NCBI GenBank assembly: GCA_028382965.1
Contig: JAOEUK010000011.1
Location: 1 to 56,908, forward strand
Reading direction: 5' to 3'
Origin: Candidatus Puniceispirillum sp.
Lineage (GTDB): Bacteria; Pseudomonadota; Alphaproteobacteria; Puniceispirillales; Puniceispirillaceae
Length of the DNA stretch: 56,908 bases
This document shows positions 1 through 56,908 of the stretch, one piece after another. The position numbers and the translations under genes were made by a program. The notes beneath the pieces were generated by a model. It searched no databases and was not told where the DNA came from. It saw only the letters and a list, made by a program, of their open reading frames with translations. How positions within the stretch are numbered: position 1 is the first letter of the stretch; each line of letters starts with the position of its first letter.

Positions 1-475
1 TGATGAGACTCTGGTTAACTATAATAAGGCTATATCCCTGAAACCTGATTATGCAGATGCTTTAAACAATAAAGGGAATGTACTGCAAGAGCTTAGGCGC
101 TTTGATGAGGCTCTGGTTGACTATAATAAGGCCATATCCCTGAAACCTGATTATGCAGATGCATTTAACAATCGTGGGAATGTACTTCAAGAGCTTAGGC
201 GCTTTGATGAGGCTCTGTCTGACTATAAAAAAGCCATATCCCTGAAACCTGATTATGTAGATGCTTTTAATAATCGCGGGATTGTGTTGAGAGAACTTGG
301 GCGCTTTGATGAGGCCCTAGCTGACCATAACAAGGCCATATCCCTGAAGCCTGGTTATGCAGGAGCATTCAATAATCGTGGAATTGTACTAAGAGAGCTT
401 AGGCGCTTTGATGAGGCTCTGTCTGACTATAATAAGGCCATATCCCTGAAACCTGATTATGCAGAGGCCCATTGG
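1..475 (+). repeat. 102-bp tandem repeat encoding TPR units
   Basis: About four and a half copies of a 102-bp unit lie head to tail, recognisable by gctttgatgaggctctg near 100, 202, 304 and 406. They encode 34-residue TPR motifs. The copies stay highly similar at the DNA level, including synonymous positions, which suggests recent duplication or gene conversion rather than old repeats kept only at protein level. The array continues past the left edge. Confidence 0.85.
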
Positions 476-1393
476 AACAAGTCCCTACAATTGCTTCTAC
501 AAGGTGAGTTTTCATCAGGTTGGAAGCTTTATGATTGGCGTTGGAAAAGGAAAGGACTTTCCTGTTTGAAACGAGGGTATTCACAACCTCTATGGCTTGG
601 CAAGGAGGATTTGCGAGGCAAAACAATACTTCTTTGTTGGGAACAGGGCTTAGGCGATACAATACAGTTTAGTCGTTATGTAAAGGAAGTTAGCAAACTT
701 GGGTGCAGGGTTGCTCTCGAAGTACAGAAGCCTCTTTTTGAGCTTATGAAGGGTATTATGGGTGTTGATGAGTTAATAGAAGATGGTGGTGATTTGCCTA
801 TATTTGATTACTATTGCCCTTTGATGAGTTTGCCTTTGGCCTTGGGAACAACTATTGAGACCATTCCAGCTGGAAAATTTTATTTCAGAAGTACTGATGA
901 TAAGCTAACCGAGTGGTCTGAAAGACTTGGGGTAAAATCCCAGCCCCGTGTTGGCATTGTTTGGAGTGGCAGCGCCATCCATAAGAAGGACCATAACCGA
1001 AGCATTGCACTTGAACCGCTTCTTGGGGCAATTTCTGGAAATTATGAGTTGGTTAGCCTTCAAAAGGAAGTTCGGGAGGTTGACCTAATCACCTTAGAGC
1101 GGTCAAAATATGTTAAGCATTTTGGTGCAGATATTTATGACTTCGCCGATACTGCAGCATTGTGTGAGTTGATGGACATTATAGTTAGTGTAGATACCAG
1201 TGTCGCGCATTTAGCTGGAACCTTAGGTAAACCAATTAACCTTCTCCTTCCTTATAACCCAGATTTCCGTTGGTTCCTAGACAGAAATGACAGTCCCTGG
1301 TATCCCTCGATGAAACTATTCAGGCAGGGGCCAGAGAGACTTTGGGAACCAGTCATGGAAAAGGTAAGGGCTGATTTGGAGGACCGAGTTTAG
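2..1393 (+). CDS. TPR-repeat protein with C-terminal glycosyltransferase-9-like domain (5' end outside window)
   Basis: The reading frame is open from the window edge, so the gene is 5'-truncated here (463 codons visible). The N-terminal part is a run of 34-residue tetratricopeptide repeats with the recurring core AISLKPDYADAFNN and RRFDEAL. After about residue 155 the repeats stop and a globular domain begins, with CWEQGLGDTIQFSRY and, near the end, VSVDTSVAHLAGTLGKP, the latter typical of the glycosyltransferase family 9 (heptosyltransferase-like) fold. Proteins with TPRs joined to such a domain are common in proteobacteria and are thought to glycosylate proteins or surface polymers; the substrate cannot be read from the sequence. 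An internal ATG at 284 is only a downstream methionine, not the start. It is followed by a tRNA gene on the other strand. Confidence 0.8.
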   Translation, partial: DETLVNYNKAISLKPDYADALNNKGNVLQELRRFDEALVDYNKAISLKPDYADAFNNRGNVLQELRRFDEALSDYKKAISLKPDYVDAFNNRGIVLRELGRFDEALADHNKAISLKPGYAGAFNNRGIVLRELRRFDEALSDYNKAISLKPDYAEAHWNKSLQLLLQGEFSSGWKLYDWRWKRKGLSCLKRGYSQPLWLGKEDLRGKTILLCWEQGLGDTIQFSRYVKEVSKLGCRVALEVQKPLFELMKGIMGVDELIEDGGDLPIFDYYCPLMSLPLALGTTIETIPAGKFYFRSTDDKLTEWSERLGVKSQPRVGIVWSGSAIHKKDHNRSIALEPLLGAISGNYELVSLQKEVREVDLITLERSKYVKHFGADIYDFADTAALCELMDIIVSVDTSVAHLAGTLGKPINLLLPYNPDFRWFLDRNDSPWYPSMKLFRQGPERLWEPVMEKVRADLEDRV

Positions 1394-1405
1394 GTAATAA
1401 ACCAG

Positions 1406-1433
1406 GCATATAAAAGCCACTTTTGATATATGC
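1406..1433. repeat. Weak hairpin downstream of the TPR gene
   Basis: GCATATA (1406-1412) pairs with TATATGC (1427-1433) around a 14-base loop. CCAG and CTGG just outside could extend it with a small bulge. There is no clear T-tract, so it is only a possible 3' end structure for the TPR gene. Confidence 0.3.
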
Positions 1434-1465
1434 TGCTCTGGTCATTCTTTGCCCTGTTTATTTGA

Positions 1466-1550
1466 TGGTGCGGGCGGGGAGACTCGAACTCCCACGGCCT
1501 AGGGCCCACGGATTTTAAGTCCGTTATGTCTACCATTCCATCACGCCCGC
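1466..1550 (-). tRNA. tRNA-Leu (anticodon UAA)
   Basis: On the minus strand a 7-bp acceptor stem (GCGGGCG with CGCCCGC) is perfect. The anticodon loop reads ACTTAAAATCC with TAA as the anticodon. The T-arm has GTTCGAGTC. The variable arm is long (around GGGCCCTAGGCC), as expected for a class II leucine tRNA, and CCA is encoded at 1468-1466. Confidence 0.95.
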
Positions 1551-1619
1551 TTTGGTGAGTTTCATCAGGTGATAGCGCAGGTCATACGAGGATGCAAAAG
1601 GAAAGCGTGTTTTACAGTT

Positions 1620-1636
1620 AAAAACGGTGTTTTTTG
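1620..1636. terminator. Possible weak terminator after soxG
   Basis: AAAAAC-GGT-GTTTTT lies directly downstream of the soxG stop. It is a short A/T-rich stem that could end minus-strand transcription. The stem is weak and this is only a suggestion. Confidence 0.25.
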
Positions 1637-2260
1637 TTAGATTGTAAAGGGGGGGGACGCTATGAGGGCATGTAAAAAGCTGGAAGCAGACGACCGCGCT
1701 GATAGAAGCCAAAAACATGGATTGGCATCGTTATCATCTGGACGCCTCACAATAATGGCCCCAAGATGCTCTATCATTGTTCGTGCTGTCGTGCCAACTG
1801 GCATTGCCGATGCGCTGCAATCAATAGGGCAGATGCGTTCTAATGTGCGGCGCACAAGCGGGCCGGTTAGCGCGAGAACAAGCCAAGCATCTGATTGGTC
1901 AGTGATCGACAACTGGTTTGATAATTTTTTGCCTAGTAGGCTATTTGCCGCATCAATAGGATCGACGCCGTCATTATAAAAACATAAAAACCATTGGCCA
2001 TGGGCGCTTGGCAGGAAAAGATAATTTTTCTCACCTCGACCCTCATGCGCCGTTACAGCATTTAGCTGGTCGCCAACGAATAATTTGAAAATCGCAGCTT
2101 TAAACTCTTCTTCATGGCTGGCAGAAGGTGTAACTGAAACCATAGACAAGTTGGTAATTTCAACAAGGCTTGTCCCATCAAGAATAATGCTATGGCCATC
2201 AAGAGGGCTAGACGCGGTCAAGGTGTAAGGAGTGTTTGTTTTGGGCGGAGTATTAGCCAT
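1637..2260 (-). CDS. soxG: Sarcosine oxidase subunit gamma
   Basis: Last gene of a soxBDAG operon. Heterotetrameric sarcosine oxidase demethylates sarcosine to glycine, passing the one-carbon unit to tetrahydrofolate and electrons to O2. The gamma subunit is a small structural/folate-side subunit related to the aminomethyltransferase fold. The 207-residue length fits the family, and segments such as LALTGPLVRRTLERICPID and AGAIIVRR-like text are gamma-type. Start chosen at the ATG at 2260: it overlaps the soxA stop by a few bases and has AAGGGG upstream, whereas the ATG at 2284 lies deeper inside soxA. The 3' end runs through an eight-base G tract (C tract on the coding strand), a spot to check for indel errors. 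Confidence 0.75.
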   Translation of the reverse strand: MANTPPKTNTPYTLTASSPLDGHSIILDGTSLVEITNLSMVSVTPSASHEEEFKAAIFKLFVGDQLNAVTAHEGRGEKNYLFLPSAHGQWFLCFYNDGVDPIDAANSLLGKKLSNQLSITDQSDAWLVLALTGPLVRRTLERICPIDCSASAMPVGTTARTMIEHLGAIIVRRPDDNDANPCFWLLSARSSASSFLHALIASPPFTI

Positions 2261-5210
2261 GCAAACGCACCCCTTCCGCATCAAGGAAATGCTGGCTGGT
2301 TAATTCAACCTTAATATCTTCATCAGCAAGTAGATTAACAGCCCGAACAATATCACCATGACGCTTGCTACCGCGGCGGATATATCCAAGCCCAATGAAG
2401 GTTTTCAAATGTGGTGAATAGGCAACAGATGTAACCCATCCTTCGTCATTTTCTGCTGTGCTATCTGCCCCAATCGCAATGAAATGGGCGCCAGCTGTAA
2501 GCGAAATAGCAGGGTCAACTGGTTTCAGGCCAACAAGTTCATAATCATCATCACGAACCAGTTCTGGGCGGCGGCTCAAAACAAGACCAATGGAGTCTTT
2601 TTTTTGTGACACCATTTGGCCTAGTCCCATTTGTCGCGCTGTTGTCTGGCCATTTATTTCGTTACCAGCCACATGGCCTTTTTCAATCCGCATCACGCCT
2701 AGCGCCTCGGTGCCATAGGCGGTTACGTTAAATTCCTCACCAGCAGCCATAAGGGTGTGCATCATCGATTCACCATAACGTGCGGGAACAGCGATTTCAT
2801 AAGCCAATTCGCCAGAGAATGAAATGCGGAAGAGCCGTGCCTTTATCCCACCACAAATATTTATTACACCACATGCCATAAAGGGAAAAGCATCATTTGA
2901 AATGTTATCTGCTGGATCAATCAGTTTTTCCAGCAGGCTACGTGCATTTGGTCCGGCAACCGCAAATTGTGCATATTGCTCGGTTACCGAAATCAGGTGC
3001 ACGTCAAGATTAGGCCACAAACATTGATGACAAAATTCAAGATGCCTGAATACGCCTACTGCATTGGCAGTCGTGGTGGTCATTAAATAATGCGTCTCGC
3101 CAAGTCGCGCAGTTGTTCCATCATCCATTACCATGCCATCTTCTCGAAGCATCAAACCATAGCGTGTTTTGCCAATAGGTAATTTGGCAAATCCGTTGGT
3201 ATAGACATGGTTCAAAAATGCACCAGAGTCATTCCCTTGAACATCAATTTTGCCAAGTGTAGAAACATCACAAATGCCAACTGATTTTCGCACTGCTAGA
3301 ACTTCGCGATCAACTGATTGCCTCCATGCAGACTCTCCTGATTTTGGGTACCATTGGGCACGGAGCCAAGTGCCGGCTTCAATAAATTTAGCACCTTGTT
3401 TAACTGCCCACTTATGTGATGGTGTATGGCGTATTGGACGAAAATTTTTGCCACGACTGCGTCCTGCAAAGGCTGCAATTGGAACAGGTGTATAAGGAGG
3501 ACGGAAAATGGTAGTCCCAGTTTCGGCAATCGTTTTTCCTGATATGTCAGCAAGAATTGCGAGCCCTGGAATATTCGCAATTTTGCCCTGATCAGTTGCC
3601 ATGCCAAGTGTTGTATAGCGCTTTAGATGCTCAACTGAACGGAACCCCTCGCGGTACGCCAACTCTATGTCCTTAACATTAACATCATGTTGAAAATCAA
3701 CAAATGCCTTATCTTTACTGTTTTTGACATGCCAAAATGGTTGAAGAGCAAAGTTTTCATCCGTAGCGTGCGGCGCTTCCATGTTGGCTGGTTTCTTGCC
3801 AAAATCACACAAAACCTTCTGGCCTGCTTCAATGCCTGCTTTTAAACAGGATGCAAGGGTCATAGTGCCGCCGGCTGCCCCAGCAACAATCATTCCTTTG
3901 GGCAGGGTGTTTCCTGGTACAAAGCCAGCAATCTTATCATTCCAGACGGGCCTGCCACGTTGATGACAGGTCAGATGTACATTCGGCGACCACCCACCAG
4001 ATACGGCAAGGCAGTCAGCTGGAATAATGGTTCCATTGTTCAGTAAAACACTATTTAAGCCAAGCCGGCCTGAACTATTGACAACATGCCCACCAAGTAT
4101 GCAAGGCACACCGGCTAGTGCTGTTTTCTGGCAATCTGGTCGGCTGTCGATAATGGCAGTAACTTCAACCCCTGCATTGTGTAAGTCTTCAGCGGTTGAC
4201 CATCCATCATCATTGTTGGTGAAAATAGCAACGCGTTTTCCAGGGCTAACGCCAAAGCGGTTTGTATAGGTTCGAACTGCCCCTGCCAGCATGATCCCCG
4301 GCCGGTCATTATTGCTAAAGGCAATAGGCCGTTCGGTTGCGCCGGCTGCCAAAATGTGTCGCCGGCTGCGGATATGCCAAAAAATGTGCCTAACTGATCC
4401 ATTGGCATTATGCTCATTCACGCGTTCTAATGCTCCATAACAGCCATGATCAAAAGCGCCAAAAACAGTGGTCCTGGAAAGAATCCTTACATTATCCATT
4501 GCGCCAAGCGCACAAAGGGTTTCAGCCGCAAAAATGGCGCTGCCAATGCCGTTTATTTCGGCCGTATCGGCGTTCAACCTGCCGCCAAGGCAGAAATCTT
4601 CATCGGCCAAAATAACCTGCAGGCCAGATCTGGCCGCAGTAAGTGTAGCCATTAGGCCACTTGGACCACTACCAGTGACCAGCAGATCACAATGCAGATA
4701 GCCCTTTTCATATCGGTCTGGGTCTGGTTCGCCAGACAACCGCCCAAGTCCCGCTAATTTGCGGATGGCTGGTTCATAAAATTTTTCCCAAAAAGCCGCT
4801 GGCCACATGAATGTCTTGTAGTAAAACCCGGCTCCAAGCATTGATGATAGCAGATCATTAATGGCCATAAAGTCAAAAGACAGAAGCCCAAGCTTAGTCT
4901 GGCTTCTTGCTTTCAAACCATCAAAAAGCTGCGTGGTGGTGGCACGGCAATTCGGGTCCTCAGATGCTCCGCTACCAACCGTCACCAGCGCGTTTGGTTC
5001 CTCTGACCCAGCGGTCAAAATGCCGCGTGGTCGGTGATATTTGAAACTGCGTCCGACAAGGCGTACATTATTTGCTAAAAGAGCAGATGCCAATGTGTCA
5101 CCAGAAAATCCTAAATAATGCTTCCCATCAAAGTGAAAACTAAACTGTCTGTTCCGATCAACTAGCCCGCCAGAAATACGGTTCGTTTGCGAGCATTTTC
5201 CCTTTGTCAT
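2253..5210 (-). CDS. soxA: Sarcosine oxidase subunit alpha
   Basis: Large subunit (985 residues, near the usual 960-1000) of heterotetrameric sarcosine oxidase. The N-terminus has the ferredoxin-like segment seen in this family (GFSGDTLASALLANNVRLVG, then FKYHRPRGI). It is followed by a dinucleotide-binding Rossmann motif in LLVTGSGPSGLMATLTAARS, a region with ATERPIAFSNNDRPGIMLAG, and a C-terminal aminomethyltransferase (GCV_T-like) domain with GDVSTLGKID-like and ALGVMRIEKGH segments that binds folate. By family knowledge it binds NAD+ and contributes to the FMN site at the alpha/beta interface. Its ATG overlaps the soxD stop by four bases, indicating translational coupling. Confidence 0.93.
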   Translation of the reverse strand: MTKGKCSQTNRISGGLVDRNRQFSFHFDGKHYLGFSGDTLASALLANNVRLVGRSFKYHRPRGILTAGSEEPNALVTVGSGASEDPNCRATTTQLFDGLKARSQTKLGLLSFDFMAINDLLSSMLGAGFYYKTFMWPAAFWEKFYEPAIRKLAGLGRLSGEPDPDRYEKGYLHCDLLVTGSGPSGLMATLTAARSGLQVILADEDFCLGGRLNADTAEINGIGSAIFAAETLCALGAMDNVRILSRTTVFGAFDHGCYGALERVNEHNANGSVRHIFWHIRSRRHILAAGATERPIAFSNNDRPGIMLAGAVRTYTNRFGVSPGKRVAIFTNNDDGWSTAEDLHNAGVEVTAIIDSRPDCQKTALAGVPCILGGHVVNSSGRLGLNSVLLNNGTIIPADCLAVSGGWSPNVHLTCHQRGRPVWNDKIAGFVPGNTLPKGMIVAGAAGGTMTLASCLKAGIEAGQKVLCDFGKKPANMEAPHATDENFALQPFWHVKNSKDKAFVDFQHDVNVKDIELAYREGFRSVEHLKRYTTLGMATDQGKIANIPGLAILADISGKTIAETGTTIFRPPYTPVPIAAFAGRSRGKNFRPIRHTPSHKWAVKQGAKFIEAGTWLRAQWYPKSGESAWRQSVDREVLAVRKSVGICDVSTLGKIDVQGNDSGAFLNHVYTNGFAKLPIGKTRYGLMLREDGMVMDDGTTARLGETHYLMTTTTANAVGVFRHLEFCHQCLWPNLDVHLISVTEQYAQFAVAGPNARSLLEKLIDPADNISNDAFPFMACGVINICGGIKARLFRISFSGELAYEIAVPARYGESMMHTLMAAGEEFNVTAYGTEALGVMRIEKGHVAGNEINGQTTARQMGLGQMVSQKKDSIGLVLSRRPELVRDDDYELVGLKPVDPAISLTAGAHFIAIGADSTAENDEGWVTSVAYSPHLKTFIGLGYIRRGSKRHGDIVRAVNLLADEDIKVELTSQHFLDAEGVRLHG

Positions 5211-5557
5211 CTGTTTTGGCCCTTGGACTTAAGCTTTTCTCGTGTTTTTTTCGTGTTTAATGTTTTGGTCACTTTTTTTGATTTGGCAGCTAAGGCTACA
5301 TTGCTAGCAAGGGAAACATCCACCACATCATGTGTTATTGTATCGCGTGTCACAACAAGCCATGACCTATCCCCTTGTTCGTGAAACCACAGCTCACGGT
5401 GAAGCCCTGCCGGATTATCACGCAAATACACGTAGGTATAAAACTCATCATCGGCATTATCTGCCTGCCAGTCAGGCCGGTTCAACATGCTCGCATCGCC
5501 AAGGATAGTAAATTCCGCGGCGTCCCTTGGGCCAAGCTTGGGATGATTGATTATCAT
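5207..5557 (-). CDS. soxD: Sarcosine oxidase subunit delta, zinc-ligand cysteines substituted
   Basis: 116 residues between soxB and soxA, the normal place for the small delta subunit. The family signature is recognisable: NHPKLGPRDAAEF near the N-terminus, YLRDNPAGLHRELWFHEQGD in the middle, and WLVVTRDTITHDV after it. In characterised SoxD proteins a CPxCG motif, a histidine and a GCR cysteine hold a zinc ion. Here the CPxCG reads HPKLG and GCR reads GDR, so no cysteine is left although the rest of the fold is kept. The basic tail (LNTKKTREKLKSKGQNR) is typical. It ends in a four-base overlap with soxA. Confidence 0.85.
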   Translation of the reverse strand: MIINHPKLGPRDAAEFTILGDASMLNRPDWQADNADDEFYTYVYLRDNPAGLHRELWFHEQGDRSWLVVTRDTITHDVVDVSLASNVALAAKSKKVTKTLNTKKTREKLKSKGQNR

Positions 5558-5585
5558 TACTTTAGATTACTGTCCCTATCATTAA

Positions 5586-6836
5586 TCAATGCAAGTTAGG
5601 CTGAGCACCAGCCCCGCGTTCGTCAAGCATTGCCCCGCATCTAAATCGGTCGAGGCGAAGTTTTTTTGCTACTTCATGTGGCTCGTCACGCGCCAGAAGA
5701 TGCGCAAAACAAAGACCTGAGGCTGGGGTGGCCTTGAACCCGCCGTAGCACCAACCCGCATTTAAAAACAACTGGTCAATTGGTGTCTTGTCAATGATTG
5801 GTGAGCCATCCATTGACATATCCATAATTCCACCCCAGTTCCGAAGTATCCGCGCTCGGCCGATCATTGGCATGATTGCCATACCGCTTTGACACACATC
5901 TTCAAAAACTGGAAGATTGCCACGTTGTGCATAGCTGTTGTAGCCGTCAATATTTCCACCAAAGACAAGTCCTCCCTTATCTGATTGGCTGATGTAAAAA
6001 TGCCCTGCACCAAAAGTAATCACGCCAGGAATAACTGGTTTTAAGCCCTCACTGACAAAGGCTTGCAAAACATGACTTTCGATTGGTAGCCTTAGCCCAG
6101 CTTTCGCCATAACCCTGCTGGTTGATCCAGCAACTGCAACGCCAACCTTGCCTGCAGTAATTGTGCCACGGCTAGTTTTAACACCGACACAAGCTCCATC
6201 CTTGATGATAAAGTCTGTAACCTCGCAATTCTGGATAATATCGACACCTCGTTGATCTGCAGCACGAGCGTAGCCCCATGCAACAGCATCATGACGGGCA
6301 GTTCCTGCTCGTGCTTGCAGCAAACCTCCCATTACAGGAAAGCGGGCATTTTCAAAATCCAAAAAAGGGCACATGTTACGCAATTGTTCTAGTTTCAAAA
6401 GCTTGGCATCAGCACCATGAAGGCGCATTGCATTGCCACGCCTGACATAAGCATCACGTTGTGAGTCTGAATGATACAAATTGATAATTCCACGCTGTGA
6501 TATCATCGCATTATAGTTTAAGTCCTGTTCAAGACCTTCCCATAGTTTTAACGATTCCTCATAAAATGGCTCATTCCCATCAAGAAGATAGTTGGATCTA
6601 ATAATAGTAGTATTGCGACCAATATTACCTGATCCAATCCAACCTTTTTCTAGAACAGCAATATTGGACATGCCGTAGCGGCTTGCGAGGTAAAAGGCTG
6701 TCGCAAGTCCATGCCCACCACCACCAATAATTATAATTTGATAATTTTTTTTAGGTTCAGGTTCACGCCAAGCCGGCTTCCATCCCTGATTGCCAGTCAG
6801 CGCTTGGTTGATTAATGACCAGATTGAATACCGCAT
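5586..6836 (-). CDS. soxB: Sarcosine oxidase subunit beta (FAD/FMN)
   Basis: First gene of the soxBDAG operon. The catalytic beta subunit oxidises sarcosine on FAD and carries covalently bound FMN. The dinucleotide motif is IIIIGGGGHGLATAFYLA, and the RHDAVAWGYAR segment contains the histidine that in characterised enzymes carries FMN. The C-terminus has WGGIMDMSMDGSPII and NAGWCYGGFKATPASG. The frame is open upstream to 7001, but the ATG at 6836 is chosen because it is preceded by TAGGGTAG at good spacing and gives 416 residues, the usual length; the upstream extension has no family resemblance. A 28-base gap separates it from soxD. Confidence 0.92.
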   Translation of the reverse strand: MRYSIWSLINQALTGNQGWKPAWREPEPKKNYQIIIIGGGGHGLATAFYLASRYGMSNIAVLEKGWIGSGNIGRNTTIIRSNYLLDGNEPFYEESLKLWEGLEQDLNYNAMISQRGIINLYHSDSQRDAYVRRGNAMRLHGADAKLLKLEQLRNMCPFLDFENARFPVMGGLLQARAGTARHDAVAWGYARAADQRGVDIIQNCEVTDFIIKDGACVGVKTSRGTITAGKVGVAVAGSTSRVMAKAGLRLPIESHVLQAFVSEGLKPVIPGVITFGAGHFYISQSDKGGLVFGGNIDGYNSYAQRGNLPVFEDVCQSGMAIMPMIGRARILRNWGGIMDMSMDGSPIIDKTPIDQLFLNAGWCYGGFKATPASGLCFAHLLARDEPHEVAKKLRLDRFRCGAMLDERGAGAQPNLH

Positions 6837-7026
6837 ATCTACCCTAGCGATGACGTGCCCCACAATAAAGTTTGACTGTTGCAAACATTGTAGTAAAGAA
6901 AAAGACTTTTTTTGTTGGAGAACAGATGAGTGAAGCTTTCCAGAAGATTTAGACATTAAATCGGAGGGGATAATACTATTTACAAGGCTTTTAAAAATCA
7001 TTTTTTAAAAAATTGCCTGTTAAAAA

Positions 7027-7038
7027 TACTCGCGAGTA
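7027..7038. repeat. Perfect palindrome TACTCGCGAGTA
   Basis: This 12-base perfect palindrome lies between the HD-domain gene and soxB. On the minus strand it is followed by TTTTT. It could be a minimal terminator for the HD gene or an operator for the sox operon; the sequence does not decide. Confidence 0.35.
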
Positions 7039-7076
7039 GCATCAGCAACGAACAAAAATATTTATGTATTACCAAT

Positions 7077-7769
7077 TCATTCGTTTTTGTAACCTCCAAG
7101 TATCGAAAACCGTCGAAGAAAAGCTTTAGCTGCATCATTGGGTGACTGGGGTTTGATGTTAATGTTGGCTGGTGTGCCTGAAGGCTTTATAAAAATTTTT
7201 GCGGCTTCTTTTTCTGAAAAGCCTGCAAGTTGTGTTGCCTCCAGCCAAGCTGCCATACGGTCAGCTCGTTTGATTGTGCGTCGTACATGCTCAGGAAGAA
7301 CTGGCGGCAGAGCAAATCGAATATTGATGGCCCGGTCAAGTCCAGCTTCTATGTCGCGATAGATGCCACCAAGAACATGTTTAAATGGAGTTATCAAGTC
7401 ACCAATTACATATTCAGGTGCATCATGAAGTAAAGCAGCTAGATGCCATTTCGGATCAAGTTTTGGAGCGTTTTCTCTAACAAGACGTTCCACCGTCACA
7501 CTATGTTGAGCAACTGAGAGGCTGTGGTTTCCGTAGGTTTGTCCATTCCAGCGGCTAACTCTTGCCAGCCCATAAGCAATATCTTCGATTTCAATATCAA
7601 GTGGTGAAGGGTCTAAAATATCAAGGCGCCTGCCGCTTAACATTCTTTGCCATGCCCGGTCTTTAACTTCCCCTTTTTTAATTTTCGCAGGAGCAAGTTT
7701 TTTAAAGGTGGTCTTTGTTTTTTTTTGTAAATTTTCAGCAGGTTTTTGCATCAAGCCGGTCTCAATCAT
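7077..7769 (-). CDS. HD-domain phosphohydrolase (YfbR-like)
   Basis: 230 residues. The HD motif is in HLAALLHDAPEYVIGD, with an upstream histidine in HSLSVAQHSVTVE, matching the metal-binding H...HD...D layout of the HD superfamily, and the protein resembles the COG1896/YfbR group whose studied members hydrolyse 5'-deoxynucleotides. The segment RMLSGRRLDILDPSPLDIEI is characteristic of alphaproteobacterial members. The first 40 residues are lysine-rich and poorly conserved, so a start at 7751 or later is possible. It lies upstream of soxB on the same strand but with a 240-base gap, so it is probably not part of that operon. Confidence 0.75.
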   Translation of the reverse strand: MIETGLMQKPAENLQKKTKTTFKKLAPAKIKKGEVKDRAWQRMLSGRRLDILDPSPLDIEIEDIAYGLARVSRWNGQTYGNHSLSVAQHSVTVERLVRENAPKLDPKWHLAALLHDAPEYVIGDLITPFKHVLGGIYRDIEAGLDRAINIRFALPPVLPEHVRRTIKRADRMAAWLEATQLAGFSEKEAAKIFIKPSGTPANINIKPQSPNDAAKAFLRRFSILGGYKNE

Positions 7770-7924
7770 TCAAAATTGTAACAATAATTTAACATCATTA
7801 ATGAAGATGATATATCTAATGAGTTGTTTAGTTGTGCACCTTGCCAAGTCTTGTGAGAAGTTTCAAGCCGGACGATTATAGAAAAATGATATTTTTGCTG
7901 CTTAATGTTTGGCGTGATTTGTTA

Positions 7925-7953
7925 TTGTTTGTTTTTTTATAAGTCAATATTGT
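7925..7953 (+). promoter_or_regulatory. Candidate sigma70-type promoter for the orphan gene at 8012
   Basis: TTGTTT (7925-7930) and TATTGT (7948-7953) are 17 bases apart in the divergent intergenic region, about 60 bases before the start codon. Pattern match only, in A/T-rich DNA. Confidence 0.3.
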
Positions 7954-8011
7954 ATCTATAAAATTTTGGCTATGCCAAAAAGGCTTTATTATTTTAATCG
8001 GGGCTGTCCTA

Positions 8012-8710
8012 ATGGATTTTTTTGAAACACAGGAGCGTTATCGTCGCCGGGAGATGCGCGGTTGGTTTGCGTTGCTGTTCCGTTCTGCTTTGGTTGGAGG
8101 TGCACTGTGGTTTGGTTGGGTTTGGGGGCAGGCTGAGCAATCGAGTTTGCAAGCTGAAGCAGAATTGGTCATTTACGATAATAATTTGAGGATTAGTAAG
8201 TTAAGCAATGAGGTGCAACTACTTCAGCGTTCGTTAGCAGAAACGAAAGCAGCGCGGACAGCAAAAGTTGTCATTGGTAAAGAAAATGAAGCTTTGCGGC
8301 GAGTTATCGCCAAGAAAATCGCAGTTGGGGTAAAAACAGAACAAATCATTTCGTCGGTACAAGGCCTTGGCAATCTTATGAACTGTAGAGAAATATCGCG
8401 CCATGACGTAGCTGTAGCAACCCCATTTTATGCTGGACCAGAATCAAAGGTTACCCTTCTTGGCGGGAGTTTAAATTTATTCATTGAAGGTAGTGCTGGC
8501 AAAAAAACACAACGTAAAACCTCTTGGTTCGATCCATCAAAACCAATACGTGTAAGGCAGGTTTTTCTTGGTGGTCAAAAAATAGAAACTGGCCTCTTGC
8601 CTTTAGAAACAATTATTCCGACTGAAGATTGGGTTTTAAAATTGCGATTTGAAAGAGCAGATATTCATGGCTATGTTACAAGCATCATTACAAGCTGTAT
8701 CGTTCGCTAA
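8012..8710 (+). CDS. Unrecognised membrane-anchored coiled-coil protein
   Basis: 232 residues; I do not recognise the family. A short charged N-terminus (ERYRRREMRG) precedes one hydrophobic segment at about residues 18-40 (WFALLFRSALVGGALWFGWV). A heptad-like coiled coil follows at about 45-100 (AEAELVIYDNNLRISKLSNEV and onward), then a 120-residue globular region with beta-rich text such as SKVTLLGGSLNLFIEG and two isolated cysteines. This layout suggests a single-pass inner-membrane protein with a periplasmic domain. It faces a flavin reductase gene only 26 bases beyond its stop. Its start has GGGG upstream at loose spacing. Confidence 0.7.
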   Translation: MDFFETQERYRRREMRGWFALLFRSALVGGALWFGWVWGQAEQSSLQAEAELVIYDNNLRISKLSNEVQLLQRSLAETKAARTAKVVIGKENEALRRVIAKKIAVGVKTEQIISSVQGLGNLMNCREISRHDVAVATPFYAGPESKVTLLGGSLNLFIEGSAGKKTQRKTSWFDPSKPIRVRQVFLGGQKIETGLLPLETIIPTEDWVLKLRFERADIHGYVTSIITSCIVR

Positions 8711-8736
8711 CACGTCAAAATTAAATAATAGTGATG

Positions 8737-9357
8737 CTACTTTTTACTTGGGCGTTGCATAGTAAAAACTTCTGAAATTCGTCCATAATCCATATATCCA
8801 AGACGAGCTAGTGGTTGATAGGCTTTAACGTCAACTTTGCCATCTTTTATTACTGAATCGTCAATATGAATGCCTGTAATAGTGCCAATAATCATTACGC
8901 CTCCATTTACATGATCGGGTTTGGGAAGTTCAACAATTTTCCATAACTTACATTCTAGCGCTGCAGGCGAGGTGGCAACGCGTGGCACTGATACCGTTTT
9001 ACAATCTGCCATTTCTAGATTGGCAGCGGCAAATTCACTTTCACCATATGACAGTCCTGCCGAGGTAATGTTCATTGCATCGCCAAGGGCGCTACTGACG
9101 ACATTAACCACAAATTCCTCAGTTTCAATCACGTTGCGCAGCGTATCTTTATGCTGTGAACTTTCAGATGGCGCACTGCTAAAGATTACCATTGGTGGGC
9201 TTTCTGAAATAGCGTTGAAATAGCTGTAGGGTGCAAGGTTAAAAGTGCCGTCCTCGCCACGACTGGAGATCCAACCAATAGGGCGTGGTGAAATAATGGC
9301 TTTAATTGGGCTGAAAGACAGGCCTGCTGCTTTATGCTCTCCTGGTTGAAAATACAT
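8737..9357 (-). CDS. Flavin reductase family protein (FMN-binding split barrel)
   Basis: 206 residues, close to the family norm. IISPRPIGWISSRGEDGTFNLAPYSYFNAIS is the classic N-terminal signature of flavin reductase-like/DIM6 proteins; key pieces are PRPIGWIS and NLAPYSYF. LSYGESEF and KPDHVNGGVMIIGTITGIHI follow. Members bind FMN and either reduce flavin with NAD(P)H or act on small aromatic or other substrates; the exact substrate is not readable. The start at 9357 has GAGGAG nine bases upstream. Its neighbours do not include an obvious monooxygenase partner. Confidence 0.8.
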   Translation of the reverse strand: MYFQPGEHKAAGLSFSPIKAIISPRPIGWISSRGEDGTFNLAPYSYFNAISESPPMVIFSSAPSESSQHKDTLRNVIETEEFVVNVVSSALGDAMNITSAGLSYGESEFAAANLEMADCKTVSVPRVATSPAALECKLWKIVELPKPDHVNGGVMIIGTITGIHIDDSVIKDGKVDVKAYQPLARLGYMDYGRISEVFTMQRPSKK

Positions 9358-9622
9358 TTCGCTAACTCCTCAAAGGCAGTTCTTGTTTTTCTGGGCATTG
9401 TTGATGATTAACAACAAGACATTTAGTGTTTTTTGGATTGTTAGGACTGTGACGTTTTTCCTTCAAAACACAATGTGCAGACTCCAATAAAGATTGGTGT
9501 TATTAAAGATTCATGGCATATGGTCCAACTTAGTTTTGGTGCAGTTTTTAATTCTAGAATAATAGCAATGATAGAAAAAATGGATATGCACAATCTATTT
9601 ATCCAAACAATTTGGTCGTTGC

Positions 9623-10072
9623 TTACCATTTTTTTATATGATCGGGAAGATCATTTTCATCGATGCTATTTTCTGGAATAACCCGTGTTGCTACAGACTG
9701 ACCAGCTGTGATCGTGCTTTTTGGATCCCCCGTCATTAAAGGGTGCCAAAGAGGAAGTTCTTTGCTTTCATGGACTAACTTATAGGCACAGCTTTCAGGC
9801 ATCCAATTCAGAGCTCCTAAATTGGATGGGGTTAAAATAACACAGTCTGGAACATATTTTTTACGCTCAGCGTACTTTGTACATCTTGCTGTTTGACAAT
9901 TAAGCAATTTACAGCCCACATCAGTATAATGAACATCGCCTGTATCGATGTCTTCCAGTTTTAGGACACAACATTTGCCACATCCATCACAAAGAGACTC
10001 CCACTGCTCTTTATTTAACTGCGCAAGGGGAATTGTTTTCCAGAATTTTTTTTGGGACACATTCTCATCCAA
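9623..10072 (-). CDS. YcgN family cysteine-cluster protein (UPF0260)
   Basis: 149 residues, matching the family length. The cysteine clusters are CDGCGKCCVLKLED near residue 29, VGCKLLNCQTARCTKY at about 53-68, and PDCVILTP and ESCAYKL later. These fit the CxxCxxCC-type pattern of the YkgJ/YcgN group, believed to bind zinc or an iron-sulfur cluster; the biochemical role is unknown. LPLWHPLMTGDP is a family hallmark. It is divergent from mnmC, sharing a 158-base upstream region. Confidence 0.85.
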   Translation of the reverse strand: MDENVSQKKFWKTIPLAQLNKEQWESLCDGCGKCCVLKLEDIDTGDVHYTDVGCKLLNCQTARCTKYAERKKYVPDCVILTPSNLGALNWMPESCAYKLVHESKELPLWHPLMTGDPKSTITAGQSVATRVIPENSIDENDLPDHIKKW

Positions 10073-10230
10073 TAATTGTTACTGAGCTGGCCTTTAAAAA
10101 CAATCAAACACCTGATTTATGATTATGATAACCGGCTAATTGCAAACGAGATACCATATTACTTTGGTAATGATAGAAATATCTATAACCACCGCTTGCA
10201 GGTGCCAGCTCTGACGTGCAGGTTAATACT

Positions 10231-12087
10231 ATGTCTAACTCCATCTCTCATCAATCAACTGACTACCGTTTAGCTGCTGCAAAGGTATCAAATCACGATG
10301 GTGTATTGTGGTCAGATGACTTTAATGATCGTTATTTTTCTTCTGAAAGTGGCCTAGGTGAGACAGAACATGTGTTTATCGACGGTAACCATATTAGAGA
10401 ACGTTTGCCTAACACCGGACAATTTACCATTGCTGAGACTGGGTTTGGTACGGGGTTAAATTTTCTGGCAGTGATGGAGTTGCTAGAAAAAAAGCTAAAA
10501 AAAAATCATGGTTTCTCATGTCAGGTAGACTACATCTCATTAGAGTCACGGCCACTGTCTGCTGAAATCATTACCAAAGTCCATCAGTTATTCCCATCTG
10601 TGGAAAACCAAAGTAGAGCTCTGCTTGCAGCTTTACCGCCCCGGTGGCCAGGGCTGCACCGGCGCACTTTTTTTAGCGGCCAACTTCGGTTGCATTTGAT
10701 TTATGGTGATGCAAATGATGCCCTATTAAATGCCGATTTTCTTGTGGACGCATGGTTTTTAGACGGTTTTTCTCCAGCCAAAAACCCAGAACTATGGAGT
10801 AGTGATGTGTTATCATCTGTGGGAAGACTAACGCGAGCGGGGGGCAGTTTTGCAACATTTACTTCTGCCAGCGCTGTGCGTCAGAAGCTGGCAGAAGCTG
10901 GCTTTTTTGTAAAAAAATATTCAGGATTTGGCCGCAAGCGTGAAATGCTAGCAGGCCAAAAGCTGAAAATAAATGTTAGTCGTTCAAAATCCTTGCTCTG
11001 TAAAAAATCGATTGGGATCATTGGTGGTGGTATTGCTGGTGCGTCGGTGGCCGCGGGACTGTTCTCGCGAGGTGCGCACCCACATATTATTGATGCACAT
11101 GAATGCCTTGCTAATGCCGCGTCGGGGAATCAATTGGCGCTACAAAGTCCGCGTTTAAGTGTTGATAATAACATAGCGAGCCGTATGTCCGCTGATTGTT
11201 TGTCGTTTGCGGCTCATTTAAGCGATTTAGCAAAAGCAGTTATTTCAAACAAAGTAATCTCACTTGATTGGCCTGAACGCGAGGCTCTGAGGCAGGGCAA
11301 ATTCCGAAAACAATTATGGCCGATTGATTTAATGCAATTTGTTGATGCTTCAGTTGCCTCAAGCTACGCCGGGATTGTTTTGCCAATAGGCGGAGTTGTG
11401 TACCACTACGGTCGAGTGATTGACCCTGCTAAATTAACGCATTACCTCGCAAAGGACTCACTAAAAACATTTAATTTTAAAGTAGTTGAAATAAACCGAG
11501 ATGACGAAGGCTTTCAGGTTTTATCCGCAGATGGCCGAAGTCTTTCTTTTGATCAGCTGGTTTTCGCAGGGGGTGCTGATTTGGAAGCCCTTAATCAACT
11601 GCTGTCGGTTAAGGGTATTGCTGTTGATATAACCTCTGGGCAAGTCAGCCACGTACCTGCAACTAATGACCTTGCGGGATTAAAGGTAGGACTTAGTTAT
11701 GGTGGATATTTAACGCCAGCTAAGGATGGGTACCATGAACTTGGCGCCACATTTGATCGTAATGTGCGAATTGACGTTTTGGATAGTGGCCACCGGCATA
11801 ATAGAGATCTTTTGCCAGCTGGATTACTTCATTTATTACCTAATCCTGATGTTTTTGGTGCTCGAGTTAGTCGCCGTGCGAGCACACCTGATCGTAACCC
11901 TGTTTGTGGAAAAATTGACGATGATTTATATGCCATTGGTGCTCTTGGTGCGCGTGGGTTAACTCTGGCGCCCTTGCTTGGCGATATGCTAGCAGCGCAA
12001 ATGCTGGGGATGCCAGTGACTCTGGGCCTGGATATTCAACAGTGTCTTGAGCCTTTTCGTTTTCGACTAAGGGCAAATCGTATTTAG
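10231..12087 (+). CDS. mnmC: Bifunctional tRNA 5-methylaminomethyl-2-thiouridine biosynthesis protein MnmC
   Basis: 618 residues with both expected halves. The N-terminal methyltransferase has ETGFGTGLNFLAVME and VDAWFLDGFSPAKNPELWS, hallmarks of the MnmC2 part. The C-terminal FAD oxidoreductase (MnmC1) begins at about residue 255 with IGIIGGGIAGASVAAGLFS and ends with YAIGALGARGLTLAPLLGDM. The enzyme converts cmnm5s2U34 to nm5s2U34 and then methylates it to mnm5s2U34 in the tRNA wobble position, acting after MnmEG. The ATG at 10231 is preferred over a GTG at 10216; the latter would overlap the likely ribosome binding site (GCAGG). Confidence 0.92.
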   Translation: MSNSISHQSTDYRLAAAKVSNHDGVLWSDDFNDRYFSSESGLGETEHVFIDGNHIRERLPNTGQFTIAETGFGTGLNFLAVMELLEKKLKKNHGFSCQVDYISLESRPLSAEIITKVHQLFPSVENQSRALLAALPPRWPGLHRRTFFSGQLRLHLIYGDANDALLNADFLVDAWFLDGFSPAKNPELWSSDVLSSVGRLTRAGGSFATFTSASAVRQKLAEAGFFVKKYSGFGRKREMLAGQKLKINVSRSKSLLCKKSIGIIGGGIAGASVAAGLFSRGAHPHIIDAHECLANAASGNQLALQSPRLSVDNNIASRMSADCLSFAAHLSDLAKAVISNKVISLDWPEREALRQGKFRKQLWPIDLMQFVDASVASSYAGIVLPIGGVVYHYGRVIDPAKLTHYLAKDSLKTFNFKVVEINRDDEGFQVLSADGRSLSFDQLVFAGGADLEALNQLLSVKGIAVDITSGQVSHVPATNDLAGLKVGLSYGGYLTPAKDGYHELGATFDRNVRIDVLDSGHRHNRDLLPAGLLHLLPNPDVFGARVSRRASTPDRNPVCGKIDDDLYAIGALGARGLTLAPLLGDMLAAQMLGMPVTLGLDIQQCLEPFRFRLRANRI

Positions 12088-12091
12088 GTTT

Positions 12092-12108
12092 CTGAGTTAC
12101 AGACTCAG
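12092..12108. repeat. Hairpin between convergent mnmC and SDR genes
   Basis: CTGAGT (12092-12097) and ACTCAG (12103-12108) flank a five-base loop at the convergent junction, overlapping the SDR stop. There is no T-tract on either side, so the terminator role is uncertain. Confidence 0.3.
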
Positions 12109-12819
12109 CATTATCCGTGCGTCAAACCGTTTGCCGTGTTCAAAGAATTTTGGGTCAAGTAAGGTTAAAAAAGCGGGAGCGATGTCGGCTGGCTGCGGCA
12201 ATGACTTTTGGTTTTCCCCTGGAAATGCTGATGCGCGCATTTCTGTTGCTGTGCCGCCGGGGTTTATTATATTAATACGTAAATTCGTTTGTTCCGTCTC
12301 TCCTGCCCAGACCCGTCCCATGGCTTCAAGACCTGCCTTGGAAACAGCATAAGGTCCCCAAAATGGTTTTACACCCTCAGCAACTCCTGAGGACACTAAT
12401 ACTGCACGGCCAGCTGATGCAGAAATTAGCAGCGGTTCCATAGCACGAATTAAATGCCACTGTGCAGTCAAATTAATTGAAATTGTGTTGTCCCAAACTG
12501 CTTCATCAAGATGTGATAATGGCGTTAAGGCACCCAGCGTAGCTGCATTTACCACAAGCCCATCAAGCCGACCCCAGCGCTCATGAATGGCTTGCGCAAG
12601 CCTGGGGATAGCTGCGTAATCTGACATATCAAGCTCAACAATTGTGGCTTTGCCGTTAGCTGCTTTAATTTCATCATCTAAATCTTCTAGTGCTCCAATT
12701 GTACGGCCAGTAATAATTAGTTCTGCGCCGGCGTGTGTTGCGGCTAGTGCAACTGCTTTCCCAATGCCTCGGCTAGCGCCAGTGATTAATATAACTTTTC
12801 CAGAAAGGTCAGGGGCCAT
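12097..12819 (-). CDS. Short-chain dehydrogenase/reductase
   Basis: 240 residues from the chosen start. The NAD(P)-binding motif is LITGASRGIGKAVALAA, the NAG-type motif appears as VVNAATLGALTP, the catalytic serine is in VLVSSGVAEG, and the YxxxK pair is in GPYAVSKAGLEAMG. The classical SDR fold is therefore complete; the substrate is unknown. An SDR of this kind often follows purF in the radA-cvpA-purF block of Alphaproteobacteria; here it follows cvpA after a 300-base gap with no purF. The ATG at 12819 has GTGAG upstream; an ATG at 12837 is the alternative, and a longer open frame to 12930 lacks family similarity. Confidence 0.82.
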   Translation of the reverse strand: MAPDLSGKVILITGASRGIGKAVALAATHAGAELIITGRTIGALEDLDDEIKAANGKATIVELDMSDYAAIPRLAQAIHERWGRLDGLVVNAATLGALTPLSHLDEAVWDNTISINLTAQWHLIRAMEPLLISASAGRAVLVSSGVAEGVKPFWGPYAVSKAGLEAMGRVWAGETEQTNLRINIINPGGTATEMRASAFPGENQKSLPQPADIAPAFLTLLDPKFFEHGKRFDARIMLSL

Positions 12820-13082
12820 ACAACACTCACTTTTCATTAATTCTAAATAGTTCACTGCTACTTTTTGCTTGCAACGTTGGGGTGTTTGGAAGCCAAGATG
12901 CTGAAGTAATACTCGCTCTTTTGCTTCCAAAGAAGCCAGGAACTGTGCATTGCTTTTAGCAACTGATCGTTATCAAATGGACGGGTGGCCGCTAAACCAA
13001 TTACATATATCCTAAAATTGAGACAGATTTTAAGATAACCGCACAATAATCAAACCCTGAGTTATTAATTAAAAAGTTGTCT

Positions 13083-13101
13083 CGACCTAAAAAAATTTAG
13101 G
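13083..13101 (-). terminator. Possible terminator after cvpA
   Basis: CCTAAA and TTTAGG flank a short A/T loop about 30 bases downstream of the cvpA stop. The stem is only six pairs and A/T-rich, so termination is a weak inference. Confidence 0.3.
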
Positions 13102-13132
13102 CACACGTTTAAACATCTATTTTTACTGATTT

Positions 13133-13768
13133 TTAGTTAACCTTTTCATCATTGAGTAATTTCATACTAGTGCTCTCATTTTGTTTACGAATAAATTGTG
13201 GCGTTTTAACTTTATCAGTCAGAGTATCCAGTTTTATCGGTGCCCGATAAGTCAGATTATTAATTATCTGGTCGCGATGGTCATCCGGCACAAAGCTGGC
13301 AAAATAATGGGCACTAAGACTGAGTAATGGCCTGCTTAAAGACCCTTTTATAGACTTTGGCAAATTATCCTCACCCTGTAAAGACACGGCTATCATAAAT
13401 ACAATGAGAACAAGCCCATATCCACGTGTAAATCCAAATAACACGCCAAGCCAACGATCAAAGCTACCAAGACCAACTCGTTTTAAACCTGGCGCAATTA
13501 AGCTCGCTGAAATAAACCAAACAACCACTGATGCACCGAATGGTAAGCCCCAAGCAATTGCTTCGCCAAGCCCTTTTACCTGCAAAAGATCAATAATAGG
13601 ATCTTTGATAAGGGGCTGAGAGTAATTCGCAACAAAGAAAGAAACGACCCAGCCAACAAGGCCAAGAATTTCACGCGTTAGACCGCGTAAAATGGATAAT
13701 AAAGCAGAGAGCAAGAGAATAAAAAAAATTCCGTAATCTATTAGTGTCAATGATGTAAAATCGATCAT
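13133..13768 (-). CDS. cvpA: CvpA family membrane protein
   Basis: 211 residues. Four hydrophobic segments can be seen: FFILLLSALLSILRG, ILGLVGWVVSFFVAN, GASVVVWFISASLIA and YGLVLIVFMIAVSLQ, with the family signature RGLTREILGLVGW early and GSFDRWLGVLFGFTRG in the middle. In E. coli CvpA is needed for colicin V production and envelope homeostasis; the molecular function is unresolved. The gene follows radA, as is usual. In many relatives purF comes next and the two are co-transcribed; here only an empty 200-base gap and an SDR follow. Confidence 0.9.
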   Translation of the reverse strand: MIDFTSLTLIDYGIFFILLLSALLSILRGLTREILGLVGWVVSFFVANYSQPLIKDPIIDLLQVKGLGEAIAWGLPFGASVVVWFISASLIAPGLKRVGLGSFDRWLGVLFGFTRGYGLVLIVFMIAVSLQGEDNLPKSIKGSLSRPLLSLSAHYFASFVPDDHRDQIINNLTYRAPIKLDTLTDKVKTPQFIRKQNESTSMKLLNDEKVN

Positions 13769-13826
13769 GCAAATCCCATTACAAACGAGCGCTCTCTTAC
13801 AGATAATTTAATTATGCGATAGGGAT

Positions 13827-15200
13827 TCAACTTATGCCACCCATAATTTCAATCAATTCGCCTAGGGTTTTGGGCTGCGCTGTTTTGATCCCAGTCACTT
13901 TCTTTGCAGCCTTTCGAGGGCATGGTAATACAGCATTTTCAAATCCAAGCTTTGCAGCTTCTTTTAAACGGGCATCAGCTTGTGCAACTTGGCGAAGTTC
14001 AGCAGAAAGCGCTACCTCGCCAAAAAAAACAGTTCTTTGTGGTCCTGGCCTGCCTGTCACTGAGGAAATTAATGCGGCTGCAACGGCAAGATCGGCCGCT
14101 GTTTCATGTATCTTTAGCCCACCTGCGACATTTAAAAAAATGTCTCGGCCAGACAAAGGAACACCACAACGAGCTTCAAGAACTGCTGTCAGCATAGCAA
14201 GGCGGCTGGTGTCCCAACCTACAACATTGCGACGTGGCGTTGCTAGTGACGATGGTGCAACAAGGGCTTCAATTTCGACTAGAACTGGTCGGCTGCCCTC
14301 AATGCCTGCAAATACAACAGCGCCAGTTACATCTTCACGTCGATCGGCAAGAAAAAGCTCTGATGGGTTGGGGACTTCGGCAAGACCGGCTTCAATCATC
14401 TCAAAAACGCCAATTTCATCAGTGGCTCCAAACCGGTTTTTGACGCTTCGTAGAATGCGGAAATGATGTGATCGGTCTCCTTCAAAATACAGCACTGCGT
14501 CAACCATATGCTCCAATACCCGCGGGCCTGCGATTGCTCCATCCTTCGTAACGTGGCCTACAATTAAGAGGGCAACCCGATTATTTTTTGCTGAGCGGAT
14601 TAATTCCTGAGCGCTTGCGCGCACCTGCGAGACGGTACCTGGAGCTGAGTCTAGGCTTGGTAAAAACATAGTTTGAATTGAGTCAATTACCATGATATCC
14701 GGCTTGTCAGGGCCATCCATTGAAGCTGCAATATCACTGGCATTGGTTGCGGTGCCGAGTTCAACAGTGGCATTAGCAAGTCCTAACCTTTGGGCCCGCA
14801 TACGAACCTGATCAGCAGACTCCTCGCCCGAAATATAAGCTGCCTTCAAGCCAGCCCCTGCTAACTTGCAAGTCAGTTGTAACAGTAAGGTTGATTTGCC
14901 AATTCCGGGGTCACCACCAATTAGCGTTGCTGACCCCGGCACTAATCCACCCCCGGACACACGATCAAATTCGGTGATGCCTGACTGCATCCGAGATGGC
15001 AGATCAGACTTTTTGGTAAGACAATGAAGAGGTTCAAGCGATATACGGCGTCCGATCACCCGTTTGCCTGGTCCAGCTGGTGCTTCTTTACGTTCTTCTG
15101 CTAGCGTATTCCACGCCCCACAATCATCACATTTTCCTGCCCATTTGGAAAAGCTCGCACCACATTGCTGGCACGCATATGTAATTGTGTTGCGAGCCAT
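13827..15200 (-). CDS. radA: DNA repair protein RadA
   Basis: 457 residues, the usual size. The N-terminal zinc finger is CQQCGASFSKWAGKCDDCG. The RecA-like ATPase has Walker A GGDPGIGKST, and the family-specific KNRFG motif is in SVKNRFGATDEIG. A Lon-protease-like domain lacking protease function makes up the C-terminus (DIFLNVAGGLKI, then FFGEVALSAELRQV). RadA is a DnaB-type helicase that promotes branch migration during recombination. Its ATG touches the mlaF stop region (shared base at 15200), so the two are translationally linked. Confidence 0.95.
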   Translation of the reverse strand: MARNTITYACQQCGASFSKWAGKCDDCGAWNTLAEERKEAPAGPGKRVIGRRISLEPLHCLTKKSDLPSRMQSGITEFDRVSGGGLVPGSATLIGGDPGIGKSTLLLQLTCKLAGAGLKAAYISGEESADQVRMRAQRLGLANATVELGTATNASDIAASMDGPDKPDIMVIDSIQTMFLPSLDSAPGTVSQVRASAQELIRSAKNNRVALLIVGHVTKDGAIAGPRVLEHMVDAVLYFEGDRSHHFRILRSVKNRFGATDEIGVFEMIEAGLAEVPNPSELFLADRREDVTGAVVFAGIEGSRPVLVEIEALVAPSSLATPRRNVVGWDTSRLAMLTAVLEARCGVPLSGRDIFLNVAGGLKIHETAADLAVAAALISSVTGRPGPQRTVFFGEVALSAELRQVAQADARLKEAAKLGFENAVLPCPRKAAKKVTGIKTAQPKTLGELIEIMGGIS

Positions 15201-16000
15201 TATGGTCTTGCCCTGTTTTCAGATGCTTGATTGGGCTTTTCGTTTGTAAGTGGTCCTTCAACTAAGCCATGAACAAATTGATGAACTTCTGGGACGCCAC
15301 TTTTATCCATATCCTTGGCTTGTCCAGACCAAAGAATAACACCATTGTGAATCATTGCCACTTTATCCGCGATGCGTCGTACTGATGCCATATCGTGACT
15401 AATAGTAATAGTTGTAGCGCCAAGTCTTTTTCGCGCATTGACGATCAATCGGTCAATGACGCCCCCTGTGATGGGGTCTAGTCCTGATGTGGGTTCGTCA
15501 AACAGTAGAATTTCAGGTTCGTCAACAATCGCACGGGCGAGTGCAACGCGCTTTTGCATCCCGCCTGATAATTCAGCTGGGTATTGATCAATGACTGACT
15601 CCAAAAGACCAAGTTGTGTAATGGTTTTTGCTGCAATATCACGCGCTGCTGCTCTTCCAAGCGCTCGTTGGTGACGAAGCCTGAACGTTACATTTTGCCA
15701 GATTGGCAGAGAATCAAATAAAGCGCCAAACTGAAAAGTCATGCCAAAGCGCTGGCGTAAATTTTCAAGTTCTGCACGACCTTTACCCAGAATTTCCTGT
15801 CCATCAATCTTAATACTGCCGCTGTCAGGTTTAATGAGACCGTTTAGACACTTCATCAAAACTGATTTACCGCCACCCGAGGTGCCAATAATAACAAGCG
15901 ATTCCTGTGAGGCAACACTTAGGTCAACACCTCTTAGAACATGGTGTCCATTAAATGTTTTTTGGACACCTAATAATTCAATTTTTGGAGTTGCTAACAT
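15200..16000 (-). CDS. mlaF: ABC transporter ATP-binding protein, MlaF family
   Basis: 266 residues. Walker A is GTSGGGKSV, the signature is LSGGMQKRVALARA, and Walker B is EILLFDEPTSGLDP, with the GGM signature typical of the MlaF/Ttg2A group. Together with the upstream MlaE permease it would energise phospholipid transport between inner and outer membranes. Start set at 16000 because GGAGG lies five bases upstream, inside the end of mlaE; an ATG at 16033 is internal to mlaE. No mlaD, mlaB or mlaC is adjacent. Confidence 0.9.
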   Translation of the reverse strand: MLATPKIELLGVQKTFNGHHVLRGVDLSVASQESLVIIGTSGGGKSVLMKCLNGLIKPDSGSIKIDGQEILGKGRAELENLRQRFGMTFQFGALFDSLPIWQNVTFRLRHQRALGRAAARDIAAKTITQLGLLESVIDQYPAELSGGMQKRVALARAIVDEPEILLFDEPTSGLDPITGGVIDRLIVNARKRLGATTITISHDMASVRRIADKVAMIHNGVILWSGQAKDMDKSGVPEVHQFVHGLVEGPLTNEKPNQASENRARP

Positions 16001-16001
16001 G

Positions 16002-16793
16002 CTATCCTCCAAAAAAGATAGTTGTGACAACATAGTTAGAGATCAAGATAAGGATTGATGCTGAAACAACAGCATTTGTTGTCGCCTGACCAACACCTTG
16101 GGCCCCGCGGCCCGAGTGATACCCATGATAGCAACCCATAAGGGCAATCAAAAAGCCAAAAACAGCCGCTTTTACAAGGCCTAGCGTGACATCTGATACT
16201 TCCAAGTACTGGAGGGTTCGGGCCAGATAATTTGATGAATTGAACCCAAGTCGATAAACTCCAACAAGATACCCGCCAAAAACACCAATTATATCGCCAA
16301 CTAATACAAGAAATGGTAAGCAAATGGTGCCTGCCAGCAACCGAGGAGCAACTAAATATTGCATGGGCCTTGTAGACAGTGTGTCAAGCGCATCAATTTG
16401 ATCAGTTACGCGCATCGTTCCTATTTCTGCCGCCATTGAAGCTCCAATGCGTCCCGCGACCATTAAACCCGCTAGCACTGGCCCAAGTTCGCGTGTAACT
16501 GATAACACAACTACTGTTGCAACAGTATCCTCGGCAGAAAACCGTGCAAAACCAGTATAGGATTGAAGTGCCAGAACCATACCTGAAAAAAGTGTAGTTA
16601 AACCGACAACAGGCAAGGAATAATATCCAATATCAAGAATCTGACGAAGTAATTGGTGCCAGTAATAAGGAGGCGTAAAAATCCAGCGGATAGCAGTTAA
16701 ACTGAATAGTGTTATGCGACCAAGCGTAGCTAGGAAATCAAGCGCTGTACGACCTATATTTTGGACAAAGCCTTGCATATGTCTTGAAACCAT
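16002..16793 (-). CDS. mlaE: ABC transporter permease, MlaE family
   Basis: 263 residues with the conserved MlaE core: VVGLTTLFSGMVLALQ, RELGPVLAGLMVAGRIGASM and AEIGTMRVTDQIDALDTL, then hydrophobic helices to the C-terminus (SASILILISNYVVTTIFF). It is the integral membrane part of the Mla-type lipid transporter. It lies downstream of alr and upstream of mlaF, radA and cvpA on the minus strand. Start could be 16793 or 16778; the purine-rich GAAGG sits directly at the first ATG, so neither choice is strongly supported. Confidence 0.9.
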   Translation of the reverse strand: MVSRHMQGFVQNIGRTALDFLATLGRITLFSLTAIRWIFTPPYYWHQLLRQILDIGYYSLPVVGLTTLFSGMVLALQSYTGFARFSAEDTVATVVVLSVTRELGPVLAGLMVAGRIGASMAAEIGTMRVTDQIDALDTLSTRPMQYLVAPRLLAGTICLPFLVLVGDIIGVFGGYLVGVYRLGFNSSNYLARTLQYLEVSDVTLGLVKAAVFGFLIALMGCYHGYHSGRGAQGVGQATTNAVVSASILILISNYVVTTIFFGG

Positions 16794-16844
16794 CCTTCGG
16801 TTCTATTTTATATGATTGTATTTGTTATGGAGACGTTTGCCTTT

Positions 16845-16876
16845 TTTGGCTATATAAAATCTAGTTATTAGCCAAA
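16845..16876. repeat. Inverted repeat in the alr-mlaE gap
   Basis: TTTGGCTA (16845-16852) and TAGCCAAA (16869-16876) form an eight-pair dyad with a 16-base spacer, about 50-80 bases before mlaE. No T-tract follows on either strand, so it looks more like a regulatory dyad than a terminator. Confidence 0.35.
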
Positions 16877-16989
16877 TAAAGAATACACAATGGAGTCGTT
16901 AAAACCAACTAAAAGGTAATCCTAGCCATATCAATGATTGTATAATTTAAAAGATGGCAAGGAATTTTATTGTAGAGTTACAGTGCCTC

Positions 16990-18114
16990 TTAAACTCTTT
17001 CATAGTAATGCCGTTTTGCTCGATGGCCAAGATTAGTCATGATTTCATAAGGAATTGTTTTAAGATCGAGTGCCATCCGTTCTAATCCATAATCCTGATG
17101 GATAAGCTGTGCTGTATCCGTTAGCAGACTGTTTTGGTCAAGTTCGGTCACATCAGCAGTGATGCTGTCCATTGAAATGCGGCCAATAACAGGTACAGTC
17201 TGCCCACCAATCAAAATACTAGCTTTACCACTAAGTTGGCGAGAATACCCGTCAGCATAGCCAATCCCAATCGTTGCGATCAGCGACTCACGTTGAAGTT
17301 CGAAGGTTCCACCATAGCCAACCTTGTCACCAATTGCTGCACTCCGCACCTGAAGGATGCGAGCTTTCCAGCTAAAAGTTGGTTGAAGCTTGTTGATTGT
17401 CTTGTTGCATGGATGCACTCCATAAAGTGAAATGCCGGGCCGGGTCATTTGAAAATGAAAGTCATTGCCAAGCATAGTACCAGCGCTATTAGCAAGGCTG
17501 GCTGGTAAAGACGCAAAACAGCGGAGAAGTTTTTTAAATTGAATTAGTTGCTTAAAATTTATGGGATCTTCGACTAGTTCAGCCGAGACAAGATGGCTCA
17601 TTATGTACTGAACATTCAATGAATCAAGGTCTTGTTTGTTTTGGATCAACCAATTGGCCTGCTTAGTATCCAGCCCTAGGCGGGTCATGCCGGTATCAAA
17701 ATGTAGCAATGCTGGAAGTGCTGTGCCAATTTTTTTGGCAAAGTTTATCCACCTTGAAATTTGTTCTAGATCATTTAGAACGGGAACCAATTGATGCGTA
17801 AAAAAATCTTTTTCTTGGTTGTTTTGGACTCCATGCAAAACCATAATTGAACAATCATTAAGACCTCTTAATTGAATTGTTTTTTTTAGGTTTATGGCTT
17901 CTTCCAAACTAGCAACAAAAAATATTTTGCAGCCTGCATTTGCTAGAGCAATTGCAATGGAACTGCAACCAAGTCCGTATCCATCCGCTTTGACCATTGC
18001 TGCGGTCTTTGTCTTAAAGGAAGAAAGGCTGTCTATGTAGCGCCAGTTTGCAACAATAGCATCAAGATCAACTGTTATGGAGCTATCCCCATAACCAAAT
18101 AACTGATGAGCCAT
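16990..18114 (-). CDS. alr: Alanine racemase
   Basis: 374 residues. The pyridoxal phosphate lysine is in MVKADGYGLG, and the second catalytic tyrosine is in the region around VGYGGTFELQRES; ISLYGVHP and GRISMDSITADVTE are also standard. It supplies D-alanine for peptidoglycan. Six bases separate it from the dnaB stop, so dnaB-alr is likely one transcript, an arrangement seen across Alphaproteobacteria. Confidence 0.95.
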   Translation of the reverse strand: MAHQLFGYGDSSITVDLDAIVANWRYIDSLSSFKTKTAAMVKADGYGLGCSSIAIALANAGCKIFFVASLEEAINLKKTIQLRGLNDCSIMVLHGVQNNQEKDFFTHQLVPVLNDLEQISRWINFAKKIGTALPALLHFDTGMTRLGLDTKQANWLIQNKQDLDSLNVQYIMSHLVSAELVEDPINFKQLIQFKKLLRCFASLPASLANSAGTMLGNDFHFQMTRPGISLYGVHPCNKTINKLQPTFSWKARILQVRSAAIGDKVGYGGTFELQRESLIATIGIGYADGYSRQLSGKASILIGGQTVPVIGRISMDSITADVTELDQNSLLTDTAQLIHQDYGLERMALDLKTIPYEIMTNLGHRAKRHYYERV

Positions 18115-18120
18115 ATCGCG

Positions 18121-19617
18121 TTAAAATCCCTCAGGAAGATTGGTGCTTTCGGTTAAGTCGGTAAAGTGAGTAAATCTCTTTTCAAAATGCACTTGAACTG
18201 AACCCGTAGGTCCGTGGCGCTGCTTCGCTACTATTACTTCCGCCTTGTTTTGGCTGTTTTGCATTTTTCTTAACCAGTCATCATGACGCAAATTGAATGC
18301 GTCTTCAGATTCTTCCATTTTTCTTTCTGGCTCTCGTTTATTCAGGTAATATTCTTCACGATAAACAAACATTACCACATCAGCATCCTGTTCGATTGAA
18401 CCAGATTCACGAAGATCGGCTAGATTTGGTCTTTTGTCCTCTCGCATTTCAACTGCCCGTGACAGTTGTGACAAAGCGACTACAGGTACATTCAAATCTT
18501 TTGCAATGGCTTTTAAAGTCCTACTAATGTTTGAAATTTCCTGAACACGGTTTTCTGATTTTACACCCAGTTGAGCGGTTAACAGTTGAAGATAATCAAC
18601 TACAATTAAGCCAAGACCTGAAGTCCGCTTTAAACGACGAGCACGGCTGGCTAATTGTGATACTGACAGTGATGGTGTGTCATCAATAAAGAAAGGTGCA
18701 TCTGAAATAGCGTTGCTTGCACCAACTAATTGATCAAACTCAGTGCTATTCAATTTGCCACGACGAATCTGTTCTGAGTCAACTTGTGCCCGCTCAGATA
18801 AAATACGTGTTCCGAGTTGTTCTGCGGCCATTTCAAGTGAGAAGAAAGCAACGGGAACTGCTTTTTCACCAGTCTGAGTAGTGATGGCTGCATGAAACCC
18901 AATATTTGTTGCGAGAGCTGTTTTGCCCATGCCTGGACGGCCAGCGAGGATAATTAGATCTGATTTATGCAAGCCACCGAGTAAATTATTGAGGTCAGTT
19001 AGGCCAGTGCTCGAACCTGAGAGATGTCCATCATTTTTTCGTGCGAGGTCCGCCTGAGTTATGCTGCCACTAATAACCGAAGCAAACCCTCGCAAGCCAG
19101 CGCTGGATGTATCTGTTTCGGCAAGGCGAAACAACTGCGCTTCAGCAGTTTCAATTTGTTGATGAGCTGGAACATCAACTTCTGGATGGCTTGCGTCTAG
19201 AATCACTGCGTCACCAATTAAGATCAATTGACGACGAACATGTGCATCATGTATTACCTTAGCGTAATGAGGTGCTTGGGTTATGCTGATCACGCCATCA
19301 GCTAGTTCCGACAGATAGGCCTCTGCATTTTCATTTTGAAAACTGGCATTATCTGTAAAAAAGCTCTTTAAAGTTACTGGATTGGCGAGTTGTCCCCGTT
19401 CAATGAGGCGTTGGATTGTTGAAAAAATACGGCCATGAAGTGGATCGTAAAAATGTTCTGCAAGAAGTCGATCATCAATCCGCTCAAGCACTGTGTTTTC
19501 TAAGAGGATTGCTCCAAGTAGATTTTGTTCTGCCGGTAAATTATGTGGCATCACCCGTGTTGGAGGTGCACTGCCATTCCCGGGAAATGATTTTATGTTA
19601 GATTGTTCATCAGCCAT
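18121..19617 (-). CDS. dnaB: Replicative DNA helicase DnaB
   Basis: 498 residues. The N-terminal domain begins LPHNLPAEQNLLGAILL-like text (HNLPAEQNLLGAILLE). Walker A is GRPGMGKTALATN in the C-terminal RecA-like domain, followed by FFSLEMAAEQLGTRIL and the Walker B-type VVDYLQLL. DLRESGSIEQDADVV and the KQRHGPTG segment complete the family signature. It is the hexameric helicase at the replication fork. It sits downstream of rplI after a terminator-like hairpin. Confidence 0.96.
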   Translation of the reverse strand: MADEQSNIKSFPGNGSAPPTRVMPHNLPAEQNLLGAILLENTVLERIDDRLLAEHFYDPLHGRIFSTIQRLIERGQLANPVTLKSFFTDNASFQNENAEAYLSELADGVISITQAPHYAKVIHDAHVRRQLILIGDAVILDASHPEVDVPAHQQIETAEAQLFRLAETDTSSAGLRGFASVISGSITQADLARKNDGHLSGSSTGLTDLNNLLGGLHKSDLIILAGRPGMGKTALATNIGFHAAITTQTGEKAVPVAFFSLEMAAEQLGTRILSERAQVDSEQIRRGKLNSTEFDQLVGASNAISDAPFFIDDTPSLSVSQLASRARRLKRTSGLGLIVVDYLQLLTAQLGVKSENRVQEISNISRTLKAIAKDLNVPVVALSQLSRAVEMREDKRPNLADLRESGSIEQDADVVMFVYREEYYLNKREPERKMEESEDAFNLRHDDWLRKMQNSQNKAEVIVAKQRHGPTGSVQVHFEKRFTHFTDLTESTNLPEGF

Positions 19618-19688
19618 ATCCCTGTATAACAGGAGTGGAGTAGATAGGCATTATGTTAATCGTGGGGATGTTGGGGATAAATCAATTA

Positions 19689-19711
19689 ATTTTGTCTAAA
19701 GCTGACAAAAT
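19689..19711. repeat. Hairpin in the dnaB leader
   Basis: ATTTTGTC (19689-19696) and GACAAAAT (19704-19711) pair perfectly over eight bases with a seven-base loop, about 75-95 bases upstream of dnaB. It could be an operator-like dyad or an RNA hairpin in the leader. Confidence 0.4.
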
Positions 19712-19746
19712 GGTTTGGCAAATTAATTTAAACAAACCCCAAAATA

Positions 19747-19780
19747 ACTAAAAACCGGATACAATGTTCAGGTTTTTAGT
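19747..19780 (-). terminator. rplI: Rho-independent-type terminator after rplI
   Basis: On the minus strand ACTAAAAACC (19780-19771) pairs perfectly with GGTTTTTAGT (19756-19747) around a 14-base loop. TATTTT follows immediately. It lies about 20 bases beyond the rplI stop and would separate the ribosomal protein genes from dnaB. The stem is A/T-rich, so termination may be partial. Confidence 0.55.
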
Positions 19781-19800
19781 AATTTGTCTTTAAATATGAA

Positions 19801-20415
19801 TTAGCTCTGCGTGTTGTCACCGTCATCATTGGTTGGTTCGTCTAGTGTTTCCACAAAAGGCTCTTCTATTAGTTTTTCGGTAGAGGCTACGTTCTTAGCT
19901 GGGGGATAATCTTCGTCAGTTATTTCCCCTGTGATAGCAACGCCTGTTTTAAGCTGCGTTTCAGCTTCAGCAGCTGAACGTGCAATATTCACAATCACCG
20001 TAACTGAAACTTCTGGATGAAGACGGACACGGGCTTCAGTCAAGCCTAGCATCTTGATTGAGCGATCCATGATTACTTGACTGCGTGTAATAGTAAAGCC
20101 AGCTTCAGTCACAGCGACGGCGATGTCACGGGATGTGACAGATCCAAATAATTGACCCATTTCAGATGCTGCTCGGACCATACTAACAGCAAGGCCGTTC
20201 ATTTCTTTAGCTTCAGTTTCGGCATCCTTGCGAAGTTCAAGATTATCAGCTTCTCGTTGAACGCGCTCAGACTCAAACCGTTCAACATTCGCTTTGTTTA
20301 CCCGAAGGGCTTTACCTTGTGGGATAAGGAAATTTCGCGCAAAGCCTGTTTTAACATCCACGAGATCGCCCATTTGTCCAAGCTTTTCTACTCGTTCAAG
20401 AAGAATAATTTGCAT
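19801..20415 (-). CDS. rplI: 50S ribosomal protein L9
   Basis: 204 residues. The N-terminal domain has the L9 signature (MQIILLERVEKLGQMGDLVD, GFARNFLIPQGKAL). A long connecting helix follows (VERFESERVQREADNL), then the C-terminal domain with GSVTSRDIA and LHPEVSVTVIVNI. The acidic tail after residue 170 (EEPFVETLDEPTNDDGDNTQ) makes the protein about 50 residues longer than E. coli L9, a feature common in Alphaproteobacteria. Third gene of rpsF-rpsR-rplI. Confidence 0.95.
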   Translation of the reverse strand: MQIILLERVEKLGQMGDLVDVKTGFARNFLIPQGKALRVNKANVERFESERVQREADNLELRKDAETEAKEMNGLAVSMVRAASEMGQLFGSVTSRDIAVAVTEAGFTITRSQVIMDRSIKMLGLTEARVRLHPEVSVTVIVNIARSAAEAETQLKTGVAITGEITDEDYPPAKNVASTEKLIEEPFVETLDEPTNDDGDNTQS

Positions 20416-20443
20416 TTTAATATCTCCAGAATTCTAAAGATTT

Positions 20444-20698
20444 TTATGTGGTCACATAAGGCATTAGCGCCAAAAAACGTGACCGCTTGATGGCGGTAGC
20501 AAGTTCCCGCTGTTTTTTTGCGGAAACAGCAGAAATGCGAGAGGGTACTATTTTCCCCCGCTCAGAAGTATAACGAACCAACAGCTTTGTATCTTTAAAG
20601 TCAATTTTTGGCGCGTTAGGGCCGGAGAATGGACATGCTTTTCTGCGCCGATTAAAAGGCTTGCGAACGGCCTCACGTTTGATTTCCAGCTGGGTCAT
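20444..20698 (-). CDS. rpsR: 30S ribosomal protein S18
   Basis: 84 residues. [20 protein letters not shown] and the conserved C-terminal block [33 protein letters not shown] identify S18. It pairs with S6 on the 30S platform. The gene lies three bases after rpsF and 28 bases before rplI in one operon. Confidence 0.96.
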
Positions 20699-20701
20699 TG
20701 A

Positions 20702-21130
20702 TTAATCCTCACTTTTTTCATTGGCGGAGGTGCTAGAGCTGAACTCAGAATTTGAATTACGCTCACCACGATCAACATCGTCACGCCCGCTGCGCTGTGG
20801 CCGATCAGTCTTGACTTGCATCATGATGGATGGGCTGTCTTCAACCTCTTCAATCCGAATGTTAAGGAAACGCAAAACATCTTCATTTAGGCCCATAAGT
20901 CGTTCATATTCTTTCAACGCCTCTGGCCCAGTTTCGATATTAAACATTACGTAATGGCCCTTACGGTTCTTTTTGATCCGATAAGCGAGAGCACGAAGCC
21001 CCCAATATTCACGTTTTTTAATAGATCCGCCAGCAGATGTAATAATCTCACTGAATTCGTCTGCCATGGTTTCCACTTGAGTCGTGGTAATGTCTTGACG
21101 TGCTATGAACACGCTTTCATATAAGCGCAT
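20702..21130 (-). CDS. rpsF: 30S ribosomal protein S6
   Basis: 142 residues. MRLYESVFIARQDITTTQ and YWGLRALAYRIKKNRKGHYV are S6 hallmarks, with RFLNIRIEEVEDSPSIM at the end of the folded domain. The C-terminal 35 residues are an acidic/polar tail (DRGERNSNSEFSSS) beyond the core, as in many relatives. First gene of the operon; AAGGA lies at good spacing before the ATG. A hairpin about 20 bases upstream may be an autoregulatory site. Confidence 0.95.
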   Translation of the reverse strand: MRLYESVFIARQDITTTQVETMADEFSEIITSAGGSIKKREYWGLRALAYRIKKNRKGHYVMFNIETGPEALKEYERLMGLNEDVLRFLNIRIEEVEDSPSIMMQVKTDRPQRSGRDDVDRGERNSNSEFSSSTSANEKSED

Positions 21131-21150
21131 AATAATTCCTTTTGGCTATT

Positions 21151-21179
21151 GGTTGCGGCCACTTATGGCAACAACTACC
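21151..21179 (-). promoter_or_regulatory. rpsF: Candidate S6:S18 leader hairpin
   Basis: On the minus strand GTTGTTGCC-ATAAGT-GGCCGCAAC folds into a stem (GTTG with CAAC, GCC with GGC) with a small internal loop that leaves CCG/UU opposite each other. It ends about 20 bases before the rpsF ATG. The S6:S18 complex is known to bind a conserved hairpin with a CCG element in the rpsF leader of many bacteria. Position and the CCG fit, but I have not matched the full consensus. Confidence 0.4.
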
Positions 21180-21284
21180 CGGTTTTGACGGTAAGGATAA
21201 AATTCGAAGATGTAAGTGTGCTAGTTCCACTTTAGAGCTGCACGGCAAGGAATATACACTTTTTCTCCGCAAGCACAAGCCCCA

Positions 21285-21312
21285 TTGACGGTTTTTTGCG
21301 GCAAGATATTTT
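21285..21312 (+). promoter_or_regulatory. fabD: Candidate promoter for the fabD operon
   Basis: TTGACG (21285-21290) and TATTTT (21307-21312) are 16 bases apart on the plus strand, some 190 bases before fabD. The -35 match is good and the -10 moderate. Confidence 0.35.
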
Positions 21313-21508
21313 TATTGTGCCAGGGGATATTACAAGCTTTGGGGCTTTTGATGTGATATTAAATATGTCTCGTGTTAAAATTTATTACTAATTCGGTGGA
21401 CGCCTCTACATTGTTTTTGGAATAGGTTTGAGTTGATAAATTGTTTTTTACAAAAGCGTTTAAAAACAGATGAAGACTTATTGCATCTTTATTAAATAGG
21501 TAAATTAA

Positions 21509-22459
21509 ATGAAAAATAGCTCGACAGCTTTCTTGTTTCCTGGCCAAGGATCGCAGGCGCTAGGCATGGGCGGCAAATTGGCGGCATCTCATGCTGCTGC
21601 CAAGCAGGTTTTTGATGAAGTGAATGATGCACTTAATGAAAACCTGTTTGCTATCATGCAAAATGGCCCAGAAAGCATGGTCAGGATGACACGAAATGCG
21701 CAACCAGCTTTATTTGCAACCTCAATGGCAGCTGTTCGTGTCCTTGAAGCAGAACTTGGCAAGCCTTTGACTATCTGTGGCTCAATGGCAGCAGGACACT
21801 CGCTTGGCGAATATGCGGCATTAGCAACTGGTGGCAGCCTGACTATTAGCGATGCAGCCCGTTTGTTGCGGAAACGTGGTGAGGCAATGCAATCAGCTGT
21901 GCCTGTTGGTGAGGGTGCAATGGCAGCCTTTCTTGGCGCTGATGAAACACAGATAAATAATATATTGAAAGAGGCAGAGGTATTTGGTCTTGTACAAATC
22001 GCAAATGATAATGCACCTGGGCAGATTGTGGTTAGTGGCGCTGCAGTTGCTGTTGATAATGCCATTAGAATAGCGAAGTCGGTCGGGCTGCGGCGTGTGA
22101 TTGAGCTGCCGGTATCAGCACCTTTTCATTGTGATCTCATGGCTCCTGCCGCGATTGTCATGGAAGAGGCGCTTGAACAAACTAATTTAGTTGATTCGGC
22201 AATACCCATTTATTGCAATGTAACCGCTGCTCCTCAAATTAAAGCGAAAGAATTGCGCAAAAATCTTGTAACACAAATAACTAGTCGTGTGCGCTGGCGA
22301 GAATCTCTGGCTGAAATGAGTTTAGCCGGTGCTAAAAAATTTATTGAGCTAGGCACAGGGAAAGTTTTATCTGGCCTTGTAAAACGTGGAATTGAAGCTG
22401 AAGTTATTGTCAATCTAGATGGTCCGGATGATCTGGACACTGTGCTGAGCGAGATGTAG
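21509..22459 (+). CDS. fabD: Malonyl-CoA:ACP transacylase
   Basis: 316 residues. The nucleophilic serine is in GHSLGEYAAL (Ser98), the N-terminus has FLFPGQGSQALGMG, and the histidine side is in LPVSAPFHCDLM. It loads malonyl groups onto acyl carrier protein for fatty acid synthesis. First gene of fabD-fabG-acpP-fabF-mltG-gmk, all on the plus strand. Fifty-eight bases separate it from fabG. Confidence 0.96.
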   Translation: MKNSSTAFLFPGQGSQALGMGGKLAASHAAAKQVFDEVNDALNENLFAIMQNGPESMVRMTRNAQPALFATSMAAVRVLEAELGKPLTICGSMAAGHSLGEYAALATGGSLTISDAARLLRKRGEAMQSAVPVGEGAMAAFLGADETQINNILKEAEVFGLVQIANDNAPGQIVVSGAAVAVDNAIRIAKSVGLRRVIELPVSAPFHCDLMAPAAIVMEEALEQTNLVDSAIPIYCNVTAAPQIKAKELRKNLVTQITSRVRWRESLAEMSLAGAKKFIELGTGKVLSGLVKRGIEAEVIVNLDGPDDLDTVLSEM

Positions 22460-22517
22460 GGTCTATCACCAAATCTGTACAATCAATATTGACGTGTTTT
22501 ACTGAAAAGGTAGTACA

Positions 22518-23258
22518 ATGTTTGATCTCAAAGATAAAATTGCGCTTGTTACTGGTGCTAGTGGTGGCATTGGTAAGGAAATAGCTAAAGCATTGCATAC
22601 GAAAGGCGCAACAGTTGTGCTCCATGGTACCCGCACCGAAAAACTAGAAGCGTTGGCTTCAAAATTTGGAAAACGTGCCTTTGCGGTTACTGCTAACCTT
22701 GCTGAAAGGGGGGCTGCTGAGGGCCTAGTTGATATGGCAAAAGAGGTGGCAGGTGGGCCAGTGCATATTCTGGTCAACAATGCTGGTATTACTCGGGATG
22801 GTTTGCTGATGCGCATGAAAAACAAAGATTGGGACGATGTTCTTGAGGTTAATATGACAGCTAGCATGATCCTATGTCGCGCAGCAATGCGAGGGATGAT
22901 GAAGGCTCGATCAGGGCGGATCATTTCAATTTCATCAGTTGTAGGGGTTATGGGTAATCCTGGCCAAGCAAATTACGCAGCATCAAAAGCTGGAATGATT
23001 GGTTTTAGCAAGTCATTGGCAGCAGAGGTGGCGAGTCGTGGAATTACAGTCAACGTAGTTGCACCAGGGTTTATTGCGACTCCGATGACAGAAGTTTTGG
23101 ATGAGAGCCAAAAATCAGCGCTTTTAACAAAGGTGCCTGCAGGTCGACTTGGAAAGCCTAGTGAGGTTGCTGCATCTGTGGTTTTTCTCGCAAGTGATGA
23201 GGCAGCATACGTTACTGGTACCACGATGCATGTAAATGGTGGAATGGCGATGCTTTAA
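22518..23258 (+). CDS. fabG: 3-oxoacyl-ACP reductase
   Basis: 246 residues. The NADPH motif is LVTGASGGIGKEIA, NNAGITRDGLLMRM is typical of FabG, the catalytic serine is in IISISSVVGVMGNPG, and the YxxxK pair is in NYAASKAGMIG. It reduces 3-oxoacyl-ACP in the elongation cycle. Its place between fabD and acpP supports FabG over another SDR. AAGG lies before the ATG. Confidence 0.95.
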   Translation: MFDLKDKIALVTGASGGIGKEIAKALHTKGATVVLHGTRTEKLEALASKFGKRAFAVTANLAERGAAEGLVDMAKEVAGGPVHILVNNAGITRDGLLMRMKNKDWDDVLEVNMTASMILCRAAMRGMMKARSGRIISISSVVGVMGNPGQANYAASKAGMIGFSKSLAAEVASRGITVNVVAPGFIATPMTEVLDESQKSALLTKVPAGRLGKPSEVAASVVFLASDEAAYVTGTTMHVNGGMAML

Positions 23259-23388
23259 GGCAAAATTGAACGCGTTATAAACACAACGGGGGTGGTATAA
23301 GATGAAAAACTATGGTAATTGCCGCCCAATTTGAAATTCTCCGGCCGAAAGTTTCGGTCAAAATCTAAGCTTCTCAGAGGGGGCACCA

Positions 23389-23625
23389 ATGAGCGATATC
23401 GCAGATCGTGTTAAAAATATTGTAGTAGAACATTTGGGTGTAGATGCTGATAAGGTCGTTGAAGCCGCAAGCTTTATCGATGACCTTGGGGCGGACAGTC
23501 TTGATACAGTCGAACTGGTTATGGCATTCGAAGAAGAATTCGGTGTTGAAATTCCTGATGATGCCGCAGAACGGATTTTAACTGTAAAAGATGCAGTATC
23601 GTTTCTTGAAGAAGCCGCTGCTTAA
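23389..23625 (+). CDS. acpP: Acyl carrier protein
   Basis: 78 residues, strongly acidic. The phosphopantetheine-attachment serine is Ser37 in [31 protein letters not shown] completes helix II-III of the family. GAGGGGG precedes the ATG, a strong ribosome binding site that fits a highly expressed protein. It lies 130 bases after fabG and 87 bases before fabF; the latter gap holds a long hairpin. Confidence 0.97.
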
Positions 23626-23646
23626 CCATAGGGCTTTGATTAAATT

Positions 23647-23680
23647 TGGTTGTGTATTTCGCACACGTAATACACAACCA
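23647..23680 (+). promoter_or_regulatory. Long perfect hairpin between acpP and fabF
   Basis: TGGTTGTGTATT (23647-23658) pairs with AATACACAACCA (23669-23680) over 12 perfect base pairs around a 10-base loop. No T-tract follows (TCGGTTTC), so it is not a typical intrinsic terminator. It may protect the acpP message 3' end or be a processing site that sets acpP above fabF in abundance. Confidence 0.6.
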
Positions 23681-23712
23681 TCGGTTTCAAACTGGTTTTC
23701 TGGAGGTTTGCC

Positions 23713-24975
23713 TTGCGGCGTGTTGTAGTTACCGGAATGGGAATGGTCACTCCACTTGGGTCGGGCGTGGATCATAATTGGTCGCAGATAATTGCTGGTA
23801 AAAGTGGTATCTCGCGTATAGAGCAATTTGATGTTTCAGATATTTCCTGTCAAATAGCTGGGCAGGTGCCGGGTCCAAATGTTACTGGTGGGCTTAATCT
23901 TGACGACTGGATTGAGCCGCGAGAACAGCGAAAACAAGATAGATTTATACAACTTGGTTTAGCTGCCGCTTGTCAAGCAGTTGAGGATTCAGGCTGGACT
24001 CCAGAAGCCCGCGAAGCACAAAATCGTACTGGTGTTATGATTGGGTCTGGTATTGGTGGCTTAGAATCCATTGTTAAAACAGATCAACTGATCAATGAAA
24101 AAGGGCCACGGCGTGTTAGCCCATTCTTTATTCCATCTGCCTTGATCAACCTTATTTCTGGTCACGTTTCGATTAGGTACAGTTTTCGGGGCCCTAATCA
24201 TGCTGTGGTTACTGCTTGCTCAACAGGGGCGCACGCTATTGGTGATGCTGCAAGGATGGTGGCTTTAGACGATGCAGATGTGATGGTTGCTGGGGGTGCT
24301 GAGGCAGCGGTTTGCCGTATTGGGATGGCAGGTTTTGCTGCAGCGCGCGCATTATCAACAAATTATAATGACACCCCTGAACTTGCATCACGTCCTTGGG
24401 ATAAAGGCCGCGATGGTTTTGTTATGGGTGAAGGCGCTGGTATTGTTGTGCTTGAAGAACTTGAGCATGCAAAATCTCGGGGTGCTAGGATCTATGGTGA
24501 AATTAAAGGTTATGGTATGTCAGGCGATGCACATCATATTACCGCTCCAGCTGAAGATGGTGATGGTGGGTTCCGCGCCATGCAAGCTGCATTAAAGCGT
24601 GCGGGACTGGCTCCGAGCGATATTGATTATGTGAATGCGCATGGCACCTCCACACCACTTGGCGATCTAATTGAAGCCAGAGCTGTTGCCCGTTTACTGG
24701 GGGACGCAGCGGCTAATGTGTCAATATCATCAACTAAAAGTGCCACTGGACATCTTCTTGGGGCAGCTGGCGCGATTGAAGCGATTTATGCAATCAAGAC
24801 AATACAAACTGGCGATTTGCCGCCAACATTAAATTTGAACGATCCTGAAGAAACAGTTGCTGATCTAGATCTTGTACCATTGAAAACCAAAAATAAAAAA
24901 GTGCGCAATGTGATGTCAAATTCGTTTGGATTTGGTGGTACCAATGCATCGTTAATTATGGGTGAGGTTAGCTGA
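23713..24975 (+). CDS. fabF: 3-oxoacyl-ACP synthase II
   Basis: 420 residues. The active-site cysteine is Cys169 in VVTACSTGAHA. The two histidines are in VNAHGTSTPLGD and STKSATGHLLGAAG, and the C-terminus has MSNSFGFGGTNASL. It condenses malonyl-ACP with acyl-ACP. The start is a TTG, chosen because GGAGG lies seven bases upstream and the protein then begins MRRVVVTGMGMVTPLG exactly as relatives do; no ATG fits. The stop shares its last base with the mltG ATG. Confidence 0.95.
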   Translation: MRRVVVTGMGMVTPLGSGVDHNWSQIIAGKSGISRIEQFDVSDISCQIAGQVPGPNVTGGLNLDDWIEPREQRKQDRFIQLGLAAACQAVEDSGWTPEAREAQNRTGVMIGSGIGGLESIVKTDQLINEKGPRRVSPFFIPSALINLISGHVSIRYSFRGPNHAVVTACSTGAHAIGDAARMVALDDADVMVAGGAEAAVCRIGMAGFAAARALSTNYNDTPELASRPWDKGRDGFVMGEGAGIVVLEELEHAKSRGARIYGEIKGYGMSGDAHHITAPAEDGDGGFRAMQAALKRAGLAPSDIDYVNAHGTSTPLGDLIEARAVARLLGDAAANVSISSTKSATGHLLGAAGAIEAIYAIKTIQTGDLPPTLNLNDPEETVADLDLVPLKTKNKKVRNVMSNSFGFGGTNASLIMGEVS

Positions 24976-25982
24976 TGTTTGCCCGAGCCGCCCGGTTTGT
25001 GTCTCGGTCGGCAGTTTTTGTAATGCTGCTTGGGGGCGCTTTATCTGCCGGTGTTTATGCTTGGCATGATAGGATAATGCAAATGCCGGGGCCCCATCAA
25101 GATGATGTTTTTGTCGTTATTGAACCTGGAAGTGGCCACAAAATACTGCGCGGCATTTTGAACAGAGCTGGCATACTTCATCAGCTTTACCATTATGACG
25201 CGGCTCGCCTGCTGGCAGGGAGTAGTTTTTTGCCAAAATCTGGTGAATTTTTGCTGCCCGCTCATACCAACCTCAATGAGGTTTTGTCAATTATCCACAA
25301 TGGATACAGCTATCAACGGCGGCTTACCGTTGTTGAAGGGGTGCGTAGTGCTGATGTAGTAAATATGATTATTGGAATGCCAAATCTAACTGGCAAGGTT
25401 AAAAGCATTCCTAATGAGGGGAGTCTGCGGCCTGAAACCTATTTTTACACCCATGCAACTCCACGGCAGGATTTGATAAATCGAATGCAGGAAACACAGG
25501 AAATGTTTCTTGCTGAAGCTTGGATTGACCGTGAAAAAGACTTGCCATACGCTAGTCCACAAGATGCATTGATAATGGCTTCAATTATCGAAAAAGAAGC
25601 GTCAACGGCAGTTGATAGACGGTTGGTGTCTGCAGTTCTCACTAACCGGCTGTTAAGAGGTATGCGACTGCAGTCAGATCCAACAGTACTTTATGCAGTA
25701 TCGGAAAATCAGACAAAACATGCACCCATTACAAAATCTGATTTGAAAACAAAAACAGCATGGAATACTTATGTCATAAGTGGGCTTCCTAAAACGCCAA
25801 TTTGCAATCCGGGGAAGGAGTCAATTATTGCTGCACTGCATCCGGCGAAGAGTGACTATTTGTATTTTGTTTCTGATGGAAGTGGCGGGTTGCGTTTTGC
25901 AAAAAACCTGGACGCGCACAACCATAATGTAAGCCTATTTAGGCGACATAAAACAGCCTTAGAGAAAGGTAAAGACAAATGA
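24975..25982 (+). CDS. mltG: Endolytic transglycosylase MltG
   Basis: 335 residues. One N-terminal membrane segment (VFVMLLGGALSAGVYAWH) is followed by a LysM-like region and the YceG/MltG catalytic domain, with the glutamate in MASIIEKEAS and LQSDPTVLYAV, TYVISGLPKTPICNPG. It cleaves nascent peptidoglycan strands at the membrane and is thought to end glycan elongation. It overlaps fabF by one base and gmk by four, so it is co-translated with them, a common alphaproteobacterial order. Confidence 0.93.
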   Translation: MFARAARFVSRSAVFVMLLGGALSAGVYAWHDRIMQMPGPHQDDVFVVIEPGSGHKILRGILNRAGILHQLYHYDAARLLAGSSFLPKSGEFLLPAHTNLNEVLSIIHNGYSYQRRLTVVEGVRSADVVNMIIGMPNLTGKVKSIPNEGSLRPETYFYTHATPRQDLINRMQETQEMFLAEAWIDREKDLPYASPQDALIMASIIEKEASTAVDRRLVSAVLTNRLLRGMRLQSDPTVLYAVSENQTKHAPITKSDLKTKTAWNTYVISGLPKTPICNPGKESIIAALHPAKSDYLYFVSDGSGGLRFAKNLDAHNHNVSLFRRHKTALEKGKDK

Positions 25983-26647
25983 TCAGAAAAGTATCACCGG
26001 CTCCAGACAAGGAACAATGTCTTGGCGGTAGAAGGGGGCTAATGCTGGTATTGTCATCACCATCTGGGGCAGGAAAAACATCTATTTCACGGCGGTTGCT
26101 GGCTGAAGATGGCGAACTTGATTTATCAATTTCTGCGACAACGCGCAATCGACGCCCAGGTGAAGTTGAAGGAAAGGATTACCTCTTTGTTTCCAATAAA
26201 GATTTTAATCTGATGATTAATAACCGCGAAATGCTTGAATATGCAAAGGTCTTTGATCACTATTATGGTACGCCATCGGCACCGGTTGTGGAAGCGCTTA
26301 GGGTGGGGCGTGATGTTTTGTTTGATATTGACTGGCAGGGCACTCAGCAATTGGCGGATGCAAATAGTGACGATGTGGTGTCAGTTTTTATCTTGCCGCC
26401 ATCGACACGTGATCTTGAAAAGCGGTTGTTAAGTCGTGCGCAAGACAGTGTAAATGTTGTTGCTGCTCGCATGTCTAAGGCTTCTGATGAGATTAGCCAT
26501 TATCGTGAATATGACTATATTCTGGTAAACTCCAATCTTGATCAGGCAGTTGAAGAGGTTAAAACGATTTTGAAAGCAGAACGCTTGCGTCGAGACAGGC
26601 AAATCGGTCTTACTGAATTTGTAAAACAGTTGAGGGCTGGCTATTAA
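25979..26647 (+). CDS. gmk: Guanylate kinase
   Basis: 222 residues. The P-loop is LSSPSGAGKTSISR, and STTTRNRRPGE-type text (SATTRNRRPGEVEGKDYLF) and ANVFDHYYGTP-type text (AKVFDHYYGTP) are the GMP-binding hallmarks. It phosphorylates GMP to GDP. About 20 residues precede the core; the ATG overlapping the mltG stop (ATGA) is kept because coupling is likely, though a start at 26042 is possible. It converges on rsmA with overlapping stop codons. Confidence 0.95.
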   Translation: MIRKVSPAPDKEQCLGGRRGLMLVLSSPSGAGKTSISRRLLAEDGELDLSISATTRNRRPGEVEGKDYLFVSNKDFNLMINNREMLEYAKVFDHYYGTPSAPVVEALRVGRDVLFDIDWQGTQQLADANSDDVVSVFILPPSTRDLEKRLLSRAQDSVNVVAARMSKASDEISHYREYDYILVNSNLDQAVEEVKTILKAERLRRDRQIGLTEFVKQLRAGY

Positions 26648-27504
26648 TCTTGGTGGTTTTGCTGAGTTTCATATAGCAAAGCAAGCCTGCAAAACTCTTC
26701 AACATTTATTTCCTGTGGCCGCTTTTCCGGGTCAATCGCTGCGGCTTTCAATAGCTGCTCACCACCATTTTTTTTCAAGGAGCTACGCAACATTTTCCGC
26801 CGTTGGCCAAATGTGATCCGCGTTATAGCTTCCAGTGACAACTGGCTGCATGCAAAACGGGGAGTTGGCAAAGGCACAATTTGAACAATGGATGATATGA
26901 CTTTTGGCGCAGGTACAAAGGCTGATGAAGGCACATCAAAGAGGATTTCACTGTCTGTAAGCCATCGTGATAAAACACTTAACCGTCCATAGGCCTTATC
27001 GCCAGGCCCAGCTGTGATGCGTTCAGCGACTTCGCGTTGAAACATCAATGTCATGGACTCAAAGGCATTTGCATGGGTTAGCCAGCTAATCAATAGGGCT
27101 GTGGCAATGTTATAAGGCAAATTGGCGATGATTCGGCGTGGGGTGACACCCATATCCCAAATAGGACATTGCATCGCGTCAGCCTCTATAAGGGTTAGCC
27201 GGTTACCAGCTGCGCTAATCAATCCGGCAAGAACACCTTGGGCGCGGCGATCCTTTTCAATGGCAATGACATGTGTGGCACCTTCAAGAAGAAGCGCGCG
27301 GGTCAGACCACCTGGCCCGGGACCAACTTCAATTGTTGTACCAGATAAAGTGCCCGCTGACCGTGCAATCTGGTGCGTTAGGTTAAGATCAAATAGAAAA
27401 TTTTGTCCCATTGATTTGCGTGCACGCAGGTCCATTGCTTCAACAAGCTGGCGCAATGGGGGCAATGCATGAATGCGGTTGGTTAGGTCTTGCTGGTCAT
27501 CCAT
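26644..27504 (-). CDS. rsmA: 16S rRNA dimethyladenosine transferase
   Basis: 286 residues, also known as KsgA. SMGQNFLFDLNLTHQIA opens the domain, the SAM motif is IEVGPGPGGLTRALL, and the target-adenosine motif is IANLPYNIATALLISW. FVPAPKVISSIVQI closes it. It dimethylates two adjacent adenosines near the 3' end of 16S rRNA. The gene lies 37 bases after pdxA on the minus strand, forming the usual surA-pdxA-rsmA order. Confidence 0.95.
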   Translation of the reverse strand: MDDQQDLTNRIHALPPLRQLVEAMDLRARKSMGQNFLFDLNLTHQIARSAGTLSGTTIEVGPGPGGLTRALLLEGATHVIAIEKDRRAQGVLAGLISAAGNRLTLIEADAMQCPIWDMGVTPRRIIANLPYNIATALLISWLTHANAFESMTLMFQREVAERITAGPGDKAYGRLSVLSRWLTDSEILFDVPSSAFVPAPKVISSIVQIVPLPTPRFACSQLSLEAITRITFGQRRKMLRSSLKKNGGEQLLKAAAIDPEKRPQEINVEEFCRLALLYETQQNHQD

Positions 27505-27541
27505 TCGGAATATGTTTCTGTTGCTGCAAAATTTGTAATGA

Positions 27542-28543
27542 TTAAGAGGTTTGCTCGCTTTTGTTTCTGGCTAGTTTCCGGGCCATTTTTATTGCTGCAA
27601 TAAGGCTGTCAGGACGCGCAATACCGCTGCCAGCAATATCAAGTCCCGTCCCATGGTCAGGTGATGTGCGTGTAAAACTGAGCCCCAAAGTAATATTGAC
27701 GCCACCAAAGAAATCAATCGTTTTTAATGGAGTAAGGACTTGGTCGTGATACATGCCCAAAACGGCGTCATAGGTTTTGCGGGCTTCGGTATGGAACAGT
27801 GTATCGGCAGGGTGTGGACCGGTAGCGTTAATTCCGTTTGCAACAAGTTGGCGTATTGCTGGAACAATTATTTGGCTATCTTCTTTGCCCATTTTGCTGT
27901 CTTCACCAGCATGAGGGTTCAGCCCACAAATCGCAATACGGGGCTGGCTGATCTTGAATTGGTCCCGCAGACATTTATGCATTAGTGTACATTTTTCAAT
28001 AATTAATTGTATTGTAATTTTTTTTGGTACCTTGTTCAGCGCGATATGAACAGTGGCTGGAACAACCTTTAAGTCATCGCAGGCAAGCATCATCATTGGT
28101 CCGCCCGGCGGCGCAGTGGTCGATAGACTTGCAAGGTATTCAGTATGCCCTGGAAAGGCAAAGCCAGCTGAATAAAGGCTGGCTTTCTGAATTGGGTTTG
28201 TAACAAGACCAGCTGCATCGCCTGATTGGCACCAAATCACGGCTTGACGAATGGCTTCAATAATTTGTGGTGCATTCGCCACATTGGGGCTGCCAGCAAT
28301 TGGCATTTTGTGCCATGGCACGGGGATTATAGCCAAGGCAGATGCATCATAATTATATAATGATGGGTGGGAGATTTCATAGAAATCCAGCTTGATGCCA
28401 ATTAATTGGGCGGTTTTGGCAATATGCTCTGGAGATCCCATCAGGCAAATATCATTAATTCCTGTCTGCCATGCTTTCAGGGCTATTTCAGTACCAATTC
28501 CCGCAGGTTCTCCAGGCGTTATCATGAGCGGCAAAGTAAGCAT
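27542..28543 (-). CDS. pdxA: 4-hydroxythreonine-4-phosphate dehydrogenase
   Basis: 333 residues. MITPGEPAGIGTEIALKA is the family start, with metal histidines in FPGHTEYLA, MYHDQVLTPLK and TSPDHGTGLDIAG. It carries out an oxidation step of de novo pyridoxal phosphate synthesis by the DXP-dependent route. Four bases separate it from surA, suggesting one transcript. Confidence 0.95.
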   Translation of the reverse strand: MLTLPLMITPGEPAGIGTEIALKAWQTGINDICLMGSPEHIAKTAQLIGIKLDFYEISHPSLYNYDASALAIIPVPWHKMPIAGSPNVANAPQIIEAIRQAVIWCQSGDAAGLVTNPIQKASLYSAGFAFPGHTEYLASLSTTAPPGGPMMMLACDDLKVVPATVHIALNKVPKKITIQLIIEKCTLMHKCLRDQFKISQPRIAICGLNPHAGEDSKMGKEDSQIIVPAIRQLVANGINATGPHPADTLFHTEARKTYDAVLGMYHDQVLTPLKTIDFFGGVNITLGLSFTRTSPDHGTGLDIAGSGIARPDSLIAAIKMARKLARNKSEQTS

Positions 28544-28547
28544 TGAA

Positions 28548-29819
28548 CTATATATCTGTTTCTATAATTGCAGAGCGACGTAGCCGCATTAAATAGCTCT
28601 CAGACAGTGAGCCAAAAATTTTATCAAATTCGTTACGAAACACTTCCTTGCGAGCAGGCAAGGCGATTTTAGGTGATGTTCGTTTGCAAAGCATGAAAAC
28701 GCTGACACCTTCAATGAAGGACAACGGTTTACTTGGTATTAGCAAATCCAACTCATTTATCATTCTTTTTAGAGGCGTGCTGAACGAGCTAAGAGTAACA
28801 TCCTCAATCAAACCATTAATACCTGAATTGTAGCTTTGGTTCAAAGTAGTTAACCCGTTACAGGTTTTTATGGTTTCTGTATCGCGCTCTAGTCTGGCCG
28901 CGGCCACTAATTTGTCAGCATTAGAGGCGTTATTAGCAAGTGGAAAAAGTGCTCGCGTGAGCGTGATAATGTCTTGGCCTGGATCTGCAACACCATTTTC
29001 CCTGGTACCCTCTTTACGAATTAGGATCACGAGTCCATCGCGTTGCAAGGGGACGCCAACCTCACCAACATCAATTTTTTCTACGTGATTTTTGATATCT
29101 TTTGGTAATTGACTTATGAGAGCCCAGCCAAGTGCTCCTCCACTTCTTGCAGTCCCTGCTGAAGAATACTGTTTGGCAATTGCACTAAAACTTGCCCCAC
29201 CCTCAACGGCTTTGAAAATCTCATTTGCGAGTGCAAGGGTTTTTTGCATTGGCCTATTAGGTTCGGGGAGTAAAATAATTTCACTTAACTTTACTTGTGG
29301 CTGTTCAGCATTTTTCTTTATTTTCATAATAACTTTATCAACAGTCGAATTTATATTATCAAATTTGTTTCTAAATTTTGTTTTTATAAATTCAGCCCAT
29401 AGAATTTCAGTCATAAATTTTTTTTGAATTTTAAGCACTTCTATTCCATTTTTGCGAAGATTTTCTATTCCATCCATTCCTTCACGTGAAAAATTTTTAT
29501 TCACAATATCGCGGGCTCTTTTGCGACTTTGTATTTTGATATTAGAGTCAATATTTTTTGCTGCTTGAAGTTTTAAAATTTCATCAATTAACATTTGTTT
29601 TGCATCATATTTTATTTGCACGCGGTTTTCTTCTGAGTTCTCCAGGTTTGTTATTAAGCGCAGAAACTTAGCCCGCTGATCAACATCAAAATTTGTGATC
29701 GCTTTACCATTTACTTTGGCTACAATTTCTAATGTTGCATGCGCTGGTTGAAGGCTAAGGTTAGTTGTAATTACAAAACTAAAGGCAAAAAGAGCCAATT
29801 TCTTGGTTGACAGCATCAT
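28548..29819 (-). CDS. surA: Periplasmic peptidyl-prolyl isomerase SurA
   Basis: 423 residues. A signal peptide is clear (KKLALFAFSFVITTNLSLQP, cleavage near AHA). The SurA N-terminal domain follows (VNGKAITNFDVDQRAKFLRL), and one parvulin domain is visible at about 175-275 (VKLSEIILLP, GGALGWALISQLPKDI). SurA helps outer-membrane proteins reach the Bam complex. Two ATG codons lie in tandem at 29819 and 29816. In most relatives lptD sits just upstream; here lptG is only 80 bases away. Confidence 0.85.
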   Translation of the reverse strand: MMLSTKKLALFAFSFVITTNLSLQPAHATLEIVAKVNGKAITNFDVDQRAKFLRLITNLENSEENRVQIKYDAKQMLIDEILKLQAAKNIDSNIKIQSRKRARDIVNKNFSREGMDGIENLRKNGIEVLKIQKKFMTEILWAEFIKTKFRNKFDNINSTVDKVIMKIKKNAEQPQVKLSEIILLPEPNRPMQKTLALANEIFKAVEGGASFSAIAKQYSSAGTARSGGALGWALISQLPKDIKNHVEKIDVGEVGVPLQRDGLVILIRKEGTRENGVADPGQDIITLTRALFPLANNASNADKLVAAARLERDTETIKTCNGLTTLNQSYNSGINGLIEDVTLSSFSTPLKRMINELDLLIPSKPLSFIEGVSVFMLCKRTSPKIALPARKEVFRNEFDKIFGSLSESYLMRLRRSAIIETDI

Positions 29820-29899
29820 AATGATTTTTCACCTTAAAGTTGTAACATATTGGTGCGAGATTTTGATACGATAATGATCTCTTTTCACACCCCTATAAA

Positions 29900-31006
29900 T
29901 CAGCTTTCATCGGTTCGAGCAAGAATAATGGCCCCAAGTAATGATACGGTAATTGCTGGGGTCCAAGCTGCGACGGACATTGGGACCGTTAAAGCAGACC
30001 CTAAAATTTGCATAAAATAGCTAAACATAAAAATGATAATAGTAAGAACTGCCCCACGAAGGAATAGCCGTGCTCGCGGGCCTCGAGACGTATTTGTTAA
30101 CGTTGCCCTTGCCCCAAGCATTGTTATACCAACCATTAGGAGTGGCACAGACAGTGTTTTGTAGAGCTGGAAGCGGTATTGAATCGCAGGAATGCCAGCA
30201 CGCTCAAGTGACAAAATGAACCCAGGCAATAGATAAATTGAAATAGACTGTGGCAGCAAGCCAGATTGGCGTAAATCCAGAGCATCTAAACCAGTGGGCA
30301 ATATTGTGCTACCAAGATCTGTTTGCTGACCATCCTTTTGCCAACGCGTTGCTTGATCTAGAATCCATCCCTTGTCTGTGAGCTGCATAAAATTAGCCCG
30401 ATAAAAAGCCTCCAGATGGATGTCATTTTGATAAAAGTAAATCACTGGATTGATAATACTTGCCATTTCTGTATTCAGAGCGTCACCACGAATTATCAAC
30501 TTGCCATCTTCAATTTTATCGCGAAGCCATATTCCATTTGCCGAAACAGAAAAACTCTTATCAGAATCGCCGAATATTCTGTTCATATGGGCTTCGTGGC
30601 GTGACGATGTTATTGCGGCAATTGGGTTGATGATGGTAACAAAGAGCATGCCTATCACAAATGCTGAAAATAATGTGGGCCCAAGCGCGGCCCAAACTGA
30701 CTGACCAAACCCCCTTACTGCAACAAACTCGTTACTTCGATTCCATGAAGAAAAACAAAGTATGGCACCACAAAGCATGGCAAATGGTAAGATGGTCTCA
30801 ATGACTGTTGGAAGATTTAAAAAAGCCATGTTTAGGAAGTTAACTTCTGGTTTTTCAACGCTTAGGTTGCTTACGCGGCGGTATAGCTCCACGGACTGAA
30901 TAAGTGTGATAATTGCTGATAGGCTAAAAAGGCACAAGCTTATCCAGGCAACAAAGCGTAATGCAAAGTAACGAAACAACGTTCCAAAAGGTGCAAACTG
31001 GCTCAT
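29900..31006 (-). CDS. lptG: LPS export permease LptG
   Basis: 368 residues with the LptF/LptG layout: an N-terminal pair of membrane helices (FVAWISLCLFSLSAIITLIQ), a third in ETILPFAMLCGAILCFSSW, a periplasmic beta-jellyroll domain from about 140 to 260, and C-terminal helices (GAVLTIIIFMFSYFMQILG). Position downstream of its partner with a four-base overlap supports LptG. The pair drives lipopolysaccharide from the inner membrane onto the Lpt bridge with LptB. Confidence 0.9.
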   Translation of the reverse strand: MSQFAPFGTLFRYFALRFVAWISLCLFSLSAIITLIQSVELYRRVSNLSVEKPEVNFLNMAFLNLPTVIETILPFAMLCGAILCFSSWNRSNEFVAVRGFGQSVWAALGPTLFSAFVIGMLFVTIINPIAAITSSRHEAHMNRIFGDSDKSFSVSANGIWLRDKIEDGKLIIRGDALNTEMASIINPVIYFYQNDIHLEAFYRANFMQLTDKGWILDQATRWQKDGQQTDLGSTILPTGLDALDLRQSGLLPQSISIYLLPGFILSLERAGIPAIQYRFQLYKTLSVPLLMVGITMLGARATLTNTSRGPRARLFLRGAVLTIIIFMFSYFMQILGSALTVPMSVAAWTPAITVSLLGAIILARTDES

Positions 31007-32130
31007 GGTAATGCCTCACTGTGTGGTATGATTTTTTTTGGAAAGTAACTTGACTTCAAGAGCCAAAAGCTAACGATTAGTGGAGCCAAAATACTGACAT
31101 AAATTAGCGGCCACAAAGTCGCATTGTTAGTGATCAAACCGCGAGAAATTACAACTAAAATAATTGTTAAAACACAAGCAAAGATGTTTGTGAAGGCTCT
31201 TTGGCCCCATAAGTCACGACGAATTTGCCCTCGTAAGATAATGGCTGAGGAGAGTGTCATTAAAGCCAATGCCAGCCAAGGTGATGCTAGGCGATAATGC
31301 CCCTCAGCATGGCGCTGTAAATAGTATTGTGGTGAAGTAGCGTATGCTGGTGACAATAAATTCAAGATTGCGTCTTCATTAATGTCTAAAGCAACTCGTT
31401 CGGTGGGCTGGTTTCTTGTGCGCGTGATGGACACAGAGTGTGTGTCAAAAAGGAGAACAGCACCTGTTTGGCCTTCTGTATTTCGTTCAGATCTTTCTCC
31501 ATTCTGAAGAACAAGCATGGGAGTCCCATTGCGCTCTGTGAGCTTGCTCGATTGCGCTGTCATGGTTATTACCCTGCCATCAATGCGAGCATCGTGAATA
31601 AAAATATCTTTCATCACACCATTGTTGTCGTGAGCGCCAATAAACATAGTCATGCCATCAACAACCTCAATAAAAACACTGTCGCGTAATAAAATAGTTG
31701 GGATGTTGTTACGCATTTCAAATTGAAGGTCTTTATATTTTGCAAAAGAATTGGGCAGAAGGTAGACAGAGTTGATTATCAGAAAAGTGGTCAAAATTAT
31801 TCCAAGTGCAATTGGTGCCTTACATAATTGAATTGGGCTGAGGCCAATGGATTGCATAACAAGAAGTTCGCGATCTCCAAGGATTCGACTGAACACCCAA
31901 TTTACCGCGATAAAGCCTGAAATGGGGATTGCAATCATCAGCCAAAGAGGCATTGAGGCAATTGACATTAACAGGAAATCCCCAACTTCGGCCCCACTAT
32001 TTACAACAAACTCAAGGAGTCGAATCGTTTGAAATAACCAGATAATACCAATAAGTACTGTTGTAAGTGCCAGAGTGGTACGAAATAATTGATTAAAAAT
32101 ATACAGATTAAACTGCACAATAGACCTCAC
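31003..32130 (-). CDS. lptF: LPS export permease LptF
   Basis: 375 residues. Membrane helices at both ends flank a periplasmic domain (about 135-265). The segment FSRILGDRELLVMQSIGLSP is the coupling-helix region typical of LptF, contacting the LptB ATPase. First gene of lptF-lptG. It is divergent from pepA with a 138-base shared upstream region. Confidence 0.9.
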   Translation of the reverse strand: MRSIVQFNLYIFNQLFRTTLALTTVLIGIIWLFQTIRLLEFVVNSGAEVGDFLLMSIASMPLWLMIAIPISGFIAVNWVFSRILGDRELLVMQSIGLSPIQLCKAPIALGIILTTFLIINSVYLLPNSFAKYKDLQFEMRNNIPTILLRDSVFIEVVDGMTMFIGAHDNNGVMKDIFIHDARIDGRVITMTAQSSKLTERNGTPMLVLQNGERSERNTEGQTGAVLLFDTHSVSITRTRNQPTERVALDINEDAILNLLSPAYATSPQYYLQRHAEGHYRLASPWLALALMTLSSAIILRGQIRRDLWGQRAFTNIFACVLTIILVVISRGLITNNATLWPLIYVSILAPLIVSFWLLKSSYFPKKIIPHSEALP

Positions 32131-32203
32131 CAGTTTCTAGATGTATAGATAACACGAATCACTAGGTAATGGCAAAATCTATAGCTTTATTGGGTGGATT
32201 GGA

Positions 32204-32232
32204 TTGACAGCCGTGGTTCCTGCCTGTTTTAA
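32204..32232 (+). promoter_or_regulatory. pepA: Candidate promoter for pepA
   Basis: TTGACA (32204-32209) is a perfect -35 hexamer. TTTTAAC around 32227 is a weak -10 at 17-18 bases spacing. It lies about 40 bases before the pepA start. Confidence 0.35.
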
Positions 32233-32268
32233 CTAACAATCTTTCAACTCTTAAAGATCGAGACTAAT

Positions 32269-33759
32269 ATGCCCGCAAAACTTCAGCTAAGCTTTTCTAA
32301 TGCCGTCCCAAAAGGTAACGTGACAACCATCTGTTTGATTGGCCAAAATGGTGAAATCATTTCACATCTTGAAAAGGACGTTGCGGCTCACTTAATTGGC
32401 GTGATGGCAACCGCTCAATTTACTGGAAAATTTGGCAAAAGCCTTTTGATTTATAACGATAAAAATAGCTATTTGCTTGTTGGGACTGGCGATAACCTGA
32501 CAGCGGGTATAGAGGCTGAAAAGCTTGGGGGTAAGGTGTTTTTGGCTCTAAGTCAAACCGCGTCCAAATCTGGCTGGCTTCCCGATCATAAATTGGATGA
32601 AATAATTTTGGCTGATTTCTGCTTAGGAGCAAATCTGGCGTCATATTACTTTGACAGCTATTTCACAGAAAAGGATAAAGATAAAGATAAAGTTACTGTT
32701 CATCTGTGTATGGGCAGCAAAGAGCTTGATGCAAAGTCAACTGTTTTGACAGATCGCCAAGCCCTTGCCGATGGTGTTTTCTTGGCCCGCGATCTTGTTT
32801 TTGAGCCGGCTAACAAATTATATCCGGTTGAATTTGCCAATCGCTGTTTGGCTTTGGCACGCCTGGGGCTTGAGGTTGAAATTCTTGATGAAGCTGATAT
32901 GGAAAGGCTAGGCATGGGCGCTCTTCTTGGCGTTGGTCAAGGCAGCCGGCGGGAGTCTCGAATGGTTGTAATGAATTGGAGGGGAGGAGAAGATGAAGCG
33001 CCGTTTGCCCTTGTTGGGAAGGGCGTAACATTTGATACTGGTGGTATTTCCTTAAAACCTGCCAAGGGCATGGAGGATATGAAATGGGATATGGGTGGCG
33101 CAGCAGCGGTGGCGGGTGCAATGTGCGCGATTGCCGGACGCAAGCTGGATAAAAACATCGTTGGTGTGATTGGTCTTGTTGAAAATATGCCAGATGGCAA
33201 TGCCCAGCGCCCGGGTGATGTTGTAACTGCAATGTCCGGTAAAACGATTGAGGTGATCAATACAGATGCCGAAGGTCGTCTTGTTCTTGCTGATGCGCTG
33301 CATTACACTGAAACACGCTTTTTGCCTCAAGCCATGGTTAATCTTGCCACATTGACTGGGGCAATAATTGGCGCGCTTGGCAAGGAATATGGCGGTTTAT
33401 TTACCAATAGTGATGATTTGGGTAGTCAGCTTGAATCTGCCGGTAAGGAAACAGCCGAAGGTGTCTGGCGCATGCCAATGGGACCCTCTTATGACCGGAT
33501 GCTGAAATCGCATATCGCCGATATGAAGAATATTGGTGGGCCCTATGGTGGAGCGATTACGGCGGCCTGCTTTTTGGCAAGGTTCGTTAAAAGTACGCCA
33601 TGGGCGCACCTTGATATTGCAGGCAAGGCTTGGTCTGATTCGGCAACTGATATTGTACCAAAAGGTGGAACAGGATATGGTGTACGCATGTTAAATCGGT
33701 TAATTGACAATTGGCAAGGGGCCAGCCTGTCTGAAAAGGGGCAGCAGTCTGATGACTAG
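32269..33759 (+). CDS. pepA: Leucyl aminopeptidase
   Basis: 496 residues. The active site is NTDAEGRLVLADAL, with the metal lysine region VGKGVTFDTGGISLKP before it and DMGGAAAVAGAM between. It is a two-metal M17 aminopeptidase removing N-terminal residues from peptides. A (GATAAA)3 run at 32674-32691 encodes DKDKDK in the N-terminal half, probably a surface loop. Followed by holC after 13 bases, the usual pepA-holC pair. Confidence 0.95.
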   Translation: MPAKLQLSFSNAVPKGNVTTICLIGQNGEIISHLEKDVAAHLIGVMATAQFTGKFGKSLLIYNDKNSYLLVGTGDNLTAGIEAEKLGGKVFLALSQTASKSGWLPDHKLDEIILADFCLGANLASYYFDSYFTEKDKDKDKVTVHLCMGSKELDAKSTVLTDRQALADGVFLARDLVFEPANKLYPVEFANRCLALARLGLEVEILDEADMERLGMGALLGVGQGSRRESRMVVMNWRGGEDEAPFALVGKGVTFDTGGISLKPAKGMEDMKWDMGGAAAVAGAMCAIAGRKLDKNIVGVIGLVENMPDGNAQRPGDVVTAMSGKTIEVINTDAEGRLVLADALHYTETRFLPQAMVNLATLTGAIIGALGKEYGGLFTNSDDLGSQLESAGKETAEGVWRMPMGPSYDRMLKSHIADMKNIGGPYGGAITAACFLARFVKSTPWAHLDIAGKAWSDSATDIVPKGGTGYGVRMLNRLIDNWQGASLSEKGQQSDD

Positions 33760-33772
33760 CAAAAAGCGCTAA

Positions 33773-34225
33773 ATGGGGCAGGTAGATTTTTACCAGATTG
33801 GCCAGGCTGGGCTTGAGCTGGTTTTATTAATGCTTTTGAAAAAAACACTTGCAAAAAAACAAAAGGCACTTGTTCTATGCCCGATGCCGGCGGCAAGCGC
33901 AATTAATGCTGCGCTATGGACTCATGATCCTGAGTCATGGATTCCGCACGGGCTTGATGATGCCAAAGGTGCTAGCTACTGTGATGTGTGGGTTTCCAGT
34001 GATATGATGGGTAACCCGATTAATGCTGAATTTCTGTTTTTGCTGCATGGCAGTGCACCAAAATTAATTACTGAATTTAAACGTTGTTTTTGTCTTTTTG
34101 ATGGCAAGTCTGATGCACAACTGCAACAAGCGCGTGACCAATGGAAAGAATGGCAACAGATTGCCGATACCACTCTTGGATATTATGCCCAGAATTCTGA
34201 GGGAGGATGGGATAAAAAGTCCTAG
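33773..34225 (+). CDS. holC: DNA polymerase III chi subunit
   Basis: 150 residues. VDFYQIGQAGLELVLLMLLK and ALWTHDPESWIPHGLD are family hallmarks, as is CDVWVSSDMMGNPINAEFLF. Chi links the clamp loader to single-stranded DNA binding protein. Its place right after pepA is standard in Proteobacteria. Confidence 0.92.
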   Translation: MGQVDFYQIGQAGLELVLLMLLKKTLAKKQKALVLCPMPAASAINAALWTHDPESWIPHGLDDAKGASYCDVWVSSDMMGNPINAEFLFLLHGSAPKLITEFKRCFCLFDGKSDAQLQQARDQWKEWQQIADTTLGYYAQNSEGGWDKKS

Positions 34226-34348
34226 TTCACGTCGAAAAATCCGTTCGACAACTGACGAGCGCCAAAAAGAAACGTTAATCTAGTTGAATTATCTTTATTG
34301 TACGTTAGCTATTATGCAATCTTTCCGGGCTTGCAGCTAATTTTTATC

Positions 34349-34378
34349 TTGTACGATGGCTGCTGCTTGCATTATTAA
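34349..34378 (+). promoter_or_regulatory. ndk: Candidate promoter for ndk
   Basis: TTGTAC (34349-34354) and TATTAA (34373-34378) are 18 bases apart, about 70 bases before ndk. Pattern match only. Confidence 0.3.
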
Positions 34379-34408
34379 GACGGCAACGTTTTTAGATTAA
34401 AACACATG

Positions 34409-34425
34409 CACGGCCTAGGGCCGTG
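34409..34425 (+). promoter_or_regulatory. ndk: GC-rich hairpin just upstream of ndk
   Basis: CACGGCC-TAG-GGCCGTG forms seven perfect pairs with a three-base loop and stands out in A/T-rich DNA. It ends 24 bases before the ndk ATG, in the leader if the candidate promoter is right. A short TTTC follows, too little for a clear terminator. Confidence 0.5.
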
Positions 34426-34449
34426 TTTCGATAAACAAAAGGACGCATA

Positions 34450-34872
34450 ATGGCACTTGAAAGAACATTCTCAATCATTAAACCTGATGCAACTCGACGC
34501 AACCTGACCGGCCAAATTAATGCTCGGCTTGAATCTGCTGGTCTTCGTATTATTGCACAAAAGCTTAAACAGCTGAGTGTAACCGAGGCTAAGGCTTTTT
34601 ATGCTGTGCATCAGGAACGCCCATTTTACAATGACCTTGTTGCCTTTATGACATCGGGTCCAGTTGTTCTTCAGGTGCTCGAGGGAGAAAATGCTATTCT
34701 TGCTAACCGTGAAGTAATGGGTGCTACAAACCCAGGGGATGCGGCTGTCGGGACCATTAGAAAGGATTTTGCTGAATCGATTGAAGCGAATTCCGTGCAT
34801 GGATCAGACAGTTCAGAAAATGCAGAGATTGAAATCTCATATTTCTTTGCTGGATATGAAATCACAACGTAG
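34450..34872 (+). CDS. ndk: Nucleoside diphosphate kinase
   Basis: 140 residues. [20 protein letters not shown] is the start, [19 protein letters not shown] follows, and the phosphorylated histidine is in [12 protein letters not shown]. It equalises nucleoside triphosphate pools. AGGA precedes the ATG. The gene stands alone with a hairpin in its leader. Confidence 0.97.
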
Positions 34873-34986
34873 ATTTTTTATCCAATTAGACAAGATCAAA
34901 ATAAAAAAACCGTTACAAACCATGCCTTGTTATTGTCTTGTTATGTTTTCATAAAAATTTGGCAATTAAAAATTAGCAATTATATT

Positions 34987-35118
34987 TTATACCAATGTTA
35001 CAGCCATGGCTAAAAGAATCACTACAATAGCGATAATGCACATTTTAGATGCAAGCATGAAATTATTATAGAATTGCAAATGTGCCCTACCCTGTTTGTC
35101 CAATGATTTTGTTTCCAT
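34987..35118 (-). CDS. Small membrane protein resembling aa3-type cytochrome c oxidase subunit IV
   Basis: A 43-residue frame in the gap between ndk and purN. The N-terminal 20 residues are polar and contain HLQFYNNFMLASK, followed by one hydrophobic helix CIIAIVVILLAMAVTLV. This H..Y..F....K plus single-helix layout is that of the bacterial aa3-type cytochrome oxidase subunit IV peptides (Pfam COX4_pro_2), small accessory subunits found in Alphaproteobacteria. The ribosome binding site is weak (AAAG). No other oxidase gene is nearby, so the assignment rests on pattern and length alone. Confidence 0.5.
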   Translation of the reverse strand: METKSLDKQGRAHLQFYNNFMLASKMCIIAIVVILLAMAVTLV

Positions 35119-35250
35119 GATCTTTACTTTTGTCCCTAAAGCGGTGGTGCAATAGCTGCATTGTTAGTTACAACCTTCAACCACTATTTTAAATTTATTT
35201 TACATTTATGACTGACTAAGAGGCGCAAATCAACCGCACAATTTTTTGAT

Positions 35251-35940
35251 TTATGCTGAAGTTGCTGGTGCTGGCCAAATTATGCTCGGTGCAAGTAGAT
35301 CTCTCATCGGCGCAGGCGTAACAGCAAGAGCAGATAGTGGTGAGCGCCAGCGTGCGCCCTCTGGCGATAAAAACAAAAACTTCTCTGCCAGCCCAAATAG
35401 AACAAAGGGGTATATCTGATGTTCTAGTTCAAGAACTCGTGCTGCCAAACGATCAGAAGTTTCATCGGCCTGCATTGGCAAGCTTGCTTGCAGAATTATT
35501 GGTCCATCATCCAGTGCCGTTGTTACCAGATGAATAGATACCCCATGCGTTTCTATCCCACCATCAATAGCTCGCTGATGAGTGTTCAGCCCCTTCAAGG
35601 CTGGGAGTAATGAAGGGTGAATATTAACAAGCTGCCCAAAAAACTGGCCGACAAAATCATCGCCTAAAATCGCCATATAGCCAGCAAGAAAGATATAATT
35701 GGCCTTATGGTAATTAATAGCATCAGAAATTGCCAATTCCTGATGTGCTTGGTTAAAAAAGTCTTCGCGCTTGATAATCTGCGTTGGAAGGCCGCAACGT
35801 TGGGCTAGTTTAATACCGGTACAATCTTTGTTGCTAATAACAATGGCAATTTCAGCTCTAATACCATAGGTTCTAATAGCGTTGGCAAGGCATATCATAT
35901 TGCTGCCACGCCCAGAAATTAGAACCGCAAGGCGAATCAC
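35251..35940 (-). CDS. purN: Phosphoribosylglycinamide formyltransferase
   Basis: 229 residues. ISGRGSNMICL binds the phosphate, and the catalytic Asn and His are in VNIHPSLLPALKGLNTHQRA, with the later Asp in ALDDGPIILQA. It adds the first formyl group in purine synthesis using 10-formyltetrahydrofolate. Its ATG overlaps the purM stop by four bases, the conserved purM-purN pair. The C-terminus extends about 15 residues past the usual end. Confidence 0.94.
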   Translation of the reverse strand: MIRLAVLISGRGSNMICLANAIRTYGIRAEIAIVISNKDCTGIKLAQRCGLPTQIIKREDFFNQAHQELAISDAINYHKANYIFLAGYMAILGDDFVGQFFGQLVNIHPSLLPALKGLNTHQRAIDGGIETHGVSIHLVTTALDDGPIILQASLPMQADETSDRLAARVLELEHQIYPFVLFGLAEKFLFLSPEGARWRSPLSALAVTPAPMRDLLAPSIIWPAPATSA

Positions 35941-37028
35941 GCTTGTCTACACCAATGATCAGATTGATCAAGAATAACGGCGGGATGGCTATTCCGTTCG
36001 ACAAGATTACCAATAATACATGCCTCAGGTTCAGGTCCGGCTTTTAACGCCTCTAGAACCGATTCTGCCTTATTTCTATTAACATAAATAATCAGCCCAA
36101 TCCCACAATTAAAGGTACGTGCAAGTTCAGGTAATTTCATGTTGCCTGCATCTCGAAGCCAACAGAAAATAGGCGGAAGGGGGAAGGCTGCACAATTAAG
36201 CTGAAATGAGAGCCCATCATCATAAACCCTCGGTGGATTTTCGATCAAACCGCCGCCAGTGACATGTACAATGCCACTAACTCCGCCAATTGCTAATGCA
36301 GTAGCGGTGCCTTTTTGGTAAATGCGGGTCGGTGTCATCAATGTGGTGCCAAGATGATTAGCATCCGTGTCGAAAGGAGCTGGTGCGTCAAGTCTGGCAC
36401 CTGAGACGCTTATGATTTTCCGAACTAGGGAAAAGCCGTTTGAGTGAAGGCCAGAAGATGGAAGGCCAATAGCCACATCGCCTAACTTTGGTTGGTTGGG
36501 CGAGAGCAATGTGCCGCGTTCAGCAGCCCCAATACAAAACCCGGCCAAATCATAAGTTCCTGACGGATACATTCCTGGCATTTCAGCGGTCTCACCGCCA
36601 ATTAGCGCACAATTGGCCTCAATACAGCCATCAGCAATTCCGGCAATAACATCGACAGCCATCGCGCGTTCCAGTCTTCCAGTTGCAAAATAGTCCAAAA
36701 AAAATAAAGGCATGGCACCTTGTGCCAGGATGTCATTTGCACACATGGCAACAAGATCAATACCAACAGCACGATGCATTCCAGTTGTTTTAGCAAGTTC
36801 CAGCTTTGTACCAACGCCATCGGTGGCTGCAACGAGAATTGGATCTATAAAACCTGCAGCTTTGGTATCAAAAAGAGCGCCAAACCCTCCAAGGTCGGTG
36901 CTTGCACCGGCTCGTTTTGTGCGTTTTGCATGTGGAGTGATGTCACTAATCAGTGCATCTCCTTCGTCAATATTGACACCAGCGTCAATATATTTGAGGG
37001 ATTTTGGTTGTTTTTGTCCAATAGACAT
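35937..37028 (-). CDS. purM: Phosphoribosylformylglycinamidine cyclo-ligase
   Basis: 363 residues. YIDAGVNIDEGDALI, GGFGALFDTKAAG, ATDGVGTKLELA and ALIGGETAEMPGMY are the AIR synthetase signatures; GLHSNGFSLVRKII and HVTGGGLIENPPRV complete it. It closes the imidazole ring in purine synthesis. The promoter region is shared with the divergent DUF2066 gene. Confidence 0.96.
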   Translation of the reverse strand: MSIGQKQPKSLKYIDAGVNIDEGDALISDITPHAKRTKRAGASTDLGGFGALFDTKAAGFIDPILVAATDGVGTKLELAKTTGMHRAVGIDLVAMCANDILAQGAMPLFFLDYFATGRLERAMAVDVIAGIADGCIEANCALIGGETAEMPGMYPSGTYDLAGFCIGAAERGTLLSPNQPKLGDVAIGLPSSGLHSNGFSLVRKIISVSGARLDAPAPFDTDANHLGTTLMTPTRIYQKGTATALAIGGVSGIVHVTGGGLIENPPRVYDDGLSFQLNCAAFPLPPIFCWLRDAGNMKLPELARTFNCGIGLIIYVNRNKAESVLEALKAGPEPEACIIGNLVERNSHPAVILDQSDHWCRQA

Positions 37029-37111
37029 GCTGGCCTCGACGATTAAAAATGTTATAAACTATAAATTAACTAATTTGACGTTATCTAAACGCATAATAGG
37101 CATTGGACGAC

Positions 37112-38257
37112 ATGCGCGCAGCATTTATCTTTAACTTTATTCTAATTTTTATCTACAAGGGCTTTTTATTGCTTTGGTTGGTTGTCGGTTTTCCTTTAGC
37201 CAAGCCAGCTTTTTCTATGAACAACCGTTGCAGCGCACCAGTTTTTGGCGTGTCTAATGTTTTCATCGACCAGCGCGCTAAAACTGCGGCAATGGCAAGA
37301 GATATTGGGATCCGTAAAGCGGCAGAATACGCATTCTCAGCAGTGCTTGATCGTGTGCTGTTATCAAATGAAGAGCGAAGTCGTTTTATGGACGCACATG
37401 ACCTCGATGATTTTGCAGATTTCACACACATTGTAAACGAAAAGAACTTAGATCAGCGCTATATTGCGACGTTGGACTTTTGTTTTGACCCAAATCGAAT
37501 GCGTCAAGCGATGATTTCTGCCCAGTTAAGTTGGGCAGAGTTACAAAGTCCTCCTATTTTAGTTATTCCTGTTTGGACGGGACCAGATGGTGCTCGGGCA
37601 TGGGACAGGGACAATAACTGGATTTTTGGTTGGTGGGATAAGGTTGCAACTTATGATGGTTTATTGTCATTTCGTAAACTTGATCGAAGTTTGATAAATG
37701 AACGGCAGTTTCGTGGAGAGGACTTAGTTCTTGCAAGCGTGGAAAAATTAACTAGGGCTGCAGACCTTGTGGACGCTGAACAAGTAATGTTAGTGATTGC
37801 ATCGTTAGACTATGACGGTTCCAATCCTTTGATAACTATTACAGCCCAATTGTATGATAAAAATGGACAAATGATTACAGACATTCTTTTTGATGATCAT
37901 GTTGTGGTCAAAAGTGCTGTGCTAAAAGACTTGGATTTAATACGTCAAAAAATTATCTCCCAAATGGATACAAGTTGGCATATTACTAACCTAATAGATG
38001 ATAGAACAACGGATTATATAACTGTCTTAATGCCAATAACGTCAATCAAAGAATGGACTAAACGTCTGAAGTCTTTGGATGAAATTGCTATGGTGCAAAG
38101 CTATGATATCTTGTCGCTTACCACCCAGGCTGGCAGGGTTTCAATACGCTTTGCCGGATCACGTGAGGCGCTGCAAAATGCTCTGGCTGCCCATCGCTTG
38201 CAACTTCTTGACACCGGTAACGACTACCTTATTCGTGTTAAACCAAGCGATGGTTAA
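37112..38257 (+). CDS. DUF2066 domain-containing periplasmic protein
   Basis: 381 residues. An N-terminal hydrophobic stretch (FIFNFILIFIYKGFLLLWLV) serves as signal or anchor. The rest matches the layout of DUF2066 proteins: a segment with KAAEYAFSAVLDRVLL, then PPILVIPVWTGPDGARAWD and NNWIFGWWDKVA. DUF2066 genes sit between purM and hdaA in many Alphaproteobacteria, exactly as here; the function is unknown. Start taken as the ATG at 37112 rather than the TTG at 37103. Confidence 0.78.
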   Translation: MRAAFIFNFILIFIYKGFLLLWLVVGFPLAKPAFSMNNRCSAPVFGVSNVFIDQRAKTAAMARDIGIRKAAEYAFSAVLDRVLLSNEERSRFMDAHDLDDFADFTHIVNEKNLDQRYIATLDFCFDPNRMRQAMISAQLSWAELQSPPILVIPVWTGPDGARAWDRDNNWIFGWWDKVATYDGLLSFRKLDRSLINERQFRGEDLVLASVEKLTRAADLVDAEQVMLVIASLDYDGSNPLITITAQLYDKNGQMITDILFDDHVVVKSAVLKDLDLIRQKIISQMDTSWHITNLIDDRTTDYITVLMPITSIKEWTKRLKSLDEIAMVQSYDILSLTTQAGRVSIRFAGSREALQNALAAHRLQLLDTGNDYLIRVKPSDG

Positions 38258-38275
38258 GGCTATGGATAAAGTCAG

Positions 38276-38938
38276 ATGAAACAACTTCCGCTTGAAATGG
38301 CATTCCCTTCATCAGAAAGACGCGAAAATTTTATTGTTAGTGAGTGCAATGCATTAGCGCTAGCCTCAATTGATCAATGGCCTGATTGGCGTGGTAATTG
38401 TCGTGCATTGAACCTAGTTGGTCCGTCAGGCGCTGGAAAGTCCCACCTTGCATCAATGTGGCGCTCAATGATTCAGAAGAGTCACCTATTAGTTGGTCTT
38501 CAAGCTGATAAAGCGCTGCCTGACTTGGCTTTTTACGTTTTGGATGGTGTGGCTTCTAACAAGGTCTGGGATGAAGAGTCTCTGTTTCATTGTTTTAATC
38601 GCTGTGTTGATGACAAGGGGGGGATTTTACTGTTGTCAAAAATACCTGTGGGACAAATGGATTGGCGTTTACCTGATTTGCGCTCTCGCATGCGGGCGGT
38701 TAATGTCGCCCGTATTGGATCCCCAGATGACGGATTACTTTACGCATTACTGAACAAACATTTTTTGGATCGTCAGATGTCAGCGCCACAGGAAATGTTG
38801 TCCTACATTGTAAACCGGATGGAGCGATCGTTTGCATCTGTTCAAGTGATTGCATCTGCCCTGGAAAGAGACTCCATTGCGAAGAAAAAGCCTCTTTCAA
38901 TAGCACTAGCGCGGGCAGCTTTTGAAAGTTTTTCGTAA
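38276..38938 (+). CDS. hdaA: DnaA-related regulator HdaA
   Basis: 220 residues, matching a DnaA domain III without the DNA-binding domain IV. QLPLEMAFP opens the protein, as in Hda-type proteins that bind the sliding clamp through a QL.(L/F) motif. Walker A is LVGPSGAGKSHLASM. The expected Walker B second acid is a glycine (YVLDGVA). Hda/HdaA with the clamp stimulates ATP hydrolysis by DnaA to limit re-initiation. It lies 18 bases after the DUF2066 gene. Confidence 0.85.
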   Translation: MKQLPLEMAFPSSERRENFIVSECNALALASIDQWPDWRGNCRALNLVGPSGAGKSHLASMWRSMIQKSHLLVGLQADKALPDLAFYVLDGVASNKVWDEESLFHCFNRCVDDKGGILLLSKIPVGQMDWRLPDLRSRMRAVNVARIGSPDDGLLYALLNKHFLDRQMSAPQEMLSYIVNRMERSFASVQVIASALERDSIAKKKPLSIALARAAFESFS

Positions 38939-38946
38939 GAGCCTGT

Positions 38947-40167
38947 TTAGCTCTCAATCTCCTCATTTTTTTGCTCGACAATAATGATTTTACCACTACT
39001 AACGGCAAGGGCAATCTTCCCATGTTTTAAGCGCAATGCTAAATCACCAAAAATTTCACGACGCCAGCCAGATAAAGCACGAATTGGAGCATGATCATCG
39101 CTCGCAAGGGCTTCAAGATCGTCAGTGGAAGCAATCAAACGGGGCGCAATGCCGTGTTTGTCAGTAACATGTTTAAGCACAACGCGAAGGAGCTCCATTA
39201 CAGCTGCGGGTGGTCTTTTCGTGGGGTTGCGCTTCTCAGCTACTGGGAGTGACGAGGTTGGTAGATCAGCAACTTTCATCAATATTTCCTGAATGGGTGT
39301 AACTAACTTCCCATCTTTGCCGCCTGGAAAATTACGAATATTATCATATGCATAACGTTCTTTTGGATTTGTCCCAGCAAGATCAATCAGTGTTTCGTCT
39401 CTTATGACACGGTTGCGAGGGATGTTACGATTTTGTGCCTCAGATTCGCGCCATGCTGCAAGGTGCATTAAACGTAACTTCGCAGTTGGGCGCATATTAC
39501 GCACTTTCAATTTTTGCCATGCAGCATGTGGATCAACAGTATAAGTCTTTGGGTTGTTTGATTTGGCATATTCTTCATCAAGCCAATGATTGCGGTTTTC
39601 GTTGTTAAGCCTCGCCAACATTAATGGGTATAACTTGGCAAGATAAATGACATCGTCTAGGGCATAAAGAATTTGACGGTTGCTTAGGGGACGTTTGGAC
39701 CAGTCAGTAAACCGTGAGGTTTTGTCAATATCGTGATCAAGTAATGATTTTACCAATTTGTCGTAACCCACTTGATCTCCAAGCCCACAAACCATTGCTG
39801 CGATTTGAGTGTCGTAAATTGGTGTGGGTAACTCATTCATTAGGTGTAGAAAAATTTCCATGTCTTGATTGCCAGCATGAAACACTTTTGTTATTTTAGG
39901 GTTGAGCAATAGTTCCCAGACTGGATTTAGATCTAGGCTTTTAGCTAAAGGGTCGATAGCAATTGCATTTACACCATCGCTAATTTGAATGAGACATAGT
40001 TGGGGATAATAGGTGCGCTCACGCAAAAACTCCGTGTCAATGGCAAGAAAATCTGCATTTTGATACTGTTTTATAATCGTATTTAATGCTTCATTTGTTG
40101 TGATTGGATCCGCGGCTTTGGCCGTGTTTACTTCGCCTCGGTTCTCATCGCTTGCGTGTCTTTTCAT
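38947..40167 (-). CDS. rnd: Ribonuclease D
   Basis: 406 residues. The DEDD exonuclease motifs are visible: FLAIDTEFLRERTYYPQLCL (Exo I), VFHAGNQDMEIFL (Exo II) and YALDDVIYLAKLYPLM (Exo III). The HRDC region includes LRLMHLAAWRESEAQ and RNIPRNRVIRDE. It trims tRNA 3' ends. The first 18 or so residues (SDENRGEVNTAKAA) are an unusual polar extension. It converges on hdaA with an eight-base gap. Confidence 0.93.
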   Translation of the reverse strand: MKRHASDENRGEVNTAKAADPITTNEALNTIIKQYQNADFLAIDTEFLRERTYYPQLCLIQISDGVNAIAIDPLAKSLDLNPVWELLLNPKITKVFHAGNQDMEIFLHLMNELPTPIYDTQIAAMVCGLGDQVGYDKLVKSLLDHDIDKTSRFTDWSKRPLSNRQILYALDDVIYLAKLYPLMLARLNNENRNHWLDEEYAKSNNPKTYTVDPHAAWQKLKVRNMRPTAKLRLMHLAAWRESEAQNRNIPRNRVIRDETLIDLAGTNPKERYAYDNIRNFPGGKDGKLVTPIQEILMKVADLPTSSLPVAEKRNPTKRPPAAVMELLRVVLKHVTDKHGIAPRLIASTDDLEALASDDHAPIRALSGWRREIFGDLALRLKHGKIALAVSSGKIIIVEQKNEEIES

Positions 40168-40262
40168 AGAGTACCTCAGTTCTTTACAGATGTTATAAGA
40201 AAAATTCGTTACTAAAGGTCAAACCTATTGATTTAAGCAATTATAGTCACCAATTCTTGATC

Positions 40263-41093
40263 ATGATACAGCATTTACAAAATTATAAACTAAGTCCTGT
40301 TATAGTTATGGTTATTATGATCACGTCAGGTATAATTGTGTTTTCATTTAGCACAATTGCAGCAACGCTGACTCCGCATCGGGCCTTTTATGAGATGCGA
40401 TTAGGTACAGCTAACCAGAACTCTGTTGTGCAAGCCATTAGTGGAAGATCAGCTTTTACGCTTGATCGTGATTGCAATGGGTGGCGGTCAAATGAAAATT
40501 ACATTATAGAACTTAGAAATAAGAAGGGCGAGTTGGACCGCGTATTGTCGCGAGTTGAATCGTGGGAATCTAATAATGGAGAAATGTACAGTTTTGACGT
40601 CAACGAATTGAGCAGCTTTCAAAAAGGAAAAAATTTCAGCGGGTATGCTGAAATAAAACCAACGGGTGGTGGCGCTTACTTTTCAATGGAAGATGGTGCC
40701 AGAATTGAGTTGCCAGTCGATACTCATTTTCCAATTTTGCACATGAAATCCATACTTGATAGCGCTGAGAATGGTAAAACAATTCTTGCTGCGTCAGTCT
40801 TTTTAGGTGCAAAACCTGACGATTCATTGCTCGCCACAAATACCGTAATTGGTGTATGGAAAAATGAAGTTGCAGGAGATAATATGGGTGAGCTTGGACA
40901 AGATGGGTATTGGCCTATTCAAACTGCATACTTTAAGCCAACATCACCAACTGCCATGCCAGAGTATGAAATTCACTATTCAATGCAGCGGAATGGCATA
41001 GTGCGCCGATATGTTATCGACTATGGGGATTTTACCATCATTGCTGACCTACTGAAATTAGAGGCTGCCAGTGATCAAATCAGATGCCAATAA
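40263..41093 (+). CDS. EipB-like cell envelope protein (DUF1849)
   Basis: 276 residues. A hydrophobic signal (VIVMVIMITSGIIVFSFS, cleavage near IAA) is followed by LTPHRAFYEMRLGTAN and the DCNGW segment. One cysteine sits there and a second near the C-terminus (IRCQ), matching the disulfide pair of EipB. EipB is a periplasmic beta-spiral protein needed for envelope integrity in Brucella. Start taken as the ATG at 40263; a TTG lies two codons upstream. Confidence 0.78.
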   Translation: MIQHLQNYKLSPVIVMVIMITSGIIVFSFSTIAATLTPHRAFYEMRLGTANQNSVVQAISGRSAFTLDRDCNGWRSNENYIIELRNKKGELDRVLSRVESWESNNGEMYSFDVNELSSFQKGKNFSGYAEIKPTGGGAYFSMEDGARIELPVDTHFPILHMKSILDSAENGKTILAASVFLGAKPDDSLLATNTVIGVWKNEVAGDNMGELGQDGYWPIQTAYFKPTSPTAMPEYEIHYSMQRNGIVRRYVIDYGDFTIIADLLKLEAASDQIRCQ

Positions 41094-41555
41094 TTTTGTT
41101 CTTAACTTTAATGCCTTGAGGCTAAATAAAGAACGCATAACTTCTTTTGGGTAAAAGAAATTTCTTAATTTTCTTTGATTTTGTTACGTTCATCAAATTT
41201 TTTCCAGCGCCTTAAGTAACAGAAGGAAATGTCAACAATTGTCACGTCAGTATCGGTGATACTACCTGTTAAGCTTAGATGGAATTTTCCATACCTGAGT
41301 CGGTGTTTACATGAGCTACCAAATTGTTTTACTGCTCGCCAAATTTTTCCAAAGACAGCAACTCCGTTAAAAACATTAACATTAAGAAAAAAATCATATC
41401 TATAAACTATTCCTGGACGCGAGACAAAAAACTATCAAAACGGGCAGGCTGTTTTGCTTAATCAAATCATCACTAGCTGCTAGAACGGAATCTTGACTGG
41501 TTTTTTTCTATGCCTGACCTTAAACATGTTGGCTAAATTTTAAGTTCAAACTCTT
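41094..41555. other. Intergenic region with an unexplained open frame
   Basis: These 462 bases between the convergent eipB-like gene and rpmG hold no gene I can name. On the minus strand one frame stays open for about 87 codons (roughly 41430 down to 41168) with coding-like text such as NGVAVFGKIWRAVKQFG and a basic end (RRWKKFDERNKIKEN), but it has no ATG, GTG or TTG start. A plus-strand 57-codon frame at about 41229 has a poorly spaced ribosome site. A decayed gene is possible. Confidence 0.4.
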
Positions 41556-41723
41556 TTATTTTATTTTAGATTCACGAAAGATTACATGCTTGCGGGCGCG
41601 TGGATCATATTTTTTTAGCTCGAGTTTTTCGGGCTTCGTCCGTGGATTCTTTTTAGTCACGTAAAAATAGCCCGTGTCAGCTGTGCTTATAAGTTTGATT
41701 TGCAGGGTTGCTGGCTTCGCCAT
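41556..41723 (-). CDS. rpmG: 50S ribosomal protein L33
   Basis: 55 residues, [20 protein letters not shown] at the start, then [19 protein letters not shown] and [14 protein letters not shown]. This is the full L33 pattern in its cysteine-free form. AGGAG lies seven bases before the ATG. The gene follows rnr on the same strand after 94 bases, the usual alphaproteobacterial place. Confidence 0.96.
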
Positions 41724-41817
41724 GGCAACTACTCCTAATATTGTGGGCTACGGAAAACAATTCCCTATTAAAACTGAGCGCAAATTGCGTCAGAATCAAA
41801 CAAATGTCAAGCGCGGA

Positions 41818-44142
41818 TCAACGTCTTTTTTGTTTGGTGCCCTTTCTTGCTGGGTGGCGAACTCTAGTGCTACTGTCCTTTAAGCTTGATGGACTTTCGG
41901 ATGATTTTTTATAGTGCTTCGAAGTGTTTTTCAGTTGTTTGCTGCTTAGACGATTATTTTTGGTGCCGCCGTCAACCCATTCAATTAAGATGCCGCCAGA
42001 AACAGGTTTTACCTCGAGGACCTTTACACGCAGCGGTGTCCCAACAGAGAATTTCCATCCATTATGCCGACCCTCTAGGGTTTGTGTCTGTTCATTATAA
42101 TCATAGAAATCGTCTGGGAGAGCTTTGAGTGGCATTAGCCCGTCGGCCGCACCATCTTCAAGCCGAACAAAAGCACCAAAACCAGTAATTGACGCAATAA
42201 TCCCATCAACCACACTACCAACTTTTGTTTCAAACAAGGCGGCTGCAAAACGATCAATGGTACGACGTTCAGCAGCAGCAGCAGTAGATTCAGTCTCAGA
42301 AATATGGGAACAGATTTCGGCAATTTGATCGAGCGGCATGCCTTTGAGACCATCCTTAGAGCTTTTTTGGGAGGTGGCAGCAGCATCGACAAGTGCGCGG
42401 TGAACAAGAAGGTCAGCATAGCGTCTAATTGGAGAGGTAAAATGCGCGTAATTGCGAAGAGACAGTCCAAAATGGCCTATATTTTCGATACTATAAATTG
42501 CTTTTGCCTGGCTTCTCAGAACAGCTTCATTGACGGTAAGAGAATCTGGTGTGTCTGCGGCGAGAGCCAGTATTTTGTTGAAATGATGCGGCCTCAGCAC
42601 CTTTCCAATATTAAAGCTACCGCCCAGCGCTTCAGCTAGCTTGACAAGTGTTGCCGCTTTTTTGGGATCAGGCGTATCGTGTACCCGAAAAACGCAAGGT
42701 TGGCGGCTGGCAATCAGCATATCAGCAGCCGCAACATTCGCTTCTATCATGAAATCTTCAATCAGTCGTTGCGATTTTGTTTGTGAGCGCTGAGAGATGG
42801 CAATTGCATTATTGGAGTCGTCCATTACAACGCACCGTTCTTTAAGATTTAATGCCAGCGGCTCACGTGTCAATCGGTCTTTGTCAAGTGCATGCCATGC
42901 ACCAAATAAGGCATGCACAATCCCATGCGGCACATTGCAGTCAACTTCGTCCATCGTGCCATCAAAGACGGCTTGAACTTGATCATAAGTTAGTCTCGCA
43001 TGAGACTGGATCAGTGCTCGTTCGATTTTATATGATAGGCGTTTGCCGTTCTTATCAATATAAATCTCGGCAACCATGGCAGCACGGTCTTTACCTGGCC
43101 GCAATGAACACAGATCGTTTGAAATTGCCTCTGGGAGCATCGGCACAACGCGATCTGGAAGATAAACGGAATTGCCGCGTTTGCGGGCTTCCAGATCAAG
43201 CGCAGTGTCCGGTCGAACGTAATGCGAAACATCAGCGATTGCAACAAGTAGCCGCCAGCCATCATTATCTGCCGGCTCTGCAAACACCGCATCATCAAAA
43301 TCTTGCGCATCAGCCCCGTCAATTGTCACAAGCGGATGATTGCGGAGGTCACGCCTGTTTGTTACTGGTGGGATTTTGAGCCCTTCTGATTCGTTGATTG
43401 CCGCATCTGGAAAATTGTGCCGGATACAAAATTCGGCAAGGGCAAGTGCACTAAATGCTCCAGGAGATGACACATTGCCGAGATTGCTTAAGATACGGGC
43501 TTTCTTGCCAATATAGCCGCGTGAAGGCAGTAATTCAGCCTCAACAAGATCGCCATCCGTCAAAATAACATCATTCGATTCTTGAACGCCAAGGCTGTCT
43601 CGTTTACCTCGCTCGGCGGGCTGTAATCGAAATCCTTTTCCGGCGGCCGTAATCACCCCGAAAAGGCGTTTTTGCTGACGGTCTAGAACACGTATTATTC
43701 GGGCTTCATAAAGTGCTGGCCCGACACGGGCAAGGCGGGCAAGAATTTGTTGGCCAACTGCCGGCGCTCTGCCTGAGCGGCGGCTAAGAATAACGCGGAT
43801 TTCAGACTGGTTTTCTTTATCATTGCCGGCTAGGCGGGCCATGCCATCACCATTATCATCAAAGGCAATAAGTTCCAGAACACTGACTTCTGGCAATGTA
43901 TTGGGAGCGGCGATGGCACTTTGATTACCGGCAAGTAAGCCGCGATCTGCCATATCGCGCAAAAGGCGACGCAATGACGTGCGTTGGTCTAGGTTTATTT
44001 TAAATGCCTTTGCGATCATGCGGAAGCTGGGTGGAGCAGGGCAGCTATTTATATAGTCAAGCAGTGCGTCCTCATCAGGCATCAGTGGGCCTATGACATC
44101 GCTTGGATTGCCTGGGCCGTCATCAACAGGATGCTGCGCCAT
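41818..44142 (-). CDS. rnr: Ribonuclease R
   Basis: 774 residues. A winged-helix N-terminus (FRMIAKAFKINLDQRTSLRR) and cold-shock domains precede the RNB catalytic domain with DGADAQDFDDAVFAEP and VAIADVSHYVRP. NYAHFTSPIRRYADLLVHRA is the signature near its end, and an S1 domain (GIIASITGFGAFVRLEDG) plus a basic tail close the protein. It degrades structured RNA 3' to 5'. Its ATG directly adjoins the topA stop. Confidence 0.95.
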   Translation of the reverse strand: MAQHPVDDGPGNPSDVIGPLMPDEDALLDYINSCPAPPSFRMIAKAFKINLDQRTSLRRLLRDMADRGLLAGNQSAIAAPNTLPEVSVLELIAFDDNGDGMARLAGNDKENQSEIRVILSRRSGRAPAVGQQILARLARVGPALYEARIIRVLDRQQKRLFGVITAAGKGFRLQPAERGKRDSLGVQESNDVILTDGDLVEAELLPSRGYIGKKARILSNLGNVSSPGAFSALALAEFCIRHNFPDAAINESEGLKIPPVTNRRDLRNHPLVTIDGADAQDFDDAVFAEPADNDGWRLLVAIADVSHYVRPDTALDLEARKRGNSVYLPDRVVPMLPEAISNDLCSLRPGKDRAAMVAEIYIDKNGKRLSYKIERALIQSHARLTYDQVQAVFDGTMDEVDCNVPHGIVHALFGAWHALDKDRLTREPLALNLKERCVVMDDSNNAIAISQRSQTKSQRLIEDFMIEANVAAADMLIASRQPCVFRVHDTPDPKKAATLVKLAEALGGSFNIGKVLRPHHFNKILALAADTPDSLTVNEAVLRSQAKAIYSIENIGHFGLSLRNYAHFTSPIRRYADLLVHRALVDAAATSQKSSKDGLKGMPLDQIAEICSHISETESTAAAAERRTIDRFAAALFETKVGSVVDGIIASITGFGAFVRLEDGAADGLMPLKALPDDFYDYNEQTQTLEGRHNGWKFSVGTPLRVKVLEVKPVSGGILIEWVDGGTKNNRLSSKQLKNTSKHYKKSSESPSSLKDSSTRVRHPARKGTKQKRR

Positions 44143-46785
44143 CTAAACTATTTTCTTTTTTGAGGCTATCTTTTTACTTGCTGCTTTCTTCGCAGTAATT
44201 TTTTTTGCTGCTACTTTTTTGCCCGAGGCTTTCTTTGAGGCAGCCTTCTTATTGTCCACTTTTTTTACAGGTGCTTTTGCGGCCTTGGCAGTTAGCAACT
44301 CAAGTGCAGTTTCAAGTGTAATATCGGCTATATCATGAGCCTTGCCCAATGTGGCTCTTAGCTTGTTGTGTTCAACATATGGTCCAAACCTACCTTTTTT
44401 GACGTGAACCTCTCCGCCAGAGGGATGTTCACCAAGCAAACGCCCAGCTTTTTTTATAGCTTCAGCCAAAAGCACAACTGCGCGGTTAATACCTACTTCA
44501 AGAACATCGTCTTCGGATGGTAGGCTGGTAAATTTTCCTTGATATTTAAGATAGGGGCCAAAGCGACCAATACCGGCCTGAATCATGTCGCCACTTTCTG
44601 GATGTGGCTCAATATCACGCGGTAACGACAAGAGCCCCAGTGCAGCTTCAAGATCCAGACTTGCGGCACTTGTACCTTTTGGTAATGAGGCCCGTTTGGG
44701 TTTTTTTGTTTCCGGATCACCAATTTGAACATATGGACCATATGGACCATTGCGGAGATAAATTGGCAAGTCACTTGCCGGATCAGGGCCAAGCTCTTTG
44801 TCGGTCAAAGGGGGCTCGCCATCGCTATTGTCATTATGGTTAGTTAGTTGGCGGGTAAATTTACATTCGGGATAATTTGAGCAACCAACAAAGGCGCCAA
44901 ATTTTCCAAGTTTAAGCCCAAGCCTCCCATTATCACAATTAGGGCAAGAGCGCTTGAGGGCGCCGTCTTCACTTACTTGAAAGAAATGGGGTCCTAATTC
45001 TTCGTCAAGTACATCAAGAACATTGGTGATGGTCAAATCCTTGGTGCCATCAATTGCGACCTTAAAGTCACCCCAAAATTCTGCCAGCAGCGCTTTCCAG
45101 TCCAATGTGCCAGCGGAAACTTCGTCAAGTTGTGTTTCAAGCTGTGCAGTAAAATCATACTCAACGTAACGATCAAAAAAATTGCCAAGAAAAGTTGAAA
45201 CAAGCCGCCCCATATCTTCTGGGATAAAGCGGCCGTTGTCCTTTAGAACATAATTTCGGTTTTGCAACACTTGTATGATGGATGCATAGGTGGATGGCCG
45301 GCCAATGCCCAATTCTTCCATACGCTTTACAAGGCTCGCATCAGTAAAGCGCGGTGGTGGCTGGGTAAAATGTTGCTCCGGGGTAACAGCACGGATGTTC
45401 AGCTTGTCATCCTCTGCCATGTTGGGGAGTAATGTGGTATTATCGTCGCCGTCGGTGACTGCTTTTTTCTTATTATCAGTATCTTGTATGGCGTCCTTGC
45501 TTTCGCGGTAAACTGATAAAAAGCCATCAAATACCATTACTTGGCCACTGGCACGCATAGTCACGCTGCCCGCAGCATCGCCAATATTAATACCTGTTTG
45601 ATCCAACTCGGCAGATTGCATCTGGCTAGCGATGGAACGCTTCCAGATCAATTCATAAAGCCGCGACTGATCGTGATCAAGAAAGGCTCGCATGTCATTT
45701 GGGTGGCGAACAATTTCAGTAGGCCGGATTGCTTCATGAGCTTCTTGTGCATTTGCCGCTTTTGTTCTGTAAACACGGGGTTTTTCCGGCAAATAGCGTT
45801 GTCCAAAACGCTGTTCAATATTCTGCCGAATTGAGGTAATAGCTTCGCCGCCAAGCTGGACACCATCGGTTCGCATGTAGGTAATCAGACCGGTGGTTTC
45901 ACTGCCAATATTGATGCCTTCATAAAGTTTTTGAGCAATCTGCATTGTTCGGCTCGCTGAAAATCCAAGCTTTCGTGATGCCTCTTGCTGCAGGGTCGAT
46001 GTAGTGAAAGGTGGCTGTGGATTGCGACGAACGCGTTTAGTCTCGACTAATTGAACAGCAAGTCTGGCAACCGAAATTATATTAACGGCTTCAGCGGCGT
46101 CGACTTCATTTTTAATATCTAGCTTGGCAAGTTTATTGCCACCAAGATGGGTTAGACGGGCGATGAACTTTTCACCAGAACTAAGTCCAAGTAAAGCTTC
46201 AATGCTCCAATATTCTTCTGTAATAAAGGCTTCGATTTCGGCTTCGCGTTCACAGATTAGCCTTAGGGCAACAGATTGGACACGGCCCGCTGACCGTGAT
46301 CCGGGTAACTTGCGCCACAGGACCGGCGAGATCGAAAACCCAACAAGATAATCGAGCGCGCGCCGAGCCCGATACGCGTCAATTAATTCAATATCCAGTT
46401 GGCGTGGATTGTCCATCGCTGCAAGAATTGCTGTTTTTGTCACTTCGTTAAAGACCACTCGTTCAACATCGATACCATCAAGATGTTTAGTGTTTTTTAG
46501 CTGTTCGAGAACGTGCCAGCTAATAGCCTCTCCCTCACGGTCAGGGTCAGTGGCAAGAATTAACTTATCAGCCCCCTTAAGCGCTGAAGTGATATCCTTT
46601 AAGTGCTTTTCAGAACCTGATGAAATCTGCCATTTCATCTCAAAATTGCTATCTGGTAGCACAGACCCGTCTTTACTTGGTAGATCACAAACGTGACCAT
46701 AAGATGCAAGCACCTTGTATCCATCACCGAGGTAACGGTTAATGGTCTTGGCCTTGGCTGGAGATTCGACAACGACAACTTTCAT
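44143..46785 (-). CDS. topA: DNA topoisomerase I
   Basis: 880 residues. The TOPRIM domain starts KVVVVESPAKAKTINRYLG and includes ATDPDREGEAISWH. The active-site tyrosine is in TTGLITYMRTDGVQL. One zinc-finger-like element is CPNCDNGRLGLKL with CSNYPEC, followed by further repeats (RNGPYGPYVQIG). The last 45 residues are alanine/lysine repeats (KKAASKKASGKKVAAKK). It relaxes negative supercoils. The ATG at 46785 is preferred over an adjacent TTG. dprA, which usually precedes topA, is absent. Confidence 0.96.
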   Translation of the reverse strand: MKVVVVESPAKAKTINRYLGDGYKVLASYGHVCDLPSKDGSVLPDSNFEMKWQISSGSEKHLKDITSALKGADKLILATDPDREGEAISWHVLEQLKNTKHLDGIDVERVVFNEVTKTAILAAMDNPRQLDIELIDAYRARRALDYLVGFSISPVLWRKLPGSRSAGRVQSVALRLICEREAEIEAFITEEYWSIEALLGLSSGEKFIARLTHLGGNKLAKLDIKNEVDAAEAVNIISVARLAVQLVETKRVRRNPQPPFTTSTLQQEASRKLGFSASRTMQIAQKLYEGINIGSETTGLITYMRTDGVQLGGEAITSIRQNIEQRFGQRYLPEKPRVYRTKAANAQEAHEAIRPTEIVRHPNDMRAFLDHDQSRLYELIWKRSIASQMQSAELDQTGINIGDAAGSVTMRASGQVMVFDGFLSVYRESKDAIQDTDNKKKAVTDGDDNTTLLPNMAEDDKLNIRAVTPEQHFTQPPPRFTDASLVKRMEELGIGRPSTYASIIQVLQNRNYVLKDNGRFIPEDMGRLVSTFLGNFFDRYVEYDFTAQLETQLDEVSAGTLDWKALLAEFWGDFKVAIDGTKDLTITNVLDVLDEELGPHFFQVSEDGALKRSCPNCDNGRLGLKLGKFGAFVGCSNYPECKFTRQLTNHNDNSDGEPPLTDKELGPDPASDLPIYLRNGPYGPYVQIGDPETKKPKRASLPKGTSAASLDLEAALGLLSLPRDIEPHPESGDMIQAGIGRFGPYLKYQGKFTSLPSEDDVLEVGINRAVVLLAEAIKKAGRLLGEHPSGGEVHVKKGRFGPYVEHNKLRATLGKAHDIADITLETALELLTAKAAKAPVKKVDNKKAASKKASGKKVAAKKITAKKAASKKIASKKKIV

Positions 46786-46788
46786 CAA

Positions 46789-47099
46789 CTGGCCCTACTG
46801 TATTGTGAAAGGCTTGCGATAAAGGCAAAAATAGCATTTGTCAAAATTTCTAATGTTTTTTTTTGAATATTAGGCTGGTTTTGCAATGATTCTGGAAAAC
46901 GCCCTTTGAAATGGCCAAATTTTTTGGACGTCATAAGAGTTGGAAATAAGCTGTTAATAATCAACTTAGGAAGAAACTACAGTGACAAAATATTGGTCTG
47001 GTTAAAGCGATTCGTGCCAACTTCTGGGGACCATTCACATGAAAGCGAGATGGGCAGGCCTAGCAACGCGTCAGCTTTAAAATTGCTTCTTAATGAGGT
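46789..47099. other. Gap between plsY and topA
   Basis: 311 bases without a recognisable gene on either strand. A plus-strand frame from 46906 runs antisense into plsY and has no family features. Relatives carry dprA here; I find no readable remnant of it. Confidence 0.55.
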
Positions 47100-47699
47100 T
47101 TATTTGGCACCAATTTTTGTTTCTGTGCCATTTAATAATCGGCGAATATTTTCTTGGTGGCGGCTCCAAACTAGCACACTCACAATAAATATCGCAATTT
47201 GCGCCACCCTATCATCAAGTAACAAAAAACCTCCGAGACCACACGCAAACATTGCCAACAAAGCTGAAAGTGATGAATAGCGTGAAATAAGGGCTGTAAT
47301 TAACCAGACAAAAACAAATAACAAGCCAATACGAATATCGAGTGTGGCAAGTGCAGCAAGGCTGGTTGCAACACCTTTTCCACCTTTGAACTTCAACCAT
47401 ATAGGAAAGCAATGGCCGGCCACCACAAGAATAGCGGCAAGTGAGGTTAATGTAGAATTTGTTAGTTGATTGGAAAGTAAAACTGCAATGGCGCCTTTTC
47501 CTGAATCAAAAAATAGGGTTGCAATTGCTAATTTTTTATTGCCGGTGCGAAGTACATTTGTAGCCCCTATATTGCCGCTTCCAACCTGCCGGATATCGCC
47601 TTCACCAGCCAGTTTTGTGATAATCAGGCCAAACGGTATGCTGCCGAGTCCGTAGGCAAGACATATAATCATTAATAAAGACTCGAAGGCATCAAGCAT
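47100..47699 (-). CDS. plsY: Acyl-phosphate glycerol-3-phosphate acyltransferase
   Basis: 199 residues with several membrane helices. The three motif regions of PlsY are visible: YGLGSIPFGLIIT, VGSGNIGATNVLRTGNKK and AGHCFPIWLKFKGGKGVAT. It transfers acyl groups from acyl-phosphate to glycerol-3-phosphate at the start of phospholipid synthesis. It follows pyrC by 38 bases. Confidence 0.95.
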   Translation of the reverse strand: MLDAFESLLMIICLAYGLGSIPFGLIITKLAGEGDIRQVGSGNIGATNVLRTGNKKLAIATLFFDSGKGAIAVLLSNQLTNSTLTSLAAILVVAGHCFPIWLKFKGGKGVATSLAALATLDIRIGLLFVFVWLITALISRYSSLSALLAMFACGLGGFLLLDDRVAQIAIFIVSVLVWSRHQENIRRLLNGTETKIGAK

Positions 47700-47737
47700 A
47701 TGTTGTGTCCTTCCCGATAAAGGAAGTCATAAAAGGA

Positions 47738-49024
47738 TTAATCGCGGCTGAATATAGCCATGCCCTTGACATAGGTTGCGTCAACAAGGCCCTGAACTGG
47801 CTGTGATTCAAACGGTGTGATTCGAGAATCTGAAATGAAATTGGCCCCTGAGATAATCCAGCTGCTATCAGGACGGAAAAGAATAAAATCGGCATTGCAA
47901 CCTGGGCTTAATGTACCGCCTTCAATATCAAGAATTGTTGCTGGTGCTAGGCTTAGAGATTCAATCATTTGGGTCATGCTGATTTGGCCTTGATGAACAA
48001 GTGTAAGAGAGAGCGCAAGTAATGTATCAACAGCGGATGCGCCTGGTTGTGCTGTGCCAAAGGGCTGCATTTTTGCATCACGATCAACCGGCATATGATC
48101 CGATGAAATTGCGTCAATTGTTCTGTCTGCAAGCCCTTCAATAACGGCTTGGCGATCATCTTCGCAGCGTAACGGGGGAGATAATTTGAAGGCTGTGTTA
48201 TAAGTGCTGACAGCTAGTTCATTTAGCAGAAAGTAGGGTGGTGAAGTATCTGCGGTTACTGCCAAACCTTCTGCTTTGGCCTTGCGAACTGCATCGATTC
48301 CAGCGCGGGTGGAAATATGGGCAACGTGATAGCGAGCGGGCGACCTACGCAGTATGTGAAGGTCGCGGTCAATTATTATAACCTCAGCCTCGCTCGGGCT
48401 ACCGATCAAGCCAAGCCTTGTGGAGGTTTCGCTCTCGTTCATTTCACTGCCAATAGTCAGCGAATGGTCTTCACAATGCTGAATGAACGGCTTGTCAAGC
48501 ATGTTGCTATAGGCAAGCAGTCTGCGCATCACAAGACTGTCTCTAATCGACGATGTGCAATTGGTAAAGCCAACTGCGCCTGCTTCTGCCATCAGCCCTA
48601 GCTCTGCCATTTCTTCGCCAGCTAGGCTCCTTGTTGCAGCGCCATACGCATACATGCGCGGTCCGCTGATTCGTGAGGCACGAAGGCATAATGAATCAAT
48701 CGCGCTGGCTTCGTCAATTACTGGCCTGGTATTTGGCAGACAAGCGAGTGCTGTGATTCCGCCATTGGCAGCCGCTGCAAGTAGTGTAGAAAGACTCTCC
48801 AGATGTTCGGAACCCGGATCAGCAGATTGCACACGCATATCAACAATACCTGGGGCTAAAATAGTTTTTTTACAATCAACAGATCGCGCAATTTTGTTGT
48901 CTTTGAGCGGTGTTCCAAGTCCAATTGCAGTTATCACGCCATCTTTAATATCCATATATCCAAGGCCATCGATAGATTGGGATGGGTCAACAAGATGAGC
49001 GTTGAAAAAGCGGGCACCTGTCAT
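47738..49024 (-). CDS. pyrC: Dihydroorotase-like protein (PyrC), HxH motif missing
   Basis: 428 residues of the amidohydrolase superfamily, next to pyrB. The usual GxxDxHxH metal site reads [17 protein letters not shown], so the first two histidines are absent, while later ligands remain in [21 protein letters not shown] and [11 protein letters not shown]. PyrB-linked pseudo-dihydroorotases that lack ligands and serve to assemble aspartate transcarbamoylase are known in Pseudomonas; this could be similar. Start at 49024 because it gives an ATGA overlap with pyrB. Confidence 0.82.
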
Positions 49025-49992
49025 TGTGACCTCGCAATTAAAGCTTCCAGGCAAGCCATGCGGGCAGCCACCCCCATTTCCACCTGCATGCGGATAAGAC
49101 TTTTTTCAACGTCATCAGCTGTGCCGGAGTCAATTTCAACGCCGCGATTCATTGGGCCAGGATGCATTACCAACGCTTTTGGAGCGGCACGCATCAATTT
49201 ACGGCTATCAAGGCCAAACAAATTAAAATATTCGCGCTGAGACGGTGTTTCTGTGCCAGCCATGCGTTCGGTTTGCAATCGGAGCATCATTACTATATCA
49301 CAGCCCTCAATTCCAGCCTCAAAATCGGTGTAGACTGAAACGCCCATATTGCCAATATTGGCGGGTAAAAGCGTTACGGGGCAAACAAGCCGTATTTCTG
49401 CACCAAGTGTTCCAAGAAGGTGAATATTGGATCGCGCAACACGGCTATTGGCAATGTCACCGCAAATGGCAATCTTTAATCCTTCGATCCTGCCTATGCG
49501 CCGACGAATGGTTAAAGCATCAAGAAGTGCTTGAGTAGGGTGTTCATGTCGGCCATCACCAGCATTTATCACAGCAGCATCAACATGTTGACTAAGTAAT
49601 AATGCAGCGCCTGAACAATTGTGGCGGACCACAATAATATCAGGGTGCATAGCGTTCAACGTCGTCGCTGTATCAAGAAGGGTTTCACCTTTCTTGACTG
49701 ATGAACCTGCAACTGAAATGTTGAGAACCGAACCACCAAGCCGCTTTGCTGCAAGCTCAAAGGATACGCGTGTGCGAGTAGAGTTCTCATAAAACAAGTT
49801 GATTATAGTTTTGCCGTTAAGTGCGTCACTGACGCCATCATGCGGATTATCGGCGAACATATGTCCACGATCCAAAAGCTTGCAAATTTCAATTGGAGAC
49901 ATGCCTTCGATGCCAAGCAGGTGTCGGTTTGTTAAAATAACCGGCCCGCTGCCGCCACTAGATTGGTCGTGTGTTGAAATCTTATTAGTCAT
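49021..49992 (-). CDS. pyrB: Aspartate carbamoyltransferase catalytic subunit
   Basis: 323 residues. The carbamoyl phosphate site is [20 protein letters not shown] and later VVRHNCSGA and [12 protein letters not shown] are conserved. [12 protein letters not shown]-type text ([15 protein letters not shown]) marks the end of the aspartate domain. It performs the committed step of pyrimidine synthesis. No pyrI follows; pyrC overlaps its stop by four bases. Confidence 0.95.
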
Positions 49993-50075
49993 GCAATTAT
50001 TTTACTACCGTAACTGGCGTCGTCGGTCTAGCGTTAAATGAAAACGTTTATTTATTGATTAAAAGTCAACAGTTG

Positions 50076-50579
50076 TCACGGTTGGGGTGGCGTAGTTATG
50101 AGGTCTCTTCTGGCCCGTTCATCATTCATGGTATCCAGTGCCGATTGCAAAATCCAGCATGCGGCAAGTGCATCACGGCGTTGTGCACGCTTTTTACGGG
50201 TCATATCTGCCGCCACCATCGCGCGTTCTACTGCTTGGGTTGATAGGCGTTCATCTTGGAACCCAATTGGTATATCTCTCAATTTTAAAAATTCATGGGC
50301 AAAATCGCGAACTGAATCACAGCGTGGGCCTGCGCTGCCATCCATATTAATTGGCCAGCCAAGAACCAACCCACCTATGGATTCGGAGTTAATTATTTCT
50401 ATGATTGCCCCAGCATCTGGTATAAATTTTTTACGATAAACTATTTTAAGAGGTGAAGCTATTTTCAACCCAGGATCAGACAGCGCAAGGCCAATGGTTT
50501 TCTTGCCAATATCAAGTCCGAGCAGGCGCTGACCCGGAGAAATCGTCGTGTTCAGATCGTTTGTCTTGCAGATAGTCAT
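50076..50579 (-). CDS. ruvX: Putative Holliday junction resolvase RuvX (YqgF)
   Basis: 167 residues. RNase H-like motifs are LLGLDIGKKTIGLALSD, GLVLGWPINMDGSAGPRC and FQDERLSTQAVER, with the last Asp in KRAQRRDALAACWIL. The family resolves Holliday junctions or processes pre-16S rRNA. It lies 83 bases before pyrB on the minus strand and is divergent from gatC. Confidence 0.93.
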   Translation of the reverse strand: MTICKTNDLNTTISPGQRLLGLDIGKKTIGLALSDPGLKIASPLKIVYRKKFIPDAGAIIEIINSESIGGLVLGWPINMDGSAGPRCDSVRDFAHEFLKLRDIPIGFQDERLSTQAVERAMVAADMTRKKRAQRRDALAACWILQSALDTMNDERARRDLITTPPQP

Positions 50580-50635
50580 GCTGAGTGATAAGTCACCAGT
50601 AGAAATTGTTTACTAACAGCAAGAAGCACATTGAT

Positions 50636-50923
50636 ATGGCCGTTGACAAGACCATAGTGGCAAAAATCGCCCGTTTAGCCCGGATTAATGTTCCTGATGA
50701 GCGTCTTGAACCGCTTGCTGCCGAATTAAATGGCATTCTAAATTGGATTGCCGAACTCGACGAATTGAAAACGGATCATGTCGCGCCACTTGCCAGTGTT
50801 ACCGATCATGCCTTACCAATGCGTGATGATGTTGTTACTGATGGAAACTGTCTTGATGACATCCTTTCTAATGTTCCAGAAAGTGCCAGTGGTTTCTTTG
50901 TTGTCCCTAAGGTGGTTGAATAA
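50636..50923 (+). CDS. gatC: Aspartyl/glutamyl-tRNA amidotransferase subunit C
   Basis: 95 residues from the ATG at 50636, the usual length; the frame opens earlier at 50606 but that part is not conserved. [20 protein letters not shown] and [14 protein letters not shown] are family features, with [12 protein letters not shown] near the end. It stabilises the GatA-GatB complex that amidates misacylated Glu-tRNAGln or Asp-tRNAAsn. The stop overlaps gatA by one base. Confidence 0.95.
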
Positions 50924-52404
50924 TGTCTGACCTGCTTGATTTAAATGCGGTTGAGGCGCGTAAGGCACTTATCAAAAAGTCTATTTCAGCGGTTGAACTA
51001 ACCACAGCCTATTTAGGAGCGGCTGAAGCGACGGCAGGTCTCAATAATTATGTTAATTTGACAGCTGAACACGCTCTTTCTATGGCCGCTGAGTCTGATA
51101 AACGGATAAACGAAGGTGCGCCAGGGTTACTTGAAGGGCTACCAATTGGTGTGAAAGATTTATTTTGTACCAAAGGAGTGACAAGTACAGCTTGTTCAAA
51201 CATTCTGAGAGGATTTGTTCCACCCTATGAAAGCACTGTAACATCTAATCTTTGGAATGCTGGTGGAGTGATGCTTGGCAAGCTGAATTGTGATGAATTT
51301 GCAATGGGATCAGGGAATGAGACTAGTGTATATGGTCCAGCGATAAACCCCTGGCAGGGTAGCGATAAAGTTGATCTGGTTCCAGGGGGGTCGTCCGGAG
51401 GTTCTGCATCTGCGGTTGCTGCTCGATCTGCCTTAATGGCTACTGGAACAGATACAGGTGGATCTATTCGTCAGCCTGCGGCATTTTGCGGAGTTGTTGG
51501 CCTAAAGCCCACTTATGGCCGCTGTTCGCGCTGGGGCATTGTTGCTTTTGCTTCCTCGCTCGACCAAGCCGGCCCATTCACACGAAATGTAGCGGATAAT
51601 GCGCTGATGATGTCAGCAATGGCCAGTTATGATTTAAAAGACTCAACCTCAACCAAAATTCCGTTGCAAGATTTGATGGGGGCACTCGATAGAGGCGTGA
51701 AGGGCCTAAAAATTGGAGTGCCACGTGAATATGTCATGGATGGCATGGATAATGAGGTCGTCAATTTGTGGGAGCAGGGGCAAGCATGGCTGCGTGAGGC
51801 TGGTGCTGAGCTTGTTGACGTGTCATTGCCGCACACGAAATATGCACTACCTGCTTACTATATTATTGCCCCTGCTGAAGCGTCCTCCAATCTTGCGAGA
51901 TATGACGGTGTACGTTACGGCACGCGTGTTGATGCTGACACGCTTGATGGAATGTATGAGGCAACGCGCGCTGCCGGTTTTGGGGATGAAGTCCAACGCC
52001 GGATTATGATTGGTACATATGTGCTTTCAGCGGGTTATTACGATGCCTATTACCTTAAGGCGCAGAAAGTGCGCCGTTTGATCAAAGATGATTTTGATAC
52101 AGTGTATCAGACTGTTGATGCGATATTGACACCGGCAACCCCATCAGCTGCGTTTCCGGTTGGCCGCAAAATCGATGATCCAGTAACAAACTTCCTTAAT
52201 GACGTTTTCACAGTGCCTGCAAATCTAGCTGGATTGCCGGGAATTGTAGTGCCAGGTGGGCTAACGAGTAATGGGTTGCCGTTGGGCCTTCAAGTGTTAG
52301 GTCGTCCATTTGATGAAGCGGGTCTTTATCGGGTAGCTGCTGTTCTTGAAGACGCGGCGGGGTTTACCTTCAAAGCGGCTCGTATAGCTGGAGGTGGATC
52401 ATGA
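50923..52404 (+). CDS. gatA: Aspartyl/glutamyl-tRNA amidotransferase subunit A
   Basis: 493 residues. The amidase Ser-cisSer-Lys triad is visible: Lys78 in LPIGVKDLF, the [13 protein letters not shown] serine, and [15 protein letters not shown]. It releases ammonia from glutamine for the transamidation. It overlaps gatC by one base and gatB by four, so the three are made in a coupled fashion. Confidence 0.97.
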
Positions 52405-53861
52405 GTAATCTTGTGTCAGGACGTACTGGGGACTGGGAAGTTGTCATTGGTCTTGAAGTCCACGCACAAGTAACGAGCAAGGCAAAGCTGTTTTCTGGTG
52501 CATCAGCGAGTTTCGGAGCTGCACCAAACGAAAACGTATCTCTTGTTGATGCCGCAATGCCAGGCATGTTACCAGTTATTAATCGTGAGTGTGTTTATCA
52601 GGCCATTCGAACTGGACTTGGGTTAAAAGCGAAAATAAATTTGAAAAGTGTGTTTGATCGCAAAAACTATTTTTATGCTGATTTGCCCCAAGGCTACCAG
52701 ATTAGTCAATTCAAAGACCCTGTTGTTGGTGAGGGAGTGTTGCGGATTGTGCTGGCAGATGGCAGCACTCGTGACATTGGTATTGAACGGCTGCATCTCG
52801 AACAGGATGCAGGTAAATCGATGCATGACCAGCATCCAAGCAAGAGTTATATTGACTTAAACCGTACAGGCATTGCTCTTATGGAAATTGTCTCTAGGCC
52901 TGATATGCGGTCATCAGCTGAAGCAGCGTCTTATGTTCGTAAATTGCGTTCTATCCTGCGCTATTTAGAAACTTGTGATGGTAATATGGAGGAGGGATCA
53001 CTTAGGGCTGACGTCAATGTTTCGGTGCGCCGTCCCGGTGAGCCGCTTGGTACTCGGACAGAAACTAAGAATCTGAATTCACTTCGGTTTATTCAGTTGG
53101 CAATTGATCATGAAGTGGTGCGCCAGATCGAGGTTCTTGAAGATGGCGGTGAAATTGATCAGGAAACCAGACTGTTCGACATCAGTACTGGTGCCACGCG
53201 TACCATGCGTAGCAAAGAAGATGCGCATGATTACCGTTATTTTCCTGATCCTGATTTGCTGCCTATGGTTGTTACCCAAGATGAAGTTGATGAACTTGCT
53301 TCTTGTTTACCAGAGCTCCCTGATGATATCCGAGACCGTCTCATCGGAAACTATGGTTTATCTGCCTACGACGCATCTGTTATTACCGAAGAGCGCGAGA
53401 CTGCCCTATATTATGAAGCAGCTAGTAATAATGCAGACCGCAAACTTGTAGCAAATTGGATGACAGTAGAGCTATTTGGAGCTTTGAACAAATCTGGTCA
53501 AAGCCTCACAGACTGTTTGGTTTCGCCAAAGATGCTAAGTGCATTGGTTGGTCTGATAAGTGATGGAACCATTTCTGGCCGAATTGCAAAAGATGTTTTT
53601 TGCGAAATGTTTGAAACTGGCAAGGATGCTGCAACGGTTGTTGAGGAAAAGGGTCTCAAACAAGTCTCAGACAGTGACGAGATTGAGGTGTTGATTGATG
53701 AGGTCCTTGCTGCAAACCAGGATAAAGTTTTGGAGTATCGCAGCGGGAAAGATAAACTGTTCGGATTTTTTGTTGGCCAAGTCATGAAGGCATCTCGCGG
53801 ACAGGCAAATCCAGGCATGGTGAACGAGACCTTGCGAATTAAGCTTGATGTTTCCAGTTAA
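52401..53861 (+). CDS. gatB: Aspartyl/glutamyl-tRNA amidotransferase subunit B
   Basis: 486 residues. [20 protein letters not shown] and [17 protein letters not shown] open the cradle domain. [20 protein letters not shown] and [11 protein letters not shown] are also standard, and the tail domain ([15 protein letters not shown]) ends the protein. It activates the tRNA-bound acid and transfers ammonia to it. Its stop overlaps the convergent LysR stop. Confidence 0.97.
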
Positions 53862-54808
53862 AGAGCTGCACGGCGGGCTGCGTCAGTTGGTGGGGATTCT
53901 AACGCATCCCAATATGGCTTGGGTTGGTAAAGGGAGCAAAGAAACGCTAAAAATACGTCTATTTTTGGAATGGAATGGCGACTGGACACAGTCACGGCAT
54001 AGATTGGATGGTCTTCCATGACTAATTGGTCAAGAACAGTTGTGAGTGTGCCTGCCTGAAGATTATTAGCAGTCATATAGTTTGGTAGCATGGCAATACC
54101 ACCGTCATTTAATACTGCTCGCAGAATAGCATCTCCACTGTCTGCCATGATATTTCCACAAACCTTTATGGTGGTTGAGGTACCATAATCATTTTGAAAA
54201 TGCCAAAAATTGCTATTGCTGGCGGCACTCCGAGTAATTAATTGGTGAGAAGATAACTCACTCGGTTTAGTTGGCACACCATTAATAGCTAAATAATTTG
54301 GGGTTGCAACCAGTCGACGACTGTTCGCTGCTAATTCCGTATAAACTAAGAAGTCATGATCGCTGTGAGGTGTATACCGAACAGACAAATCAAAACCAGA
54401 TTCCATTAGGTCGGTTGGAATGTCATTACCTTTGAGCTCGACTGAAAGGTGTGGGTATTGTCTCAGAAGAGCAGGGAGGTGAGGTGCAATATGTCTATTT
54501 GCAAAGCCTCTAGGTGCCTCAACCTTTAAATTGCCTTTTACAGTTCCAGTGGCACTGCGCACTTCTGCGTCGGCCTTATCAAGATCAGCCAAGATACGCT
54601 GACATTTTCCTAAATAGGACGCACCAACTTCAGTAAGTGCTATGTGACGTGTTGTTCGGGTAAAAAGCTGCGCACCAAGCTGGTTTTCAAGTGCTGCAAT
54701 ATGCTTTGAAATTGCTGACGGCGATAGAGCGAGTTGCCGTGCAGCCCTGTTTAAAGCTTTGGCGTCTGCAACCGCCAAAAATATCCGCATTGATGCAAGT
54801 TGGTCCAA
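53858..54808 (-). CDS. LysR family transcriptional regulator
   Basis: 316 residues. The winged helix-turn-helix is [20 protein letters not shown] and [19 protein letters not shown]; the effector-binding domain follows ([20 protein letters not shown]). This is the CrgA-like LysR type. The start is a TTG at 54808: GGAGGAG lies eight bases upstream and relatives begin just there ([10 protein letters not shown]); the frame upstream to 54862 has no similarity. The target is unknown: no divergent gene except a tRNA lies beside it. Confidence 0.9.
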
Positions 54809-54981
54809 TAATACTTCTCCTCCGTAGAATATTAATATCCATTTTTTAACACCCGTTTGCAAACTGACTTATTTTATTACGTTTTAGCAATGTAAAAACA
54901 AAATAAAAAGGTGATTTTGGTATTTGACAGTGAAGTAAATCAAAGTTACAGAGATGACGGCATACGCCGTGTACTTTCAAA

Positions 54982-55015
54982 CATAGTTCAAATCACTTTT
55001 GTGATTTTGACTATG
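54982..55015. repeat. 15-bp imperfect palindrome before tRNA-Ser
   Basis: CATAGTTCAAATCAC (54982-54996) and GTGATTTTGACTATG (55001-55015) pair in 13 of 15 positions around TTTT. It ends eight bases before the tRNA. It could be an operator, a hairpin between LysR and tRNA transcripts, or a recombination-related site. Confidence 0.5.
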
Positions 55016-55022
55016 CCCCGGC

Positions 55023-55114
55023 GGGGGGGTGGCCGAGTGGCTGAAGGCGGCGGTTTGCTAAATCGTTAAAGGAAGAAATTCCTTTCGGGGGTTCGAATCC
55101 CTTCCCCCCCGCCA
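55023..55114 (+). tRNA. tRNA-Ser (anticodon GCU)
   Basis: The acceptor stem is seven G paired with seven C. The D-arm is GGCCGAGTGGCTGAAGGC, the anticodon loop reads TTTGCTAAAT with GCT, the long variable arm is AAAGGAAGAAATTCCTTTC and the T-arm has GTTCGAATC. CCA is encoded. An integrase starts about 100 bases downstream, so the 3' end is a likely attachment site. Confidence 0.95.
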
Positions 55115-55176
55115 TTTCTTTTCATTCCTCTAAGTTGTTTGATCTTACTGTATTTTTGTAAATGCTGTGGTTTAGC

Positions 55177-55198
55177 TTTGTACCAAGGTTTGTACCAA
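55177..55198 (+). repeat. Direct repeat TTTGTACCAA before the integrase
   Basis: TTTGTACCAA occurs at 55177-55186 and 55189-55198, a 12-base period, just before the integrase start. It resembles a pair of arm-type or operator sites for a recombinase, but this is inference from position. Confidence 0.4.
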
Positions 55199-55216
55199 AG
55201 TACAGGGGTTTGGCCT

Positions 55217-56487
55217 ATGGGATTTGTTGTTAAAAGGGATGAAAACTACTCAGCAAGGCTTGCTATACCCAAAGCCTTGCGTCCCATATTAGGCCAAAAT
55301 GAGTTTAAGAAATCCCTTGGAACGACAAGCAAAAAAGAAGCTGAACTGCTGGCTGCACCCATGGTCTTAAGATGGAAGAAACTCATCGAAGAGGCGAGGG
55401 TCGATGGAGCTACAGCCAATGCTAAAGCCTTGCACCGCGCCTTAAGCAACAGCAAGGCTGGTGATCTCATAGACGAAGACGGTGCAATGGAGGTGGTTCA
55501 GGCTATCATCATCGAGGATGCTATCGAAAAGACTATCCTTGGCGGCAGAGACATCAACAGCATCAATACTAAAAGCGATAGAGCCGCTGTCAAAGCCTTC
55601 TATGACATTGCCTCAGGCCAAGTAGTTACCTTGGATGACTATGTCGATGGATGGTTGGCCTCTATCTCCCACCTTAAGCCAAGAACCATCAATCAGATGA
55701 AGCGGGATGTTGTGTCTTTTCTGAAAGAAGAGACAAGCCATATTCCCACCAGAGAGACGATAGCTGCTTGGATTAGGGCGTCTAAATCTGCTGGGGCGCT
55801 AAGTCCATCAAACGCAAGCTAGGCTCCCTTGGCTCTTTCTGGGAGTATTTGCTGATAGAAGGAGTGGTGACTGGCTTATCGCCCTTCTCAGGCCATAAGT
55901 TACCAAGAGACGTAGCCAAGACCAAACCAACCAGAAGAGCCTTTAGCAATGATGAGTGTCTTGCCCTTGTGGCTAAAGTTGCCTTGAGTAAAGACACTGC
56001 ACTGGCTGACCTGATAACACTTGGCCTTTATACTGGCGCAAGGATTGAGGAGCTGTGTCGGTTAAAGGTGGATGATATTATCGTTGAAGATAACCATCGT
56101 GCCCTTCGCATCGACAAGTCAAAGACACAAGCCGGAACCAGAACAGTGCCTCTCCATCCAGCCATTACTGACCTTGTCGACAGGCTTGCTGCAGACAGCA
56201 AGGATGGCTATTTGGTCTTCTCCAAATCCAAGAACCAGTATGACGAGAGGTCGACAGGGTTAAGCAGACGCTTTGGGAGACTGAAGTCATCACTAGGTTA
56301 TGGCCCTGAGCTGGTCTTCCACAGCCTTCGAAAGACAGTAACGACAAAGCTAGAACAGGCTGGTGTCTCTGAAGGCATTGCTGCAGACATTGTTGGCCAT
56401 GAAAAGCAGACCATAACCGATGGTCTTTACTCAGGTGGAACGTCTATGGCGCAGAAGATGGAAGCCATCAGTAAAATCACCTACTGA
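55217..56487 (+). pseudogene. Tyrosine recombinase/integrase, split by a frameshift near 55793-55800
   Basis: The N-terminal part (55217-55822) starts MGFVVKRDENYSARLAIPKA and carries the SAM-like core-binding domain (SHLKPRTINQMKRDVVSFL). The same frame ends early at TAG 55820. The next frame picks up with KSIKRKLGSLGSFWEYL and holds the catalytic domain: Arg in LYTGARIEELCRLK, His-Arg in FHSLRKTVTTK, and a His...Tyr end in VGHEKQTITDGLYSGG. Restoring one G in the four-G run at 55793-55796 joins the frames, so this is either a real lesion, a sequencing error or a programmed shift. It follows tRNA-Ser directly, the normal place for an integrated element. Third codon positions are richer in C than in the neighbours. 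Confidence 0.85.
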
Positions 56488-56544
56488 GCAAAGACACACA
56501 AACAGAGTATTATTGTCATAAGGGGTTGACTTTTATGATGAAAT

Positions 56545-56560
56545 ATGGTCCACAGACCAT
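56545..56560. repeat. Short inverted repeat ATGGTC-CACA-GACCAT
   Basis: Six perfect pairs around a four-base loop, about 60 bases after the integrase stop. It may be an RNA hairpin or an operator half of the element. Confidence 0.4.
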
Positions 56561-56695
56561 GGTCAGTCGTAATGATTTCCGACAAACGACGACTATCCCA
56601 ATCCTTGCAAATCAAGATGCCTTTTAACGGCGATTAGAGATTCGCTGAGGGGGTGTGAATGGTCTTTAGCTACATCTCTAGACAAAGGGGCTTTA

Positions 56696-56759
56696 AGCCA
56701 GCTCAGTGACTCTTAAATCGCAATGCTAGAATTACACACTGAGGTGACCATAGCTGGCT
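56696..56759. repeat. Nested inverted repeats
   Basis: AGCCAGCT (56696-56703) matches AGCTGGCT (56752-56759), and inside it CTCAGTG (56702-56708) matches CACTGAG (56737-56743). Together they allow 13 base pairs with a 10-base bulge and a 28-base loop. A structured RNA or recombination site is possible. Confidence 0.45.
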
Positions 56760-56816
56760 GGTGTTTGACCACCCCGATGAAGACAGAACAGACAACAACA
56801 ACTTCATCATTCTCCC

Positions 56817-56842
56817 CCTTAAGTAACTATAGTCACCTAAGG
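56817..56842. repeat. 26-bp near-perfect palindrome
   Basis: CCTTAAGTAACTATAG with TCACCTAAGG reads as an inverted repeat centred on ACTATAGT. Only two pairs (four positions) mismatch, and on the minus strand these become G-U pairs. It is operator-like and lies 20 bases before the microsatellite. Confidence 0.5.
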
Positions 56843-56861
56843 TACTAGGTTCTTATCTTGG

Positions 56862-56908
<47 letters not shown>

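Follow-up and report, generated by a model that had tools for sequence, protein, structure and literature searches.

The window, by which we mean the whole analysed stretch of 56,908 nucleotides from Candidatus Puniceispirillum sp. (contig JAOEUK010000011.1), carries the genes soxB, soxD, soxA, and soxG in this order on a single strand (minus), where the end of soxD shares 4 bases with the start of soxA. The gene order soxBDAG is reported for Corynebacterium (PMC3691474). The features of the operon are given below, where HLHD stands for His, Leu, His, and Asp at the four positions that hold Cys, Cys, His, and Cys in SoxD of the CCHC type.

5586..6836, minus strand: soxB, beta subunit (TIGR01373, 691.9 bits, cut-off 529; 1vrq_B, E = 7.7e-137)
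5207..5557, minus strand: soxD, HLHD type, 116 aa (open reading frame; PF04267; nearest solved chains 2gag_D and 1vrq_D)
5534..5545, minus strand: first knuckle of SoxD, H5-P6-K7-L8, replacing Cys-Pro-x-Cys (codons; H5 and L8 in 99/99 operons of the SoxA branch)
5369..5383, minus strand: second knuckle of SoxD, H59-E60-Q61-G62-D63, replacing His-x-x-Gly-Cys (codons; H59 and D63 in 99/99 operons of the SoxA branch)
5207..5305, minus strand: C-terminal tail of SoxD, Lys-rich, about 32 aa beyond the domain, predicted helix (tail comparison; AlphaFold2 model)
2253..5210, minus strand: soxA, alpha subunit (TIGR01372, 1337.9 bits, cut-off 1164; 1vrq_A, E = 1.5e-196)
1637..2260, minus strand: soxG, gamma subunit (TIGR01375, 42.3 bits, below the cut-off of 143.95; place after soxA)

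The starts chosen for soxB and soxG are those at MRYSIWSL and MANTPPK, respectively. Genes for the alpha, beta, and gamma subunits lie beside the delta gene: the alpha and beta subunits pass the thresholds of TIGR01372 and TIGR01373, while the gamma subunit scores below that of TIGR01375, and has no Pfam match, yet is encoded in the proper place. The original prediction described the operon as functional in appearance, and this description holds, with four intact genes found in order on one strand. As scanned, the genes adjoining the operon code for TPR, HD, and flavin-reductase proteins, and none is of the glycine-betaine kind. The HD-domain gene (7077-7769) precedes soxB in the same orientation; members of the cluster to which this gene belongs were found next to 20 HLHD loci and next to none of the CCHC type. 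A tRNA-Leu gene (taa; 1466-1550) is found just beyond soxG.

The soxD product is assigned to its family by a PF04267 score of 97.7 bits (Pfam cut-off 27) and by the position of the gene between soxB and soxA; its score against the NCBIfam soxD model TIGR01374 (81.3 bits) is below the curated cut-off of 116.5. The nearest solved chains are 2gag_D and the delta subunit of Corynebacterium sp. U-96 (1vrq_D), both with E of about 7e-10. The window SoxD resembles these in sequence family, predicted fold, and the presence of His59, and differs from them in that three cysteines are replaced by His, Leu, and Asp. In the alignment to 1vrq_D, residues H5, L8, H59, and D63 are opposite Cys6, Cys9, His59, and Cys63, which are reported to be the zinc ligands of that chain. 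The four ligand positions are thus occupied by His, Leu, His, and Asp and not by Cys, Cys, His, and Cys. The corresponding codons on the minus strand are CAT for H5 (5543-5545), CTT for L8 (5534-5536), CAC for H59 (5381-5383), and GAT for D63 (5369-5371). Alignment to 2gag_D and 1vrq_D and the codons agree, which confirms the initial claim that all three zinc cysteines are absent from an otherwise normal SoxD. No description of a cysteine-free SoxD was found among the papers listed, at the level of titles and beginnings of abstracts, a search that mostly covered journals outside subscription.

An AlphaFold2 model of the window SoxD (mean pLDDT 83) matches the solved SoxD chains in Foldseek with E = 1.2e-4. 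It superimposes on 2gag_D with Z = 8.7 (rmsd 4.1 Å, 89 residues) and on 1vrq_D with Z = 8.6 (rmsd 3.6 Å, 87 residues), and other folds match weakly, the next best after the two SoxD chains having a Z of 5.5. The model thus points to a SoxD fold that is kept in the HLHD form. The tail is modelled as a helix (residues 84-113), with the confidence declining to 54 at its end. Lys-rich tails extending 32-53 residues past the domain occur in the window SoxD and its nearest kin (L107-L111, L113, L114, L252, L257, L265, L267), the median for HLHD sequences being 11. Several of these tails have KKTAAKK-like repeats, and their composition is reminiscent of histone H1 tails.

The four site positions were compared in 356 SoxD sequences from 357 stretches of DNA, one of which (L246) is a placeholder without SoxD. 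The site is of the CCHC type in 186 sequences, HLHD in 147, and C-x-H-S/T in 22, and one sequence is partial; mixtures of CCHC and HLHD were not encountered among the 356 sequences. The HLHD and CCHC groups are defined by these four letters, so that group values of 100% hold by construction. Independent evidence for the invariance of the site is provided by trees of SoxA and SoxB, from which SoxD is absent, and by sequence identity to the window SoxD when the four site columns are disregarded. At 65% identity or more, there are 106 different sequences, and every one is HLHD; between 60% and 65%, there are 21 HLHD and 2 CCHC sequences, and below 60% there is no HLHD sequence. All of the best 80 of 498 confirmed matches to the window SoxD (L107-L186) are HLHD, and these contribute 80 of the HLHD loci, so that sampling is uneven. 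The survey took in part of the matches from the genome searches and includes some genes twice.

Carriers of HLHD among these best 80 of 498 matches are Candidatus Puniceispirillum, Leisingera, Ruegeria, Roseovarius, Kiloniella, Hoeflea, Mesorhizobium, and MAGs of Rhizobiaceae. Three plasmid records from the Roseobacter group also carry the type. At least 38 of 61 genomes (that of the window and 60 relatives) have an HLHD SoxD. Among 386 genomes sampled evenly from the class, a full-length HLHD SoxD was detected in 24 and a partial one in a further genome (G327); no SoxD besides the HLHD type was found in three of these 24 (G160, G215, G330). A MAG named Granulosicoccaceae (L178; Gammaproteobacteria) has an HLHD operon, reflecting either transfer or a binning error. 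In the 20 plasmid records listed, SoxD proteins of the HLHD subfamily bear no annotation more specific than "sarcosine oxidase subunit delta".

A branch with a support of 99 in the SoxA tree (191 operons) separates the 99 HLHD rows from every other row, and the SoxB tree likewise places all 99 on one side of a branch (support 98). The partial SoxD (L089) is omitted from these trees, and of 196 operons, 5 were left out because their SoxA was identical to another. A mixture-model SoxA tree, restricted to 83 hand-picked rows of the 191, has 41 of 41 HLHD rows on one side of a branch (SH-aLRT 97). The SoxA trees were flagged for long branches, including the C-x-H-S/T rows, and some rows, HLHD rows among them, have an unusual amino acid composition. 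The HLHD rows are surrounded by CCHC rows. Three C-x-H-S/T rows are included in the trees, where they group on a branch of their own. These unrooted trees suggest a single origin of HLHD, in the ancestor of a mostly alphaproteobacterial SoxBDAG subfamily. The breadth of CCHC, which includes the solved chains, suggests that CCHC is the older type.

Within the 99 operons of the HLHD branch, the four site residues are invariant while synonymous codons vary: all six Leu codons are used for L8, both His codons for H5 and for H59, and both Asp codons for D63. Site invariance alone is a weak argument, because many other SoxD positions are also invariant (35 columns in the HLHD subfamily, according to the 69-row alignment A1). 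We consider that the conservation of HLHD reflects a constraint held by selection, which says nothing of what the residues do. HLHD SoxD differs from CCHC SoxD in general by E60 and by residue 24, and in the kin of the window organism also by the Lys-rich tail. Of the 147 HLHD sequences, 142 have Glu as residue 60, and the five with Gln make up one sub-branch (L263, L266, L277, L280, L282); the share of Glu among CCHC sequences is 0.02. At position 24, 94% of HLHD sequences have Leu; the alignment is gapped there in 143 of the 180 CCHC rows. With the four site columns left aside, Ile, Leu, Val, and Met together account for a share of 0.210 in 127 HLHD sequences, compared to 0.169 in 24 near CCHC sequences (drawn from 25 hand-picked loci) and 0.170 in 180 CCHC sequences. 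This gain is partly present in the near CCHC sequences already (L19 in 13/24, V68 in 11/24, L56 in 9/24).

The genome of the window encodes a second, canonical SoxBDAG of the CCHC type (L003; G000, contig C37), with the same four subunits and the same gene order as the window operon. Its SoxD retains all four ligands and is 39% identical to the window SoxD. The nearest CCHC sequences (L088, L098, L099, L091, L090) are 56-62% identical to the window SoxD outside the site columns and nearly match it in their second half. They retain CCHC, and at position 60 they carry Gly, Ala, or Ser, where the window SoxD has Glu. Outside the class of the window, 22 loci (L324-L341, L347, L352, L354, L355; one gene was entered twice) have SoxD with the pattern C-[N/I/L]-H-[S/T]. 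As in HLHD, SoxD persists with His59 in place but without its full set of zinc cysteines; unlike in HLHD, the first Cys is retained (one row has a gap here), the second is replaced by Asn, Ile, or Leu, and the third by Ser or Thr. SoxD appears to tolerate the loss of the site, since this lineage has lost it in another way.

A sequencing error, a pseudogene, or the drift of a subunit that is no longer needed would be a very unlikely explanation of HLHD, having only the low NCBIfam score in its favour (81.3 versus 116.5). The original prediction named cysteines in a corrected sequence as a finding that would refute it; such a correction is contradicted by identical replacements in 147 loci with 127 different domain sequences. 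Within the branch, codons change and residues do not, the operon is intact, and the three genomes with HLHD as the only SoxD found argue against a dispensable subunit. On the sequences compared, HLHD is a fixed signature of a SoxD subfamily, and neither error nor decay. It is improbable that a partner subunit supplies new ligands and so keeps zinc at an interface of SoxD with SoxA or SoxB. A shared site is possible in principle, given that SoxD is part of the complex, but we found no SoxA or SoxB column in which a residue shared by at least 95% of the 99 HLHD operons is replaced by a different one in at least 80% of the 89 CCHC operons, a screen that is blind to ligands common to both groups or located at positions variable in CCHC. 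In SoxB, two active-site residues, the Lys of GGFK and a His opposite the flavin-linked one, are conserved in 99/99 HLHD and 89/89 CCHC operons, and apart from SoxD the enzyme has an ordinary appearance.

We incline, by a modest degree of confidence, to the interpretation that the zinc-ribbon site was rebuilt once, long ago, with loss of the thiolate zinc, and that the ribbon is held together by a polar network and by hydrophobic packing. The change from Cys, Cys, His, Cys to His, Leu, His, Asp would have occurred once, in the ancestor of the SoxBDAG subfamily, and would have been kept from then on. HLHD SoxD would no longer bind thiolate zinc. The knuckle loops may be tied without metal by polar contacts among H5, H59, D63, and probably E60, with L8 occupying the space vacated by metal and second cysteine, and a more hydrophobic core may add to the stability of the metal-free domain. 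SoxD would retain its structural role in the complex, and the enzyme would work without that zinc. There is precedent in that zinc ribbons can lose their metal with a compensating strengthening of hydrophobic packing, as described in PMC5906684, where SoxD (1VRQ_D) is treated as an example of a zinc ribbon. The same source describes the Cren7/Sul7 chromatin proteins as zinc ribbons without metal chelation and with stronger hydrophobic packing, which resembles the state proposed here for HLHD; unlike SoxD, these are archaeal DNA-binding proteins and not oxidase subunits.

Several points count against a metal-free ribbon. Two His, Asp, and E60 can bind metals, and a new metal site also predicts strict invariance; the hydrophobic gain is partly shared with near CCHC sequences, and the rmsd of the model to the solved chains is 3.6-4.1 Å. 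It is possible, though in our view less probable, that the site was converted, with H5, H59, and D63 (plus E60 or water) binding zinc, iron, or manganese without thiolates. All three candidate ligands are present in 99/99 operons of the branch, and E60 is typical of HLHD. Moreover, two site positions vary in the C-x-H-S/T lineage (N/I/L and S/T), for which a plain loss is presumed. However, a structural metal site usually has four ligands; only three remain here, as an invariant Leu stands where the fourth would be. His and Asp also reach further than Cys, so that the loops would need to shift. A converted His-His-Asp site would explain the invariance just as well, and the lack of a fourth ligand and the invariant Leu speak against it only mildly. 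The stricter proposition that a single conversion produced a thiol-free metal site of His, His, and Asp (plus Glu60), which a large subfamily has strictly retained, we regard as doubtful while still worth considering. If true, a thiol-free site would lie inside a type of enzyme that makes hydrogen peroxide and is able to release formaldehyde.

Two candidate driving forces were considered. Marine zinc scarcity is unsupported, because the genome of the window retains a CCHC copy. Oxidant-proofing would be another, but CCHC paralogues with the same presumed chemistry coexist.

The enzyme with the HLHD subunit is likely an N-demethylase of the heterotetrameric sarcosine oxidase type, acting on an N-methyl amino acid. 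The CCHC operon from the same genome (L003) adjoins an MTTB-family gene and a gene for a fused FAD-oxidoreductase/GCV_T protein of the dimethylglycine dehydrogenase kind. These neighbours are likely glycine-betaine demethylation genes, and the CCHC copy is therefore the likelier sarcosine oxidase of that pathway. For the HLHD paralogue, a substrate other than sarcosine is possible. A GlxA/AraC-type regulator is found near HLHD operons and has a GbdR-like profile match of 236 bits, below the cut-off of 480. Such a GbdR-like regulator is encoded within 7 kb at 52 of 90 HLHD loci with enough flanking sequence, versus 7 of 84 CCHC loci; when each different SoxD sequence is counted once, the numbers are 49/85 and 7/83. 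None is found at the window locus, which was counted regardless of its flank. In three plasmids, the region downstream of the HLHD operon encodes a homologue of this regulator (E = 2e-37 or better), a LysR regulator, an aldehyde dehydrogenase, and a dipeptidase, and in two of the three also a BCCT transporter.

HLHD can serve as a simple marker for its SoxBDAG subfamily. If the ribbon is indeed metal-free, zinc is probably not essential for this enzyme family in the HLHD group. The two operons of the window's genome represent a natural experiment, in which the complex exists with and without the thiolate site, both intact in one genome, while a second, different loss has taken place elsewhere. 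A comparison of the HLHD, CCHC, and C-x-H-S/T forms would reveal what the metal of SoxD does.
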